A program made the position numbers and the translations under genes. 60,008 nucleotides of DNA. It comes from an uncultured Rhizobiaceae group bacterium. GTDB taxonomy: Bacteria; Pseudomonadota; Alphaproteobacteria; Rhizobiales; Rhizobiaceae. Of this stretch, positions 1 to 60,008 are shown in pieces. The notes under the pieces are model-generated. The model worked only from the letters and a program-made list of their open reading frames with translations. It made no database searches and was not told where the DNA came from. Where the stretch lies: NCBI GenBank assembly GCA_938010435.1, contig CALLUS010000007.1:1-60008 (forward strand), read 5' to 3'. Positions within the stretch are counted from its first letter, which is position 1. Each line of letters starts with the position of its first letter.

Positions 1-52
1 CAGGCAGTAGCGTAACCTGATCTCGGCCAATACCTTCGATAAACCGTTTCAT
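1..52 (-). mobile_element. IS1182-type transposase, N-terminus only (cut by window edge)
   Basis: An ATG at 50-52 on the minus strand opens a reading frame that runs off the left edge. It encodes MKRFIEGIGRDQVTLLP. From memory this matches the start of IS1182-group DDE transposases, which typically begin with an FIEG-x-x-R-x-Q-x-TLLPE block. Only 17 residues are visible, so the call rests on that block alone. Bases 53-139 hold no gene; they probably contain the end of the element and its junction with the P450 gene, but I cannot place the terminal inverted repeat without the other end. Confidence 0.6.
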
Positions 53-139
53 CACAAAGCCCCCGATTCAATCGAGAAAACTATATCATGATCGAAAGTC
101 GGATGCTCTTTTCACACAACCTCTCCGCTTAGCTGTCCT

Positions 140-1291
140 TCAAATGTCCACTTCAACCCGTAAAGGCCCTCGGAATGCCCAGCCACCATATTGCGTTTCT
201 TCTCTCAATTGCATGTCGGGGAATTTTTCGAACAACATCGGTAACGCCACTTCGGCTATGAGGGCTCTTGAGGCGGCGGCACCTGCGCAGAAGTGGGGAC
301 CTGCGCCGAAGCTGATGGCTTTGGCGGTGTTGCGGGAAATGTTGAATTCATCAGGTTTTTCAAAAACGCTCTCGTCGCGGTTGGCGGAGCCGAACATAAA
401 AAAGACGCGGCTTTCAGGTTCCAGTATCACACCGTTCCATTCAAACGCTTTTGCTATGCGGCGAGGGGACATGCCGATGGGTGACATCCAACGGGCATAC
501 TCTTCAAAAGCTTGAAGCCATGTGTTCTTGCCATTCTTGATGGCTGCTAATTGTTCAGGGTGATTGAGCAGCGCAGACACGGCTCCGGCAATGGTATCAC
601 GTGGTTCGTTCTGTCCACCACTGATTGCCAGTTTGATATTCGCGCGAATGCTGTTCATCGGTTGTTTGGCTTGGGTCAAAATGTTCAACATGCTGGAAGC
701 ATCGGCCGTGCCCGTTGCCACCATTTCGTCTAAGGCATCGTCCAGCAATTTTGTTGCTACGTGGCAACGGCGCTCGATTTCAGGATCACCTATATAATTG
801 CCCACACCATCAATCATGGCTTGGGACGCTCCGTCCATTTCTTCGGGAGTGATGTTGGTCAGCCCCGTGATATGGCGCAACGCATGGCCGGATACGGGCA
901 TGGCATATTGGATGACGAGGTCAATGGATTGGTCTGTCGTGAAACTGTCGAGAATTTCAGCAGTGTGGTGTTTAAACTTTGCTTTCCAGACATCGCGCAC
1001 AGTTCGGGGGGAGAGCGCCGGAAACGCTTGTTTGCGCTCCTGTAAATGAGGCTCACCGTCTTTGCGCATCATGTTTTCGCCCATGAGAGCAGTCATCAAC
1101 CCGCCGGGTTGATCGGACGAAAACACGTCAATCATCTTTTCGCAGGTGAAAATATCATCGCGCTTGGTGAACAGAGTGGCATTGAGTTGTGGCACGAAGC
1201 AGACTGGGTGTTTTTGGCGCATTTCCGCAAGTGCGGGGTAGGGATTGTTCCAAAAGCTCTGCGGGTCGATTTCGAAAACGAGTGGCTTCAT
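140..1291 (-). CDS. Cytochrome P450 (bacterial soluble type)
   Basis: A 383-residue soluble P450 with no membrane anchor, likely a monooxygenase fed by a separate ferredoxin/reductase; its substrate cannot be told. The haem loop FGAGPHFCAG sits near residue 328-337 with the thiolate Cys about 335, and the K-helix ExxR is in FEEYARW. The I-helix reads GGQNEPRD instead of the usual (A/G)GxxT(T/S), a variant shared with the second P450 at 18636-19823, its evident paralogue. The start ATG overlaps the cobK stop as ATGA, so the two are probably translationally coupled at the end of the cbiD-cobK transcript. No ferredoxin gene is adjacent. A role in cobalamin biosynthesis is not established; co-transcription is the only link. 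Confidence 0.88.
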   Translation of the reverse strand: MKPLVFEIDPQSFWNNPYPALAEMRQKHPVCFVPQLNATLFTKRDDIFTCEKMIDVFSSDQPGGLMTALMGENMMRKDGEPHLQERKQAFPALSPRTVRDVWKAKFKHHTAEILDSFTTDQSIDLVIQYAMPVSGHALRHITGLTNITPEEMDGASQAMIDGVGNYIGDPEIERRCHVATKLLDDALDEMVATGTADASSMLNILTQAKQPMNSIRANIKLAISGGQNEPRDTIAGAVSALLNHPEQLAAIKNGKNTWLQAFEEYARWMSPIGMSPRRIAKAFEWNGVILEPESRVFFMFGSANRDESVFEKPDEFNISRNTAKAISFGAGPHFCAGAAASRALIAEVALPMLFEKFPDMQLREETQYGGWAFRGPLRVEVDI

Positions 1292-1965
1292 GGGACAACC
1301 CGTTCAATCATGATGACCGGAAGGCCGAGGCTGCGGGCGGCTTCAATCTTCGCATAAGCGCCTGTGCCGCCAGAATTTCGGCACACAATATGGGTGATGT
1401 TCTGCTCCTTCAACATATCGGCTTCCACGTTCCAATCAGGCGAGGGGCGTTGGAACAGTAATGTATGCGATTTGAAAGGCAGGTGTTTGGCAGGTGGGTC
1501 AATCATACGGATGATGAAATGCACATCCCGTCGATCCGCAAAAGGTGTGATGTATTGTGACCCGAGTGCCAAGAACACGCGTGCGCCGTTGGGAATCGTT
1601 TGTCTTGCGGTTATTAGATCTGGAACAATCGTCCATTTATCGCTTGGCTGTATTTGCCACGCTGGGCGCTGTCTGAATTCAAAAATCACATTCGTCCGCT
1701 TGGCGGCCAGACGTGCATTCTTGCTGATTTTCTCGGCAAAGGGGTGAGTGGCATCGATCAGGCGATCAATTTTGTTGTCTTCAATCCAACTGCTCAGCCC
1801 ATCTACGCCCCCAAACCCGCCCACACGAACCTTACCGTCCACAAGTTTTGGTTCTTTCGTCCGCCCAGCTAGTGACGTAGTGACATCGTGGCCATTGTTC
1901 ACCAATTGAGTGGCCAATTCGACGGCCTCTTTCGTGCCACCTAAAATGAGAATACGCTCACTCAT
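1288..1965 (-). CDS. cobK: Precorrin-6A reductase CobK
   Basis: A 225-residue NAD(P)H-dependent reductase of the CobK/CbiJ family, which reduces precorrin-6A to precorrin-6B (or the cobalt form) in corrin ring synthesis in the cytoplasm. The N-terminal ILILGGTKEA nucleotide-binding stretch and the LIDATHPFAEKIS block near residue 95 are family hallmarks. Length is typical. It overlaps cbiD upstream by eight bases and the P450 downstream by four, so the three genes form a tight operon. The pairing of CobK with CbiD rather than CobF is a mixed set seen in some alphaproteobacteria. Confidence 0.92.
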   Translation of the reverse strand: MSERILILGGTKEAVELATQLVNNGHDVTTSLAGRTKEPKLVDGKVRVGGFGGVDGLSSWIEDNKIDRLIDATHPFAEKISKNARLAAKRTNVIFEFRQRPAWQIQPSDKWTIVPDLITARQTIPNGARVFLALGSQYITPFADRRDVHFIIRMIDPPAKHLPFKSHTLLFQRPSPDWNVEADMLKEQNITHIVCRNSGGTGAYAKIEAARSLGLPVIMIERVVP

Positions 1966-3067
1966 GCTGCGCCAGAATTTTGCCTTTACGATCTACCACC
2001 ATAATTTCCACATTCACTTCGCTATCTCGCAGAGTTTCAATGGCGGTTGTCCGAGCTTTTTCGGCAACGAGTTTGGGGAGGTTCAATCCAATTTCTTGAG
2101 TCAAACTAAGTACTTCGGCGGCGGTGTTGGCATCTAGAATCTTGGTCTTCAAGTTTTGATTCAACTTGCCGTCAGCACAAAGGCTCTCTGCTTGTTGCGC
2201 CAACCATTCGAAATCAACTTGGCTGCGACCTGAATGAAGATCGAGTGCACCTTGGGCGAGTTTAACCAATTTGGCGAATCCGCCTGCAATCGTGATGTTT
2301 GGCAAGGGATGTTTGCGCAGGTATTTTAACATGCCGCCTGCAAAGTCGCCCATATCGATTAGTGCTGTCTCATCCAGATTGTAAACGTCTTGGGCGGCTT
2401 GTTCAGACGTTGACCCTGTGGCTGCGATCACGCGGTCGAATTTAGCGGCACGCGCCACGTCAATGCCGCGGTGAATAGAATGTATCCAGGCTGAACATGA
2501 AAACGGATGCACCACGCCTGTTGTGCCAAGGATCGACAAGCCTCCTACAATGCCAAGGCGTGGGTTCCACGTTTGTTTTGCGATTTCTTCGCCATTTGGA
2601 ATGGAAATCGTGATCTGCACATCGGGCGGCAACAGATGTTCTGCGCAAACCTCTCCGACAATGTCCCGCATCATTTGTCTTGGAACCGGATTTATGGCCG
2701 GTTCACCGGGTGGAATAGGTAAACCCTCTTTCGTGACCATACCAACGCCTTCACCCGCTTTGAAAACAATACCGGACCCTTCAGGCAAAGGGATAACGTG
2801 TGAAATGATGGTTGCGCCGTGGGTCACGTCAGGATCATCGCCGGCATCTTTCACGATAGCCGCATAAGCACCGCTGTCATTGATGCCTTCGTAACAAAGT
2901 GCGAAATGGGGTGCATCTCCCTTAGGTAAAAGGATCGCTACAGGGTCTGGAAATTCACCCGTGATCAACGCAATGAGGGCTGCTTTTGTAGCCGCTGTGG
3001 CGCACGCGCCTGTGGTCCATCCTCTTTCGAGCTGGCCTTCCTTTTTTTCTGTGCGTTCAACGGTCAT
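1958..3067 (-). CDS. cbiD: Cobalt-precorrin-5B C1-methyltransferase CbiD
   Basis: A 369-residue CbiD-family enzyme that methylates C1 of (cobalt-)precorrin-5B using S-adenosylmethionine while the C-1 acyl group is lost. The opening RGWTTGACATAATKAA is the classic CbiD N-terminus, and the AGEGVG-x-VTKxGL and PGEPAINPVPRxMM blocks follow near residues 100-135. Length is normal. It is the first gene of the minus-strand cob block; a short gap of about 74 bases separates it from divergent cobA, so both promoters must lie there. I see no cobalamin riboswitch in that gap. Confidence 0.93.
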   Translation of the reverse strand: MTVERTEKKEGQLERGWTTGACATAATKAALIALITGEFPDPVAILLPKGDAPHFALCYEGINDSGAYAAIVKDAGDDPDVTHGATIISHVIPLPEGSGIVFKAGEGVGMVTKEGLPIPPGEPAINPVPRQMMRDIVGEVCAEHLLPPDVQITISIPNGEEIAKQTWNPRLGIVGGLSILGTTGVVHPFSCSAWIHSIHRGIDVARAAKFDRVIAATGSTSEQAAQDVYNLDETALIDMGDFAGGMLKYLRKHPLPNITIAGGFAKLVKLAQGALDLHSGRSQVDFEWLAQQAESLCADGKLNQNLKTKILDANTAAEVLSLTQEIGLNLPKLVAEKARTTAIETLRDSEVNVEIMVVDRKGKILAQHE

Positions 3068-3141
3068 AATTGGCTTATAGGCGACATCTGTTGGACGTAA
3101 AAGCTATGGTTTTTATAAATCGATTGCCGCATAATGAACCC

Positions 3142-3978
3142 ATGGAAAATGCGTTGTCATCATTGCCTAATTTTGAAGCTGGTTGGGTTTGGCTCGTGGG
3201 TGCCGGGCCCGGTGATCCGGGGTTGCTCACTTTGCACGCTCTCAACGCGTTAAAGCAAGCCGATGTATTGGTTTATGATGCCTTGGTGGATGAGAGTATT
3301 TTGGCTTTTGCCAACCCCAATGCAGAACGTGAATATGCTGGAAAACGGGGTGGAAAACCATCTGCTAAACAACGTGATATTTCACTTCGTTTGGTGGAGC
3401 TTGCGCGTGCTGGAAAGAAAGTTTGCCGCTTGAAAGGTGGAGACCCGTTTGTGTTTGGACGCGGTGGCGAAGAAGCACTGACCCTTGTTGAACATCAAAT
3501 TCCGTTTCGCATTGTGCCGGGTATTTCCGCTGGTATAGGTGGTTTGGCTTATGCAGGTATTCCGGTGACGCATCGAGATACAAACCACAACGTGACATTC
3601 CTGACGGGTCATGACGCGGGCGGTGTTGTGCCGGATGCGATTGATTGGAAATCGGTCGCCACGGGGTCACCGGTTATTGTGATGTATATGGCGATGAAAC
3701 ATGCCCATTCTATTGCTGATAAATTGATGGCTGCAGGGCGCTCACCCGACGAACCAATGGCGTTTGTGTGCAATGCCACGACGCCCAAGATGCAGGTTCA
3801 TGAAACCACGCTCGGCAATTTGGGAGACTTAGAAGCGCTTGGTCTAACGCCTCCTGCAATTGTGGTTTTGGGAGAAGTGGTGCGCTTGCGGTCTGCGCTT
3901 GATTGGCTCGGCGCGATTAATGGTCGAATTCTTGAAGCTGACCCGCTGGGCAATCGACAATCTGTCGAAAGTGCATAA
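3142..3978 (+). CDS. cobA: Uroporphyrinogen-III C-methyltransferase (SUMT)
   Basis: A 278-residue SAM-dependent tetrapyrrole methylase that methylates uroporphyrinogen III at C2 and C7 to give precorrin-2, the committed step toward cobalamin and sirohaem. Key blocks are VGAGPGDPGLLT near residue 15, the RLKGGDPFVFGRGGEE loop near residue 90 and PGISAGIGG-x-AYAGIPVTHR near 125. The frame is open further upstream, but the ATG at 3142 places the conserved core at the usual distance from the start, so I chose it. There is no CysG dehydrogenase/chelatase domain. It leads cobB by three bases. Confidence 0.93.
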   Translation: MENALSSLPNFEAGWVWLVGAGPGDPGLLTLHALNALKQADVLVYDALVDESILAFANPNAEREYAGKRGGKPSAKQRDISLRLVELARAGKKVCRLKGGDPFVFGRGGEEALTLVEHQIPFRIVPGISAGIGGLAYAGIPVTHRDTNHNVTFLTGHDAGGVVPDAIDWKSVATGSPVIVMYMAMKHAHSIADKLMAAGRSPDEPMAFVCNATTPKMQVHETTLGNLGDLEALGLTPPAIVVLGEVVRLRSALDWLGAINGRILEADPLGNRQSVESA

Positions 3979-3981
3979 TCA

Positions 3982-5298
3982 ATGATGCCTGCATTTTCTC
4001 AATGGGGTTGTGTAATTGCAGCACCGCAGTCTGGTAGTGGCAAAACCACATTAACGCTGGGTTTGCTGCGCGCATTGAAACGCCAAGGCATTAATCTTGC
4101 ACCTGCCAAAGCTGGGCCGGACTTCATTGATCCAGCCTTTCATGCTGCGGCCTCTGGTTCGGAAAGTGTCAATCTGGACCCCTGGGCTATGCGGTCTGAA
4201 TTGATTCACAAACTTGCCAACCAGCCAGATAAGTTCCTTCTGATTGAAGCTATGATGGGTTTGTTTGATGGGGCTGCGGATGGTACGGGATCGGCAGCAG
4301 ACCTCGCAAAAATGCTTGATCTACCTGTTGTGATGGTTATGGATGCCGCAAAGCAGTCTCATTCCGTTGCCGCTTTGGTTTCCGGGTTTCGCAATCATCG
4401 TGCAGATATTAATGTTTGTGGTGTGATCCTCAACAGAGTTGGCAGCGCGCGCCATGAGGCGATGTTGCGGGATGCCTTGAACGCTATTGATGTGTCTGTT
4501 TTAGGGGCGATCTACCGCAATGAAAAACTAGCCTTGCCGTCGCGTCATTTGGGTCTTGTGCAAGCCCATGAACATGTGGATTTACAGGCCTTCGTCAATC
4601 ACGCCGCAGATGTGGTCGAAAAATCGATTGATATGGATGCTTTGCTTGCTCTTGGCGGGCAGGGCGTTTCAGCGCCGGAAGATGGGCCAACGGTTCTTCC
4701 ACTTGGCCAACGCATTGCTGTTGCGCGGGATACAGCTTTCGCTTTTGCATATCCACATCTGTTGCAGAATTGGCGTGATGCTGGTGTTGAACTGAGTTTC
4801 TTTTCTCCACTTGCCGATGAAACCCCACGTGCAAATTGCGATGCAGTTTATCTGCCGGGTGGATATCCTGAACTACATGCCCCCCTTATTGCCAGCAACA
4901 AGCGTTTTCTTGCAGGATTGGTTGCTGCACGAGACAAAGGCGCATGTATCTACGGCGAATGTGGTGGCTACATGGTTTTAGGCGAAGGTTTGGTAGATGC
5001 TGAAGGTATTCGCCATAAAATGGCCAACCTGTTGCCGCTAACAACGAGCTTTGCTGAACGAAAATTGCATTTGGGATACCGTAAAACACAATTGATTGGT
5101 GATGCTCCACTCGGCGCGAAAAGTTCGCAATTCACAGCTCATGAATTTCACTATTCCACAGTTGTGAATGAAGGAGATGCGCCGCGCTTGTTTTCGTTAC
5201 AAGATGCGAGAGAAGAGCGATTCGCGGATGCTGGCCTACATATTAGCAATGTTATGGGATCGTATATGCATTTGATTGACCGGAGTAAAAGCGTATGA
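3982..5298 (+). CDS. cobB: Cobyrinic acid (hydrogenobyrinic acid) a,c-diamide synthase
   Basis: A 438-residue ATP- and glutamine-dependent amidase that amidates the a and c side chains of (hydrogeno)cobyrinic acid. The N-terminal BioD-like domain has the P-loop APQSGSGKTT at about residues 14-23 and KAGPDFIDPAFH; the C-terminal class I glutaminase domain carries GECGGYM with the nucleophile Cys near residue 327 and a late His in HEFHYS. Length fits the CobB/CbiA family. Two ATGs stand in tandem at 3982 and 3985 and either could serve. The stop overlaps cobC by four bases. Confidence 0.93.
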   Translation: MMPAFSQWGCVIAAPQSGSGKTTLTLGLLRALKRQGINLAPAKAGPDFIDPAFHAAASGSESVNLDPWAMRSELIHKLANQPDKFLLIEAMMGLFDGAADGTGSAADLAKMLDLPVVMVMDAAKQSHSVAALVSGFRNHRADINVCGVILNRVGSARHEAMLRDALNAIDVSVLGAIYRNEKLALPSRHLGLVQAHEHVDLQAFVNHAADVVEKSIDMDALLALGGQGVSAPEDGPTVLPLGQRIAVARDTAFAFAYPHLLQNWRDAGVELSFFSPLADETPRANCDAVYLPGGYPELHAPLIASNKRFLAGLVAARDKGACIYGECGGYMVLGEGLVDAEGIRHKMANLLPLTTSFAERKLHLGYRKTQLIGDAPLGAKSSQFTAHEFHYSTVVNEGDAPRLFSLQDAREERFADAGLHISNVMGSYMHLIDRSKSV

Positions 5299-6299
5299 GC
5301 GATGTTCAACATGGCGGAAGGTTGGATGCGGCGGTTGCCCAATTTGGTGGGAAAGCTGAGAAATGGTTGGATTTGTCCACGGGTATAAATCCTGCGTCTT
5401 ATCCTATTGGTGAAATTGACAATCGTCATTGGCAAAGACTGCCGGACCAAAAAGCGTGGACCGATGCTGCCGAGGCTGCGCGAACGGCTTATGGTGCAAC
5501 TGATCAAGCCGCTGTTTCTTTGGCGGCTGGCAGTCAGGCACATATTCAACTGTTGCCCACATTGTTCAAACCGCAGGATGTAGCGATTGTTGGTTTTACC
5601 TATCAAGAACATGCCATTCATTGGCGTAAAGCCGGGCATCAGGTCTTTGTCACTGATGGTCTTGAAAGTGCTGAAGCCACAGCGCGCATTATCATCATTG
5701 TCAACCCGAACAACCCTGATGGGCGCATTATAGATCGCAATGCGTTAACCGAACTGGCGCGACGGTTGGCAGCCAAAGGCGGTCTGCTGGTTGTCGATGA
5801 GGCTTTTGGTGAAACAGCTCCGCGCTCATCAGTAGCTGATCAAGCCGGACGGGATGGCTTGATTGTTCTGCGGTCTCTTGGGAAATTTTATGGTCTTGCA
5901 GGTGTGCGATTTGGTGTGGCGCTGACCTATGAGAATTTGGCACGACGTTTGGAAGAGGGGCTCGGGCCTTGGGCGGTGTCCGGTCCTGCATTGGCGGTTG
6001 GAGCGCAAGCTTTATCCGATGAAAAATGGCAAAAGCGCATAGCGAAAAAACTTGTCGTGGGTCGTGAACAGCTTGAAGAAGTACTTTTGAACAACGGGCA
6101 TGAAGTCGTAGGTGGAACGGGTCTGTTTGTATTGACCCGCCATGGACAGGCGGAGCGTCTTTGGGAACATTTGGCTAAAACCCATATATTGACGCGTTCA
6201 TTTTCCGGCAAACCAGAATGGATTCGCTTTGGCATTCCCGGTTCTAAATCCGCTTTCAACAAACTCGACAAAGTGCTGGCGGCCTTTTACACGGATTGA
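5295..6299 (+). CDS. cobC: L-threonine-O-3-phosphate decarboxylase (aminotransferase fold)
   Basis: A 334-residue PLP enzyme of the histidinol-phosphate aminotransferase fold that produces (R)-1-amino-2-propanol O-2-phosphate, the linker between the corrin ring and the lower ligand (CobC in Pseudomonas naming, CobD in Salmonella naming). It starts with HGGRLDAAVAQFGG and LDLSTGINP, typical of this family and not of HisC. The PLP lysine is about Lys197 in SLGKFYGLAGVRFG, and NPNNPDGR is present. It overlaps cobB by four bases. The product is used by the next gene, which fits the order. Confidence 0.92.
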   Translation: MSDVQHGGRLDAAVAQFGGKAEKWLDLSTGINPASYPIGEIDNRHWQRLPDQKAWTDAAEAARTAYGATDQAAVSLAAGSQAHIQLLPTLFKPQDVAIVGFTYQEHAIHWRKAGHQVFVTDGLESAEATARIIIIVNPNNPDGRIIDRNALTELARRLAAKGGLLVVDEAFGETAPRSSVADQAGRDGLIVLRSLGKFYGLAGVRFGVALTYENLARRLEEGLGPWAVSGPALAVGAQALSDEKWQKRIAKKLVVGREQLEEVLLNNGHEVVGGTGLFVLTRHGQAERLWEHLAKTHILTRSFSGKPEWIRFGIPGSKSAFNKLDKVLAAFYTD

Positions 6300-6353
6300 A
6301 TAAATACGGCGGCCGATGTTTCGTCGTTCCGTTTATTTAATGAGTGATATTTC

Positions 6354-7337
6354 ATGGCATTGCTGACTCTGGCAATCATTTTGGACGCGATTTTGGGAGA
6401 CCCTGATTGGCTGTGGAAACGCATTCCTCATCCAGTGGTTCTGTTTGGCCGTGTTATCTCTGTTTTTGAAGCGAAGCGTCAGGATTGGAATTTAGACAAC
6501 ATTGGTGTCGGTCAAGGGCAGAAACCCGGGTTTATGGCTGGACTTTTTTTGCTCGTCGCCTTTGGTTTTTTAAGTATCGTAATCGGACTGGCTGTAGACT
6601 GGTTGAATAATATTTATTCATGGTTGGGGTGGGGTGTTGAACTGCTCATCGTCATGACACTCATCGCCCAAAAAAGCCTTTACGAACATGTGCAACAGGT
6701 GCGCATTGGGTTGCAAAATGGCGGTTTGGAAGGCGGTCGTGAAGCTGTATCCATGATTGTCGGGCGCGATGTTTCGCGACTTAGTGTTTCCGGTGTGTGC
6801 AAAGCAGCCATTGAAAGTTTGGCCGAGAATTTCTCTGACGGTGTTGTGGCTCCCATATTTTGGTATGCGGTTTTGGGCTTGCCCGGAATTCTGTTTTACA
6901 AAGCGGTGAACACGGCGGATTCGATGATTGGGCATCGCAATGAACAATATGAACAATTTGGCAAAGCATCAGCGATCTTGGACGACTGGATGAATTGGCC
7001 CGCTGCACGGCTTTCCGCTTTATTGGCTTGGTGGGCGACGCTTGTGCATCAAGGTGCCAAACGCAGTGATTTTGTTTGGAAAACAGTAAAAGCGGATGCG
7101 CCGCATCATCGATCCCCCAATGCCGGATGGCCGGAAGCTGCCTTTGCGGCTGCGCTGGACATATCGCTTGGGGGGAATCGCAGTTATGGTTCTGAAATGG
7201 TGAGTGCACGCAAACTCAACGAAACAGGGCGCGATGAACTTGAATTAGATGATATTGATCGCGCGTTGCGCTTCTATTTCACCTGTTGTTTCAGTTTATT
7301 CTGTTTGAGTGCTCTTGGTTGGTTGATTTTCAGGTGA
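6354..7337 (+). CDS. cobD: Adenosylcobinamide-phosphate synthase (CbiB/CobD), membrane protein
   Basis: A 327-residue inner-membrane protein that attaches aminopropanol phosphate to adenosylcobyric acid. The start LTLAIILDAILGDPDWLWKR with HPVVLFGR is diagnostic, followed by several hydrophobic segments, ESLAENFSDGVVAPIFWY near residue 155 and the SPNAGWPEAAFA block near 255. It is called cbiB in the anaerobic nomenclature. A 54-base gap after cobC contains a small imperfect hairpin with no U-tract. The gene ends directly against the stop of the convergent hydrolase, with no room for a separate terminator. Confidence 0.92.
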   Translation: MALLTLAIILDAILGDPDWLWKRIPHPVVLFGRVISVFEAKRQDWNLDNIGVGQGQKPGFMAGLFLLVAFGFLSIVIGLAVDWLNNIYSWLGWGVELLIVMTLIAQKSLYEHVQQVRIGLQNGGLEGGREAVSMIVGRDVSRLSVSGVCKAAIESLAENFSDGVVAPIFWYAVLGLPGILFYKAVNTADSMIGHRNEQYEQFGKASAILDDWMNWPAARLSALLAWWATLVHQGAKRSDFVWKTVKADAPHHRSPNAGWPEAAFAAALDISLGGNRSYGSEMVSARKLNETGRDELELDDIDRALRFYFTCCFSLFCLSALGWLIFR

Positions 7338-8417
7338 TTAAGACTCCGCTCTGACTGTTGCTCTTTCTCGCTTCTTGCGCGGTTTTTTACGAGATGCTGT
7401 CGCTGGTTTACGAGATACAGGCGGCTTTGCCTTTGTTATGTTGGTCTTCCTACTCTTTGGTTTTTTAGCTTTTACGCTTGGAGGTTTTTCTGCATCTTCA
7501 TTAGAGTCTGACATATCGAAGGTCTGCATTTCTGCGAGTACCTTCTTTTTGATCAGGCGCGGGAGTTTTACCTTGGCTTTGGGATGTTCCACAAGTTCAA
7601 CGACTTTCCGAACTATATCGCTGTCACTGTCGGTCAATGCGTGTATGATCGTGAAGTGGTTTTCACCTTCTTGGGATACGTAATTTGTGGGGGTGCCAAG
7701 CATCGACCAGCGCTCTGACAGTTCACGGCTTTGACGGTGGTATTCATTGGATTCATCACCACCCACCCAAGCTTCGAATTTCTGGATAGCTTCGGGCACC
7801 CAATCAACTGGGCTTGCTGCGGAGGCTTGGTCCACATCCATCTGAACTGCATCATTCACGGGTGTGTGGAGAATTGGCAAAAGATCGTAAATACCAGAAA
7901 TTCCCATGCCAGCGGCAACCAGATCTTCGGGCAAATCGTGGTGGATGCCTTCCCAGTCCGTGGCCATCATACAGGCTGCCAAGTGGCCGCCTGCAGAATG
8001 CCCAACCACTGTGATTTTTTGCTTGTACGTTTGATACAAAACCAAACAGGCGCGGCGCATTTCATTGATGATGCCGTTGATCTGAATGTCCGGACACAGC
8101 GTGTAAGATGGTATCGCGACCGCAATACCGTGTTCTAACAATCCTTCGGCCATGTGACTGAATGCGGTTCTGTCCATGCTTTTCCAGTAACCGCCATGGA
8201 TGAACATGACGATAGGCGCGTCACGGTTTTCATTTGGCCAATATATATCTAATTGATTCCGTTCACCTTGACCGTAAGCAAGGTTGTAATCGGCCACCAA
8301 GCCGTCGCGTTCACGAAAGTTTGCGGAAGCTTCGATATAACCATCAAGCAGTTGCGCCGCATCCGCCACGCGGCCGGAATTGTCATATTCGGTTGGGTAA
8401 TCAATTTCTGCGGACAT
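7338..8417 (-). CDS. Alpha/beta hydrolase, kynurenine-formamidase-like, with basic C-terminal tail
   Basis: A 359-residue cytoplasmic esterase/amidase. The first 275 or so residues are an alpha/beta hydrolase with the oxyanion loop MFIHGGYWKSMDRT and nucleophile elbow GHSAGGHLA (Ser near residue 140), the pattern of the arylformamidase/BD-FAE group; a late His lies in ENHFTIIHAL. The last 75 residues are an unusual low-complexity tail rich in Lys, Arg, Pro and Ala, absent from ordinary members of the family. It lies 26 bases downstream of the ABC importer ATPase on the same strand and may be transcribed with it, which suggests processing of the imported compound; the substrate is unknown. Confidence 0.8.
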   Translation of the reverse strand: MSAEIDYPTEYDNSGRVADAAQLLDGYIEASANFRERDGLVADYNLAYGQGERNQLDIYWPNENRDAPIVMFIHGGYWKSMDRTAFSHMAEGLLEHGIAVAIPSYTLCPDIQINGIINEMRRACLVLYQTYKQKITVVGHSAGGHLAACMMATDWEGIHHDLPEDLVAAGMGISGIYDLLPILHTPVNDAVQMDVDQASAASPVDWVPEAIQKFEAWVGGDESNEYHRQSRELSERWSMLGTPTNYVSQEGENHFTIIHALTDSDSDIVRKVVELVEHPKAKVKLPRLIKKKVLAEMQTFDMSDSNEDAEKPPSVKAKKPKSRKTNITKAKPPVSRKPATASRKKPRKKRERATVRAES

Positions 8418-8443
8418 GGTTTTGACCGTGTTTTTGTTCGAAC

Positions 8444-10066
8444 TTAATCTACACGGTTCGCCAGCGCACGTTCAAGGTTTGGCGTCGCATCCACAAGCTC
8501 TTTTGCTGCTTGAGACTTTGGCGATGTGAACACATCGCCAACGGGGCCGTGTTCCACTATTTGTCCAGCGTCCATGACCATCACCTCATCGCAGATTGCG
8601 CGGACCACACCGAGGTCATGGCTGATGAACAAATAGGTGAGGTCTAATCGCTCTCGCAGATCTGCCAGCAAATCGAGCACTTGCGCGCGAATGGAAACGT
8701 CCAAGGCGGATACAGGTTCATCGGCGACAATGAGGGCCGGGCGTGTGATTAGAGCGCGTGCAATCGCCAATCTCTGTCGTTGGCCTCCAGAGAATTCATG
8801 AGGGTATTTGTCCAGCGCTGAATCATTTATTCCAACTTCCGAGAGGGCGGCACGGACGCGATCTCGTCTTTGCGACTTTGTGAGTTGAGGCTCTAAATAA
8901 AGTGGCTCCGATACAAGGCGTTCTACCCGATGTCTTGGATTGAAGCTGGCAAATGGGTCTTGAAACACGACTTGTAGATTGCGTCGCGCTTTGCGCATCT
9001 CTTCGCCCTCAATGGTGGCTAAATTCGTTCCAAGGAAGTCCACAATCCCTGATGTTGCTTTATCAAGACCAAGAACAATGCGGGCCAAGGTTGATTTTCC
9101 GCACCCGGACTCGCCAACCAACCCCATACTTTGACCCTTGAATAAATCGAAACTCACGCTTTTCACTGCACGAAAGGGAGTTCCCTTTTGGAAGAGAGAT
9201 TTGCGGGCTGTTGGGTAATCGCGCACGATATTTTGCACCTGTAAAATTGGCTTGGTTCCCTTGGCAGCCTGTTCTTCACTTAACACAGGTGCGGAAATAC
9301 GCTGGGGAACGTGGGTTGATGCCTTGGCCAATTGTGCGGTGTAGGGATGACTGAGCTTGCGCAAGACGTCTCCGGTTGGCCCTGCATCCAGAACTTCGCC
9401 GTTGCGCATGACCACAATGTCGTCAGTGACTTCAGCAACGACTGCGAGGTCATGGCTGATCAGAATAAGGCTCATTCCTGTTTCATCTACAATGCTGCGT
9501 AAGAGGTTTAGAATTTGAGCCTGAAGCGTCACGTCCAAAGCGGTGGTGGGTTCATCAGCAATCATCAATGATGGTTGTTGGGCACAAGCCATGGCGATCA
9601 TCACACGTTGGCGTTGGCCACCAGACAATTCGTGAGGATAACGGCTGAACGGAAATCGAGATACAGGAAGACCGACCTTCTCCAGCATTTCGATTGCGCG
9701 TGTTTCAAGCTCACTTTTTGAAAGGTCCGTTGAGTTTCGAATAGCCTCGCAGATTTGTGCACCGATAGTGTGTACAGGATTGAGGGCTGTCATAGGTTCT
9801 TGAAATATCATAGATATTTCTTGCCCTCGCACCCGCTGCATCTCTTCCTCAGAAGCTTGAAGTATATTTTGGCCCTTGAGAACGATCTCGCCATCAACGC
9901 TTGATCCATCAGGGAGCAATTGCATTGTGCTCAGCGCGGTCAGGGATTTTCCTGATCCGGATTCACCGACAATACCAAGAATTTTTCCCGCGCCCACTGA
10001 CAGGTTCACATCCCGCAAAATCGGCGTGCCGGATATGGACAGATTGAGGTTTTTAATGTCCAGCAT
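8444..10066 (-). CDS. ABC importer ATPase, two fused nucleotide-binding domains (DppDF/OppDF type)
   Basis: A 540-residue fusion of two peptide/nickel-type ATPases energising the permeases encoded just upstream. Domain 1 has GESGSGKS near residue 35, signature [12 protein letters not shown] and DEPTTALDV; domain 2 has GESGCGKS near residue 316, [12 protein letters not shown] and DEPVSALDV. Oligopeptide-type C-terminal motifs follow each domain. The frame is open to 10378, but that extension is antisense-like in composition and lies inside the permease gene. The ATG at 10066 shares one base with the permease stop (TGATG) and starts the conserved [11 protein letters not shown], so I take it as the start. 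Confidence 0.93.
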
Positions 10067-10932
10067 CACGCGTTGTCTTCCGCTGGTCGTGTGCGGATTT
10101 GGGCAATACGGGGGTCGAGAACATCGCGTAATCCATCGCCCAACAGATTCAAACCCAAAACCGTGATGACAATTGCAACGCCGGGGAAAATCGCCATGTG
10201 AGGTGCAAAGCTCATCATGGTCTGGGCTTCGTTCAACATTTTTCCCCAAGACGGAAAAGGGGGCTGTGTGCCAAGTCCCACATAAGCCAGCCCAGCTTCC
10301 TGCAATATACCCAACGCAAATGCGATCGTGCCTTGCACAATGAGTAAGTTGGTCATATTGGGAACAATATGCTCCCATGTAATGCGGAAAGAGGACTTAC
10401 CAGCAGCGCGCGCGGCCATAATAAAATCACGCGGCCACAGAGACAGAGCCGCACCTCGGGCGAGACGGGCGAAAACCGGAATGTTGAAAATGCCAATCGC
10501 GATGATGGCGTTGATCGCGCCCGGGCCGAAAACAGCCGTAATCATCACAGCAGAGAGCAGTGCCGGGAAGGCGAAGATTACATCATTTCCGCGCATCAAT
10601 GCTTCATCTAAAATACCTCCGCGCGCAGCGGCCCAACATCCTACAGGAACGCCTACGCCAATTCCGACAAACACAGCAACCAAAGCCACCGCAATTGAAT
10701 TGCGCGCGCCGATCATGATCATGGAGAATATATCCCGTCCGAAATGGTCAGTGCCAAACCAATATGTAGTGCTTGGTGCCTTTAATTTTGCACCAATGTC
10801 GAGATCAATCACGCTGTAAGGGGTCCAAATATAAGACACCAAAGCCATGATAATGACCAAGTTTGAAATCACGAGACCAATTGCAAAACTGCGATTGCGC
10901 AGTGCATTTTTAAGAAATTCGGAAATATTCAT
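10066..10932 (-). CDS. ABC importer permease, DppC type
   Basis: A 288-residue inner-membrane permease of the peptide/nickel (PepT) family with a short cytoplasmic N-terminus, one leading membrane span, the conserved periplasmic FGTDHFGRDIFS motif near residue 60 and about five further spans. The EAA loop is seen in FIMAARAAGKSSFRITWEHIVPN. The C-terminus LLGDGLRDVLDPR is typical of DppC. It overlaps the DppB gene by four bases and abuts the ATPase start by one base, so the three are translated as a unit. The solute is not predictable: peptides, glutathione, opines and others use this family. Confidence 0.92.
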   Translation of the reverse strand: MNISEFLKNALRNRSFAIGLVISNLVIIMALVSYIWTPYSVIDLDIGAKLKAPSTTYWFGTDHFGRDIFSMIMIGARNSIAVALVAVFVGIGVGVPVGCWAAARGGILDEALMRGNDVIFAFPALLSAVMITAVFGPGAINAIIAIGIFNIPVFARLARGAALSLWPRDFIMAARAAGKSSFRITWEHIVPNMTNLLIVQGTIAFALGILQEAGLAYVGLGTQPPFPSWGKMLNEAQTMMSFAPHMAIFPGVAIVITVLGLNLLGDGLRDVLDPRIAQIRTRPAEDNA

Positions 10933-11879
10933 GAGGTGCGTAACCTCAAGCGGGGATCAACCCAAACATAAGCAAGGTCGACCAGAAAATTGATCACGAT
11001 GATGGTCGCGACCAACATCATCACCACGCTTTCAACGACAATAAGATCTCTCAAGTTTATTGCCTGGAACACCAGACGTCCGAGGCCGGGCAGGTAGAAC
11101 ACGTTTTCAATGATGATGGTGCCCGCCAGTAAATATGCAAATTGCAAACCCAAAATTGTCAGTACCGGAATCATTGCGTTGCGCAAAGCGTGATTCCAAA
11201 GGGTTGCCCGTTTGCTCAAGCCTTTGGCCCGAGCGGTACGGATATAGTCTTCGCCCATGGTCTCCAAAAGAGCAGAGCGTGTAACACGGGACAGAATTGC
11301 GGCTTGGGGCAGGGCTAAAGCAATGGCCGGAAGCAAGAGGGATTTTAAGGCCGTCCAGAAACCTTCGTTCCAACCGGGAAATCCACCTGCTGGTACCAGT
11401 TGCAGCCAGATCGCTAAAACGTAGACCATCAAAAGCGCAAACCAGAAATTTGGAATCGCGATGCCGAATTGGGAGAGCGCCATGACCACAGTGTCTGCCA
11501 ACTTGCCCCGACGAGACGCCGCGTAAATACCAACAGGCAAGGCGATGATTGTGGACAGAACTAATGCGATTAAAGCCAGTGGCAAGCTGATTGTTATCCT
11601 GTCAGCTACAAGTTCACGCACATCCACTGAATAGGTGTAGCTGCGGCCAAAATCACCAACGACCATTCCAGACACCCAACTGAAATATCGTTCAATGGGT
11701 GGCTTGTTGAGACCTAGCGATTCTCGAAGTGCAGCAACGGCTTCATCAGTGGCGTTAATGCCCAACATCACCTGTGCAGGGTCTCCCGGGACGATTTCGA
11801 GCGCTAAAAACACCAAAACAGATGCAAAAATCAACGTTGCGATGGCCCAAAGGAGCTTTTTTAAAAAAAACAGTGGCAT
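10929..11879 (-). CDS. ABC importer permease, DppB type
   Basis: A 316-residue inner-membrane permease with the DppB hallmarks: an N-terminal span ending in VPGDPAQVMLG, LNKPPIERYFSWVSGMVVGDFGRSY near residue 60, the EAA loop around DYIRTARAKGLSKRATLWNHALRN and the C-terminal VDLAYVWVDPRLR. No clear Shine-Dalgarno sequence precedes the ATG at 11879; the leader is A/T-rich. Because a gene on the other strand separates it from the binding-protein gene, this permease must start its own transcript, and the imperfect palindrome at 11895-11914 is well placed to control it. Confidence 0.92.
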   Translation of the reverse strand: MPLFFLKKLLWAIATLIFASVLVFLALEIVPGDPAQVMLGINATDEAVAALRESLGLNKPPIERYFSWVSGMVVGDFGRSYTYSVDVRELVADRITISLPLALIALVLSTIIALPVGIYAASRRGKLADTVVMALSQFGIAIPNFWFALLMVYVLAIWLQLVPAGGFPGWNEGFWTALKSLLLPAIALALPQAAILSRVTRSALLETMGEDYIRTARAKGLSKRATLWNHALRNAMIPVLTILGLQFAYLLAGTIIIENVFYLPGLGRLVFQAINLRDLIVVESVVMMLVATIIVINFLVDLAYVWVDPRLRLRTS

Positions 11880-11894
11880 TTTTAAATATTAATA

Positions 11895-11914
11895 CTTACG
11901 TAACGTAATGTAAG
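11895..11914. promoter_or_regulatory. Imperfect 20-base palindrome between divergent starts
   Basis: CTTACGTAACGTAATGTAAG matches its own reverse complement at 16 of 20 positions. It fills the 51-base gap between the DppB start at 11879 and the small gene starting at 11931, and would overlap the promoter region of both. An operator for an unidentified dimeric regulator is the natural reading; no regulator gene is adjacent. Confidence 0.45.
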
Positions 11915-11930
11915 ATTTGTGGAGGTCACT

Positions 11931-12347
11931 ATGTTCAAATTGTTTCGTGAAATTGTTGAAATCAAAGACCAAGTTTTTGAAAGCCGCAAACTCGCCGCGC
12001 AAAAAGATATTTTCATTGTACCGTCCCTGCATGCTGTAAACGCATGTGACGGTTTCAATTCGGCTGCGTGTTTGAAACAAGTGAACAATGCTGCCGATGA
12101 AGTTCGTTCAATGTTGAGCATTGATCATCCGTTTTTGGACCAATTGGAAATCACGCAAAACCATATCAAACATTGTTTTCAATTGATGGAAAAATTGGGG
12201 CAGGATGCACAAACTTCCGGTTTGTGGGTTAAACAAGATGCGGTGAATGCGCTGAAAGAATTGCAGGCTTGGTCGTTTGAAGAACTGCATGCCGGCAATA
12301 CGAACGATTGGTATGAAGCTTATGTGCACCAATCGTCCGTTGCGTAA
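11931..12347 (+). CDS. Unrecognised small cytoplasmic protein within the ABC locus
   Basis: A 138-residue protein I do not recognise. It looks mostly helical, has no signal peptide or membrane span and contains several His and Cys residues (for example SLHAVNACDGFNSAACLK). The ATG at 11931 follows a clean GGAGG at 11921-11925, so I prefer it to an upstream GTG. It is divergent from the permease genes and convergent with the binding-protein gene, ending exactly where that gene's stop begins. Its position between parts of one importer suggests a regulatory or accessory role, but nothing in the sequence shows this. Confidence 0.7.
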   Translation: MFKLFREIVEIKDQVFESRKLAAQKDIFIVPSLHAVNACDGFNSAACLKQVNNAADEVRSMLSIDHPFLDQLEITQNHIKHCFQLMEKLGQDAQTSGLWVKQDAVNALKELQAWSFEELHAGNTNDWYEAYVHQSSVA

Positions 12348-13844
12348 TTAATCGCTCCAACTGACGCCTGTCAGGTCGTTTGCCTGAACAGGAGAGTTTT
12401 CCCAAAGACCGTTGACCTTTGTATTCCAAACACCAGCTTTTGCAAGTTGGAACAGGTAGCCGTTGACGGCATCCTCTGTGATGGTTTTTTGTGCTTCACC
12501 CATGAGCGCATAACGTTTTTGCGTGTCGGTTTCAGCGTTCAACTGCTCCATTGTGCCTTTGAAAGCATCGCTCTTATACTGGAAATAGTAGTCGTCGCGG
12601 GCGTAGATACCGATGTCTTGGGGTTCGGTGTGAGACACGATAGTCAAATCATAGTCTTTGCCTTTGAAGACTTCCGGCACCCAAACACCCCATTCAACCG
12701 GAATGATTTCCAATTCAATCCCGATTTTGCGTAATTGCGAGGCGATGATTTCACCACCACGACGGGCGTAAGATGGTGGTGGCAATTTCAAAGTGGCTTT
12801 GAATCCGTTTGGATGCCCTGCCTCTGTCAGAAGTTTTTTTGCGCCTTCAATGTCCATTGGATAGCGACCAGTCATGTCCACATAAGCAGGGTGGTGCGGT
12901 GCAAAATGCGTTCCAATTGGGGTGCCGAGGCCAAACATGGCACCATCTACAATCGCTTGGCGGTCGAGAGCATGAGCGATAGCGCGTCGCACACGGACAT
13001 CGTTGAATGGAGGTTTGGCGTTGTTTGTGGAGAGAATGGTTTCCCCTTCGGTTGAACCGATCACCACTTTGAAACGTGGGTCAGCGCGAAGCTGAGGCAC
13101 TGTTTCAGGAGCAGGGAAGTTTGCAAACGCGTCGACATCGCCGGCTAACATGGCCGACAGAGCGGCGGCTGGATCAGAGATGAATTTAAAAGTTGCTTTT
13201 TCAAGACCTGCTTGAGTGCCCCAATATCCATCGTTGCGAACGAGTTCGACAGAAGCGCCTTTAACCCAATTGCCAAATTTGAATGGGCCGGTTCCTACAG
13301 GTGCGGTTTTGTTGGTATCAGCGCTTTCGGGCGCAACGATCACCGCATCACCCCAACCCATGTTAAACAGGAAGTTGCCTGCAGGAGCCTTCAAAATTAC
13401 TTTGATTGTGGTTGGGTCTACAACCTCAACGCTTTCGATGCCTGCAAACAATGCTTTTTGTGCGTTGGTGGATTCTTCTGCAGATGCACGCTCCAGTGAG
13501 AATTTTACATCGGTTGCTTCAAAATCTGTACCGTCATGAAATTTCACGCCGTTGCGTAACTTGAAGGTGTAAGACTTGCCATCTTCGGAAATATCCCAGC
13601 TTTCTGCTAGTGCGGGTAGGACTTCGCCTTTGGAGCCAATGCGTGTCAGACCTTCGTAGAGGTTTGCATACACAACTTCGTCAATTGCCGCAGGCGCTCC
13701 TGCAGTGGGGTCCAGGTGCGGCGGCTCCAGAACCATACCCATGTTGAATGTTGTCTTTGCGGCCATTGCCGGGGATATACCGAGTGCGGGTACCAGCGCG
13801 GTGGTGAGTGCTGCTGCAAAAGCAAGGTTCTTAAATTTCAACAT
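12348..13844 (-). CDS. ABC importer periplasmic binding protein, SBP family 5
   Basis: A 498-residue solute-binding protein for the adjacent peptide-type importer. It opens with a Sec signal peptide (positively charged start, hydrophobic core, ISPAMAA cleavage region near residue 28). The family 5 blocks are present: ALAESWDISEDGKSYTFKLRNGVKFHDGTDF split across residues 60-95, VRRAIAHALDR near 290 and a C-terminal region with KDYDLTIVSHTEPQ. A GGGAG lies nine bases before the ATG. The bound solute cannot be read from sequence. It is expressed separately from the permease genes because the 11931-12347 gene intervenes. Confidence 0.92.
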   Translation of the reverse strand: MLKFKNLAFAAALTTALVPALGISPAMAAKTTFNMGMVLEPPHLDPTAGAPAAIDEVVYANLYEGLTRIGSKGEVLPALAESWDISEDGKSYTFKLRNGVKFHDGTDFEATDVKFSLERASAEESTNAQKALFAGIESVEVVDPTTIKVILKAPAGNFLFNMGWGDAVIVAPESADTNKTAPVGTGPFKFGNWVKGASVELVRNDGYWGTQAGLEKATFKFISDPAAALSAMLAGDVDAFANFPAPETVPQLRADPRFKVVIGSTEGETILSTNNAKPPFNDVRVRRAIAHALDRQAIVDGAMFGLGTPIGTHFAPHHPAYVDMTGRYPMDIEGAKKLLTEAGHPNGFKATLKLPPPSYARRGGEIIASQLRKIGIELEIIPVEWGVWVPEVFKGKDYDLTIVSHTEPQDIGIYARDDYYFQYKSDAFKGTMEQLNAETDTQKRYALMGEAQKTITEDAVNGYLFQLAKAGVWNTKVNGLWENSPVQANDLTGVSWSD

Positions 13845-13961
13845 GATATGTTTCTCCCAGTTTAACTCGGGAGATTAAAGCACCGACACAATGGTTTGTC
13901 AGCACTGATCTTAAAAAAGACCATTTATGCGTTGGAAGGGTAGTAGCTTGTTCGGCTTGGC

Positions 13962-14579
13962 TCAGTTGGACTTGATCAATGAACGTTGGAGCATGCGAAT
14001 ACGGGCACCGCGGCGACCTTCACGTCTGTCGAAACGCGCGTGTCGTCTGGTAATAACTCTTTGAAGTCTGGAAAGTGAACGCAGTTGACGTTCCCCAAAG
14101 TCTTTACAATTGCGCGACACACGAGCACGTGTGCTTTTGATCTTTTTTTCAATCTCACGAGCATATTCTCGGCTAATGCGCCCATGGGTTTGTTCATGTT
14201 TTACCACGCGTGCATTGAACTTCTTCCAGTTGTTTTGAACCGTGGCGGATGCTCTCCTGCTGCCATTCCAGCGGGGGAGGGTGTAAGTGATGTTCATAAT
14301 GACATCCACGTTTGTGATCTTGCATTCTCGCTTGTTAACAAAGGTTTTGATATTGCGAATTTTCAATTCGGATCGGGTCGCTGCAATCGCGTGGCCCACA
14401 CTGCGCACTTTTGGGCCGCGCCGTAATATGGACTTGAACAATTGCGGCCCATTCTTGCCAGACACCGAGTAATATTTTGTGCGTTCATTGATTATTACAC
14501 GCGCTGAAGCGGTGTTCACCAATGAATAAGCCAATACAATAGTCGCGGCCGCTAACAACCGTTTCGCAATCGTGTTCAT
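13962..14579 (-). CDS. Secreted DUF922-like protein with HExxH-type motif
   Basis: A 205-residue exported protein. The ATG at 14579 gives a good signal peptide (NTIAKRLLAAATIVLAYSL then NTASA), so the longer open frame upstream is not used. From memory the body resembles DUF922, described as predicted secreted zinc proteases: a YYSVSGKNGPQLFKSI start, a strand-rich middle and VKHEQTHGRISREYAREIEK, where HEQTH is the family's HExxH-like site. Two Cys pairs could form disulphides. The C-terminal 60 residues are very arginine-rich, which is unusual. It stands alone between the binding-protein gene and the M20 deacylase. Confidence 0.7.
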   Translation of the reverse strand: MNTIAKRLLAAATIVLAYSLVNTASARVIINERTKYYSVSGKNGPQLFKSILRRGPKVRSVGHAIAATRSELKIRNIKTFVNKRECKITNVDVIMNITYTLPRWNGSRRASATVQNNWKKFNARVVKHEQTHGRISREYAREIEKKIKSTRARVSRNCKDFGERQLRSLSRLQRVITRRHARFDRREGRRGARIRMLQRSLIKSN

Positions 14580-14727
14580 TCGTTGAAGCCCCTCAGGCGA
14601 TCTGTCATTCCATTTCCATGATTGCAAAATGTCATCATTGGTCAAGGCAACAAGTGTCAAATAACGCGCATTTTACCAAACGGCGTTAATACGAGATTTG
14701 GTTTAAAAACAGAAATGAAGACGGAAA

Positions 14728-16038
14728 TTATGAATTTATGCCTGTTAATAAGGCATGGGTTGCATGTGCCATAACTTTTGCCGATGCCACCATATCATCA
14801 ATCCCCACATACTCATCTGCCATGTGCGCAAGATCTAAAATTCCAGGCCCGTAAGCGATGCAATCGTGTAAGTGACCAATACGTGCAATGTGTTTTTGGT
14901 CATAAGTGCCAGGGGAAATCACATAGTCGGGTTCTTTACCCAAAACTTGTCTTATGCCTTCGGAGACCGCGTTGACCACTGGTGCATCTTGTTCGGTCAT
15001 TGTTGGAAGGACTTCCATAATGTCACGAATAGCATAGTCAAAGCTTTCGCGGTCGCGCTTTAGGCCTTCTAGAATATCAATGACTTCGCCTTTAACAGTT
15101 GCGATGTCTTCTTCAATCAAAAAACGGCGATCGAGAACAACGCGGCAGGATTCTGCGACGTTTGGGCTTGGCAATCCGTCGTAGTCGTCTGGTTTGCCAT
15201 GGCCGCCGTTTTCGGCTTCGCCACCATGAAGGGAGTTGATGTTCATGGTGGATTGCTTTGCACCTTCAGGAACAACAGGCATTTCGGTGCGTTTTTGCGC
15301 CAGTTGCGGGTAAAGCTCTGTTTCAAACGAATGGAGAACCGACCCCATGTGACGAATGGCGCTGTCGCCTAGAAACGGCATGGACCCATGGGCTTGTGTG
15401 CCAAAGGTTTCAATTTTAGCCCACCACACGCCTCGGTGCCCAAGACATACTCTGTCTTTGTTGAGAGGTTCGGGAATAATCACGTGGTCGACGCGTGGTT
15501 TGGAAAACAAGCCCTTTGAGGCCAAATATGCAACACCACCGAAGCCACCGGATTCCTCATCCACTGTACCCGAAACTTCAATGGCTCCACGAAAACCAGG
15601 GTTGGCTTCTATATAAGCTTCGACGGCGATAATTGAGGCCGCAAGCCCGCCTTTCATATCGCATGCGCCCCGGCCATAGACTTTGCCGTTTTTTACTTCG
15701 CCGCCGAAGGGATCAACCGTCCAACCGTGACCGACTTCTACAACATCTATATGAGAGTTGAAGTGAACGACAGGACCGGGACCTTTGCCCTCCATGCGCG
15801 CCATAATGTTGGTGCGTGGGAATTTATCACTGTCTCCCGGGGTGTCGTAGGCACGGATATACTCCACATGAAACCCGCGCTTTGCCAACCGGTTGCCGAT
15901 GAGTTCTGCACATGGAATGTAGGCGTCTCCGGGTGGGTTGATCGTTGGAATGCGAATGAGTGCGGAAGTGAGTGCCACCAAATCACTTGTTTTGTCTTCA
16001 ATTCGTTGGTTGAGAGCGTCAAGCAATCTGATATCCAT
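14728..16038 (-). CDS. M20-family deacylase (ArgE/DapE type)
   Basis: A 436-residue zinc-dependent amidohydrolase. Metal and catalytic motifs are visible: HFNSHIDVVEVG near residue 91, GRGACDMKGG near 125 and VDEESGGFGG near 160, with a dimerisation domain following (GTQAHGSMPFLGDSAI). The C-terminal His region reads PGTYDQKHIARIGHLHDC. No signal peptide. ArgE/DapE proteins act on acetylornithine, succinyl-diaminopimelate or other N-acyl amino acids; this subfamily is usually assigned only in general terms, and the surroundings give no hint. It is transcribed away from the L,D-transpeptidase. Confidence 0.85.
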   Translation of the reverse strand: MDIRLLDALNQRIEDKTSDLVALTSALIRIPTINPPGDAYIPCAELIGNRLAKRGFHVEYIRAYDTPGDSDKFPRTNIMARMEGKGPGPVVHFNSHIDVVEVGHGWTVDPFGGEVKNGKVYGRGACDMKGGLAASIIAVEAYIEANPGFRGAIEVSGTVDEESGGFGGVAYLASKGLFSKPRVDHVIIPEPLNKDRVCLGHRGVWWAKIETFGTQAHGSMPFLGDSAIRHMGSVLHSFETELYPQLAQKRTEMPVVPEGAKQSTMNINSLHGGEAENGGHGKPDDYDGLPSPNVAESCRVVLDRRFLIEEDIATVKGEVIDILEGLKRDRESFDYAIRDIMEVLPTMTEQDAPVVNAVSEGIRQVLGKEPDYVISPGTYDQKHIARIGHLHDCIAYGPGILDLAHMADEYVGIDDMVASAKVMAHATHALLTGINS

Positions 16039-16240
16039 TCCGTTGTCGTATTTTAAAGTTTGAGCATTCCATCAAATCATAGTGATATCAATGATTCGCC
16101 AAATCCTAAAAATATGGGCTAGTATACCGGCCGTCGGCACACGATAGTTTTGCGTAACGGCCTGATTGTTCTTCGATGTGGCTTTTGTCACCGCGTTTAG
16201 AACTTGTTTACGCTTAATTTAATCAAAGCCGCTGAAAGTT

Positions 16241-16261
16241 GTTTCATTAACTTGATGAAAC
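16241..16261. promoter_or_regulatory. Palindrome in the 325-base intergenic region before the L,D-transpeptidase
   Basis: The gap 16039-16363 has no gene. It holds the promoters of the divergent M20 deacylase and L,D-transpeptidase genes and one perfect 7-base inverted repeat, GTTTCAT-N7-ATGAAAC, about 100 bases upstream of the transpeptidase ATG. This could be an operator; I see no other structured element in the gap. Confidence 0.3.
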
Positions 16262-16363
16262 CCTTTCAAATGCAAGAACTTATAGAGGCTTCCGCGGGGA
16301 AGTTTTGAAATAGACTGTTTTGTTAATAGGGGCAGTTTGGAATAACCAACTGGAGGGAAGTCA

Positions 16364-16978
16364 ATGAAAAGATTATTTGTACTGCTGGCATTTGTGGCCA
16401 GCTTATTCGCTCTGCCGGCAATGGCTGCAGAGACGAAGTCTAAAACATTTAAAGCGCCGACAAGTACAAGCAGCTATGCTGGCAAGAAAGACAAAGCTTA
16501 CTGGACGCGCGTCTGGTATGAAAAACAGGCTCGTAAGGGTAAGTTTTACAAGAAGCGCAAATATACTTCGCGCAAGCGCAAGTCTGTAAAGCGTGCTTCC
16601 AAGAAGCGTTCTGTAAGAGCGGGTTCCGGTCGCGTTTTGGCTAAGGTTGATTTGTCACAACAGACAATGACTGTCTATCAAGGTGGTCGCGTCAAGCATG
16701 TGTGGAAAGTATCGTCAGGCCGCAAGGGTTACCGTACGCCAACCGGTACATGGAAGATCCACCGTATGCATAAAGAGTATTACTCTAAGAAATATGATGG
16801 TGCTCCAATGCCTTACGCAATGTTCTATCACCGCGGTTTCGCTGTGCACGGAACAGGGGCAATCAGTCGTCTAGGTCGAACAGCTTCTCATGGTTGCGTG
16901 CGCTTGCATCCAGCCAATGCAGCTCAATTGTTCGCAATGGTGCGCCGCAACGGTGGTACAGTAAAAGTTACTTACTAA
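16364..16978 (+). CDS. L,D-transpeptidase (YkuD domain), exported
   Basis: A 204-residue periplasmic enzyme that forms 3-3 cross-links in peptidoglycan or attaches proteins to it. It has a clear signal peptide (KRLFVLLAFVASLFALPAMA), then a strongly basic linker of about 60 residues rich in Lys, Arg and Ser, then the YkuD domain starting VLAKVDLSQQTMTVYQGG. The catalytic motif is HGTGAISRLG followed by SHGCVRL, with the nucleophile Cys near residue 179. GGAGGGAAG precedes the ATG. The basic linker probably binds anionic envelope polymers. A strong terminator follows. Confidence 0.93.
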   Translation: MKRLFVLLAFVASLFALPAMAAETKSKTFKAPTSTSSYAGKKDKAYWTRVWYEKQARKGKFYKKRKYTSRKRKSVKRASKKRSVRAGSGRVLAKVDLSQQTMTVYQGGRVKHVWKVSSGRKGYRTPTGTWKIHRMHKEYYSKKYDGAPMPYAMFYHRGFAVHGTGAISRLGRTASHGCVRLHPANAAQLFAMVRRNGGTVKVTY

Positions 16979-17000
16979 GCTTCGCTTAGATTGTGTTTTG

Positions 17001-17029
17001 AAAAGCCCGGCCATTTGGTCGGGCTTTTT
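17001..17029 (+). terminator. Rho-independent terminator after the L,D-transpeptidase
   Basis: AAAAGCCCG (17001-17009) pairs with CGGGCTTTT in 17020-17028 around a ten-base loop, and the stem runs into a T-run. It lies 23 bases after the transpeptidase stop. Confidence 0.9.
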
Positions 17030-17058
17030 GCATTTTGGTCTCATAAATGACCTTCGTA

Positions 17059-17091
17059 CTGGACCCAAGTAAACTCGCCAACTGGTGCCGT
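17059..17091 (+). promoter_or_regulatory. Candidate TauR direct repeats upstream of tpa
   Basis: CTGGACCCAA (17059-17068) and CTGGTGCCGT (17082-17091) are related tenmers 23 bases apart, about two helical turns, roughly 100 bases before the tpa start. TauR of Rhodobacter capsulatus is reported to bind CTGGAC-type direct repeats; a CTGGACCAA half-site also occurs upstream of the tauR-like gene here (24951-24959, inverted). The assignment is inference from similarity only. Confidence 0.4.
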
Positions 17092-17185
17092 ACAAACGTG
17101 TTTTCCCGCTACCCAAATTCCATTCTTTCTGTTGATATGGTTTCAGAGCAGAACGCTGGATGTGCCATTTGGCAGGAGAACGACA

Positions 17186-18577
17186 ATGAACATGCATGTA
17201 GGTGATAACGATATCAGCCATGTTGTGGAAGCTGATAAGGCCCACGTTTGGCATCATTTAACGCAACATAAGAAATTCGATACGAGTGATCCTCTGATCA
17301 TCGTTGAAGGCAAGGGGTTGCACGTCTGGAACCAAGCCGGTCGTAAACATCTTGATGCGGTCTCCGGCGGTGTCTGGACTGTGAACGTGGGTTATGGCCG
17401 CGAGAGTATTGCCAATGCGGTGCGTGACCAACTCGTTAAAATGAACTTTTTTGGTGGCACTACGGGGAGTATTCCCGGTGCACTTTTTGCTGAGCGTTTG
17501 ATTGAAAAAATGCCCGGTATGAGCCGTGTTTATTATTCAAATTCCGGTTCTGAAGCTAACGAGAAGACGTTCAAAATCGTGCGTCAAATCTCGCATAATT
17601 TGTATGGCGGGAAGAAAAGTAAAATTCTATATCGTCAGCGCGACTATCACGGAACAACGATCACTTGTTTGTCCGCAGGCGGTCAAGACGAGCGTAAGGG
17701 GCAATATGGCCCGTTCACACCAGACTTCGTTGAAGTTCCCCATTGCTTGGAATATCGCAGCCAGTGGGGCGAGGTCGATGATTACGGCATCCGCGCTGCT
17801 AACGCGATTGAAGAGGTTATTTTGCGCGAAGGGCCGGATACCGTTGGTGCGATTTGCCTTGAGCCAATCACAGCGGGCGGTGGTGTCATCGTTCCACCAG
17901 AAGGTTACTGGCCGCGCGTTCGCGAAATCTGCGACAAATACAATGTTTTGCTGCTGATCGACGAAGTTGTGTGTGGCATGGGTCGTACAGGTACATGGTT
18001 TGGTTATCAGCATTATGGTATCGAGCCTGATATGGTGACAATGGCGAAAGGTGTTGCTTCCGGCTATGCGGCGATTTCTTGCACTGTAACCACCGAAAAA
18101 GTGTTCGATATGTTCAAGTCTGATCCAAATGATCCGATGAGCTATTTCCGTGATATTTCCACTTTCGGTGGTTGTACGGCTGGTCCGGCTGCGGCCATGG
18201 CCAATATGGATATTCTTGAACAAGAAAACCTACTCGAAAATACAACAAACATGGGCGCATATTTGATGGAAGGCCTTGAAGGTCTGAAAGCCAAACACCC
18301 AATGATCGGCGATGTGCGCGGTAAAGGCCTTTTCTGTGGTGCAGAACTTGTTGCTGATCGCGACACGAAAGAGCCGGTACCTGAAAGCATTTCTCAAGCT
18401 GTTGTTGCTGAGTGCTTCAACGCAGATGCAGTTGTGATCGGTGCCACCAATCGTTCGTTGGCTGGCTTCAACAACACGCTCTGCCTATCGCCTGCATTGA
18501 TGTGCACAAAAGACAATATCGACGAGATCGTGACGTCAATCGATGGCGCACTTACGCGCGTCACCGCTTTGTCTTAG
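17186..18577 (+). CDS. tpa: Taurine-pyruvate aminotransferase
   Basis: A 463-residue class III PLP aminotransferase that converts taurine plus pyruvate into sulfoacetaldehyde plus L-alanine, the first step of taurine dissimilation. The N-terminus MNMHVGDNDISHVVEADKAH and the run LDAVSGGVWTVNVGYGRE closely match characterised Tpa proteins as I remember them. PLP contacts include SNSGSEANE near residue 115, DEVVCGMGRTG near 262 and Lys288 in MVTMAKGVASGY. The ATG at 17186 has GGAG upstream. Its partner xsc lies 10 kb away at 28559. No taurine transporter is adjacent. Confidence 0.93.
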   Translation: MNMHVGDNDISHVVEADKAHVWHHLTQHKKFDTSDPLIIVEGKGLHVWNQAGRKHLDAVSGGVWTVNVGYGRESIANAVRDQLVKMNFFGGTTGSIPGALFAERLIEKMPGMSRVYYSNSGSEANEKTFKIVRQISHNLYGGKKSKILYRQRDYHGTTITCLSAGGQDERKGQYGPFTPDFVEVPHCLEYRSQWGEVDDYGIRAANAIEEVILREGPDTVGAICLEPITAGGGVIVPPEGYWPRVREICDKYNVLLLIDEVVCGMGRTGTWFGYQHYGIEPDMVTMAKGVASGYAAISCTVTTEKVFDMFKSDPNDPMSYFRDISTFGGCTAGPAAAMANMDILEQENLLENTTNMGAYLMEGLEGLKAKHPMIGDVRGKGLFCGAELVADRDTKEPVPESISQAVVAECFNADAVVIGATNRSLAGFNNTLCLSPALMCTKDNIDEIVTSIDGALTRVTALS

Positions 18578-18592
18578 CGATGCGCGAAGTTT

Positions 18593-18626
18593 AAAGGCTC
18601 GATTGCTGAAAAGCAGTCGGGCCTTT
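18593..18626. terminator. Bidirectional terminator between tpa and the second P450
   Basis: A 15-base stem, 18593-18607 paired with 18612-18626, closed by a GAAA tetraloop; all positions pair if two G-T wobbles are allowed. The arms begin AAAGGC and end GCCTTT, so both strands show a short T-run after the stem. It sits between the convergent stops at 18577 and 18636 and can serve both genes. Confidence 0.85.
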
Positions 18627-18635
18627 ATCATTTGC

Positions 18636-19823
18636 TTAAGCCAATTTTACAGGAAGATTGATCGGCCCGCGAAACCCGAAGCCGCGCCATTTCACGTCTT
18701 CTTCTTTGTCTAATCTCATGTTGGGAAAGCGCTCCAACAGGAGAGGGATCATAATGTCGGCCAACATCATACGGGCTACGTGGGTGCCTTGGCAAAAGTG
18801 GGGTCCGTTGCCAAACGCCTGATGTCCGTTACTCTTGCGGAACATATTGAATAATTCAGGGGCTTCATAAAGTTCTTCATCATGGCAGGCTGAAGCCTGA
18901 ATGGTCATAACCGTATCGCCCTTTGGAATGAAGCAATCGCGGATTTCTGTGTCTTTCTTCACCAATCGCGAACTCACTTGAATTGGCGCGCACCAACGTA
19001 CGCCTTCATCAAACGCTTTTCCAGCCAAATTGAGATCGGATTTTACGGTCTCAAATTGATCTGGATTTGTGAGCAAACCGAACAATATTGTCGTGAGCGC
19101 ATCGCGCGGTTCGTTGATCCCACCGCCAATGGCGATCTTAATGTTTGACCTAATTTGACTTGTATCAATCGGATCTTCTGCATTCACCATCACAGATAAT
19201 GCGCTATCATCGAGGTCTAGTTTATGCTGTTCGGTCATTTCATCAAACAGGATGTTCATTTCAGTATTGGCAACATCAGATGCTGAAAACGGTTCAGGTG
19301 CCCATGCAAAATTTCCAGCGCCATCAATGAGTGTTTGGCTCCAGCGCGCCATTTGTTCATCGCTGGCTTTGGCAATGCCTAAAATATGCGCGAGGCAGCG
19401 AGATGCAAAAGGTGTGGCGAGGTCTGTGAATATGTCGACGGTTTCGCCACGAGGTAAACGATCAACATATTTAATGGCGATTTTTTCAATCAATGGCCGC
19501 CAACTTCCTTTGATGATCCGTGCTGAAAATGCTGGCTGCATGGCCATGCGTTCGCGTAAATGATCTTGCCCGTCTTTGCGCATCAGCGTTTGCGCTTGAA
19601 ATGCTGGTTGCATGGGCGTGTTCGGGTCGTTTGAACTGAACAATTCTGGTGTGTTTTTAACGTATTTCGTATCAGCGGCTTTAGTGAGAAATGTGCGCTT
19701 TAGGGCCGTGACTTGCACCACCGGCGTCTCAGCGCGCAGCCGTTTGTAAATCGCATACGGATCGAGAAATAACTGTTCACCGGTGATCGAATTGTCGATT
19801 GGTGCTGACTGCAGTGCGACCAT
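18636..19823 (-). CDS. Cytochrome P450, paralogue of the first
   Basis: A 395-residue soluble P450. The haem loop is FGNGPHFCQG with Cys near residue 344, and ExxR lies in FDEGVRWCAPI. The I-helix reads GGGINEPRD, again lacking the standard threonine pair. The N-terminal half parallels the 140-1291 P450 (MRKDGQDHLRERM against MRKDGEPHLQERK; LIDGAGNFAWAPE against MIDGVGNYIGDPE), so they share a subfamily. It is divergent from matB across about 160 bases and convergent with tpa. No redox partner is encoded nearby and the substrate is unknown. Confidence 0.88.
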   Translation of the reverse strand: MVALQSAPIDNSITGEQLFLDPYAIYKRLRAETPVVQVTALKRTFLTKAADTKYVKNTPELFSSNDPNTPMQPAFQAQTLMRKDGQDHLRERMAMQPAFSARIIKGSWRPLIEKIAIKYVDRLPRGETVDIFTDLATPFASRCLAHILGIAKASDEQMARWSQTLIDGAGNFAWAPEPFSASDVANTEMNILFDEMTEQHKLDLDDSALSVMVNAEDPIDTSQIRSNIKIAIGGGINEPRDALTTILFGLLTNPDQFETVKSDLNLAGKAFDEGVRWCAPIQVSSRLVKKDTEIRDCFIPKGDTVMTIQASACHDEELYEAPELFNMFRKSNGHQAFGNGPHFCQGTHVARMMLADIMIPLLLERFPNMRLDKEEDVKWRGFGFRGPINLPVKLA

Positions 19824-19986
19824 ACGAAGTCTCCAATGAATACTGGCCCATGATTCAATCGACGGTTTGTAAATTCAACCATGATGTGAATTGCCTGTAC
19901 AGAGCTTTCGGTTTGGTGGTGACTTCTCCGCCCGTTATCGACAAACTAATTGTGACACACAGACCTTGTTGATTGAGGACACCTGC

Positions 19987-21510
19987 ATGGCGAACCACTT
20001 ATTTGACGGGCTGTTTTCCAACCCTGATGTTTCAAAACCACTGGCGCAATTGCACGATGGCCGTTGGTACACCTATCAAGATGCGCTTGATGTTTCAGCC
20101 CGTTTTGCAAATGTCCTTGTGGTGCTGGGTGTGCAACCGGGAGACCGTGTTGCGGTGCAGGTTCCAAAATCTATGGAAGCGGTCATGGTGTATTTGGCTT
20201 GTGTACGGGCAGGGGCTGTCTTCCTGCCATTAAACACCGCCTACACCGCAAGCGAGGTTGATTATTTTCTATCCGATGCGGTGGCGTCGCTCTTTATTTG
20301 TGATCCTGTCAATGCTGATGAGCTTAAAGCTGTGGCGGCTTCTAACGGAGCAAAGCTTGAAACATTGGGCGTGTTTGTCAACGAAGACATAAGCGCAGGT
20401 ACGTTTGCAGACAAAGGCTTGTCAGCGAGCCCAAGCTTCGAAAATGTCGTGCGTGGTGCAGATGATCTGGCGGCCATTCTTTACACATCTGGCACCACGG
20501 GCCGTTCTAAAGGTGCGATGTTGAGCCATGAAAACCTGCTCTCCAATTCAAAAGAGCTCTGCGCGTTGTGGCGTTTCACGGCCGATGATGTGTTGCTTCA
20601 TGCACTGCCAATCTTTCATACACACGGATTGTTCGTCGCGATCAATGTGAATTTGATTGCCGGTGCTTCCATGATTTTTCTTCCAGCGTTCACCAATGAT
20701 GCGATCATCGAAAATATGCCGAAGGCAACTTCGATGATGGGCGTGCCCACATTCTACACACGCCTCTTGGGGGATGATCGGTTCACGAGCGAACTGGCCG
20801 CGCATATGCGTTTGTTTATTTCAGGCAGCGCGCCGTTGTTGGCTGAAACCCATGTGGAGTTCGAAGAACGCACGGGCAAACGCATATTGGAACGTTACGG
20901 CATGACCGAAACCAATATGAACACCTCCAACCCCTATGATGGGGAGCGCAAAGCGGGAACCGTGGGCTTCCCATTGCCAGGTGTCAGCCTGCGCATTTGT
21001 GATGCGACCACTGGACAAGAATTGCCCAACGGTGAAGTTGGCAGTATTGAAGTGAAGGGTGATAACGTGTTTTCGGGCTATTGGAAAATGCCTGAAAAGA
21101 CTGCCGAAGAATTTCGTGAAGACGGGTTTTTTATCACGGGCGATCTCGGCATTATCGACGAAGATGGCTACGTGCAAATTGTCGGGCGTGGGAAGGACCT
21201 GATTATCTCAGGGGGATATAACATTTATCCAAAAGAGATCGAACTTGTGTTGGACGAACAAGAAGGCGTTCTGGAATCCGCCGTGGTCGGTGTTCCCCAT
21301 CCAGACTTTGGTGAAAGTGTTGTCGGGGTTTTGGTTGGTCAAAATAACAACTTGGATTGCGATGCTATTATGGCGAATATCAAAGACAAAATGGCCCGTT
21401 TCAAACAGCCAAAGTTGTTGATGGTGGTAGATGAACTCCCGCGCAACACCATGGGTAAAGTACAAAAAAACGTTCTACGGGAAACTTATAAAGATGTGTT
21501 TTCGGAGTAG
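19987..21510 (+). CDS. matB: Malonyl-CoA synthetase (MatB-like)
   Basis: A 507-residue acyl-activating (ANL) enzyme that would form malonyl-CoA from malonate, ATP and CoA. The AMP-binding P-loop is YTSGTTGRSKG near residue 166, followed by YGMTETNMNTSNPYDGERKAG near 305, TGDLG near 385, the hinge GRGKDLIISGGYNIYPKEIE and the C-terminal catalytic Lys in LPRNTMGKVQKN. The Met-Thr-Glu-Thr-Asn block and PLNTAYTASEVDYF fit MatB better than long-chain ligases. The ATG at 19987 follows GAGGA; the open frame starts earlier but lacks support. No malonate decarboxylase or matC is beside it, so the substrate call is from family likeness. Confidence 0.75.
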   Translation: MANHLFDGLFSNPDVSKPLAQLHDGRWYTYQDALDVSARFANVLVVLGVQPGDRVAVQVPKSMEAVMVYLACVRAGAVFLPLNTAYTASEVDYFLSDAVASLFICDPVNADELKAVAASNGAKLETLGVFVNEDISAGTFADKGLSASPSFENVVRGADDLAAILYTSGTTGRSKGAMLSHENLLSNSKELCALWRFTADDVLLHALPIFHTHGLFVAINVNLIAGASMIFLPAFTNDAIIENMPKATSMMGVPTFYTRLLGDDRFTSELAAHMRLFISGSAPLLAETHVEFEERTGKRILERYGMTETNMNTSNPYDGERKAGTVGFPLPGVSLRICDATTGQELPNGEVGSIEVKGDNVFSGYWKMPEKTAEEFREDGFFITGDLGIIDEDGYVQIVGRGKDLIISGGYNIYPKEIELVLDEQEGVLESAVVGVPHPDFGESVVGVLVGQNNNLDCDAIMANIKDKMARFKQPKLLMVVDELPRNTMGKVQKNVLRETYKDVFSE

Positions 21511-21558
21511 GGGGGTGATATTGGGAGGCAGTAATGCGGACGAAGTTGCCTTTGATAA

Positions 21559-21957
21559 TCAAGTTTTATCTTTAAAACTATGGAGAACAGTGAGAGCGTC
21601 TTGTTCTCTTCCATCAGGTACAAATAGATGATCGTGGTAGAAACCCTATACAGGGTTCACACCCATGTCATGTTCCGCAAGCGCAGTTGTAATACGCGCT
21701 AGAAATCCAACGGCCTCTAAAGACGAGTGGATGTTCAACGTGATCATTCGACAGGGGAATTCAAAGGCTATTTTGGCCGCTTCTACTTCTTCTTTGAGAA
21801 CGATAAATGTTGTTCCTTCGGCTTCATGGAAGATCATTTTAGGGCGAATGCCATCTGGTAAAACACCATCGGCAATCGTCAAAAATACATACAGACCGTC
21901 GACAAGTTCCGCGGACATTGTTTTCAACAATGTGTCTAGGTTCGTTTCTCCTGCCAT
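21559..21957 (-). pseudogene. ACT-domain protein (COG3602-like) with in-frame amber codon
   Basis: The open part, 21646-21957, encodes 103 residues of a small ACT-domain protein (RMITLNIHSSLEAVGFLARI near residue 70). It stops at a TAG (21646-21648) straight after GVNPV. Reading through that TAG continues in frame with GFYHDHLFVPDGREQDAL and ends at a natural TGA at 21559, giving about 132 residues, the normal family length. In relatives I remember, NVVAGYYHDHLFVP is continuous, so the TAG replaces one residue of a conserved block. This is a nonsense pseudogene, a sequencing error or a readthrough site. It lies 17 bases downstream of the Gdx gene and shares its riboswitch-controlled transcript. 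Confidence 0.8.
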
Positions 21958-21974
21958 GTAAATTCCCTTTGTTT

Positions 21975-22292
21975 CTAGCGAGTTTCAAGTCCGATAAGGA
22001 ACATACCGATAAGCCGGCAGCTCACTCCGGCAATGCCTGAAATTCCTATCTGTTGCTTGTATAAAATGACGCTGACAACAACCGATCCAATCGATCCGAT
22101 GCCAGTCCAAATTGGGTATGCAATTCCCAATGGAAGGGTGCGCATCGACCAGTACAATGCCCCAAGGCTGGCCCCTATCAATGCCAACGTTGCCATGAGC
22201 AAGCCAACACTGAATTTATCCGACATTCCCTTGAGACCTGAAGCCCAAGCGGTTTCTAAAATTCCCGCCGCGATAAGAGCTATCCACGCCAT
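21975..22292 (-). CDS. gdx: Guanidinium exporter Gdx (SugE-type SMR protein)
   Basis: A 105-residue four-span small multidrug resistance protein. The first helix carries the essential Glu in ILETAWASGLK, and GIAYPIWTGIGSIGSVV is the SugE/Gdx pattern rather than the EmrE pattern. Gdx proteins exchange guanidinium for protons at the inner membrane as dimers. The ATG at 22292 follows GAGG at a good distance; the open frame extends to 22331 but that part is the riboswitch. The riboswitch directly upstream supports guanidinium as the substrate. Confidence 0.9.
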   Translation of the reverse strand: MAWIALIAAGILETAWASGLKGMSDKFSVGLLMATLALIGASLGALYWSMRTLPLGIAYPIWTGIGSIGSVVVSVILYKQQIGISGIAGVSCRLIGMFLIGLETR

Positions 22293-22309
22293 TTTGACCT
22301 CATCTGTAT

Positions 22310-22352
22310 CGAGTCGTCCCGGCAAGCTCATTTAGCGTCAGGTCGTCCTGAC
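22310..22352 (-). promoter_or_regulatory. Guanidine-II (mini-ykkC) riboswitch
   Basis: On the minus-strand RNA, hairpin 1 (22352-22337) is GTCAGG-ACGA-CCTGAC, a perfect six-pair stem with an ACGA tetraloop. After a 15-base linker, hairpin 2 (22321-22310) is CGGG-ACGA-CTCG with one G-U pair. Two hairpins with ACGR loops closed by G-C pairs and a short linker are the definition of the mini-ykkC element. Hairpin 2 ends 17 bases before the gdx ATG, with the GAGG ribosome site in between, so ligand binding would favour translation of gdx. Gene identity and RNA motif support each other. Confidence 0.9.
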
Positions 22353-22703
22353 AAGCGTTCTGCAAACGATTATCAATCTTTTAGAATGGCTGCAATGGGT
22401 TCGAAGCTGCCAATTGACCGATGATGGTGCTTAATTAGCGTCCACGACTTGCAATACGGACACGGTGTCTAACTCAGTCATTGTTGGGCCCAGGACTGCT
22501 TTGTATTTTATTTTCGGCTTCTTACCCCGGTCCTCGTCGATGAACTTTGATATCGATCGCAAATGGAGTTGTTACCCAAAGTTCCGTAACGCAATCTTGC
22601 TCATAAGAGAAAACTGAACCACACTGACGTTTTAAATCGCCAGTCGTGCGAAAAATATTTTGGTGGGTTCGTTGCGTCTGTTTTAAAACTGGAGAGGAAT
22701 ATC
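22353..22703. other. Gene-free region between the riboswitch and the universal stress protein gene
   Basis: About 350 bases with no convincing reading frame. It must hold the divergent promoters of the gdx transcript and of the stress protein gene. Apart from the riboswitch at its left border I see no repeat, tRNA or terminator. The stress protein gene has a GGAGAGG ribosome site at the right border. Confidence 0.6.
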
Positions 22704-23138
22704 ATGTCGAATTCAGTCTTAGTAGCAGTGGATGGCAGTGAGGGAGGAGCAAGGGCACTGCAATACGCTAGTGACCGTGCAAAGCTCGGAGGAGCTAAGC
22801 TTATTTTGACCTACGTGATCGAGTGGTCTCCATATTCTTTCAATACTCCCGAAGAAAATGCGGAGCGACACATGCGACGCGAGCAAGAGATAGAGAAGGC
22901 AACATTAAGTGTAGTCGAACCTGCATCTGCGCTCTTGGAGGCAAGCGGTGTTGAACATGAAACCATTGTGCGACATGGGCCACCTGCAGAAACGTTGATC
23001 GAACTTGCCGAAAAGCATGGTGTGCAACAGATCGTCATCGGACGCAGAGGGCAATCTGGAATTAAAAGCCTGTTGTTTGGAAGCGTCGCAGGAAACCTCG
23101 TTCAAACGTCACCGGTTCCAGTGGTTGTTGTACCTTAA
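22704..23138 (+). CDS. Universal stress protein, UspA family
   Basis: A 144-residue single-domain cytoplasmic protein. It opens with VLVAVDGSEGGARAL and ends with the ATP-binding pattern GRRGQSGIKSLLFGS followed by SPVPVVVVP, so it belongs to the ATP-binding UspA/UspFG branch. Such proteins modulate stress survival or partner transporters and kinases. It precedes the AGCS symporter by 46 bases on the same strand; the two may be co-transcribed, which would fit a regulatory partner for the transporter, though this is inference. Confidence 0.9.
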   Translation: MSNSVLVAVDGSEGGARALQYASDRAKLGGAKLILTYVIEWSPYSFNTPEENAERHMRREQEIEKATLSVVEPASALLEASGVEHETIVRHGPPAETLIELAEKHGVQQIVIGRRGQSGIKSLLFGSVAGNLVQTSPVPVVVVP

Positions 23139-23184
23139 AGATGTCAGCAATTTTTTCCTGAAAAAACGATATTGAGGATATGAG

Positions 23185-24687
23185 ATGACCAGACTATTCA
23201 TAACGTTCACAGCATTTTTTCTTTATACTCTACCCGCATTTGCCGGGTTCGATGAAACAATTAACGAAATTACGGCGCCGATTGCATCCGCTGTCGGCAG
23301 CTTCGTCTTTTTTAAAATACCACTTTTTGGGGCTCAATTACCGCTCGTTGTGCTTTGGCTCGTGATTGGTGCCATATTCTTCACACTCTATTTGGGGTTT
23401 GTGAATGTTGGTGGCTTCAAACACGCGATCCAACTGGTGCGCGGTGACTATGCAGATCCCGATAGTCCCGGTGAAGTGTCACATTTTCAGGCCTTGGCTA
23501 CGGCGGTTTCCGGCACAGTTGGTATCGGTAATATTGGCGGCGTAGCGGTTGCGGTCACAATCGGTGGTGCCGGAGCTACATTCTGGTTGATTGTAGCTGG
23601 CTTTTTGGGGATGTCGACCAAGTTTGTCGAATGTACATTGGGCGTGAAATATCGCACCGAGAACCCTGATGGTTCGGTCTCGGGTGGCCCGATGTACTAC
23701 ATGAAAAAGGGCTTTGAAGAACGCGGCATGAACGGCTTTGGCAAGTTCATGGGCACTTTCTATGCAATTGGTATTTTTATCGGTGCTTTGGGCATTGGCA
23801 ATATGTTCCAATCAAATCAGGCTTATGTTCAGCTGAATACTGTGGCTGGCGGTGCTCTTGACGGTTTGGGTTGGCTGGTCGGCCTGATTTTGGCAGCTGT
23901 CGTCTTTGCCGTCATCATCGGCGGTATCAAATCTATCGCCCGTGTGACTGAGAAGATCGTGCCATTTATGGCAATCTTCTACTGCGTATTCGCGATCATT
24001 GTCATATTGATGAACTTCTCATCGATACCGGAAGCAATTGGCAACATCTTTTCTGGTGCGTTTACCGGTGAAGGTGTCAAAGGCGGTGCAATCGGTGCGT
24101 TGATTATTGGTTTTCAAAGAGCTGTGTTTTCGAACGAAGCTGGTATTGGTTCAGCGTCTATCGCTCACGCTGCAGTGCGAACTCCGGAGCCTGTTACAGA
24201 GGGGTATGTATCTTTGCTTGAGCCATTCATCGATACAATTGTGATCTGTACAATTACTGCTCTCGTGATCGGAACCAGTCAGGTTGCTGATCCGAACTTC
24301 GCCGGTGATGCCACGGGCGTTGCGATGACGTCAGCTGCTTTCGAGCGTCAGATCAGTTGGTTCCCTTTGCCGTTAGCATTCGGAGCTTTGCTCTTTGCTT
24401 TCTCAACCATGATCTCATGGTCGTATTACGGGCTAAAGGGTTGGACTTATTTGTTCGGTGAAGGACAAATGGGGCAAACGGTATACAAGCTTGTCTTCTG
24501 TGCGTTTGTCGCCATTGGGTGCATGGTGCAACTTGGGCCAATTCTGGATATCTCTGATGCCTTAGTATTTTTGATCTGTGTGCCAAATATCCTCGCTCTA
24601 TACTTTCTGGCACCTATCGTTAAGCGCGAGATGGTGAGCTACCAAGCAAGATTGGCAAGCGGCGAAATCAAGCGGTACAAGCACTAG
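23185..24687 (+). CDS. Alanine/glycine:cation symporter (AGCS family)
   Basis: A 500-residue inner-membrane transporter with about eleven spans. Family blocks are visible: FQALATAVSGTVGIGNIGG near residue 105, GPMYYMKKGF near 170, the FSNEAGIGSASIAHAA loop near 315 and WSYYG-x-KG near 413. A GAGG lies before the ATG. AGCS members take up alanine or glycine with sodium. Placed just before the taurine regulator, it could handle the alanine produced by Tpa; direct taurine uptake cannot be excluded but has no sequence support. A terminator follows. Confidence 0.92.
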   Translation: MTRLFITFTAFFLYTLPAFAGFDETINEITAPIASAVGSFVFFKIPLFGAQLPLVVLWLVIGAIFFTLYLGFVNVGGFKHAIQLVRGDYADPDSPGEVSHFQALATAVSGTVGIGNIGGVAVAVTIGGAGATFWLIVAGFLGMSTKFVECTLGVKYRTENPDGSVSGGPMYYMKKGFEERGMNGFGKFMGTFYAIGIFIGALGIGNMFQSNQAYVQLNTVAGGALDGLGWLVGLILAAVVFAVIIGGIKSIARVTEKIVPFMAIFYCVFAIIVILMNFSSIPEAIGNIFSGAFTGEGVKGGAIGALIIGFQRAVFSNEAGIGSASIAHAAVRTPEPVTEGYVSLLEPFIDTIVICTITALVIGTSQVADPNFAGDATGVAMTSAAFERQISWFPLPLAFGALLFAFSTMISWSYYGLKGWTYLFGEGQMGQTVYKLVFCAFVAIGCMVQLGPILDISDALVFLICVPNILALYFLAPIVKREMVSYQARLASGEIKRYKH

Positions 24688-24705
24688 ATTTACGTTCAAA
24701 CATAC

Positions 24706-24741
24706 CGAGCGTCCTCAAGGTGGGGCGCTCGACTGCTTTTT
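24706..24741 (+). terminator. Terminator after the AGCS symporter
   Basis: CGAGCGTCC (24706-24714) pairs with GGGCGCTCG (24723-24731), nine pairs with one G-T, loop of eight bases, and a run of five T follows after a short spacer. It ends the stress-protein/symporter transcript. The rest of the 322-base gap to the tauR-like gene contains that gene's promoter and the putative operator at 24936-24959. Confidence 0.7.
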
Positions 24742-24935
24742 CAAAGCTGACATTTGTCGTGTGGTCGGAAATGATAAGTATGGGCTTGCATTATGTTCTC
24801 CCTATCAATTGGGCAGGATTGAGCCAGTGCTCATTACGCCATGTTTGGTGACTACTGGTGGCGGCTGGATTGATATGGACTAGACCGTAAAGGGTTGTTT
24901 CGAACAAATTGAATGCCTTTACCGTGCATTTTTGG

Positions 24936-24959
24936 TTGTCCAAAAAATGATTGGTCCAG
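24936..24959. promoter_or_regulatory. Candidate TauR operator upstream of the tauR-like gene
   Basis: TTGTCCAA (24936-24943) and TTGGTCCAG (24951-24959) form an imperfect direct repeat of a TTG(G)TCCA element 15 bases apart, 50-75 bases before the tauR-like start. Its complement CTGGACCAA resembles CTGGACCCAA upstream of tpa. MocR-type regulators commonly bind direct repeats in their own promoters, so autoregulation is plausible. Confidence 0.4.
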
Positions 24960-25009
24960 ATGGCCTGTTAGGTGTAAGTCCAGTTGATATTGTACTGATT
25001 GGGCTGGTT

Positions 25010-26494
25010 ATGCGTGATTTTCTGATTTCTTTGGACAGGGATTCAAACAAAAGTTTGCAGGCGCAACTGCGAGAGGTTTTGGTGTCTGCAATTTTGGCGG
25101 GACACATGAAACCCGGAGATAAATTGCCGTCGACGCGTTATTTGTCTCAACAACTTGGTATCTCACGTAACACGTCTGTTTTGGTTTATCAGGCGTTGAC
25201 TGACGACGGGTATTTGCGCACGTCAGAACGATCCGGCTATTTCGTTAATGAAACTGTGCTCGAAATGGGCATTTACAACTCTGCGATTGCCGGCGGTTCG
25301 CATTCTACCAGTTTGGACGGGGAGCAGCTTAATTGGTCAAACCGTATTTTGAAGCGGCCGGCCGAGCAGCGCAATATTCGCAAACCACGCAATTGGCAGT
25401 CTTTGCCTTATCCATTCATCTACGGTCAGCCTGACCAGTCTTTGTTTCCTATTACAGATTGGCGTGATTGCGTTTACAAAGCGATGGGCAAAAAGTGGTT
25501 GGACGCTTGGAGCCAAGATACGCTTGATATTGATGATCAGATGTTGGTGGAGCAAATCCGTACCCGTATTTTGCCACGACGGGGCATTTTGGCTGGCGAA
25601 GATCAGATACTGGTCACGCTTGGTGCGCAGCAGGCGCTTTATACAATTGCCAGTTTGTTGGTGGGGCCACATACGAGGGTTGCTGTTGAAGAGCCGGGCT
25701 ATCCCGATGCCCGCAATATTTTTGCATTGCGGACTGATAAACTTGTGCCGTTGCAAGTGGATCAGCAGGGCTTGCCTGTCGATGATGCATTGAATGGGAT
25801 CGATTTGCTTTATACGACCCCCAGTCACCAATTGCCCACAACCGTGACCATGCCTCACGAGCGGCGTGTTCAATTGCTTGAAAAGGCAAAGGAGCAGGAT
25901 TTCATAGTTGTAGAAGATGATTATGAACTTGAATCCAATTACGTGGGGAAACCTGTTCCTGCATTGAAGTCGTTCGATAAAGACGGGCGGGTGATCTATG
26001 TGGGTAGTTTTTCAAAGACACTGTTTCCGGGCCTACGCCTTGGGTTTATGGTGGCTTCTCCTGATTTGATTTCTGAAATGCGTGCTTTGCGGCGGCTCAT
26101 GGTGCGCCATCCGCCCACAAACAATCAGCGCAGCACAGCATTCTTCTTGTCACTTGGGTATTATGATGTGTTCGTGCGTCGTTTAAACCGTTCTTATCGC
26201 AAACGGTGGAATGCAATGGGCGCAGCTCTTGCTGAACATTTTCCCACTTCTATTGTGACACGGGGAATGGGTGGTTCGTCTTATTGGGTGGAATTGACTG
26301 ACAAGTCGGTGAATACGGATACACTCGCGAAAATGGCATTAGAGCAAGGCATCTTTATCGAGCCGGGCAGTGACTATTTTATGGAAGGAAGCAACAAATC
26401 TTGTTTCCGTCTTGGATTTTCGTCGATTGACGACCAAGCAATTGAGCCCGGATTGGCTAAATTGGCGCAGTTGGTGGAACGTCTGCGCACTTGA
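25010..26494 (+). CDS. tauR: MocR/PdxR-type regulator, probable TauR
   Basis: A 494-residue fusion of an N-terminal GntR winged helix (about residues 10-75, SRNTSVLVYQALTDDGYL with ERSGYFV) and a C-terminal fold-type I aminotransferase domain used as an effector sensor. The PLP lysine is about Lys336 in SFSKTLFPGLRLGF; EDDYE and EEPGYPDARNIF are also conserved. The ATG at 25010 precedes the conserved start; an earlier in-frame start is less likely. TauR regulators respond to taurine with PLP and activate tpa and xsc. The assignment as TauR rests on this neighbourhood; other MocR proteins control pyridoxine or GABA genes. Confidence 0.8.
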   Translation: MRDFLISLDRDSNKSLQAQLREVLVSAILAGHMKPGDKLPSTRYLSQQLGISRNTSVLVYQALTDDGYLRTSERSGYFVNETVLEMGIYNSAIAGGSHSTSLDGEQLNWSNRILKRPAEQRNIRKPRNWQSLPYPFIYGQPDQSLFPITDWRDCVYKAMGKKWLDAWSQDTLDIDDQMLVEQIRTRILPRRGILAGEDQILVTLGAQQALYTIASLLVGPHTRVAVEEPGYPDARNIFALRTDKLVPLQVDQQGLPVDDALNGIDLLYTTPSHQLPTTVTMPHERRVQLLEKAKEQDFIVVEDDYELESNYVGKPVPALKSFDKDGRVIYVGSFSKTLFPGLRLGFMVASPDLISEMRALRRLMVRHPPTNNQRSTAFFLSLGYYDVFVRRLNRSYRKRWNAMGAALAEHFPTSIVTRGMGGSSYWVELTDKSVNTDTLAKMALEQGIFIEPGSDYFMEGSNKSCFRLGFSSIDDQAIEPGLAKLAQLVERLRT

Positions 26495-26536
26495 TTCGCC
26501 ACGTTTAACGTGTGAGTTTGCAATTGATCGGCGACC

Positions 26537-26583
26537 AAACCGTTGAATTGCCACCTATTAAAAGTCAGGCATTGCAACGGTTT
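26537..26583. repeat. Long inverted repeat between tauR-like and GH25 genes
   Basis: AAACCGTTGAATTGCC (26537-26552) and GGCATTGCAACGGTTT (26568-26583) pair at 14 of 16 positions around a 15-base spacer. No T-run follows on either strand, so it is not a standard terminator. It may be an unusual terminator, an operator, or the remnant of a small repeat element. Confidence 0.6.
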
Positions 26584-26690
26584 GTAAGAAAAATTGATGT
26601 TGTTAAGTGGCGCGTTAAACATACGCTAACCATGTTTTCACATTGTGTACTGAGTTGCGGAGTTTCATCCGCTGTGAAGAGTGATTGTCG

Positions 26691-27941
26691 ATGATCAAAG
26701 TTTTGAGTTTTTTGAGCCGTGTTTTGTGTGCAACTGTATTGGTTTCAGCACTAGGCGCTGCGGCGCATTCCAGCGATTTCAACCGAACCTGGCACAAAGC
26801 AAATTCATCCATCGTTTTGGATGCGTATGAATACACCCCCATAGATTGGTCTAAGATGCGCAATAACAAGCGTCTGGCTGGGTTCATCAACAAAGCATCT
26901 GACGGTCTTAGTCCAAGTGCCAGTTGCAAGGGCAACTCTGTTTGTCGTTTGAAGTGGCGCCGTTATGTGGCAACTCGTGAATTGTATCACACGCGTAAAG
27001 CCATTGCGAAAGAACTGGGTATGGAGTGGGGCGCTTATCATCTGGCGCGTCCGGGCAATCCCGTTCGGCAAGCGAACCATTTTCTGGATTTTACAAAGCC
27101 TGATAAAGACGATTTGTTGGCTCTGGATATTGAACACAACGATCCATCTAAATGGATGTCTCTTGGTGATGGAGAGATTTTTGCACGCGTCGTAAAGCGT
27201 CGCACGGGTCGTTATCCTGTTCTCTACACAAACCATTCCACATCAAAGTTCATTGCAGCAAACAAAGAGAAGTATCCTTTGTTGTCTCGCCTGAACCTTT
27301 GGTACGCGCGTTATAAACCGTCCATGCAGGGTGCTTTCCCGATGGGGCATTGGAAAAGCTATACACTTTGGCAGTTCTCTTCGATGGTCAATTGCAACGA
27401 CCGCTCTTGCCCATGGCGCATCAATGGCGCTGGCAATTGGATCGACGTGAATGTCGTGGCAATGTCGCCGGAGAAACTGCGTAAAGAGTGGCCATTTGCA
27501 AAGTTACGTGCCGGTTCCGAACAGCCCGAATTGGTGGCCAAAGCAGATACGACAGCCCTTGGCGCAATTCCAGCAAAGCCAGTGGCTCTATCAGAAAGTT
27601 CTAAGTCAATTCTGGCTAATTTGTCGCCCAACTCAAAAGTTTCGGCATTCCCAAAGTGGCGTCCTGATGCAGTTGTTACCCAACGAATTGCAGCACGATT
27701 CAGCGAAGATGTTTTGGCTTCATTCCATGAGACCCGTAAAATTCCAACGCCACCAGCACCCAAAATTGCCCTGTCGCATGATTCCGTGATCGATGGTTGG
27801 CGGAAATTGGCAGCTGTAGAAGTTGTTCCTACCGAACCTAGATTCCCAGGCCTCTTTGCTGTTGACGCCGTTGTGTTCAAAACGACAGAACTGGACGTTA
27901 ATAAGTTAGGTCCGGTCCGCGCGGCATTTGGGTCTATTTAG
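26691..27941 (+). CDS. Glycoside hydrolase family 25 lysozyme-like protein, exported
   Basis: A 416-residue exported protein with a signal peptide (IKVLSFLSRVLCATVLVSAL then GAAAHS). The N-terminal 220 residues are a GH25 barrel: IVLDAYEYTPIDW start, LLALDIEHND with the Asp-x-Glu catalytic pair near residue 145, YTNHSTSKF and LWQFSS. GH25 enzymes cleave the MurNAc-GlcNAc bond of peptidoglycan. The last 150 residues have no domain I recognise. The ATG at 26691 is preferred to a TTG six bases earlier. Single chromosomal copies like this usually act in wall remodelling; no phage genes are nearby. Confidence 0.85.
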   Translation: MIKVLSFLSRVLCATVLVSALGAAAHSSDFNRTWHKANSSIVLDAYEYTPIDWSKMRNNKRLAGFINKASDGLSPSASCKGNSVCRLKWRRYVATRELYHTRKAIAKELGMEWGAYHLARPGNPVRQANHFLDFTKPDKDDLLALDIEHNDPSKWMSLGDGEIFARVVKRRTGRYPVLYTNHSTSKFIAANKEKYPLLSRLNLWYARYKPSMQGAFPMGHWKSYTLWQFSSMVNCNDRSCPWRINGAGNWIDVNVVAMSPEKLRKEWPFAKLRAGSEQPELVAKADTTALGAIPAKPVALSESSKSILANLSPNSKVSAFPKWRPDAVVTQRIAARFSEDVLASFHETRKIPTPPAPKIALSHDSVIDGWRKLAAVEVVPTEPRFPGLFAVDAVVFKTTELDVNKLGPVRAAFGSI

Positions 27942-27954
27942 ACTGTCCTGTATG

Positions 27955-28269
27955 CTATCGATTGTATCGCAGAGGTTCGCGACATGTGAATACACGGCAA
28001 GAACCATCCCGTGTTGGCACAGTGATTCTTATCAACCGTTTTTCGCGTTCGCAGTATGAACGATTGGCGACCAATCGATTGTAAACATTGCGGTTTTTTG
28101 TGTTCATGACAACTGCTCCGGTATTGTCAATAAAATCGTGAAGACCAAGACAGCCGAACCGTTGGGTTGAGGGGCGAGCGTCTGCCGTTGTCGTCAGCGG
28201 CGCAAATGCCAATATAAAGTGGGCAATGGTGGTCACGGCAAGTCCCGTTTTGAATCTGGTAAAGGGCAT
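27955..28269 (-). CDS. Small secreted protein of unknown function
   Basis: A 104-residue protein I do not recognise. The ATG at 28269 follows GGAGA and opens a signal peptide (PFTRFKTGLAVTTIAHFILA, cleavage near TADA). The mature part of about 75 residues has four Cys (CLGL, SYCE, GSCRVFTC) that could form two disulphides. It is convergent with the GH25 gene, 13 bases apart, and divergent from xsc. Nothing ties it to taurine metabolism except position. Confidence 0.65.
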   Translation of the reverse strand: MPFTRFKTGLAVTTIAHFILAFAPLTTTADARPSTQRFGCLGLHDFIDNTGAVVMNTKNRNVYNRLVANRSYCEREKRLIRITVPTRDGSCRVFTCREPLRYNR

Positions 28270-28435
28270 AATGAGTTGTCTCCATCTAACCTGACACCAG
28301 AATAATCTGAAGTCAGAGCTTATGGTTGTGCCGTTTGTCACATTGGAAGGATATTCCCTTTAAAATTTGGCACCATCTAAGAGGTTGCATTGGCCCCACG
28401 ACTTCTAATGTTTGGCGCTGTATTCTAGATTGTGC

Positions 28436-28464
28436 AAAAAATGAGAAAAAAAGTCTCGTTTTTT
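28436..28464 (+). promoter_or_regulatory. Hairpin with T-run in the xsc leader region
   Basis: AAAAAATGAG (28436-28445) pairs with CTCGTTTTTT (28455-28464), ten pairs with one G-T, loop of nine mostly A bases. It lies about 100 bases before the xsc start in the 289-base gap 28270-28558. It looks like a weak intrinsic terminator or attenuator, or an A/T-rich upstream element. GTGCAAA (28432) and TTTGCAC (28488) also form a wider inverted pair around it. I see no good TauR half-site in this gap. Confidence 0.4.
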
Positions 28465-28558
28465 GATGTTATATCAGTTTATGGTAGTTTGCACGAAGTC
28501 GGACAACTGTCGTTTAGACTCGAGCAATCTAATTATTTGTCGCAAGGAAGCCACCGCC

Positions 28559-30337
28559 ATGAAAATGACCACTGAAGAGGCCTTTGTTAAGGTTCTGCAA
28601 ATGCATGGTATCGAACACGCGTTCGGTATTATCGGATCCGCAATGATGCCTATTTCCGATCTTTTCCCACAAGCCGGGATCAGCTTTTGGGACTGCGCCC
28701 ATGAGTGTAATGCTGGTATGATGGCTGATGGTTTCACCCGATCAACGGGCAAAATGTCTATGATGGTTGCTCAGAATGGTCCGGGTATCACAAACTTCGT
28801 GACACCTGTAAAAACGGCTTACTGGAACCACACGCCACTTCTTTTGGTTACGCCTCAAGCTGCTAACAAAACCATCGGGCAGGGCGGTTTCCAAGAAATC
28901 GAACAAATGAAATTGTTTGAAGATATGGTTTGCTACCAAGAAGAAGTGCGTGACCCGTCACGTATGGCTGAAGTTCTAAACCGTGTGATCGCCCAAGCTT
29001 GGCGTGGTTGTGCACCGGCACAAATCAACATTCCACGCGACTATTGGACTCAAGTCATCGATATCGAGCTTCCACAGGTCGTCGAATTTGAATTGCCTGC
29101 TGGTGGAGAACTCGCGATTGCTGAAGCAGCTAAACTGCTTTCTGAAGCCAAATTTCCCGTGATCTTAAACGGCGCTGGTGTTGTTCTCGGCAATGCGATT
29201 GATGCATCTGCCAAACTAGCTGAAAAGTTATCTGCTCCAGTTTGCTGCAACTATCAGCACAATGATGCGTTCCCGGGCAGCCACCCGTTGTCTGTTGGTC
29301 CATTGGGTTACAATGGCTCTAAAGCTGCGATGGAATTGATTTCAAAGGCTGACGTTGTTCTTGCGCTGGGTACACGTTTGAACCCGTTTTCAACTTTGCC
29401 GGGTTACGGCATCGATTACTGGCCGAAAAATGCAAAACTTATTCAGGTTGATATCAATGCGGATCGCATTGGCCTCACCAAACCTGTCGCTGTTGGCATC
29501 CAAGGTGATGCTTTGAAAGTTGCTCAACAATTGACTGCTGCTGTTTCACCAGCGGCTTCTAATGATGAGTTGAAAGCCCGTCGTGATGAAATTTCAACAA
29601 CCAAATCTTCTTGGTTGCAAACATTGTCTTCCATGGATCATGAAGATGATGACCCGGGCACAGATTGGAACGAACGTTCGCGCAACCGCGAACCGGAAAA
29701 AATGTCTCCGCGCATGGCGTGGCGTGCAATTCAACAAGCTTTGCCGAAAGAAGCGATTATTTCATCTGATATCGGCAACAACTGCGCAATTGGCAACGCT
29801 TATCCAACTTTCGAAGATGGGCGCAAATACCTTTCTCCGGGTTTGTTTGGCCCTTGTGGTTACGGTTTTCCGGCGATCATCGGCGCTAAAATGGGCAATC
29901 CGGACGTACCAGTCGTTGGTTTTGCTGGCGACGGCGCGTTCGGTATCTCCATGAACGAGATGACTGCTGTTGGTCGCGATGATTGGCCTGCAATTACAAT
30001 GGTTATTTTCCGCAACTACCAGTGGGGTGCTGAGAAGCGCAACACGACACTTTGGTTCGATGATAACTTCGTTGGCACCGAACTTGATCTTGATGTCGAA
30101 TACGCAGCGATTGCGCGTGCATGTGGTGTAAACGGTGTTCAGGTGACTTCCATGGAAGACCTAACGACTGAACTCGACAAAGCTGTCGATGCACAGATGA
30201 AGAAAGGTGAAACTACTTTCATCGAAATTCTTCTCAACCAAGAACTGGGTGAACCTTTCCGCCGCGATGCGATGAAAAAGCCGGTGTCTGTAGCGGGCAT
30301 TAATGCTGCTGATATGCGTCCACAGGCTGGTGCATAA
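28559..30337 (+). CDS. xsc: Sulfoacetaldehyde acetyltransferase
   Basis: A 592-residue thiamine-diphosphate enzyme that converts sulfoacetaldehyde and phosphate into sulfite and acetyl phosphate. The start KMTTEEAFVKVLQMHGIEHA, the FWDCAHECNAGMMADGFTR block near residue 45 (Glu of the ThDP site) and the GDGAFG ThDP-binding motif followed about 25 residues later by FRNYQWG match Xsc and separate it from acetolactate synthase. AAGGAAG precedes the ATG; the open frame upstream is leader. Its substrate comes from Tpa at 17186. No phosphate acetyltransferase gene lies in the window, so acetyl phosphate must be used by a distant pta or ackA. Confidence 0.95.
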   Translation: MKMTTEEAFVKVLQMHGIEHAFGIIGSAMMPISDLFPQAGISFWDCAHECNAGMMADGFTRSTGKMSMMVAQNGPGITNFVTPVKTAYWNHTPLLLVTPQAANKTIGQGGFQEIEQMKLFEDMVCYQEEVRDPSRMAEVLNRVIAQAWRGCAPAQINIPRDYWTQVIDIELPQVVEFELPAGGELAIAEAAKLLSEAKFPVILNGAGVVLGNAIDASAKLAEKLSAPVCCNYQHNDAFPGSHPLSVGPLGYNGSKAAMELISKADVVLALGTRLNPFSTLPGYGIDYWPKNAKLIQVDINADRIGLTKPVAVGIQGDALKVAQQLTAAVSPAASNDELKARRDEISTTKSSWLQTLSSMDHEDDDPGTDWNERSRNREPEKMSPRMAWRAIQQALPKEAIISSDIGNNCAIGNAYPTFEDGRKYLSPGLFGPCGYGFPAIIGAKMGNPDVPVVGFAGDGAFGISMNEMTAVGRDDWPAITMVIFRNYQWGAEKRNTTLWFDDNFVGTELDLDVEYAAIARACGVNGVQVTSMEDLTTELDKAVDAQMKKGETTFIEILLNQELGEPFRRDAMKKPVSVAGINAADMRPQAGA

Positions 30338-30358
30338 TCGGGCAACGACTTTGAGCCG

Positions 30359-30385
30359 TCAGGTCAGCCTCAATGGCTGACCTGA
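30359..30385 (+). promoter_or_regulatory. Hairpin enclosing the start of the TauE-like gene
   Basis: TCAGGTCAGCC (30359-30369) and GGCTGACCTGA (30375-30385) pair perfectly over 11 bases with a five-base loop. The ATG at 30373-30375 has its first two bases in the loop, and the only purine-rich ribosome site (AGG at 30361-30363) is in the stem. No T-run follows, so it is not an intrinsic terminator. It should block ribosome loading unless melted. Confidence 0.7.
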
Positions 30386-31137
30386 TATCGCTCACAGATT
30401 TGACTACCACGCAGTTTTTAATTTGCGTGGTGGTTGTGTTTATAGCGGGCATGGTTCGAGGGTTCTCGGGCTTTGCTTTATCGGCGCTTATCATGGCCAG
30501 TTTGGCCATTATGATTCCGCCGGTGGAATTGATCGCTGTGTGCGCAATTCTAGAGTTTTGTGCGAGCCTCTTGATGGCGCGCGGTGGCTTTAAAGATGCG
30601 GATATGAAGATCTCGTTTGGGCTCGCCATCGGTTCGGCCATTGGGGCGCCAATAGGGTTGTATCTGACAAACACGTTGTCGATAGAAACCTCCAAAATGA
30701 TTGCACTTTGCCTCATACTTGTGTTGGCGTTCTTGCAATTGTTGAAGGTGAGAGCACGGTTTCTGGCGACTGACCCCGGGCTTGCGTTTTCCGGGTTCAC
30801 CGCAGGTATCGCCACGGGGTTGGCATCTGTTGGTGGCATGGTGGTTGCGCTTTATGTTTTGGCTCGTGAAGCACCGGCAAAGGTGATGCGAGCATCGTTG
30901 GTGGTATATTTGTTTCTGGGGTCATTTTCCTCATTCATTTATCTCTACCTGTATGAAATGCTTACTTTAACCGCATTCTCACGAGCTGCGGTTTTGGTTG
31001 TACCATGCGTGTTGGGAGTTGTTGTGGGGCAAGCAATATTTCGTCCGCAACTTGAAAAATATTATAAACCGTTCTGCCTTCTTTTGTTGGCAGGGCTGGC
31101 ATCATCCGGTCTTGTACGCCTGAGTATGGGGTTGTGA
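30373..31137 (+). CDS. TauE/SafE-family anion exporter (probable sulfite or sulfonate exporter)
   Basis: A 254-residue membrane protein with about eight spans of the TauE/SafE (DUF81) family. FIAGMVRGFSGFALSALIMA near residue 20 and GFTAGIATGLASVGGMVVALY near residue 145 are the two internally repeated family motifs. Family members have been linked to export of sulfite or sulfoacetate during sulfonate breakdown. Its position directly after xsc and before soeABC supports a role in relieving sulfite, but the true anion is inferred. Its start codon sits in a strong hairpin. Confidence 0.85.
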   Translation: MADLISLTDLTTTQFLICVVVVFIAGMVRGFSGFALSALIMASLAIMIPPVELIAVCAILEFCASLLMARGGFKDADMKISFGLAIGSAIGAPIGLYLTNTLSIETSKMIALCLILVLAFLQLLKVRARFLATDPGLAFSGFTAGIATGLASVGGMVVALYVLAREAPAKVMRASLVVYLFLGSFSSFIYLYLYEMLTLTAFSRAAVLVVPCVLGVVVGQAIFRPQLEKYYKPFCLLLLAGLASSGLVRLSMGL

Positions 31138-31160
31138 TGAGAAATTGGGAGCAAAAATAG

Positions 31161-34013
31161 ATGGCTGATCCGCAACTGAATCTTTCTGAACCTTTGGGCG
31201 AGAAACATTCAACTACGTGCTACATGTGTGCCTGTCGTTGTGGCATCAACGTTTATTTGAAGCCCGGTGAGAATGGCGAGAAGAGCGTTCGTTATATCGA
31301 AGGCAACCGCGACCATCCTGTGAACCAAGGTGTGCTGTGCGCCAAAGGCTCTGCTGGTATTATGCAGCATTATTCTCCTGCGCGGTTGAATGCCCCTATG
31401 AAACGCGTTGGGCCGCGTGGATCTGGCGAGTTTGAAGAAATTTCGTGGGACGAAGCGCTGACAATGGCGACCGACATGTTGGAGCCTTTGAAAGAAGACC
31501 CGAAACAACTTGCATTCTTCACAGGTCGTGACCAATCTCAGTCATTGACGTCTTGGTGGGCGCAGCAATTCGGGACACCTAACTATGCAGCGCATGGCGG
31601 GTTCTGTTCTGTGAATATGGCGGCGGCAGGTATCTACACAATTGGCGGCGCGTTTTGGGAATTCGGTTCTCCTGATTGGGAGCGTACAAAACTCTTTATT
31701 ATGTTTGGTGTTGCGGAAGATCACGATTCAAATCCGATCAAAATGGGTATTGGTAAACTGAAGAAGAATGGCGGGCGCTTTGTTTCAGTTAACCCTGTTC
31801 GTACAGGCTATTCGGCGGTTGCTGACAATTGGTTGGGTGTTCGTCCCGGTACTGACGGGTTGCTGATCTTGTCTGTCATTCACGAATTGTTTCGCATGCA
31901 GAAAATCGATGTGGATTATCTTTTGCGTTATTCGAACGCTCCCTACCTCGTGATTGATGCGCCCGGCACCGCTGACCATGGCATGTTAGCCCGTGATAAA
32001 AATGGTGTTGAACTGGTTTGGGATGCTAAGAAGAAAAAAGCTGTTCCCCACACAACCAAAGGTGTGGTGCCACATCTTTCATCTGAAGTGACATTGCCTA
32101 AGAAGATCAAAGCCAAACCGGTTTTGATGATGATGGCGGAAGAATATTCCAAACCGGAATACGCACCAGAAGCTGTGGCTGCTGAAACAGGTATTGCGGC
32201 TGAAACCATTCGTGGCCTTGCGGCCGAAATTGCGAAAGTGGCCTTTGAAGAAGAAATAACCATCGAGCAAGAGTGGACCGATATGAAGGGCGAGAAGCAT
32301 GACCGCTTTATTGGGCGTCCCGTTTCATTCCATGCTATGCGCGGTATTTCTGCTCACTCAAACGGTTTCCAAACTTGTCGTGCATTGCACGTCTTGCAAG
32401 TGCTGATTGGTTCAGTGGATTGCCCGGGCGGTTTCCGGTCCAAGCCGTCCTACCCAAAACCTTATACTGCACATCCGAAGCCCCACGCCACAAACGCCAA
32501 AGGCACAAATGGCCCATTGTCAGGTCCGCATCTGGGGTACCCTCATGGGCCGGAAGATCTGGCGCTGGACAAAGACGGTAATCCTCTGCGTATTGATAAG
32601 GCCTTCACGTGGGATGCGCCTCTTTCTGCCCACGGTATGATGCACATGGTGATCCCTAACGCCCATGCGGGTGATCCTTACAAGATCAATACGTTATTCA
32701 TGTATATGGCCAATATGGCTTGGAACTCGTCCATGAACACCCGTGGTGTCATCGATATGTTGACGGATAAAGATGAGGATGGGAACTATGTGATTCCGAA
32801 TTTCATCTATTCCGATGCATATCGTTCCGAAACGGTTGCGTATGCCGATTTAATTTTACCGGATACCACATATCTTGAACGTCATGATTGTATTTCTTTG
32901 CTCGACCGTCCGTGTTCAGAACCGGAAGCGGTTGTAGATTCAATTCGCTGGCCGGTGGTTGAACCAAACCGTGAAGTGAGAGGATTCCAGTCGGTTATTC
33001 TTGATCTTGGTGCGCGTCTTGGCTTACCCGGTATGACGAATGAAGACGGGTCCGCGAAGTTCAAAGATTATGCGGACTATATGGTAAACCACGAACGTAA
33101 ACCGGGCATTGGCCCGCTTGCAGGATATCGCGGTAAAGACGGGTCAAAGTCGGGACGTGGTGAACCCAACCCTGATCAAATAGAACGCTATAAAGAAAAT
33201 GGTTCATTCTCGATCACGCATCTTCCAAAAGATGCTCTGTTCTTCAAACATGCCAACAAAGCTTATCAGGATTTTGCGGTGGATATGGGGTTCTTTGATG
33301 CTCCAGCTCCAGTAACTTTCAATCTCTATTCCGAAGTGATGCAGAAGTTCAGATTGGCAACTCAAGGATATGGGGACGTTCAACCACCGGATCGTTTGCG
33401 TGACAGATTAGAATTGACCTTCAATCCATTGCCAACATGGTATGCGCCATTTGAAGAAGAACGTCTTGGTGATCGGACTGAGACAGAGTTTCCCTATCAT
33501 GCGCTGACACAACGTCCTGCGGCGATGTACCATTCATGGGGATCGCAGAACGCTTGGTTGCGTCAAATCCATACCAAAAACCCGCTCTATGTGCCCAGTG
33601 CTATTTGCGACGACAAAGGTTTGAAAGATGGAGATTGGGCTTGGGTCACTTCATGGCACGGCAAAATCAAAGTTGAAATTGCACGCATGGAAGCTGTGAA
33701 CGACAAAACCATGTGGACATGGAATGCCATTGGTAAACGTCGTGGTGCTTGGGAACTCGACAAAGATGCACCGGAAGCCACCAAAGGCTTCTTGCTCAAT
33801 CACCTGATCAACGAATTGCTACCGCCAAAAGGGGACGGTTATCGCTGGGCGAACTCTGACCCTGTTACCGGTCAAGCTGCTTGGTACGACCTTCGTGTGA
33901 ATATCGAAAAAGCTGAAGCTGGTGACGAAGTGAGCTTGCCGGTTTTGGGCGAACAAAAACGTGACAAAGCTTCCAAGAAACAAATTCGCTACGGATTGGA
34001 GTGGACAAAATGA
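31161..34013 (+). CDS. soeA: Sulfite dehydrogenase molybdopterin subunit SoeA
   Basis: A 950-residue molybdopterin oxidoreductase of the DMSO-reductase family. It begins without a Tat signal, so it stays in the cytoplasm. The N-terminal [4Fe-4S] ligands are Cys20, Cys23, Cys27 and Cys60. The Mo-bis-MGD regions follow (GGFCSVNMAA, GTDGLLILSVIHELF, DLILPDTTYLERHD) with a C-terminal aspartate-decarboxylase-like domain. SoeABC oxidises sulfite to sulfate on the cytoplasmic side and passes electrons to quinone. Gene order A-B-C, lack of Tat signal and adjacency to xsc favour SoeA over thiosulfate, polysulfide or DMSO reductase. GGGAG precedes the ATG. Confidence 0.88.
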   Translation: MADPQLNLSEPLGEKHSTTCYMCACRCGINVYLKPGENGEKSVRYIEGNRDHPVNQGVLCAKGSAGIMQHYSPARLNAPMKRVGPRGSGEFEEISWDEALTMATDMLEPLKEDPKQLAFFTGRDQSQSLTSWWAQQFGTPNYAAHGGFCSVNMAAAGIYTIGGAFWEFGSPDWERTKLFIMFGVAEDHDSNPIKMGIGKLKKNGGRFVSVNPVRTGYSAVADNWLGVRPGTDGLLILSVIHELFRMQKIDVDYLLRYSNAPYLVIDAPGTADHGMLARDKNGVELVWDAKKKKAVPHTTKGVVPHLSSEVTLPKKIKAKPVLMMMAEEYSKPEYAPEAVAAETGIAAETIRGLAAEIAKVAFEEEITIEQEWTDMKGEKHDRFIGRPVSFHAMRGISAHSNGFQTCRALHVLQVLIGSVDCPGGFRSKPSYPKPYTAHPKPHATNAKGTNGPLSGPHLGYPHGPEDLALDKDGNPLRIDKAFTWDAPLSAHGMMHMVIPNAHAGDPYKINTLFMYMANMAWNSSMNTRGVIDMLTDKDEDGNYVIPNFIYSDAYRSETVAYADLILPDTTYLERHDCISLLDRPCSEPEAVVDSIRWPVVEPNREVRGFQSVILDLGARLGLPGMTNEDGSAKFKDYADYMVNHERKPGIGPLAGYRGKDGSKSGRGEPNPDQIERYKENGSFSITHLPKDALFFKHANKAYQDFAVDMGFFDAPAPVTFNLYSEVMQKFRLATQGYGDVQPPDRLRDRLELTFNPLPTWYAPFEEERLGDRTETEFPYHALTQRPAAMYHSWGSQNAWLRQIHTKNPLYVPSAICDDKGLKDGDWAWVTSWHGKIKVEIARMEAVNDKTMWTWNAIGKRRGAWELDKDAPEATKGFLLNHLINELLPPKGDGYRWANSDPVTGQAAWYDLRVNIEKAEAGDEVSLPVLGEQKRDKASKKQIRYGLEWTK

Positions 34014-34825
34014 CAATACTTCCCGCTTCTACAAATAAGAAACTTGGTCTTGTTATTGACCTCGACACATGTGTCGGCTGCCACGCTTGCGTGATCAACT
34101 GTAAAGAGTGGAACACTTCTGGTTATGGAACTGCGCTTTCTGACCAAGACCCTTATGGAGCCAATCCGACAGGAGCATGGCTGAACCGTATTCACACATT
34201 TGAAGTCACACCGATGGCGCATCAATCTAAGCCCAAAGGGCAGGGCGTTGGTGAAGTGATAGGGACCGCTGGCGAAGCCCGTGTGGTGCATTTTCCAAAG
34301 TCATGTCTTCACTGCGAGGACGCACCTTGTGTCACTGTTTGTCCTACAGGGGCTTCGTATAAGCGCGAAGAAGACGGTATCGTTTTGGTCGATGAAGACA
34401 AATGTATCGGCTGTGGCCTCTGTGCATGGTCTTGTGCTTATGGCGCACGCGAAATGGATCAGGCTGCTGGTGTGATGAAGAAATGCACTCTTTGCGTTGA
34501 CCGTATCTACAATGAAGAACTCGATGAAATTGACCGTGAACCAGCATGTGTGCGTACGTGCCCTGCAGGTGCGCGCCACTTTGGTGACTTTGCTGATCCA
34601 AATTCCAACGTCTCTGTTCTTGTGAAGGAACGCGGTGGTTTTGATCTTATGCCTGAACAAGGCACTAAGCCGGTCAATAAATATCTTCCACCACGTGCAC
34701 GTACAGACCTTGGTGCTGGTGCTGGATTTGCGATGCCTGTTGAAAATACGGATGAAGCAGGTGGATTGCTCGGTTGGATTGATCGTGCACTATCCGGTTC
34801 TACGCGATCTAAAGGAGCAAACTAA
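34010..34825 (+). CDS. soeB: Sulfite dehydrogenase iron-sulfur subunit SoeB
   Basis: A 271-residue DmsB/NrfC-like ferredoxin subunit that wires SoeA to the membrane subunit. Four cysteine clusters are visible: CVGCHACVINCKEW, CLHCEDAPCVTVCPTGA, CIGCGLCAWSCAYGA and CTLCVDRI with CVRTCPAGA, enough for four [4Fe-4S] centres. The ATG at 34010 overlaps the soeA stop (ATGA) and has GGAG upstream; a GTG at 34001 is in frame but less likely. The last 50 residues form a probable interaction tail. Its stop overlaps the soeC start by one base. Confidence 0.9.
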   Translation: MTILPASTNKKLGLVIDLDTCVGCHACVINCKEWNTSGYGTALSDQDPYGANPTGAWLNRIHTFEVTPMAHQSKPKGQGVGEVIGTAGEARVVHFPKSCLHCEDAPCVTVCPTGASYKREEDGIVLVDEDKCIGCGLCAWSCAYGAREMDQAAGVMKKCTLCVDRIYNEELDEIDREPACVRTCPAGARHFGDFADPNSNVSVLVKERGGFDLMPEQGTKPVNKYLPPRARTDLGAGAGFAMPVENTDEAGGLLGWIDRALSGSTRSKGAN

Positions 34826-35775
34826 TGCATCCCGCTCTTTCTGTTATTGCATTTACAACATTCTCCGGCGCAGGTTACGGCCTCGCTTTCGTTTTGGCAT
34901 TGGGTCATGGAAACCCTGGTGCACTTTCAACCAAGATTGCGTGGTTCGTTGCTCTTGCCATGATTGCTGGTGGTTTACTGTCTTCCACCTTACATTTGGG
35001 CAATCCACAACGCGCTTGGCGCGCTGTGTCGCAATGGCGCACCAGCTGGTTATCTCGTGAAGGTGTGATGGCAATTTTGACCTTTGTTCCACTCACTCTG
35101 TTGGCTGCCATGAGCATATTCGGTGACAGTTTCAGTCTGGCGTTGGGTTATATTGGAGCGATTATGTGCGTTATCACCGTCTATTGCACGGCGATGATCT
35201 ACGGTTCTTTGCGCACAATTCCCCAGTGGTGCACACCTTGGACCGCGGCTTGTTACCTCGCATTTGCACTCACTTCCGGTACATTGATCTATCTCGCTTT
35301 TTTCGGGCGGGAAGCAGGCACTAGCTCCAACAATGCATGGGTTTATCTGGCAGTGGTATTTTTAGTGGTCACATGGCTGATTAAATATTTTTGGACACGC
35401 AATGCACAGGCCGTAGGCTATGGTGATTCCACTATGGAATCGGCAACAGGTTTGGGCGAAATTGGCAAAGTGCGTTTGCTTGAACGCCCCCATGCGATGG
35501 GCAATTACCTGACAAACGAATTTGCGTTTCGCGTTGCGCGGAAACATTTGAGCAAGATGGGGGGGATAGTGGTCTTGCTGGGCGTTGCATTGCCAATCCT
35601 GCTTCTTCTTCTATCTCTTCTCGTTGGCAATGGGTTTGCTGGCTTCCTGCAAGTGTTGGCGACTATTAGTCTTATGGCAGGATTGTTCGTGGAGCGCTGG
35701 TTGTTCTTTGCCGTCGCAAAGCATGCCGTTGGCCTTTACTATGGTGGAGAAGAGGCATTGGTGCCGGCTAAATAA
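34825..35775 (+). CDS. soeC: Sulfite dehydrogenase membrane anchor SoeC
   Basis: A 316-residue DmsC-type membrane subunit with about eight spans that anchors SoeAB on the cytoplasmic face and delivers electrons to quinone. HLGNPQRAWRAVSQWRTSWLSRE near residue 55 is the conserved DmsC loop, and the C-terminal ERWLFFAVAKHAVGLYY is typical. The TAATG overlap couples it to soeB. Its last 37 bases overlap the end of the convergent manC-like gene, so there is no terminator between them. Confidence 0.9.
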   Translation: MHPALSVIAFTTFSGAGYGLAFVLALGHGNPGALSTKIAWFVALAMIAGGLLSSTLHLGNPQRAWRAVSQWRTSWLSREGVMAILTFVPLTLLAAMSIFGDSFSLALGYIGAIMCVITVYCTAMIYGSLRTIPQWCTPWTAACYLAFALTSGTLIYLAFFGREAGTSSNNAWVYLAVVFLVVTWLIKYFWTRNAQAVGYGDSTMESATGLGEIGKVRLLERPHAMGNYLTNEFAFRVARKHLSKMGGIVVLLGVALPILLLLLSLLVGNGFAGFLQVLATISLMAGLFVERWLFFAVAKHAVGLYYGGEEALVPAK

Positions 35776-37157
35776 GAACGTTTACTCTTGTTCTGGGTGT
35801 GCACCAGGTCATCCTCGTGAAGAAAATCTCCAATGCGTGTTTCCAAAAACACGAGTGGGTGGTTTTTGGAACTGACGCAAGAATGAATCGTGTTTTTGTC
35901 GATGTTGTAGGTCCAACCCGTGGTGATATGGTGGGTTACATCTGAAATTATTGCAGTGCCGAGACCTGATAGAACTTGCCAATTTTCTTTGCGGTGGGTG
36001 TGAAAATGTTCAGGGATCAATGCGCCGGGATGAAGTTCGATTTTATAGACTTGTGCTTGTTGGCTTTGCTCTAGCAGAGTTTCTGTGCCCCACACATGAT
36101 GACGAACAGGGGAGTGAAACAGTTCTAAACACTGAGTTTCACGCATGTCACCGGTAAGTGCTGCCATGTCGACCGTTGTGTCTTTGGATTGAATGAGCGT
36201 TGCATCGCGTGTTGATATCACGCGCAGGTTGGAACATCCGATCATAGCTATCAGGTGACCATTGCTGTCGATGCTGCAATTTTGGTTTTCAAACGAGAAA
36301 TTAGAACGAGAAGATTGTGTCTGTTTCGAGCTGAAAATATCGGTGGGTCGTAATAAAAACTGATCGGTGCGCTTTATGAGCTCATCCCCAATATGTTTTG
36401 ATTCCAATGCACTCCACATATTCAAGTTAATCCAAGATGCGTCATTCATGTTGCCGGATTGTTGATGCGCCATATCTATGGTTTGAAATGCTTCGGTACT
36501 TGCAGATTTTGCAATCTCTAGGATGTGATGGGGGCAAGCCATGAATATGGAGCCGATGGAATAGAGACCATGAGTCTCGAATGTTGTTGCGTTATCTTCT
36601 TCAAGAGGTTTGACCTGCAAGAGAGAGTTCACCACTGAGCGACCGCATCGTTGTGCCAAACTTGCTTTTTGATGATGAGCGGAATTGTAGGGTTCGCCCA
36701 AAACCACCATTTGGTTTTCGGGCATGTTTTCACGAATCTGTTGATATGTCTTTCCCAGAGTGCTGACATTTTTGGGAACGTTGGCCGTGTCCATGAACAT
36801 CATCATCTGATCTGAATTGGAGCGCGCTACCAAAAAGCTGGCATATACAGCGGCATTCCAATTTCCACGTTCAATCGGTTCCACGATGAACCGACAAGAG
36901 TCAAGAAGCCCGATTTGTTCGGCCTGCGTTTTTGCTGTTTTCAATTGATTGGGTGCAACGAAAACCAACGGTGCTTTTGAGTTGGGAAGATGAGAGATGC
37001 ACAGAAGAGCCGTTTGAAATGCACTTTGTTCGCGTTTGCTGCGTTGAAATTGAACAGGGTCCAATATGCGAGATTTTGGCCACTTCGCAAGGTTACTACT
37101 GCCTGCAAGAAGGACTGGGGCGACAGAACCGAAAGGGTTTTCTTGATTGGATGACAT
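35739..37157 (-). CDS. ManC-like mannose-1-P guanylyltransferase/phosphomannose isomerase homologue, degenerate
   Basis: A 472-residue relative of ManC/XanB. The N-terminal 330 residues follow the nucleotidyltransferase fold but the activating loop GGSGTRLWPxSR of active enzymes is replaced by GSSNLAKWPKSR, and the usual EP-x-x-RNTAPA and PSDH metal sites read EPIERGNWNAA and FMDTAN. The C-terminal cupin isomerase domain is better kept (VWGTETLLEQSQQ, HFHTHRKENWQVLSGLG, near residues 370-410), though its HH-x-R-E-H signature is also altered. It is probably inactive as a guanylyltransferase and may act as a sensor or partner. The ATG at 37157 is preferred; its ribosome site is buried in a hairpin. 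No capsule or LPS sugar genes surround it. Confidence 0.75.
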   Translation of the reverse strand: MSSNQENPFGSVAPVLLAGSSNLAKWPKSRILDPVQFQRSKREQSAFQTALLCISHLPNSKAPLVFVAPNQLKTAKTQAEQIGLLDSCRFIVEPIERGNWNAAVYASFLVARSNSDQMMMFMDTANVPKNVSTLGKTYQQIRENMPENQMVVLGEPYNSAHHQKASLAQRCGRSVVNSLLQVKPLEEDNATTFETHGLYSIGSIFMACPHHILEIAKSASTEAFQTIDMAHQQSGNMNDASWINLNMWSALESKHIGDELIKRTDQFLLRPTDIFSSKQTQSSRSNFSFENQNCSIDSNGHLIAMIGCSNLRVISTRDATLIQSKDTTVDMAALTGDMRETQCLELFHSPVRHHVWGTETLLEQSQQAQVYKIELHPGALIPEHFHTHRKENWQVLSGLGTAIISDVTHHITTGWTYNIDKNTIHSCVSSKNHPLVFLETRIGDFLHEDDLVHTQNKSKRSYLAGTNASSPP

Positions 37158-37160
37158 AGG

Positions 37161-37181
37161 GAACTCCAAGTGTTGGAGTTC
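37161..37181 (-). promoter_or_regulatory. Hairpin sequestering the ribosome site of the manC-like gene
   Basis: GAACTCCAA (37161-37169) and TTGGAGTTC (37173-37181) form a perfect nine-base stem with a three-base loop. On the minus-strand RNA the 3' arm contains the GGAG that lies six bases before the ATG at 37157, so the ribosome site is paired. On the plus strand the stem is followed by TTTT (37182-37185), so it could also act as a weak terminator in that direction. Confidence 0.6.
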
Positions 37182-37232
37182 TTTTACAATTACATTAGTT
37201 TACCAATAGTTGCAAAAAAATAAAATACAACT

Positions 37233-38198
37233 TTATAGCGTTTTCCACTTGGACCGTTCGGGGGCTTTGATCTTCCATCTGTTGTGCAGCCACAACCATT
37301 GTTCAGGATATTCGCGCACCCAGTCTTCCATGATGCTGTTGATCGTTTTGGTTGTTTCAATAACATCCAGATTGCCATTGTTATCGCGTGGAATATCGAT
37401 GGCATCGTGCAGTTCAAGCCTGAAACGGCCATTAGGAAGCCTGATGCAGCGAGCAGGGTGAATATCGCAGTCGAACTGTCTGGCCAGTTTCGCAGCCAAT
37501 GGGTTGGTTGTGGCTTCCCGGCCTAAGAACTCGACGCGAGGGCCACGGGTGAAAGCCTGATCAGCTAATAGACCAATTGCTCCATTTTCTTCCAATACAC
37601 GCACCAATGCCCAAGCAGCGCCTGCGCGGGACGGGACAAGATCACCATTGTCTGTGCGGCGCGCTTTTAGCACGCGTTTGGCCAAGTAGGGATTGTTGGG
37701 CGGGCGGAACAAAGCCGTCACGTTCAGATCATAAGTGGATGCTGCAACAGGGAGAATTTCCCAATTGCCCGTATGCGCTGTGAAAATGATGACCGGCTTT
37801 TGGCTTTCTCGAAGTTTTATGAAGTTATCGATCCCGACAACTTCCACATTGCCCGCTTCCGGATTGTCGACATCGAAATCGAAGAGTTTGTCGAGGAGAA
37901 CATATTCGGCGAGAGTTCGCCCCACATTACCCCAAACATTGCGTAAGAGTTCGTCAATTTCCGATTTTGATTTTTCAGGAAAGGCCAATTCGAGATTGCG
38001 GCGGGCCATTTTACTGCGTGGCAAATAGGGTGCCAGTTTGCGTGCTATTTTCTCCGCAGCATTGGTTGATTTCTGCGCAGGCAACCGCTTGGCCCAATGG
38101 AGCAGCAAACCGATAAGCTTGGCTACAATCCAATCCCAAACGGATTTCGCCCGCAGCAATTGCCGTTCAATGAAAGGGTTGCGGTAAAACTTCGCCAA
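37233..38198 (-). CDS. lpxXL: Lipid A VLCFA acyltransferase LpxXL
   Basis: A 321-residue lysophospholipid-type acyltransferase (LpxL/HtrB family) anchored at the inner membrane. The catalytic motif HTGNWE is near residue 140, with RARAGAAWALVR-like substrate-loop residues and LLADQAFTRGPRVEFLGR near 220. As the last gene of the acpXL cluster it is the enzyme that moves the long hydroxylated fatty acid from AcpXL to lipid A in rhizobia. Distinguishing it from housekeeping LpxL rests on this context. It lies three bases after adh2XL. Confidence 0.9.
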   Translation of the reverse strand: MAKFYRNPFIERQLLRAKSVWDWIVAKLIGLLLHWAKRLPAQKSTNAAEKIARKLAPYLPRSKMARRNLELAFPEKSKSEIDELLRNVWGNVGRTLAEYVLLDKLFDFDVDNPEAGNVEVVGIDNFIKLRESQKPVIIFTAHTGNWEILPVAASTYDLNVTALFRPPNNPYLAKRVLKARRTDNGDLVPSRAGAAWALVRVLEENGAIGLLADQAFTRGPRVEFLGREATTNPLAAKLARQFDCDIHPARCIRLPNGRFRLELHDAIDIPRDNNGNLDVIETTKTINSIMEDWVREYPEQWLWLHNRWKIKAPERSKWKTL

Positions 38199-38201
38199 GA
38201 G

Positions 38202-39230
38202 CTAGCTCATACGCATGATGATTTTGCCGAAGACCTTGCGGCTTTCCATACGTTCCAATGCAGTTGCCAAATCGCCAAATTCAATTTCGGTATCAACAAC
38301 GGGCTTTACATACCCTGCAGCCATTTTGTCCATTGAATCGACCATGTTCTGCTTTCGGCAGCCAAAGGAGCCAATGAGTCTCAATTGACGTTGGAACAAC
38401 ATCATCAAGTTGGTTTCTGCAGAAACACCACTGGTTGAACCGCACGTCACCAAACGTCCCCCGCGTTTCATGCACAGCATGGAGCCTGCCCATGTTTCTT
38501 TGCCAACGTGTTCGAAAACGACATCAACGCCTTCCTTCTTGGTCAGCTTACGAACTTTGCCCTCAAAGCGATCTTCACGGTAGTTGATGACGTGATCTGC
38601 GCCCAATGCCATGGCGGGTTCGATCTTGTCGTCGCTGCCTACTGTAGTGATCACGCGGCAACCAATTGACTTCGCCAATTGAATTGCTGCCGTGCCGATG
38701 CCAGAACCGCCAGCTTGAATGAGAATGGTTTCCGAGGGTTTGAGCAATGCGTTGTCAAACAGCATATGCTCGCACGTGCCGAATGTGATGGGAGCAAGTG
38801 CAGCACCAATGTCATCACAATTTGGCGGAACGGGCACACATTGACGGGCAGGCAGGTTCACAAGCTCACGGGCAAAGCCGCCAAGATGGAATCCGTGTAC
38901 TCCAGAAACATGCTCGCACAAATTGTCTTTGCCTGAACGACAGTGATGGCACGTTCCACATACGCGAGCACCAAAAATGGATACCAATTGCCCGGGCACA
39001 AGGTCACACACACCTTCGCCAATGGCGACAACTTCAGCGCTTGCTTCAGCGCCAATGGTGAGTGGCATTTCGCGTTTGGCAAACGCCATGCCACGCCATC
39101 CCCATACATCGAGGTGGTTGAGTGCAACAACGCGTACGCGAAATTGAACTTCTCCTGCAGCGGGAGCTTCGGGAAGGTCTATGTCAACGGATTTGACCTC
39201 GCGGTCTGAGACAAGCTGAAGCGCGCGCAT
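38202..39230 (-). CDS. adh2XL: Zinc-type alcohol dehydrogenase/enoyl reductase-like protein of the VLCFA cluster
   Basis: A 342-residue medium-chain dehydrogenase. Structural zinc ligands are in CGTCHHCRSGKDNLC near residue 97, catalytic-site His in GAEASAEVV/CEHMLF regions, and the nucleotide fold is GGSGIGTAAIQLAKSIG near 170. In rhizobial acpXL clusters a protein of this class sits between fabF1XL and lpxXL and is thought to take part in building the very-long-chain fatty acid, probably as a reductase. The exact reaction is not established from sequence. Confidence 0.85.
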   Translation of the reverse strand: MRALQLVSDREVKSVDIDLPEAPAAGEVQFRVRVVALNHLDVWGWRGMAFAKREMPLTIGAEASAEVVAIGEGVCDLVPGQLVSIFGARVCGTCHHCRSGKDNLCEHVSGVHGFHLGGFARELVNLPARQCVPVPPNCDDIGAALAPITFGTCEHMLFDNALLKPSETILIQAGGSGIGTAAIQLAKSIGCRVITTVGSDDKIEPAMALGADHVINYREDRFEGKVRKLTKKEGVDVVFEHVGKETWAGSMLCMKRGGRLVTCGSTSGVSAETNLMMLFQRQLRLIGSFGCRKQNMVDSMDKMAAGYVKPVVDTEIEFGDLATALERMESRKVFGKIIMRMS

Positions 39231-39274
39231 TTAAGCTCCGTAAGGGTAATTTGAGTGAAACTGTTGAGACGTGT

Positions 39275-40558
39275 TTAAGCGAACTCGCGACCAAAAACCA
39301 GACATGCATTTTGTCCGCCAAATCCAAATGAATTTGACAGAATATTGTTCACCTGAACATCTCGTGCTGTATGCGGAACCACATCCAAAGGAATGTCTGG
39401 ATCGGGGGTGTCATAATTTATGGTGGGTGGAATGCGACCATGCTGCAATGTGAGCACCGAGAACACAGCTTCAATTGCACCGGCCGCCGTCAGTGTGTGG
39501 CCTATCATCGACTTGTTTGATGAAATAGGTGTCTGATGAATACTGTCGCCGAACACTGTTTTCAAGGAATTGTATTCCATGCGATCGTTTTCGGGTGTCG
39601 ATGTGCCGTGAGCATTGATGTAGCTGATTTCACTGTGATCGATATTGGCGTCAGACAAAGCATTTTGAACCGCGGTAATTACAGGTGATCCATCCGGTGA
39701 AGAACGCGTGCGGTGGAAGTGATCTGCTTTTTCACCGCAGCCGCGCACCACAGCTAAAATATTTGCGCCTCGTGCCTGCGCGCTTTCCAATGATTCGAGA
39801 ACCAAAGCGCCTGCTCCTTCGGCCATGACGAATCCATCACGGTCTTTGGAAAAAGGTTTAGCTGCTTTTTCTGGATGCTCGTTTTGAGTGGTTAGGGCGG
39901 ATAGAAGTGAAAAACGCACCAGTGATTCCATTGTCACTGAACCATCTGTACCGACGCAAAGCGCAGTTTCAGTATCACCACGACGAATTGCTTCCACGCC
40001 GAGTTGAACCGCAGTCGTGCCGGAAGCACAGGCAGTGGAGAGAGAAATCGGAAGACCCGTGGTGCCAAATTTGTCAGACAGGCGATCAGCCGTCCGTCCG
40101 AATTGCAGCAACTCATACATGTCTTTGTGCTTTTGAGTGCGTGCCATATCGATCAAACGGTCGTAGCCTTCCAGCGGGGAATCGCCAGCTTCTTTGTCGA
40201 GGGCGAAGCGGTGTTGCCATTCCATTTCTACGGGAGGGGATGCCAAGAAAAGTGGTCCTGGGAATTCTCCCATCGGTAGGCCGGATTCTTGAACCGCTTC
40301 TTCAGCGGCAGAATCTGCCAAAGCATAGGTGAGACTTGGGGCGGATTGTTGATCCAACTCCATGAAATCGACGGTTCCTGCGACCGATGTTTTCAATCCA
40401 TCGGTTTCAAAACGCTCAATGCGATGAATGCCAGACTTGCCATTTGTCAAAGCTGTCCAATTGTCTTGCTTGCCTTTGCCCAGTGAAGAAACTACGCCAA
40501 CGCCGGTTACAACAACGATGGAACGGCCTTTAAAATCTTTTTGAGGTGATGTGCTCAT
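39275..40558 (-). CDS. fabF1XL: Beta-ketoacyl-ACP synthase FabF1XL
   Basis: A 427-residue KAS II-type condensing enzyme dedicated to very-long-chain fatty acid elongation on AcpXL. The nucleophile is Cys177 in STACASGTTAVQLG; the two catalytic His lie in NAHGTSTPENDRMEYNSL and NKSMIGHTLTAAGAIEAV. All three catalytic residues are present, unlike in the neighbouring FabF2XL. It starts 20 bases after the fabF2XL stop. The two probably work as a pair. Confidence 0.92.
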   Translation of the reverse strand: MSTSPQKDFKGRSIVVVTGVGVVSSLGKGKQDNWTALTNGKSGIHRIERFETDGLKTSVAGTVDFMELDQQSAPSLTYALADSAAEEAVQESGLPMGEFPGPLFLASPPVEMEWQHRFALDKEAGDSPLEGYDRLIDMARTQKHKDMYELLQFGRTADRLSDKFGTTGLPISLSTACASGTTAVQLGVEAIRRGDTETALCVGTDGSVTMESLVRFSLLSALTTQNEHPEKAAKPFSKDRDGFVMAEGAGALVLESLESAQARGANILAVVRGCGEKADHFHRTRSSPDGSPVITAVQNALSDANIDHSEISYINAHGTSTPENDRMEYNSLKTVFGDSIHQTPISSNKSMIGHTLTAAGAIEAVFSVLTLQHGRIPPTINYDTPDPDIPLDVVPHTARDVQVNNILSNSFGFGGQNACLVFGREFA

Positions 40559-40578
40559 TTTTGGTGCTCTGCCTCTGA

Positions 40579-41763
40579 TTACTTAGAAACGGGTTCAATC
40601 AGCGCCATGCCTTCGGCGCGGTTGTGACCCAACGTTGTGACAAGAATATTTTCTGGTGTGGTGTCGCTCTCAACTTCGTTTGAAGCCATAGGCTTGTATA
40701 ATGCGCCTTGTTTTAATGACAAAGCTGCTAAGGCTACACCAAGCGGGAAGTGAGTTTCGATTGAATGGCCCATGATGTTGCCGAAAGCGCGGACAGGCGC
40801 ATCTGCCAAATTGGTGCTCAGGAAATCTTGTTCAGTTTTGGTAATGTCGGCACAACCGGAAGCACCAGATAAAATGGCTGTTGAACCTGATGCTGAGAGT
40901 TTAGCAAAGGCGCGGTCCAAACGTTTGTTGGTTGTAGCATTGTCGCGACGTCCGTGTTCAGCGGCGATACCACTTAGCTTGGCATAAGGTTTTGCACCAC
41001 GTGCTTCAGCATGGGCACGTGATTCCATAACGAGAAATGCACCAACGGATCCAAGAATTGTTCCGTTGCGGTTCCAGATATCAGCGTGTTTGCTTTCTTG
41101 CAGGTAACCGCCCAATGCGAAGAACAACAGCATGTCGCTGCGTTCAGCGTTGTAAGCGCCACCTACCAACACAATGTCGCTTTGGCCTGATGCAATACGT
41201 GCATGAGCCGTTTGAATGGCGGAGATGCCTGCACCTTCTTCTCCCATGAAGGTGCGAGAAGAACCTGTTACTTTGTGAACAATGGAAATATTGCCCGCGA
41301 GAAGGTTGGACAGTTGCGCTAAGAACAAAGTGGGGCGCAGATCGTTGGACAGGCGCTCAGCCAGCAAAGCATCTGTGTTATTGGAGCTGCGGCCTTCTTT
41401 CATAACGGCCGCATCAACTTCCATGTCGCGCTCACCGCCGCCAGCGGCGACAATCATGTCCATACGACCGCAAAGACTTTCGTCTTTTTTGGCGCCAGCA
41501 TCATCGAGGGCAAGACCAGCTGCATAAGTGCCGATCTGTTGCCAAGGTTCCATCTGGCGCATATCGCGTCGTGAAATTTGTTGCGACCAGTCTGGTTCTG
41601 TTAGTGCGTGAACAGGGTAGGGTGCAAAACGCTCTGCGTCGACATTGGCTGGCTTGCCAGATTGCAACGCGTCCCAATGAGTTTGTGGACCTTCGCCAAG
41701 CGAGGACAAAAGACCAACGCCTGTGATCCAAACTTCATTGTTTTGAGAATTGTTGTCGCCCAT
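40579..41763 (-). CDS. fabF2XL: Beta-ketoacyl-ACP synthase-like FabF2XL lacking the active-site Cys
   Basis: A 394-residue thiolase-fold protein homologous to FabF. Where active enzymes have a T-A-C-A/S-S nucleophile elbow this one reads VTGSSRTFMGEEGAGISAIQ (about residue 165-184), with no Cys. The first His motif is not recognisable and the second survives as NIMGHSIETHFPLG. It therefore looks like a chain-length-factor-type partner for FabF1XL rather than a condensing enzyme. Position in the cluster fits FabF2XL of rhizobia. A 118-base gap separates it from fabZXL. Confidence 0.85.
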   Translation of the reverse strand: MGDNNSQNNEVWITGVGLLSSLGEGPQTHWDALQSGKPANVDAERFAPYPVHALTEPDWSQQISRRDMRQMEPWQQIGTYAAGLALDDAGAKKDESLCGRMDMIVAAGGGERDMEVDAAVMKEGRSSNNTDALLAERLSNDLRPTLFLAQLSNLLAGNISIVHKVTGSSRTFMGEEGAGISAIQTAHARIASGQSDIVLVGGAYNAERSDMLLFFALGGYLQESKHADIWNRNGTILGSVGAFLVMESRAHAEARGAKPYAKLSGIAAEHGRRDNATTNKRLDRAFAKLSASGSTAILSGASGCADITKTEQDFLSTNLADAPVRAFGNIMGHSIETHFPLGVALAALSLKQGALYKPMASNEVESDTTPENILVTTLGHNRAEGMALIEPVSK

Positions 41764-41881
41764 TCGATCGTCGCTCCATTTGTGACGGAAAATCCATTCC
41801 GTGTGATAATATCAATACGTTGGAAACGAGGCAGGGGCTAGACTTCGTTGTAGAAAATCAGACTATGGTAACCGGTCTTTT

Positions 41882-42352
41882 CTAAGCAGGCAGATGTTCT
41901 GAAGGCATGTTCAGTTCTTTTGCACGATCAACAATCATCTTGGCAAATGCGGGATCTGGAAAATTCATTGTTTTGAAGGTCAATTGTGCATTGCAGATAC
42001 GCTTGCCGTCAGACTTGATAGAAGCCTTGGTCATGGCAAAACCTGACCCGTCATGCTCCATCACCGCTTCAATTTCTAAAGGTGTTTCCGGTTCCACAAA
42101 TGTGCGTAACTTGCCTTCTTTCACACCCACCAGAAACGGCATGGCTGCAAATTTGCTTTTGGACATAATGAGAAAGCCGCAGGCTTGCGCCATTGTTTCA
42201 ATCAACAACACGCCGGGCACGAGTGGCAAGCCGGGAAAGTGGCCTTCAAAGACAGAGCTTTGCTCTGGCACTTTTGACTGCGCCACAAGAATTCCAGAAT
42301 TAAGATCGACTGAAATTATCCGGTCGATCATTTGGAAATATTCTAGGTGCAT
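41882..42352 (-). CDS. fabZXL: 3-hydroxyacyl-ACP dehydratase FabZXL
   Basis: A 156-residue hot-dog-fold dehydratase. The active-site His is in GHFPGLPLVPGVLLIETMAQ (about residues 38-57), with the partner Glu in the following helix. It removes water from 3-hydroxyacyl-AcpXL during chain elongation. It follows acpXL by 14 bases. The sequence differs from housekeeping FabZ (no PHRYPF loop), which agrees with a cluster-specific paralogue. Confidence 0.9.
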   Translation of the reverse strand: MHLEYFQMIDRIISVDLNSGILVAQSKVPEQSSVFEGHFPGLPLVPGVLLIETMAQACGFLIMSKSKFAAMPFLVGVKEGKLRTFVEPETPLEIEAVMEHDGSGFAMTKASIKSDGKRICNAQLTFKTMNFPDPAFAKMIVDRAKELNMPSEHLPA

Positions 42353-42366
42353 TTGATGCGATCGTT

Positions 42367-42642
42367 CTAGGCTTTGTCAGCGACCAGATCGTCAATTTTG
42401 CCGCAGAGGTTTTTCATCACGAAATACTCTTCAGTTGCAGCTTTGCCATCGTTGACCTCTTGTGTCCAAGCTTCCAACGGAATTTTGATGCCGAATTCTT
42501 TGTCGACTGCGAAAACGATGTCTAGAAAATCAAGGCTGTCGATACCGAGATCGTCAATTGTATGGCTGTCTGGAGTAATTTCGCCGCGTGGGATTTCACT
42601 GGTCTCGGAAATGATGTCAGCAACTTTGTCGAATGTAGACAC
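42367..42642 (-). CDS. acpXL: Acyl carrier protein AcpXL
   Basis: A 91-residue specialised acyl carrier protein carrying the 27-hydroxyoctacosanoate-type chain of rhizobial lipid A. The phosphopantetheine site is Ser36 in [12 protein letters not shown]. The N-terminus [15 protein letters not shown] and the [19 protein letters not shown] stretch are specific to AcpXL and longer than housekeeping AcpP. The start is a GTG at 42642 with GAGG about eight bases upstream. It is the first gene of the six-gene cluster; its promoter lies in 42643-42772. Confidence 0.95.
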
Positions 42643-42772
42643 GAATGATACCTCGTTTGTACTTTGAACTAGGGGATTCTGGTCAGCTCAGGCCCAGTTC
42701 CCAATTGAATTACGCTTCCTCTAGCGTTTTCCGCTGTTGGTTGCAAACTTCATTTGCCAATGAAATGTGGCG

Positions 42773-43525
42773 CTATTTCAGCTCGTTTCGATAATGCATT
42801 GTATCGCTTTGGCACAGGGATACACGCCATTCAACAATGCTGCCGTCGAGGGCAAATGCGCGACGGTCTATTTCAAGGACGGGCGCGTTGGATTCTAACC
42901 CCAAATGTTCGCTCACATGGGCAGGGGCGGTGATCGCGCGGAGCTTTTCTTCGACGCGTGCAACGATGATTCCGTATTGCGCGCCGTAAAAGCGATAAAC
43001 GTTGTTGGGCAGGTCTTTTTGTTCATCGAGATCCGGAAAGCGGTTTTGGGGTAAAATCAATTGCTCCACCAATATGGGCTGGCCATTTTCACTGCGCAGA
43101 CGCTCGAAATGCCAGACTTGAGCACCAACTTCCAAACTGAAAAGAGCTTTCTCTTCCGCATTCGCGGTTTGTAATGAACGAGAGAGATATTTGGATTCGG
43201 GAAAACTCTGATCTGTACCTTGGCCATTGTTTGAGGTGAGGCGATAGAACCGGAACAGGATGGACTTGTCTTCTGCCTCACTTACAAATGTGCCTCGGCC
43301 TTGACGGCGGATCAACAAACCTTCGTTTGTCATTTCATCAAGCGCTTTGCGAACCGTGCCTTGGCTCACGCCCAATTCGTCGGCAATGGCGAATTCCGAT
43401 GGCAACATTTGCCCCGGTTTCCACGCGCCCGAAATCAAACGGCCCACCAACGCCTCGCGCACTTTTGCGTAGAGTGGCTGGGCGGCCAATCTCATAGGTG
43501 CATCCAAGGTTTCAATCGCAACCAT
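42773..43525 (-). CDS. GntR-family regulator with UTRA domain, probable sulfolactate regulator
   Basis: A 250-residue repressor-type regulator: GntR winged helix at about residues 15-85 (LPSEFAIADELGVSQGTVRKALDEM, then RQGRGTFVS) and a C-terminal UTRA ligand domain (HFERLRSENGQPILVEQLILP, and LEIDRRAFALDGSIVEWR at the end). It is divergent from suyAB with a 112-base shared control region, which holds two palindromic sites. This arrangement suggests control of sulfolactate breakdown, and a SuyR-like name would fit; that role is inferred from position. Confidence 0.88.
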   Translation of the reverse strand: MVAIETLDAPMRLAAQPLYAKVREALVGRLISGAWKPGQMLPSEFAIADELGVSQGTVRKALDEMTNEGLLIRRQGRGTFVSEAEDKSILFRFYRLTSNNGQGTDQSFPESKYLSRSLQTANAEEKALFSLEVGAQVWHFERLRSENGQPILVEQLILPQNRFPDLDEQKDLPNNVYRFYGAQYGIIVARVEEKLRAITAPAHVSEHLGLESNAPVLEIDRRAFALDGSIVEWRVSLCQSDTMHYRNELK

Positions 43526-43546
43526 CGTTCGTCTTTCGAATATCCA

Positions 43547-43562
43547 CCAACAAATTTGTTGG
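43547..43562. promoter_or_regulatory. Perfect 16-base palindrome in the gntR-suyA control region
   Basis: CCAACAAATTTGTTGG is identical to its reverse complement. It lies 22 bases from the regulator start and about 75 bases from suyA, in a place suited to control of the regulator gene. It is different in sequence from the second site at 43595-43608. Confidence 0.5.
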
Positions 43563-43594
43563 CTCCATTGACAGAGCTTATGCCAGTCTCTTAT

Positions 43595-43608
43595 GTCTTA
43601 TACAAGAC
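43595..43608. promoter_or_regulatory. GntR-type operator candidate upstream of suyA
   Basis: GTCTTATACAAGAC matches its reverse complement at 12 of 14 positions and has the short inverted arms around an A/T core typical of GntR/UTRA sites. It lies about 30 bases before the suyA ATG. Its complement contains CTTGTATAAG, which differs at one position from CTTGTCTAAG upstream of slcC (46439-46448). Confidence 0.5.
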
Positions 43609-43637
43609 TTACCGCAAATTGGATGGAGACAATCCAC

Positions 43638-43928
43638 ATGAGCAATATCCCTCAACTGTTGGTGCATGACCACGAAGACAACGTAGGCGTTGTTGTGGTT
43701 GAAGACCTGAAAGCCGGCACTGAAATGCTTTGTGTCGTGACCCACGACAATTCAACTTTCAAACTGAAGGCTGAACAAGACGTGGAAATCGGCCACAAAA
43801 TCGCACTGAAAGATATTGCTGAAGGCGACACAGCCATCAAATACGGCGAAGACATCGGCAAGTTCGTGGGTGCGGTCAAAAAAGGCCACCACGTGCACAC
43901 ACAAAACCTCAAAACCAAACGCTGGTAA
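43638..43928 (+). CDS. suyA: (R)-sulfolactate sulfo-lyase small subunit SuyA
   Basis: A 96-residue SAF-domain protein, the small subunit of the enzyme that splits (R)-3-sulfolactate into pyruvate and sulfite. HDHEDNVGVVVVEDLKAG, IAEGDTAIKYGEDIG and the C-terminal GHHVHTQNLKTKRW are the UxaA-N type pattern. It pairs with SuyB 12 bases downstream, whereas altronate dehydratase UxaA is usually one fused chain. The ATG at 43638 follows GGAGA; the longer open frame is not supported. Confidence 0.9.
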   Translation: MSNIPQLLVHDHEDNVGVVVVEDLKAGTEMLCVVTHDNSTFKLKAEQDVEIGHKIALKDIAEGDTAIKYGEDIGKFVGAVKKGHHVHTQNLKTKRW

Positions 43929-43940
43929 GGAACCAAGATT

Positions 43941-45107
43941 ATGTCAGATAAAATTATGGCTTATCGCCGCGACAACGGTCGTGTTGGCGTTCGCAACCAC
44001 GTTCTTATTCTTCCTGTTGATGATATTTCCAACGCAGCTTGTGAAGCTGTGGCGAACAACGTCAAAGGCACCATGGCTATTCCACACGCCTATGGCCGTT
44101 TGCAGTTCGGTGAAGACCTGGACATTCACTTCCGCACAATCATTGGTACAGGCGCAAACGCCAACGTAGCTGCTGTTGTGGTGATCGGTATCGAGCCGGA
44201 TTGGACACAGAAAATTGTTGACGGCATCGCTGCCACTGGCAAGCCTGTTTACGGTGTTTCCATTGAGCAAAAAGGTGACTTTGAAACCATTCGCCAAGCA
44301 TCTTGGAAAGCAAAAGAATTCGTTCATTATGCGACTGAAATTCAGCGCGAAGAATGCGACATGTCCGAGCTTTGGATTTCCACGAAATGCGGTGAGTCTG
44401 ACACGACAACTGGTCTGGGTTCTTGCCCAACTGTTGGCAATATGTACGACAAATTGATCCCAAAAGGTGTCACTGGTTTCTTCGGTGAAACGTCTGAAAT
44501 CACTGGTGCTGAACATATCTGTAAGGCACGTGCTGCTGATGAAGAAACAGGTGAGCGCTGGTACAAAATGTGGGAAGCCTATCAGAACGACGTAATTTTC
44601 GCGCACCAGACAGATGATTTGTCGGACTCTCAGCCAACCAAAGGCAACATCCTTGGCGGTTTGACGACGATTGAAGAGAAAGCCCTCGGCAACCTCGAAA
44701 AAATCGGTCGTGAGTGCAAATATATCGACATTCTGGAACCTGCTGAAGCACCAGCCAAGGGCAATGGCCTTTACTTCATGGATTCATCTTCTGCTGCTGC
44801 AGAATGTGTGACTTTGATGGCGGCAGGTGGTGCGGTGATCCACACCTTCCCAACAGGGCAGGGCAACGTTGTGGGCAACCCAATCGTTCCCGTTATCAAG
44901 ATCACCGCCAACCCACGTACTGTTCGTACAATGGGCGAGCATGTGGATGTTGATGTGTCCGGCATTCTCACACGTGAGAAGACAATCGACGAAGCTGGTG
45001 ATGATCTGATCGAAATGATCCGACGCACAGCCAACGGCCGCAACACAGCCGCAGAAGCTCTCGGCCACCGTGAGTTCTCAATGACGAAGTTGTACCGCTC
45101 GGCTTAA
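43941..45107 (+). CDS. suyB: (R)-sulfolactate sulfo-lyase large subunit SuyB
   Basis: A 388-residue UxaA-family lyase subunit that carries the active site and probably an iron centre. [26 protein letters not shown]-like [14 protein letters not shown] near residue 52, [21 protein letters not shown] near 148 and [18 protein letters not shown] near 305 closely match SuyB proteins as I remember them, more so than altronate or galactarate dehydratases. A strong terminator follows at 45133. The sulfite produced can go to SoeABC and the pyruvate can feed Tpa. Confidence 0.92.
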
Positions 45108-45132
45108 GGTTTGAGTGGATTTGAATTGAGAG

Positions 45133-45160
45133 AAAGGGAGGCGGAAGTCTCCCTTTTTTT
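45133..45160 (+). terminator. Rho-independent terminator after suyAB
   Basis: AAAGGGAG (45133-45140) pairs with CTCCCTTT (45149-45156) around an eight-base loop and continues into T to 45160. It ends the suyAB transcript, so slcC must have its own promoter. Confidence 0.92.
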
Positions 45161-45225
45161 GTAGCCTGATGATGGTGGATTCATATCAATCGGCGAATGA
45201 ATGTTGAAGTCGCACAGCCTTTCAT

Positions 45226-46233
45226 TCAACGCGAGACTGTTTCTGACATTTGCTTGGCATCAATGATGGAAGCGTCTACCACCTTGCCAGCGCGGGTGCT
45301 AACTCGCATTCTGACATTTAACGTAGACTTCGACCATTCTGCGCTTTGTATTGCTTCACGTTGATCAGCTTGAACCAAAGCGTCAGTAATTCCCACGTTG
45401 ATCTCATCACCGCTATGTTCGTTTCTAAGGCGTACACGAAAACCTTGGGTTGCTGATGAATCAACACGAACTACAATATACTGACCATCTATAATTTGTT
45501 CGTGTGTATCAAACCGGGGTTGCCGAGTCGCCGCCTTGGCATTCGCGCCGTCAATCATAAGTCCATTTACGGTGGCAGTTGAGTTGTCGTTAACGCTTCT
45601 AAGAACTTCGTGTGCCGTATCACCAGCAATCTGACTTGCTACAGGAGCCTGTTCAATACGAGACATGGTTTGCTCTAGTATTTTCAGCTGGCGTGCGGGG
45701 ATAGCGTTGGCTTCGCGTATAGTTCGAAACATTTCGATACGTTCTTCGCTTTTTGCTGCTTCCTCTTGCCTCTTTGCCGAATTATCAAGATGCATTTTGT
45801 AAGCAGATTTCCCAGTCCACATAATGACCAAAAAGCTGCCAAATAACAAAATTTGTTCAGGTGAGAGCTTGTCGGCCATCTGTAACAAAACACGACTTAT
45901 TGCAGTGCCAAGCTCGGCAAATATATCTGAGCTACCAGAACGAACCCGAAACTGAATTTTCAGCTGCTCTCTCTCATCGTCAGTTAGTCTTCGTGCATCC
46001 GGTTCGCCCGTTTTTGCATAAGCATAAGTCTTGTAAACTTGATTTTGAACCGCAGTTAAAGCTCGGATGCTGTTAACATCGACTGACGAATTTCCGGCTG
46101 GGTCGAGGTATTGAAAAGCTGTATGGTCGCCAAAACTAAGCTCTGGCAAATTGTCAACTGCGAAATCTCCGCGAAGAACTCTATCGAGAATTTTAAAAGC
46201 ATCTTCTTCTGATTCAATTTCAATGTCAGGCAT
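45226..46233 (-). CDS. Unrecognised single-span protein inserted in the sulfolactate locus
   Basis: A 335-residue protein of no family I can name. The ATG at 46233 has GAGG six bases upstream; an in-frame TTG at 46245 is less likely. An acidic N-terminus (residues 1-50) is followed by a helical stretch, a conserved-looking LTDDEREQLKIQFRVRSGSS, a hydrophobic helix near residues 127-143 (ILLFGSFLVIMWTG), a charged probable coiled coil to about 185 and a strand-rich C-terminal domain from about 240. It is on the strand opposite to suyAB and slcC, has A/T-rich flanks and no partner gene. It looks like separately acquired cargo; the layout recalls uncharacterised membrane-anchored proteins of accessory islands, but this is only an impression. 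Confidence 0.75.
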   Translation of the reverse strand: MPDIEIESEEDAFKILDRVLRGDFAVDNLPELSFGDHTAFQYLDPAGNSSVDVNSIRALTAVQNQVYKTYAYAKTGEPDARRLTDDEREQLKIQFRVRSGSSDIFAELGTAISRVLLQMADKLSPEQILLFGSFLVIMWTGKSAYKMHLDNSAKRQEEAAKSEERIEMFRTIREANAIPARQLKILEQTMSRIEQAPVASQIAGDTAHEVLRSVNDNSTATVNGLMIDGANAKAATRQPRFDTHEQIIDGQYIVVRVDSSATQGFRVRLRNEHSGDEINVGITDALVQADQREAIQSAEWSKSTLNVRMRVSTRAGKVVDASIIDAKQMSETVSR

Positions 46234-46470
46234 AGGTAACCTCAAATTTATAATGGCCTTATTGTATTATATAATTTTTACTTAGAAAGGAGAAAAACAT
46301 CTATCAACAAAACATTTCAAAATTCGAATTCAACACTATTATGCATAGAACTTCTGGTTATTTAACAAAATACTCGAATTCTGATTGGAGAGTTTTTGAT
46401 TTTCATGCCGCTAGCTATTTTTGCAGTGCTACTGCACACTTGTCTAAGCAATTCCATCTATTGATCCCTA
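46234..46470. other. A/T-rich intergenic region before slcC
   Basis: A 237-base stretch clearly richer in A and T than the surrounding genes, with no credible reading frame. It holds the start of the opposing orphan gene on the left and the slcC promoter on the right. The composition suggests a junction of separately acquired DNA or a strong A/T-rich promoter. Confidence 0.55.
46439..46448 (+). promoter_or_regulatory. Candidate shared operator upstream of slcC
   Basis: CTTGTCTAAG lies 23-32 bases before the slcC ATG. It matches CTTGTATAAG (complement of 43597-43606 in front of suyA) at nine of ten positions and stands at a similar distance from the start codon. This suggests one regulator, probably the GntR protein at 42773-43525, controls both halves of the pathway. 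Confidence 0.45.
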
Positions 46471-47400
46471 ATGCCTAAAATCATCATTTCAGAATTTATG
46501 GATGAGGTTGCAGTTAAAAAACTGCGGCTTTTTCACGACTGTACCTATGATCCTGCTCTTGTTGATGAACCAGACAAGCTGATCGAACTTGTGGGCGATG
46601 CGGATGCTTTGATTGTGCGCAATCGGACGCAGGTTCGTGGGGCTTTACTGGATGCTGGTGCCAATCTCAAATGCATCGGGCGGCTTGGTGTTGGGCTGGA
46701 CAATATTGATGTTGCTGCCTGCAAATCGGCTGGCATTGAGGTTATCCCCGCCACGGGCGCGAACAATCTCTGTGTGGCAGAATATGTGATCACCATGGGG
46801 CAGGTGCTATTGCGCAATGCTTATTTGGGAACGGATTCTGTGATTGCTGGAGAGTGGCCGCGCCAACAAATGATGGGGCGTGAACTGGCGGGCAAAACCC
46901 TTGGGTTGATCGGCTTCGGTGCGATTGCCCGCGAAGTGGCTGGCCGCGCCATGGCGCTTGGCATGGAGGTTGTGGCTTATGATCCGAACCTTTTGGCGAA
47001 CGATCCGGTTTGGCAATATGTGCGCAATGTTTCGCTCGACGGGATTGCAAGCCTTTCCGATGTGGTGAGCCTGCATGTGCCGCTGGTGGAAGCGACCCGC
47101 CATATTGTGGATGTGGCGTTTCTGAAATCGATGAAGAATGACGCGGTGCTAATCAACGCGGCGCGAGGCGGGGTCGTGGATGATGCGGCCATCGCATTTG
47201 CCTTGTCCGAAGGTGAAATCGCGGGTGCGGCGCTGGATGTATTCGAAGTGGAGCCGCTGACCGCAGAAGCTGGTGCAAAGTTTGCCGGATTGCTCAATTT
47301 CATAGCGACACCGCACATTGCTGGTGTCACAGTGGAATCCAATATTCGTGTCAGTGACCTGATTGCAGAAAAGGTTTTGGCCAAATTGTCAGCTGAATAG
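46471..47400 (+). CDS. slcC: (S)-sulfolactate dehydrogenase
   Basis: A 309-residue D-isomer-specific 2-hydroxyacid dehydrogenase. The Rossmann motif is GLIGFGAIAREVAG near residue 147, and catalytic Arg, Glu and His are in NAARGG, DVFEVEP and TPHIAG. SlcC oxidises (S)-sulfolactate to sulfopyruvate with NAD. The substrate is inferred from the neighbouring comC and suyAB; by sequence alone it could be a phosphoglycerate or other hydroxyacid dehydrogenase. No clear ribosome site precedes the ATG. comC follows 39 bases later. Confidence 0.85.
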   Translation: MPKIIISEFMDEVAVKKLRLFHDCTYDPALVDEPDKLIELVGDADALIVRNRTQVRGALLDAGANLKCIGRLGVGLDNIDVAACKSAGIEVIPATGANNLCVAEYVITMGQVLLRNAYLGTDSVIAGEWPRQQMMGRELAGKTLGLIGFGAIAREVAGRAMALGMEVVAYDPNLLANDPVWQYVRNVSLDGIASLSDVVSLHVPLVEATRHIVDVAFLKSMKNDAVLINAARGGVVDDAAIAFALSEGEIAGAALDVFEVEPLTAEAGAKFAGLLNFIATPHIAGVTVESNIRVSDLIAEKVLAKLSAE

Positions 47401-47439
47401 GCTCGCTGCCGTTCGGCGCTCTATTGTAGGAATTTTCCG

Positions 47440-48438
47440 TTGGCCAATTTTACCACCGAACAAACTCACCAGCTTATCGCCGATGCGCTCCTGCGTTCGA
47501 ATACGTCTGAAGCTAATGCCAACAGCGTGGCCACTGCACTTGTGGGCGCTGAACTGGCGGGACAAAGCGGCCACGGTTTGCGGCGCGTGGAAAGTTATGC
47601 AGCGCAGGCGGCTTCCGGCAAAGTGGATGGGCATGCCGTTCCTATTGCCGATCAAACTGCTCCTTCTGCGCTGGCTGTGGATGCAGCCCACGGGTTTGCA
47701 TATCCTGCGATGGATTTGATTCACGGGAAACTGCCTGAAATGGCGAAGCAAAACGGCATCGCCATGGCTGGTGTTCGTCGCTCTCACCATTGTGGCGTTG
47801 CCGGATTGATTGTGGAGAAATTTGCCGATCAAGGTTTGGTCGCAATGATGTTTGCCAACACGCCTGCGGCCATGGCGCCTTGGGGCGGCAAGAAAGCACT
47901 GTTTGGAACAAACCCCATTGCGTTTGCAGCGCCTCAAGCCGATGGCGAGCCTGTCGTGGTGGATGTCTCTTTGTCCAAAGTGGCGCGCGGCAAAATTATG
48001 GCTGCAAACCAAAAAGGGGAGCCTATTCCGGAAGGTTGGGCGCTGGGGCCGGATGGTGAAAACACCACGGACCCGAAGGTTGGTTTACAAGGCACAATGG
48101 TTCCTATGGGCGATGCCAAAGGCACAGCCTTGGCGCTGATGGTAGAACTCATGGCCGCAGGGCTGACGGGTGCAAACACAGCTGACAATGCCAGTTCCTT
48201 CTTTGAAGCTGAAGGTGAAGCCCCGGGAGTTGGCCAATCAATCATTGCAATTGATCCAACGAAGTTCGGTGGCGCTGGTGCGCTGGCGCATATGGGTGAG
48301 TTGATTGGGAAGATTGATGGGGAACCGGGCGCGCGGGTGCCGGGTCAGCGTCGCCATGAAATCCGTGAAAACCTGACGAAAAACGGAATAGAGATTGACG
48401 ACGACCTGCTTAGCGTCATTCAATCCATCGGATCGTAA
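47440..48438 (+). CDS. comC: (R)-sulfolactate dehydrogenase
   Basis: A 332-residue malate/L-lactate-type dehydrogenase (the non-Rossmann LdhB/YlbC fold). GHGLRRVESYAAQ near residue 44, the RRSHHCGVAGL motif with catalytic His near 115 and WGGKKALFGTNPIAFAAP near 148 are conserved. Together with SlcC it acts as a two-dehydrogenase racemase: SlcC makes sulfopyruvate and ComC reduces it to (R)-sulfolactate for SuyAB. The start is a TTG at 47440 with AGGAA seven bases before; the next Met is far inside conserved sequence, so the TTG is required. Confidence 0.88.
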   Translation: MANFTTEQTHQLIADALLRSNTSEANANSVATALVGAELAGQSGHGLRRVESYAAQAASGKVDGHAVPIADQTAPSALAVDAAHGFAYPAMDLIHGKLPEMAKQNGIAMAGVRRSHHCGVAGLIVEKFADQGLVAMMFANTPAAMAPWGGKKALFGTNPIAFAAPQADGEPVVVDVSLSKVARGKIMAANQKGEPIPEGWALGPDGENTTDPKVGLQGTMVPMGDAKGTALALMVELMAAGLTGANTADNASSFFEAEGEAPGVGQSIIAIDPTKFGGAGALAHMGELIGKIDGEPGARVPGQRRHEIRENLTKNGIEIDDDLLSVIQSIGS

Positions 48439-48469
48439 AGTCAAACTTTAAACATCGTTGGAATTTCAG

Positions 48470-49930
48470 ATGAAAAGCAATCGACCGCAGACGCAGTTCA
48501 CAGGGCCGGAACTGGCTGGAAAATCTGCTGTAGAGATCGTTCACCTCTTGCAAAAGGGAGACGTTTCGCCTGCTGAAATGCTTGAAGTCAGTAAGCAACG
48601 CATCGACCAAACCGATGGTGCGGTGAATGCTATGGTGACGAAGTGTTATGATCGTGCAGTAAGTAAACTCGCAGGGTTGAGCGAACGCGAAGCATCGGCA
48701 GGTGAGGAACCGGGTTGGTTGGCTGGTCTTCCAGTTGGAATCAAAGATTTGACCGATGTGGAAGGAGTGCGCTGCACTTACGGGTCTAAAGGCCTGGCTG
48801 ACAATATTTCCAATGTGAATGATCCCATTGTCGATACGCTGGAAGACCGTGGCGCGATTGTGATGGGTAAAACCAACACGCCTGAAATGGGCGCTGGTGG
48901 GAACACGTTCAACGAAGTTTTCGGTATGACGCGCAACCCTTGGAATACCACCAAAAATGCTGGGGGTTCATCAGGTGGGGCCGCTGTTTCACTGGCGACG
49001 GGGCAGGTCTGGTTGTCGGAAGGGTCTGATTTAGCAGGAAGCCTGCGCACACCTGCGGCTTATTGTGGTGTTGTGGGCTTACGGCCATCGGTCGGACGTG
49101 CATTTGGCGGGCCCCTGAATTTGGGATTTTCCCACGAAGGTATTTGCGGCCCGATGGCACGGTCTGTTGAGGATTGTGCGCTGTTTCTCGACGCTATGAG
49201 TGGTTTTGATGATCGTGCCCCCTTGAGCTTGCCTGCACCTGATGAGCCATTTCAGACGGCAGTTCAAAGGGCGGATGCCAAGATACGCATTGGATATGCG
49301 CCGACTTTAAATGGTTTTGCACCTGTTGAGACTGAAATCGAACAAGTCATGCGGTCCGCATTGGAAAAATTGCAAGGTGAGGGTGCGTCTGTGGACGAAA
49401 GTTGCCCTGATCTGACGGGGCTATATGACACTTACGTTACTTTGCGAGCGATGCATTGGATGTCGCTGCCCGGGCGTGCGCCAAAATCTATCATGAAGCA
49501 CTATAAGCCAACGCTGACAGCCAATATTGCGGTTGCAGATGCTTTGACCGTGGATGATGTGGTGACGGCGAACTTAACGCGCACGGCGCTTTATCACCGG
49601 ATGCGAGACTATTTTAAGACGCACGACATTCTTGCTTGTGCGGTGATTGGGCTGGAACCTACCGATGTGGAAATTGAATTTCCGACTGAAGTCGGTGGTG
49701 AACCGATGAGCGACTATATCGATTGGTTGCGTTTCTCGTTTTTGGCCACAACTACCAGTTTGCCAGCCATTTCTGTACCTTGTGGTTTTACCAAATCTGG
49801 AATGCCGGTGGGTATTCAATTGATCGGTGGGCCAAGGGCGGATGCTAAAGTTTTGAAAGCGGCACGAGCTTTGGAAATCGCGTTGGATCTGGGAACAATG
49901 CCCATCGATCCGATTGTGCGCCATTCTTAG
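48470..49930 (+). CDS. Amidase, amidase-signature family
   Basis: A 486-residue cytoplasmic amidase. The Ser-cisSer-Lys triad is visible: Lys in PVGIKDLTDV near residue 87, the first Ser in NAGGSSGGAAVSLA near 165 and the nucleophile Ser in GSDLAGSLRTPAA near 190. Family members hydrolyse varied amides and carbamates; the substrate here is unknown. The ATG at 48470 is chosen over a TTG at 48458. It is 31 bases after comC and 12 before the acyl-CoA ligase gene, so it is in the same operon and likely prepares an imported amide or another substrate. Confidence 0.88.
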   Translation: MKSNRPQTQFTGPELAGKSAVEIVHLLQKGDVSPAEMLEVSKQRIDQTDGAVNAMVTKCYDRAVSKLAGLSEREASAGEEPGWLAGLPVGIKDLTDVEGVRCTYGSKGLADNISNVNDPIVDTLEDRGAIVMGKTNTPEMGAGGNTFNEVFGMTRNPWNTTKNAGGSSGGAAVSLATGQVWLSEGSDLAGSLRTPAAYCGVVGLRPSVGRAFGGPLNLGFSHEGICGPMARSVEDCALFLDAMSGFDDRAPLSLPAPDEPFQTAVQRADAKIRIGYAPTLNGFAPVETEIEQVMRSALEKLQGEGASVDESCPDLTGLYDTYVTLRAMHWMSLPGRAPKSIMKHYKPTLTANIAVADALTVDDVVTANLTRTALYHRMRDYFKTHDILACAVIGLEPTDVEIEFPTEVGGEPMSDYIDWLRFSFLATTTSLPAISVPCGFTKSGMPVGIQLIGGPRADAKVLKAARALEIALDLGTMPIDPIVRHS

Positions 49931-49942
49931 GAGATTCTCGCC

Positions 49943-51520
49943 GTGTTGAAGATCGTGCCCCCAAGTCGAAAAGTCATGAACCTTGGGCATTTTCTGAAAC
50001 AGGCCGCTGATCGTTTTACCAATAAACCTGCACTGATACGTGGCGAGTTTGAGGTGACGTTTACTGAATTGAATCAGCGCGTTGATTCAATCTGTTCTGC
50101 TTTTGATTCAATGGGCGTGAACAAAGGAGATCGCATCCTTGTTCAATCACGCAATTCGTTCGCGATGTTTGAATCCATGTTTGTAGCTTTTCGTCTAGGA
50201 GCTGTTTTGGTTCCAGTGAATTTTCGTTTGAGCGAAGAAGAAGTGGCGTTTATTGCCAAGAATTCAGGTGCAAACGTGTTGGTATATGAAAACATATTTG
50301 CATCTCACCGCGATGCCGCAGTTGAGGCCGGAGATTTTAAACACATCGTTTGTTTCGATGATCCGTCAGAAGGCGAACTTGCTTGGCAAGGTTTGGCCAA
50401 AACAAAAGTGTCATTTGAGGAATGCGCAGTTGAATATGACGACCCATGCTGGTTTTTCTTCACATCAGGGACGACAGGACGACCAAAGGCTGCGATTCTA
50501 ACTCACGGTCAAATGGGGTTTGTTGTGACCAACCATATTGCGGATTTAATGCCGGAATTGGGTGAGGGAGATTGTTCTCTTGTTGTGGCGCCACTGTCCC
50601 ATGGTGCTGGTATCCACCAATTGCCTCAAGTCGCGCGTGGTGTCACAACTGTATTGCTGTCCGGCCAACGCTTTGATGCGGAAGAGGTTTTTGCCTTGGT
50701 GGAGAAGCGCAGAATCACTAATATGTTCACCGTTCCGACCATTCTCAAAACGATGGTCGAGAGTGAAGTCGTTGATAAATATGATCATTCATCTTTGAAA
50801 CATGTGATTTATGCAGGTTCCCCCACATATCGTGTGGATCAAAAGCTTGCACTCGAAAAACTCGGTAAATGTATCGTTCAATATTTTGGTTTGGGTGAAG
50901 TGACGGGCAATATCACCGTCTATCCAGCACCATTGCACGATGCAGATGATGGCGTGCAGGGACGTTTGGGAACATGCGGCTACGCAAGATCTGCTATGCA
51001 AGTGCAGATTCAATCGGACGATGGTTTGGAATTGACGCGGGGAGAAACAGGCGAAATATGCGTCACTGGCCCTGCGGTTTTTGCCGGCTATTACAATAAT
51101 CCAGAGGCCAATGAAGCCGCATTCCGCAATGGCTGGTTTCGCACAGGCGATCTCGGCCACATGGATGGGGAGGGTTACGTCTATATAACGGGTCGCGCTT
51201 CAGATATGTATATCTCGGGCGGTTCCAACATTTATCCTCGTGAGATTGAGGAGAAATTACTGCAATATCCGGAGATACACGAGTGTGCCGTGCTTGGAAT
51301 GCCTGATTCAAAGTGGGGTGAAATCGGTGTTGCAGCGCTTGTTGTTTCGGAACAATTCAATCTTGATGATTTTAATGGATGGATGAGCGCGAAGATCGCC
51401 CGCTATAAATTGCCAAGGCGTGTGGAAATTTTCGACGTGCTGCCCGTTTCGGGATATGGTAAAATTACTAAAAAGCTGGTGCGTGAGGCCATTGAGCAAC
51501 GCGATGCCAAACTAGATTAG
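49943..51520 (+). CDS. Acyl-CoA/aryl-CoA ligase (ANL superfamily)
   Basis: A 525-residue adenylate-forming ligase. The AMP P-loop is FTSGTTGRPKA near residue 173, then FGLGEVTGN near 317, TGDLGHMDGEGYVYITGR near 415 and the hinge SDMYISGGSNIYPREIEEK, with the catalytic Lys in VSGYGKITKKLV at the end. It could activate fatty or aromatic acids. A GTG at 49943 has AGGAG nine bases upstream and is preferred; an ATG at 49976 also fits the conserved NLGHFLKQ start. It is flanked by the amidase and the dioxygenase in one operon. Confidence 0.85.
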   Translation: MLKIVPPSRKVMNLGHFLKQAADRFTNKPALIRGEFEVTFTELNQRVDSICSAFDSMGVNKGDRILVQSRNSFAMFESMFVAFRLGAVLVPVNFRLSEEEVAFIAKNSGANVLVYENIFASHRDAAVEAGDFKHIVCFDDPSEGELAWQGLAKTKVSFEECAVEYDDPCWFFFTSGTTGRPKAAILTHGQMGFVVTNHIADLMPELGEGDCSLVVAPLSHGAGIHQLPQVARGVTTVLLSGQRFDAEEVFALVEKRRITNMFTVPTILKTMVESEVVDKYDHSSLKHVIYAGSPTYRVDQKLALEKLGKCIVQYFGLGEVTGNITVYPAPLHDADDGVQGRLGTCGYARSAMQVQIQSDDGLELTRGETGEICVTGPAVFAGYYNNPEANEAAFRNGWFRTGDLGHMDGEGYVYITGRASDMYISGGSNIYPREIEEKLLQYPEIHECAVLGMPDSKWGEIGVAALVVSEQFNLDDFNGWMSAKIARYKLPRRVEIFDVLPVSGYGKITKKLVREAIEQRDAKLD

Positions 51521-51530
51521 GCTCTTTAGA

Positions 51531-52460
51531 ATGATCAAGGAAATCAATGGTCTGCATCACGTGACGTCCATGGCGTCTGATGCGGTGGAGAATAATGCGT
51601 TCTTTACGGATGTTCTGGGGCTGCGTCGGGTCAAAAAGACAGTCAATTTTGATGCACCTGATGTGTACCACCTCTACTATGGTAACGAACGAGGCGAAGC
51701 TGGCACGGTGATGACTTATTTTCCGTTTCCCAATATGATGAAAGGGAAAGCAGGAGTGGGAGAAGTGGGAACCACGGCTTTTTCTGTTCCCGATGGAACG
51801 TTGGATCACTGGTTAAACCGTTTGTTTGAAATGGGTGTAAGTGATGTTGAGAAGTCGCAGACTTTTGGTGAAAATAGACTAAATTTCAGTGGTCCTGATG
51901 GCGATGGTTTTGCACTGGTTGAAGTTAATGAAGATGCCCGCGCTCCCTGGACCGGAGGTGATGTTGGTGCGGACACTGCCATTCGCGGTTTTCATTCCGC
52001 ATCAATGCGATTGAGAGATGGTGGTGCCTCTGCTGAATTGCTGAAATTCATGGGATATGAGCTTTTTGATACATCTGGCGATGTTTCAAGATTTGTCATA
52101 CCCAACGGCAATGGTGCAGATTTTATCGATGTTGAAACCTTGCCTAGCATCGAACGGGCGCAACAGGGCGCTGGTTCAGTCCACCATATTGCATTTGCGG
52201 TTGAAGACCGTGCTGCTCAACTTGCTGTTCGCTCAGCACTACTCGACACAGGCTATCAAGTGACTCCCGTGATCGACCGCGACTACTTTTGGGCGATCTA
52301 TTTTCGAACGCCAGGCGGTGTTTTATTTGAAATCGCGACTAATGAACCAGGGTTTGGGCGGGACGAACATGTGTCCGAGCTGGGGCAAGGGCTTCAGCTG
52401 CCGACTCAGCACGAACATTTGCGGTCTGAACTTGAAAAAACTCTCCGACCATTGGTTTGA
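51531..52460 (+). CDS. VOC-family ring-cleaving dioxygenase (PcpA/LinE/MhqO type)
   Basis: A 309-residue two-domain vicinal-oxygen-chelate protein. The first domain opens INGLHHVTSMASDAVENNAFF; the second carries the metal ligands in GSVHHIAFAVED near residue 222 and GVLFEIATNEPGFG near 262, the His-His-Glu set of iron-dependent hydroquinone-cleaving enzymes. It may open a hydroquinone ring or act on another small organic molecule. It begins ten bases after the ligase gene. A 164-base gap then precedes the binding-protein gene. Confidence 0.83.
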   Translation: MIKEINGLHHVTSMASDAVENNAFFTDVLGLRRVKKTVNFDAPDVYHLYYGNERGEAGTVMTYFPFPNMMKGKAGVGEVGTTAFSVPDGTLDHWLNRLFEMGVSDVEKSQTFGENRLNFSGPDGDGFALVEVNEDARAPWTGGDVGADTAIRGFHSASMRLRDGGASAELLKFMGYELFDTSGDVSRFVIPNGNGADFIDVETLPSIERAQQGAGSVHHIAFAVEDRAAQLAVRSALLDTGYQVTPVIDRDYFWAIYFRTPGGVLFEIATNEPGFGRDEHVSELGQGLQLPTQHEHLRSELEKTLRPLV

Positions 52461-52624
52461 TGATCAAAACGCACCGATTGTGCTCATTTATGTGGTGAAT
52501 GGACATCAATCTAATCCCTAAGTTTGATTGCGGCGTTGTCGGTTTATGGCCTAGCTTAGATCTTGGAGGATACGGGCAAAATATGTCCAATGCCCCGAAC
52601 GCTCTTTCCAAGGGAGGAAACCTT

Positions 52625-53965
52625 ATGAGTGAACATAAAGATCTTACGCGTCGTCGCGTAATTAAATCAGGTGCAGCCGCTGCTGCAGCTGCTGGTGCAA
52701 CACCATACTTTTTCACACGTGCATTTGCTGATGGCCACGGTTACATGAACGCCCCAAAAGGCGATACAGTAACTTTCGGCTTCAACGTGCCACAAACAGG
52801 CGCTTACGCTGATGAGGGTGCAGACGAATTGCGCGCTTATGAAATGGCTGTTGAGCACATTAATGCTGGTGGCGGCGGTATGCTGGACACTTTCTCTTCA
52901 AAAGAACTGAAGGGTGGCATTAATGGCAAAAAAGTGAAGTTTGTAACCGGCGACACTCAGACTAAGTCTGACGCCGCTCGTGCTTCTGCTAAGCGCATGA
53001 TCGAAAACGATGGCGCTATTATGATTACTGGTGGTTCTTCATCAGGTGTTGCGATTGCTGTGCAGGGGTTGTGCCAAGAAGCTGGCGTGATCTTCATGTC
53101 CGGTTTGACACACTCAAACGACACCACAGGTAAAGATAAGCGCGCCAACGGTTTCCGTCACTTCTTTAACACGGAAATGACCGGTGCTGCTCTGGGCCCC
53201 GTGCTTCAGAACAACTACGGCAACGACCGTAAAGTTTATCACCTGACAGCTGACTACACATGGGGCTATTCGCAAGAAGGTTCTATGATCAAGTACACCA
53301 AGCCTTATAATTGGGAGACTGTTGCAACAGTGAAAACTCCTGTTGGCGCCGGTGACTTCTCACAGTTTATCACACCGATCTTGTCATCAGGTGCTGATAC
53401 ACTCGTGTTGAACCACTACGGCAAAGACATGGTAAACTCGTTGACGCAAGCAGTTCAGTTTGGTCTGGCTGGTAAGCAAGTAAATGGCAAAGACTTTACA
53501 ATTGTTGTGCCACTCTACTCACGCCTTATGGCTCAGGGTGCGGGTGATAACGTTAAAGGCATCTTTGGTTCAACCAACTGGCACTGGTCGTTGCAAGACG
53601 AAGGCTCAAAAGCATTCGTTAAAGCATTCGGTGAAAAATATGGCTTCCCGCCATCACAGGCTGCTCACACAACTTATTGTCAGGCAATCTTGTATGCGGA
53701 CGCTGCTCAGCGTGCTGGTACATTTAAACCTTCAGAAGTCGGTAAAGCTTTGGAAGACTTCGAATTTGATGGCTTGGGCAATGGTAAAGTTCTTTACCGC
53801 GGTTCAGATCACCAGTGCTTTAAAGACGTGTTGGTCGTGAAGGGTAAAGAAAACCCGACATCCAAGTTTGACGTTTTGGAAGTTGTTGAAGTTACGCCAC
53901 GTGCGAAAGTTGAGTACCCTGTCGAATTGCTCGGCGGTGAACTCGGCCCGTACAATAACGGCTAA
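52625..53965 (+). CDS. ABC importer binding protein, branched-chain-amino-acid type
   Basis: A 446-residue periplasmic binding protein (peripla_BP_6, LivK/AmiC-like). TRRRVIKSGAAAAAAAGA near the start resembles a twin-arginine signal. The mature part starts TVTFGFNVPQTGAYADEGAD and has GGSSSGVAIAVQGLCQEAG near residue 138. The ATG at 52625 follows AGGGAGG; the open frame from 52499 is leader. This branch transports amides, aromatic acids, urea or amino acids. The solute is not known, but the adjacent amidase, ligase and dioxygenase suggest an organic acid or amide. Confidence 0.9.
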   Translation: MSEHKDLTRRRVIKSGAAAAAAAGATPYFFTRAFADGHGYMNAPKGDTVTFGFNVPQTGAYADEGADELRAYEMAVEHINAGGGGMLDTFSSKELKGGINGKKVKFVTGDTQTKSDAARASAKRMIENDGAIMITGGSSSGVAIAVQGLCQEAGVIFMSGLTHSNDTTGKDKRANGFRHFFNTEMTGAALGPVLQNNYGNDRKVYHLTADYTWGYSQEGSMIKYTKPYNWETVATVKTPVGAGDFSQFITPILSSGADTLVLNHYGKDMVNSLTQAVQFGLAGKQVNGKDFTIVVPLYSRLMAQGAGDNVKGIFGSTNWHWSLQDEGSKAFVKAFGEKYGFPPSQAAHTTYCQAILYADAAQRAGTFKPSEVGKALEDFEFDGLGNGKVLYRGSDHQCFKDVLVVKGKENPTSKFDVLEVVEVTPRAKVEYPVELLGGELGPYNNG

Positions 53966-53984
53966 ACTTTGTAGCTTTGAATTC

Positions 53985-54032
53985 TGGTCGCCCCGTTCCT
54001 TTTGAATTGGGGGTGGGGCGGCCAAATTTTTC
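53985..54032 (+). terminator. Terminator-like stem between the binding-protein and permease genes
   Basis: TGGTCGCCCC (53985-53994) pairs with GGGGCGGCCA (54015-54024), ten pairs with one G-T, loop of 20 bases, then AAATTTTTC. It sits 20 bases after the binding-protein stop. It probably lets through only part of transcription, a common way to make more binding protein than permease, or protects the mRNA end. Confidence 0.7.
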
Positions 54033-54185
54033 GAACCCGTTTGCATTCGTTAAAGCGTATAAAAAATGGGTCGGTAAACTTTATTTGGTGGACTACACTG
54101 GTGCGGCAAGTGCCGTGTAAATACTCTCGTCATTGAGAAAAGGAACCTGCTGCGGGCCTTTGTGGTGGACGCGCAGGGATACGAT

Positions 54186-55214
54186 ATGGACGCGATTTTT
54201 CTTCAGTTTTTGAACGGGTTGGACAAAGGCGGTGCTTATGCACTGATCGCTTTGGGACTGACTTTGGTTTTTGGCACATTGGGCGTTGTGAACTTCGCCC
54301 ATGGTGCTTTGTTTATGATGGGCGCGTTTTGTGCAGTGACCCTGCAACGTCTCTTGAATATTTCATACGAACGTGTGAGCGAAACAGAAACTGACTTTTT
54401 GGGCAAACCGTTGAAAGAACAGGTGCCTTATTTGCAAGATATCGTAGGCACGGATACGGCTGCTTGGATTGGCGACTACTCTGTCCCTCTGTCGATTTTT
54501 CTTGCGATAATCGTCATGGGAATTGTCGGAGTCATTATGGAGCGAGGCTTGATAAAGCACTTCTATAAACGGCCACACGCAGACCAAATTCTTGTAACTT
54601 TCGGATTGGCGATCGTCGTGGGCGAATTGATCCGCCATTACTATGGTGCAAACCCAATTCCACAATCTGCGCCAAACAGTGTTTCTGGTTCAGCCAATGT
54701 GGGAGAGTGGTTCGGTTTAGGGCCAAACGTCATCTACCCTTGGTGGCGTCTCGTTTATTTCGCTTTCTCGGCAACGGTCATCTTTGGTGTTTTTGCTTTC
54801 TTACAATTCACGACTTTTGGCATGGTCGTGCGTGCTGGTATGCAAGACCGTGAAATGGTGGGTCTGTTGGGTATTAACATTGAACGAAAGTTCACAATCG
54901 TATTCGCATTGGCTGCTATAGTTGCTGGTGTTGCAGGCGCTATGTACACGCCAATCCTTCCGCCGGATTATAATATGGGGATGGACTTCTTGGTACTGTC
55001 GTTTGTTGTCGTGGTGGTCGGCGGCATGGGCTCACTTGGCGGGGCTGTTTTGGCTGGTTTCTTGCTGGGCATTCTTCAAAGCTTTGCCTCTATGCAGGCC
55101 GTTCAAAATCTCATTCCCGGCATCAGTCAAATTATTGTTTATCTGATTGCTGTGATCGTATTGCTCACATTGCCACGTGGTCTTTTGGGCCGCAAAGGTG
55201 TGATGGAGGACTAA
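54186..55214 (+). CDS. ABC importer permease, LivH type
   Basis: A 342-residue inner-membrane permease with about eight spans. LNGLDKGGAYALIALGLTLVFGTLGVVNFAHGALFMMGAF is split across residues 8-50 and is the LivH signature; the EAA-like loop is AGMQDREMVGLLGINIERKF near 215. The ATG at 54186 follows AGGGA; an earlier in-frame start exists at 54162. A long periplasmic insertion (about residues 65-90) distinguishes it from typical 290-residue LivH. livM follows three bases later. Confidence 0.92.
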   Translation: MDAIFLQFLNGLDKGGAYALIALGLTLVFGTLGVVNFAHGALFMMGAFCAVTLQRLLNISYERVSETETDFLGKPLKEQVPYLQDIVGTDTAAWIGDYSVPLSIFLAIIVMGIVGVIMERGLIKHFYKRPHADQILVTFGLAIVVGELIRHYYGANPIPQSAPNSVSGSANVGEWFGLGPNVIYPWWRLVYFAFSATVIFGVFAFLQFTTFGMVVRAGMQDREMVGLLGINIERKFTIVFALAAIVAGVAGAMYTPILPPDYNMGMDFLVLSFVVVVVGGMGSLGGAVLAGFLLGILQSFASMQAVQNLIPGISQIIVYLIAVIVLLTLPRGLLGRKGVMED

Positions 55215-55217
55215 GTC

Positions 55218-56393
55218 ATGGAAAAGAATGTAGCGCTTAAAGACACAACTCTCTTCTTCGGTTTTGCCGCAGTTATATTGTTGCTCCCCATCTTGCTTGA
55301 ACCAATCGGGGCGAACTACCCCGACCTTCTTCAGAAGATCGCGATCTTTGGCATTTTTGCCATTGGTTTCAATATTCTGTTTGGTCTCACTGGATATCTC
55401 TCATTTGGTCATGCTGCCTTTATCGGTATCGGGTCTTACATGACGCTTTGGAGCTTTAAGCTTCTGACCATGAATGTGGTTCCCGCGATCATGTTTTCTG
55501 TTATTTTGGCTGGTGTGTTCGCCTATATCATTGGCTTCGTATCGTTGCGCCGATCCGGTATTTACTTCTCGATCCTGACATTGGCCTTTGCGCAAATGTG
55601 TTATAGCCTTGCGTATTCCGTGCTGACACCTATCACCAACGGTGAGACGGGACTGCAGACGCGTGCAATCCGAAAATCATCTGAAACCTCTTTGCTTGAC
55701 GGTGATATTCGTATCATTGATCAAGCGTTTGGCGTTCAGGAACTTGGTGTTCCGACCACCAATTTCTTCGGCATGGCCATGAGTGGTTATACAGGGTTCT
55801 ATTTCTGTGCGGTGTTGTTGATTGTTTGTTTCTTCATTGCTCAGCGTATTACGCGCTCCAATTTCGGCATCATGTTGAAAGCTATTAAATCCAATCAAAA
55901 CCGTTTGAACTATACAGGTATTCACACACGCCCTTACCTAATCACAGCATTTGTGATTTCAGGCATGTATGCAGGTTTGGCTGGCTCTCTCATGGCTGCA
56001 ACTGACCCTATTGCTGGTGCGGAACGTATGCAGTGGACGGCCTCTGGTGAAGTTGTGTTGATGACCATTCTAGGTGGCGTGGGTACACTTGTTGGGCCTG
56101 TTCTTGGCGCAGGTATTATCAAATATGCTGAGCAAAAAGTATCATCGTGGAACGAAGGTATTTTGGAATCTTTCTTCTCTTTCCTTCCAGAAACGCTGCA
56201 ACATTTCATGGCCAATTTGGGCGTTCTGTTTGTCGGTGAAGGTTGGCACACAACACTTGGTTTGTTGTTCATGATCATCGTGATCTTTTTGCCTGGTGGC
56301 ATTATGGAGGGCATTCGTAGAATTGGTGCGAAGTTCAGCCGTAAAAAGCCCGAGGCTGATACCAATGCGGCTGCACCGCAACCAGCAGAATAG
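55218..56393 (+). CDS. ABC importer permease, LivM type
   Basis: A 391-residue inner-membrane permease, longer than average LivM because of a loop near residues 140-185. Family motifs are [25 protein letters not shown] near residue 54, [18 protein letters not shown] near 115 and the cytoplasmic [15 protein letters not shown] loop near 225. GGAGGAC precedes the ATG. It forms the translocation pore with the LivH-type protein. A charged C-terminal tail follows the last span. Confidence 0.92.
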
Positions 56394-56402
56394 GGGAACG
56401 AT

Positions 56403-57218
56403 ATGTCTGCTGCAGAAGAAATGAAAAACGAACAAAGCCGCCAGTTTGAGCGCGGAACTGCAAACACTGTTTTGCACATTGATGATGTTCATAAGAGCTT
56501 TGCTGGTTTGCATGCCCTTTCAGACGTTGACCTTGATGTGCGCGAAGGTGAAACCCACGCGATTATCGGCCCCAATGGGGCTGGTAAATCCACACTCCTT
56601 AACGTGTGTGTTGGACGATTGAAGCCAGATCGTGGTGCTGTTGTGTTTGATGGCGAAGTCCTCACAGGCAAATCGCCTCATGAGATTAATCAACTTGGTG
56701 TGGCTCGTGTATTTCAAACCCCTGAAGTGTTTCCTGAACTGACAGTTCTTGAAAACGTGATGGTGCCGGCATTGTCTAAACGCGATGGACATTTCCGTCT
56801 CAACCCGTTCAAAAATTTCTTCCGTGAGAAAGCTATTCGTGAAGAAGCGGAAAGTGTTTTGGAAAATGTGGGCCTACAAGCTCAGTTGTCAGGTCTGGCT
56901 TCTACTATGTCACGTGGTGACAAACGTCGCTTGGAATTGGCAATGGGACTAATTCAACATCCGCGCTTGTTGTTGCTTGATGAGCCGACAGCTGGCATGG
57001 CGCGCCATGATACAAACGCAACCATAGATCTGCTGAAAAAGATCAAGGAAGGTGGCATGACCAAAGTGATCATTGAGCACGACATGCACGTTGTGTTCTC
57101 ACTGGCTGACCGTATTTCCGTTTTGGCTGGTGGTCGTATTATCGCTCAGGGAACACCGGAAGAGATTAAAGTCGACCCGCGCGTGAAAGAAGCGTATCTC
57201 GGGGAGGAGCAAGTATGA
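56403..57218 (+). CDS. ABC importer ATPase, LivG type
   Basis: A 271-residue ATPase. Walker A is GPNGAGKST near residue 57, Walker B LLLLDEPTAGMA near 193. The signature reads TMSRGDKRRLELAMGL, with SRGD in place of LSGGQ, a variant of the LivG branch. The start at 56403 places 20 poorly conserved residues before the domain. Its stop overlaps the LivF-type gene by four bases. Confidence 0.92.
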   Translation: MSAAEEMKNEQSRQFERGTANTVLHIDDVHKSFAGLHALSDVDLDVREGETHAIIGPNGAGKSTLLNVCVGRLKPDRGAVVFDGEVLTGKSPHEINQLGVARVFQTPEVFPELTVLENVMVPALSKRDGHFRLNPFKNFFREKAIREEAESVLENVGLQAQLSGLASTMSRGDKRRLELAMGLIQHPRLLLLDEPTAGMARHDTNATIDLLKKIKEGGMTKVIIEHDMHVVFSLADRISVLAGGRIIAQGTPEEIKVDPRVKEAYLGEEQV

Positions 57219-57964
57219 GTGCTGTTGAAACAATTCATGAAACTGCGGATGCAGCTTCTGAAGCTTACTTCTCCGCTCGTGGTTTGAACGCCTATTACGG
57301 CGACAGTTTTATTGTTCAAGACGTTTCTTTTGACGTGAATGAAGGTGAAATCGTTGCGCTTCTTGGGCGTAACGGTGCGGGCAAAACATCAACTCTGATG
57401 TCCATCGCACGTGCTGATGAACCCGAATTGCGGACAGGTGAAATCTGGATGCAGGGCCACGCCGTTCATGAGATGAAGTCTCATGAAGCGTCAAATTTGG
57501 GCATTGCATTGGTTCCTGAAGACCGTCGGATTATTCAAGGATTAACCGTTGAAGAGAACTTGGATCTGGCTACCATTTCAGGTGCTAAGGGTTGGGATTA
57601 CGAACGCATTTATGATCTGTTTCCACGTTTGAAAGAACGCCGCAAACAGGAAGGCACGACGCTTTCTGGTGGTGAGCAACAGATGTTGGCGATTGGCCGC
57701 GCACTGGCGAAAGATTTGAAATTGCTTCTGTTGGACGAACCTTACGAAGGCCTTGCACCAGTTGTGCGCCATGATATCGAAAAGGCGTTATTGCAGGTTC
57801 GTGAAGCGGGCATCACAACGATCATTGTAGAACAGAATGCTGTTGCCGCGCTGAAAATTTCAGATCGTGCGATTATTCTAGACACTGGTGAAGTGGCGTT
57901 CCAAGGCACAGCCAAAGAAGTGTTAGACAATGAAGAATTGCGCCACGAATATCTGGCAATCTAA
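57215..57964 (+). CDS. ABC importer ATPase, LivF type
   Basis: A 249-residue ATPase, partner of the LivG-type subunit. Walker A is GRNGAGKTS near residue 49, signature TLSGGEQQMLAIGRAL near 150, Walker B LLLLDEPYEGLAP near 170. VPEDRRIIQGLTVEENL is typical of LivF. It ends the transporter genes; a 39-base gap leads to the flavoprotein gene on the same strand, so the operon may continue. Confidence 0.92.
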   Translation: MSAVETIHETADAASEAYFSARGLNAYYGDSFIVQDVSFDVNEGEIVALLGRNGAGKTSTLMSIARADEPELRTGEIWMQGHAVHEMKSHEASNLGIALVPEDRRIIQGLTVEENLDLATISGAKGWDYERIYDLFPRLKERRKQEGTTLSGGEQQMLAIGRALAKDLKLLLLDEPYEGLAPVVRHDIEKALLQVREAGITTIIVEQNAVAALKISDRAIILDTGEVAFQGTAKEVLDNEELRHEYLAI

Positions 57965-58003
57965 CACCTTGCTATTCTCCCATCGGCCCGATACGTGAGG
58001 CCG

Positions 58004-59188
58004 ATGGCGAAAATTTCTAAGAATTATGATTTGATTGTCCTCGGTGCTGGTGGTGCCGGTCTCATGTGTGCAGCTACGGCGGGGCAGGTTGGTAAGTCTG
58101 TGTTGGTGATTGACCATGCAGATAAGCCGGGTAAGAAAATTCTGATATCCGGTGGCGGTCGTTGCAACTTCACGAACATCGGCACAACTGCCCGGCAATT
58201 CCTTTCTAAAAACCCTCATTTTGCGAAGTCTGCATTGGGTCGATATCAACCGCAGGACTTCATCGATCTGGTTGAACGCCACAATATCACTTGGCATGAG
58301 AAAACGCTCGGTCAATTGTTCTGCGATGGGTCTGCCCAGCAAATCGTCGATATGTTGATGGTGGAATGCCAGTCCGGTGATGTGACTTTTGCGTTTGGTA
58401 GTGCGATTTCAAAAGTCGACAAGCAAGATGGTTTATTTCAGGTGGAACATGGTGGTCAGCAGTCTTTAGGAACATCGCTGGTTGTTGCCACTGGTGGGCC
58501 ATCCATTCCCAAAATGGGCGCCACTGGTTTTGCTTATGACCTCGCTCGTCAATTTGGCTTGAAGGTCGTGGAACCGCGCCCCGCATTGGTGCCGTTTACT
58601 CTTGGCGGCGATGAAGCATTGTTTAAAGACCTATCAGGTGTGGCAACTGAAACGATCGTGAAATTTGGCAAAACGGCTTTTCGTGAATCTTCTTTGTTCA
58701 CCCACAAGGGATTATCCGGCCCGGCTATTCTGCAAATTTCATCTTATTGGAAAAATGGAACTCCGGTTGCTGTTGATTTCTTGCCGACGCGCACAGGGGA
58801 CTGGTTTCTCGCCAACAAACGCAAGAAGCCCAAGATGAAGTTTAATGCGTTGTTGTCGTCTGCTTTACCTGAACGATTGGCAGAAATACTGGCTGACAAA
58901 TTGGGGCTTTCTGGCCCGATTGGTGATTTGGGCGATAAGGCTTTGGTGGCAGCTGAAACGCGTTTGCACGATTGGCAATTCAACCCAAATGGAACTGAAG
59001 GCTTTGCAAAGGCGGAAGTGACTGTGGGCGGTGTAAGCACTGAAGAGCTGTCTTCCAAAACTATGGAAAGTAAAAAGGTCGCTGGACTATATTTTATTGG
59101 CGAATGCGTTGATGTTACTGGTTGGTTAGGCGGATATAATTTTCAATGGGCTTGGGCCAGCGGTGTTGCTGCAGGCGAAGTTGCATAA
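58004..59188 (+). CDS. BaiN/HI0933-type flavoprotein
   Basis: A 394-residue NAD(P)/FAD-dependent oxidoreductase of the HI0933 (BaiN/RdsA) family. DLIVLGAGGAGLMCAATAG is the FAD dinucleotide fold, PGKKILISGGGRCNFTN near residue 42 is diagnostic, and the C-terminus has FIGECVDVTGWLGGYNFQWAW. Members reduce double bonds or have unknown roles; the substrate is not inferable. An ATG at 58004 with GAGG upstream is preferred to a GTG at 57995. It links the ABC importer to the Lin0512 pair. Confidence 0.88.
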   Translation: MAKISKNYDLIVLGAGGAGLMCAATAGQVGKSVLVIDHADKPGKKILISGGGRCNFTNIGTTARQFLSKNPHFAKSALGRYQPQDFIDLVERHNITWHEKTLGQLFCDGSAQQIVDMLMVECQSGDVTFAFGSAISKVDKQDGLFQVEHGGQQSLGTSLVVATGGPSIPKMGATGFAYDLARQFGLKVVEPRPALVPFTLGGDEALFKDLSGVATETIVKFGKTAFRESSLFTHKGLSGPAILQISSYWKNGTPVAVDFLPTRTGDWFLANKRKKPKMKFNALLSSALPERLAEILADKLGLSGPIGDLGDKALVAAETRLHDWQFNPNGTEGFAKAEVTVGGVSTEELSSKTMESKKVAGLYFIGECVDVTGWLGGYNFQWAWASGVAAGEVA

Positions 59189-59202
59189 GCGGGAGAATAT
59201 TC

Positions 59203-59568
59203 ATGGCACGCAAACGAATGGTCATGGAACTGGGCATGGGCACCGACCTTCAAGGCGAAGATTACACCAAGGCAGCCTGCCGCGCTTTGCACAATGCGTT
59301 GCGTCAAAACTCACTGACGGTCGCTGATGCGTTTGATGTACCGCGGGATCAAATGGATGTGGAAATTGTGATTGGTGTCGCGAAGCCCGATCAGGTGGAC
59401 AAACAAATCGTTGCTGATGTCCTGCCTTATGGCAAACGGGTTGTGTTGGTTGAGGAGGGAGGCATGGATACGCCGAAAGAAGATGGTGGCTTCACAGTGA
59501 TGGCGAACGCTGCTGTGCTGGTTTATCTTGATTTGCCGGAAGGCAAATATGGGGAGGCAGCTCAATGA
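59203..59568 (+). CDS. Lin0512-family protein, first copy
   Basis: A 121-residue protein of the Lin0512 family (conserved, function unknown). The opening KRMVMELGMGTDLQGEDYTKAACRAL is shared with the next gene, KRIILEMGTGNDLYGENYTKAAKRAV, so the two are tandem paralogues. The family is a small alpha/beta fold that occurs next to metabolic genes. GGGAG precedes the ATG; the longer open frame overlaps the flavoprotein gene. Its stop overlaps the second copy by four bases. Confidence 0.83.
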   Translation: MARKRMVMELGMGTDLQGEDYTKAACRALHNALRQNSLTVADAFDVPRDQMDVEIVIGVAKPDQVDKQIVADVLPYGKRVVLVEEGGMDTPKEDGGFTVMANAAVLVYLDLPEGKYGEAAQ

Positions 59569-59918
59569 CAACTGCTGATAAAACACTAAAGCGTATCATT
59601 CTCGAAATGGGTACGGGAAATGACCTTTATGGTGAGAATTACACCAAGGCTGCAAAACGCGCCGTTCAAGACGCGATCCACCATTCATCGATAATCCTAT
59701 TCAAGAGTTTAGGTATTGATCCCCAAACAATGCAGATTGAACTTAATCTCGCATCTCAAAACCCGGATGCCATTGATCTTGATGCCGTAGCTCAAGAATT
59801 GCCTTATGGGCAGGTCACGCCAAAAGCTGTCAAAGGCGGATTGAACATCCATGACCCTGATACAGGCCGCACAAGTGTGATTGTGAATGCGGGAATTATC
59901 GTGAGACTGCCGCTTTAA
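59565..59918 (+). CDS. Lin0512-family protein, second copy
   Basis: A 117-residue paralogue of the preceding protein. Shared blocks are EMGTGNDLYGENYTKAAKRA near residue 12 and LPYGQ-x-x-PKAVKGGLNI near 80, against LPYGKRVVLVEEGGMD in the first copy. ATGA overlap implies coupled translation and probably a heteromeric complex. No catalytic residues can be assigned. GGGAGG lies upstream of the start. Confidence 0.83.
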   Translation: MTTADKTLKRIILEMGTGNDLYGENYTKAAKRAVQDAIHHSSIILFKSLGIDPQTMQIELNLASQNPDAIDLDAVAQELPYGQVTPKAVKGGLNIHDPDTGRTSVIVNAGIIVRLPL

Positions 59919-59924
59919 GGCAAA

Positions 59925-60008
59925 CTATTTCCCGCTTGGTGTCCGCAGTCCGAACCATAGGTCTTTGACCTTTTTGTAATGTTCTTTCGGTTTGTAGAGA
60001 CGCACGGG
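59925..60008 (-). CDS. C-terminal end of a minus-strand gene (cut by window edge)
   Basis: The last 84 bases read, on the minus strand, as 27 codons ending in TAG at 59925-59927: PVRLYKPKEHYKKVKDL then WFGLRTPSGK. The lack of stops and the ordinary codon use suggest the 3' end of a real gene convergent with the Lin0512 pair. I do not recognise the protein from this tail. Confidence 0.5.
   Translation of the reverse strand, partial: PVRLYKPKEHYKKVKDLWFGLRTPSGK

Follow-up and report, generated by a model that had tools for sequence, protein, structure and literature searches.

A probable guanidine-II riboswitch directly before a Gdx-type exporter gene in an alphaproteobacterial genome

Introduction

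Two short hairpins with ACGA loops lie directly before gdx, a predicted guanidinium exporter gene, in a 60,008-nt stretch of alphaproteobacterial DNA (the window). This raises the question of whether the hairpins form a guanidine-responsive RNA switch and how such a switch would act on the gene. Our main reading, to which we assign a probability of about 0.9, is a guanidine-II (mini-ykkC) riboswitch that would turn on translation of gdx, with the second hairpin, P2, predicted to pair with the ribosome site when no ligand is bound.

The element and its assignment to the guanidine-II class

Direct reading of the minus strand from 22352 to 22310 gives 43 bases with two ACGA-loop hairpins, P1 and P2 (Table 1). 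Each loop is intact, as is the G-C pair that closes it, and the four pairs of P2 are C-G, G-C, G-U and G-C, with a single G-U among them. From the end of P2, 17 nt that include GAGG (22301-22298) lead to the gdx ATG at 22292. The initial annotation had counted the hairpin sizes, the loops, the 15-base gap and the 17-base distance to the ATG correctly, and had left the strand, which is minus, unstated. A promoter scan upstream of the element gave no sigma-70 consensus promoter.

Table 1. Coordinates of the features discussed, in window positions unless a locus is named
Feature	Position	Strand	Description	Basis
gdx	22292-21975	minus	predicted SMR-family guanidinium exporter, 105 aa	PF00893, PDB sequence matches, conserved residues
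Upstream in-frame ATG	22331-22329	minus	inside the linker; the longest ORF, 118 aa, starts here	ORF list
P1 hairpin	22352-22337	minus	6 bp, ACGA loop, 5'-GUCAGG-ACGA-CCUGAC	sequence and RF01068 alignment
Linker P1-P2	22336-22322	minus	15 nt	sequence
P2 hairpin	22321-22310	minus	4 bp, CGGG-ACGA-CUCG	sequence and RF01068 alignment
Predicted anti-ribosome-site strand in P2	22315-22312	minus	GACU	folding
Ribosome site	22301-22296	minus	GAGGUC; GGUC (22299-22296) is the predicted partner of GACU in P2	sequence and folding
Possible outer helix P0, 5' strand	22356-22353	minus	GCUU; faint in the window	comparison of 24 leaders
Possible outer helix P0, 3' strand	22329-22326	minus	GAGC	comparison of 24 leaders
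ACT_3-domain gene	21957-21646	minus	behind gdx	PF10000
Guanidine-II matches before PACE-like frames	L265-L269, L271-L274, L276, L277, L284, L285, L287, L289; also L026		chlorhexidine-efflux type	PF05232

When a 1-kb stretch was searched under an E-value threshold, the Rfam model RF01068 (Guanidine-II) matched the element with 28.8 bits (E 0.0013), which is below its gathering score of 32 bits, a curated filter and no biological definition. A default Rfam scan of the window at the gathering cut-off returned no match, in line with the earlier remark that annotation would easily miss the element, and the covariance-model search recommended at that stage did recover it. Against all 4227 Rfam families, the element in the window had an E-value of 0.078. 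Within its own genome it was the top of four RF01068 matches (E 0.00107), and guanidine-I gave no match there at E 1. When both strands of the 60 kb were searched for ACGA hairpins of 4 or more pairs occurring in twos, with 10 or more pairs combined and a separation of 6-40 nt, the element was the only place found.

The characteristic features of the class are present: two ACGR-loop hairpins with a flanking G-C pair, a linker within the 7-40 nt given for guanidine-II (PMC7544219), and a position near the ribosome site of a guanidine-related gene. In an alignment of 22 related leaders, both sides were changed in 3 of the 10 pairs of P1 and P2, which represents compensating change. A protein scan yielded 35 related gdx loci. 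Twenty alphaproteobacterial loci were scanned with RF01068, and in 19 of them a match was found before gdx, ending 15-18 nt upstream; 13 exceeded the cut-off, with 33-41 bits. L035 was the scanned locus without a match, and L055 had a very weak one (20.5 bits, E 9). The motif is visible in the sequences of L053 and L054, both outside the 20-locus scan.

Since the element is the best match in its genome and related gdx loci carry matches at the same place, the identification holds by homology. The 43 bases are very probably a guanidine-sensing RNA switch directly before a predicted guanidine exporter gene, as the initial annotation had proposed. Apart from being slightly weak, the element is an ordinary representative of a class already known, and its own novelty is low.

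The gdx gene and its start

The Pfam SMR model PF00893 matched Gdx with 67.1 bits (cut-off 23.7). The closest PDB sequences were 8vxu and 6wk5, which we take to be Gdx-Clo; the search names both as SMR-family proteins. Residues E13, W16, S42, Y59 and W62 were invariant in an alignment of 11 sequences. The combination of E13 with W62, S42 and W16 marks the Gdx subtype, W16 being conserved in Gdx and replaced by Gly or Ala in the Qac subtype (as described in the available part of PMC7695847). With the 118-aa reading of the protein, the NCBIfam SugE equivalog NF008512 scored 55.2 bits against a cut-off of 126 and was the top among the listed SMR models. Judged by its sequence, the window protein is a Gdx-type SMR exporter, and export of guanidinium is predicted.

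The upstream in-frame ATG is probably not the true start of gdx. The tblastn matches of homologues start at the residue of 22292; an in-frame ATG 39 nt upstream is also present in L036-L040, with no ribosome site visible before it. Because the longest open reading frame starts 39 nt upstream within the linker, an automatic start call could place P2 in the coding region.

Proposed switch and folding of the leaders

In the proposed mechanism, the absence of guanidine would let part of P2, its loop with the 3' arm, base-pair with the GGUC in the ribosome site, which would leave P2 unformed and exclude ribosomes. The stretch of P2 involved reads GACU in the window and CGACC in most relatives. Two guanidinium ions would bind as P1 and P2 kiss through their ACGA loops; the kissing would hold P2 closed and the ribosome site free, so that gdx would be translated and Gdx would export guanidinium. 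What our analysis itself shows is the pair of hairpins with its homology, the gene, and, as a prediction, the competing helix. The ligand, the kissing loops and the ON direction are carried over from literature on other members of the class, and we infer that the window copy likewise binds guanidine and switches.

Leaders of the window and 21 relatives, which are related and not independent, were folded with a model that contains neither kissing loops nor ligand. The predicted pairing probability of the ribosome site with P2 was at least 0.66 in 21 of the 22 leaders. On a slightly longer stretch, used also for the control, its mean over the 22 was 0.92, and P2 itself was formed with a mean probability of 0.07. 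As a control, the 13 nt before the ATG were replaced by those of 29 window ORFs. These ORFs were called mechanically, had 200 or more codons and a purine-rich stretch, and include unproven starts. With these swapped spacers the mean pairing fell to 0.26 and P2 formation rose to 0.51. In the window the pairing was 0.89 with the native and 0.57 with the swapped spacers, 11 of the 29 swaps being equally good. The values depend on the stretch folded; in L040 the P2 pairing of 0.75 fell to 0.27 on the longer one. The motif GGTC occurs in 8 of 10 non-redundant window-like leaders versus 1 of the 29 ORF spacers. Given this enrichment and the collapse of pairing on spacer swap, the ribosome site in this lineage looks selected to pair with P2.

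Energies were compared with those of shuffled spacers for 137 of the 160 leaders of the survey described below, namely those with spacers of 8-60 nt (23 were left out, L037 among them). The P2:ribosome-site energy was -8.5 versus -4.0 kcal/mol in 10 non-redundant window-like leaders (Wilcoxon p 0.002) and -7.0 versus -5.6 in 57 other gdx leaders (p 0.0013), and no excess was found in leaders of other genes (n = 70, p 0.22). The duplex energy of the window was unremarkable (p 0.14). Closing both hairpins would cost 0.3-10.3 kcal/mol across the 22 leaders (mean 4.6, window 2.9). Forcing both hairpins in the model barely freed the ribosome site, the mean unpaired probability rising from 0.26 to 0.31, and from 0.36 to 0.48 in the window. 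Pairing of the ribosome site with P1 was considered as well and rejected: as a bare duplex in the window, the arm of P1 does better than P2 (-8.2 versus -4.3), yet in the fold P1 stays closed (pairing 0.00).

The folding model points to control of translation by an ON switch: P2 would sequester the ribosome site until guanidine locks P2 against P1. By the same model the window shows this switch weakly, more weakly than its relatives. From the short P2 with its G-U pair, a possibly weaker ligand affinity had initially been suggested. The description of the stem was accurate; the affinity does not simply follow from it, because in the folding model the U of P2 contributes a wobble pair to each of the two rival helices, G-U in P2 and U-G in P2:ribosome-site pairing, and would thus weaken both states.

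For the riboswitch of E. coli, it is the linker that has been proposed as the anti-ribosome-site strand (available part of PMC9300104), and the linker might act in this way here too, with P2 merely kissing P1. We consider this unlikely: the predicted partner of the ribosome site across the 22 leaders is P2, this pairing is mostly lost on spacer swap, and the linker of relatives may serve another helix, P0.

A possible third helix

Most relatives have GCCC, GCUC or GCCU immediately 5' of P1. A second strand, usually GGGC and in some leaders GAGC, GGGU or AGGC, follows 6-8 nt downstream of P1. A helix P0 of at least 4 pairs, 3 of them Watson-Crick, is possible between these strands in 20 of 24 leaders, versus 6.3 expected from shuffled linkers. 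The exceptions are L049, L055 and L228, with fewer than 4 pairs, and L043, which fails the Watson-Crick rule. Most leaders have C-G as the third pair, L037 and the window have U-A, and L038 has U-G; the fourth is U-A in L235. Taken individually, P0 was unusual (p < 0.05) in only 3 of the 24 leaders. It was strongest in the L037 leader, and the four pairs of the window had a fold probability of 0.04 (p 0.33). RNAalifold on the alignment of 22 leaders did not place P0.

In the window-like gdx group (11 non-redundant leaders), the pairing between upstream strand and linker was stronger than in shuffles (mean -6.7 versus -4.2, p 8.6e-5). The corresponding p-values were 0.58 for other alphaproteobacterial gdx leaders (50), 0.038 for leaders of other alphaproteobacterial genes (66) and 0.065 for other classes (33), where the split between alphaproteobacteria and other classes was assigned by hand from locus numbers. 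P0 was accordingly rejected as a general feature of alphaproteobacterial guanidine-II leaders, the excess over shuffles being clear in the window-like gdx group only; single leaders outside this group can still form a P0-type helix. Upstream strands and linkers of different window-like members paired nearly as well when crossed (-6.1), so sequence conservation explains much of the P0 signal. The sequence evidence for P0 in window-like leaders is moderate.

Where formed, P0 leaves 4-6 nt before P2. In the kissing form of the Gloeobacter violaceus riboswitch, a 14-nt linker spans 49 Å (available part of PMC5486947), and by our reasoning P0 and kissing should therefore exclude each other. A tentative extension, which we regard as conceivable and on balance doubtful, is that guanidine-II takes a three-helix form in the gdx leaders of this lineage. 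P0 (of the GCCC...GGGC and GCUC...GAGC types) would enclose P1 and would have to open for guanidine, and P2 would carry its own anti-ribosome-site strand, giving two competing helices in contrast to the linker switch of E. coli.

Genes behind gdx and a genus-mate without the element

The ACT_3-domain gene behind gdx is the probable second gene of the gdx transcript. Such a gene also follows gdx in L035, L036, L037, L040 and L228 (the last cut by the locus end), and no ACT_3 match was found behind gdx in L038 and L039. In the window the gene has an in-frame stop at 21648-21646, where the compared relatives have serine and run about 28 residues further; the relatives are 130-132 aa long. By its sequence, the window copy would be either a truncated gene or affected by a sequencing error. 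In L080 the first gene to follow a guanidine-II element is an ACT_3 gene (1576-1980). The ACT_3 gene is possibly an uncharacterised member of the guanidine regulon; no published work on this subject was found, judged by title.

In L041-L049 and L051-L054, the gene 9-45 nt behind gdx has an isochorismatase-family-like start, a call made from gene starts, with Pfam applied to L042 only. The nearest NCBIfam model to the second gene of L042 was biuret amidohydrolase, below its cut-off. A literature search found guanidine, riboswitch and isochorismatase nowhere together.

The closest gdx (71% identity) is that of G007, a genus-mate; among 15 genomes of the genus, no other besides the window's own has a window-like gdx at E 1e-8. 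L035 matches G007 in contig coordinates and is apparently the same locus. In G007 the hairpins are absent, but gdx, its ACT_3 neighbour and the ribosome site GAGGTCGAC remain. In the 85 nt before gdx of L035, the site GAGGTCGAC, which is the predicted P2 partner in other members, is thus kept without a riboswitch, possibly as a relic of regulation.

These observations bear on whether the window element is a decayed one, once functional and now giving little or no regulation. Its 28.8 bits compared with 33-41 in 13 relatives, the short P2 with G-U, the in-frame stop in the neighbouring ACT_3 gene and the genus-mate lacking the element would all fit such decay. Both loops and the G-C closing pairs are intact, however, relatives with similar or lower scores have kept the element (L036 with 31.1, L041 with 30.6 and L048 with 28.2 bits), and gdx is intact with all five binding residues, and we hold decay to be improbable, a little more so than the linker mechanism. 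A functionless chance pair of hairpins, which a short motif scoring below a curated cut-off might suggest, can practically be dismissed, since the two-hairpin search gave 2 places in total in 200 single-base shuffles of the window and the place before gdx is conserved in 19 of 20 scanned related loci.

Distribution and a link to PACE transporters

Guanidine-II matches were found in 61 of 151 genomes, own genome included (E 0.05), in 45 of 385 genomes of the class (E 0.01), in 83 of 398 of the phylum (E 0.001) and in 70 of 295 of the alphaproteobacterial family f74 (E 0.02). In f74 a window-like gdx occurred in 9 of 394 genomes (E 1e-22), 8 of them with the two hairpins. Among 14 genus-mates only G009 had a guanidine-II match, before a PACE-like gene.

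A broader survey started from 256 leader sequences, 200 of which had a detection; 167 were non-redundant and 160 were used, after L047, L121, L122, L130, L172, L190 and L252 were left out as spurious or misparsed. By sequence motifs, the genes behind the 160 leaders comprised 75 SMR, 35 PACE-like, 13 carboxylase and 9 DUF1989 genes, and 28 that were other or unclear. The Pfam PACE model (PF05232) was confirmed in all three PACE-like genes tested. This model detected a PACE gene in 31 of 120 f74 genomes, none in the own genome and none in 14 control genomes. Thirty f74 loci were taken, and 15 of them had a guanidine-II match (E up to 0.25), 11 above the cut-off. In all 15, a PACE-like open frame begins 14-29 nt after the match (in L271 via a GTG start). 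The sequences suggest that the PACE proteins behind guanidine-II matches may export guanidinium or related compounds. No publication stating this link was found in titles and abstract starts, and it may stand in the 2017 class-validation paper; term searches of the available parts of PMC12186494, PMC7266159 and PMC7736828 gave no PACE transporter.

The Rfam cut-off thus hides probable guanidine-II riboswitches in alphaproteobacteria, and the window probably places one more bacterium among those that meet guanidine. A naturally weak P2 with a G-U pair and an intact gdx would provide a test case for P2 stability setting the switch point. The survey points to further candidate guanidine-controlled genes, PACE transporters foremost.

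Comparison with known systems

The guanidine-II element of E. coli gdx (sugE) likewise has two ACGR-loop hairpins directly before the gene and switches translation ON. Constitutive gdx expression accompanied a 20-bp deletion over the P2 region in a laboratory E. coli, with the cause presumed by the authors (both from the available part of PMC13064478). Compared with the E. coli element, the P2 of the window has 4 bp with a G-U, and P2 is predicted to pair with the ribosome site in the window and its relatives, whereas for E. coli the linker has been proposed (PMC9300104).

The guanidine-II riboswitch of G. violaceus, known from crystal structures, has ACGA loops and G-C closing pairs as in the window and a linker of 14 instead of 15 nt. 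It differs in sequence and gene context, and P0 is unmentioned in the available text of PMC5486947. That paper had already suggested for G. violaceus a stem-loop that overlaps both P2 and the ribosome site, and the idea of P2:ribosome-site pairing is therefore not new.

Gdx-Clo belongs to the SMR family, shares E13, W16, S42, Y59 and W62 with the window Gdx and is about 41% identical to it over 96 residues. The Rhodobacterales gdx leaders (most of L037-L056) share element, spacing and gene with the window, but where the window has U in P2 most have C, and many reach higher scores. An isochorismatase-like start marks the second gene in 13 of the 16 loci L041-L056, whereas in the window this is the ACT_3 gene.
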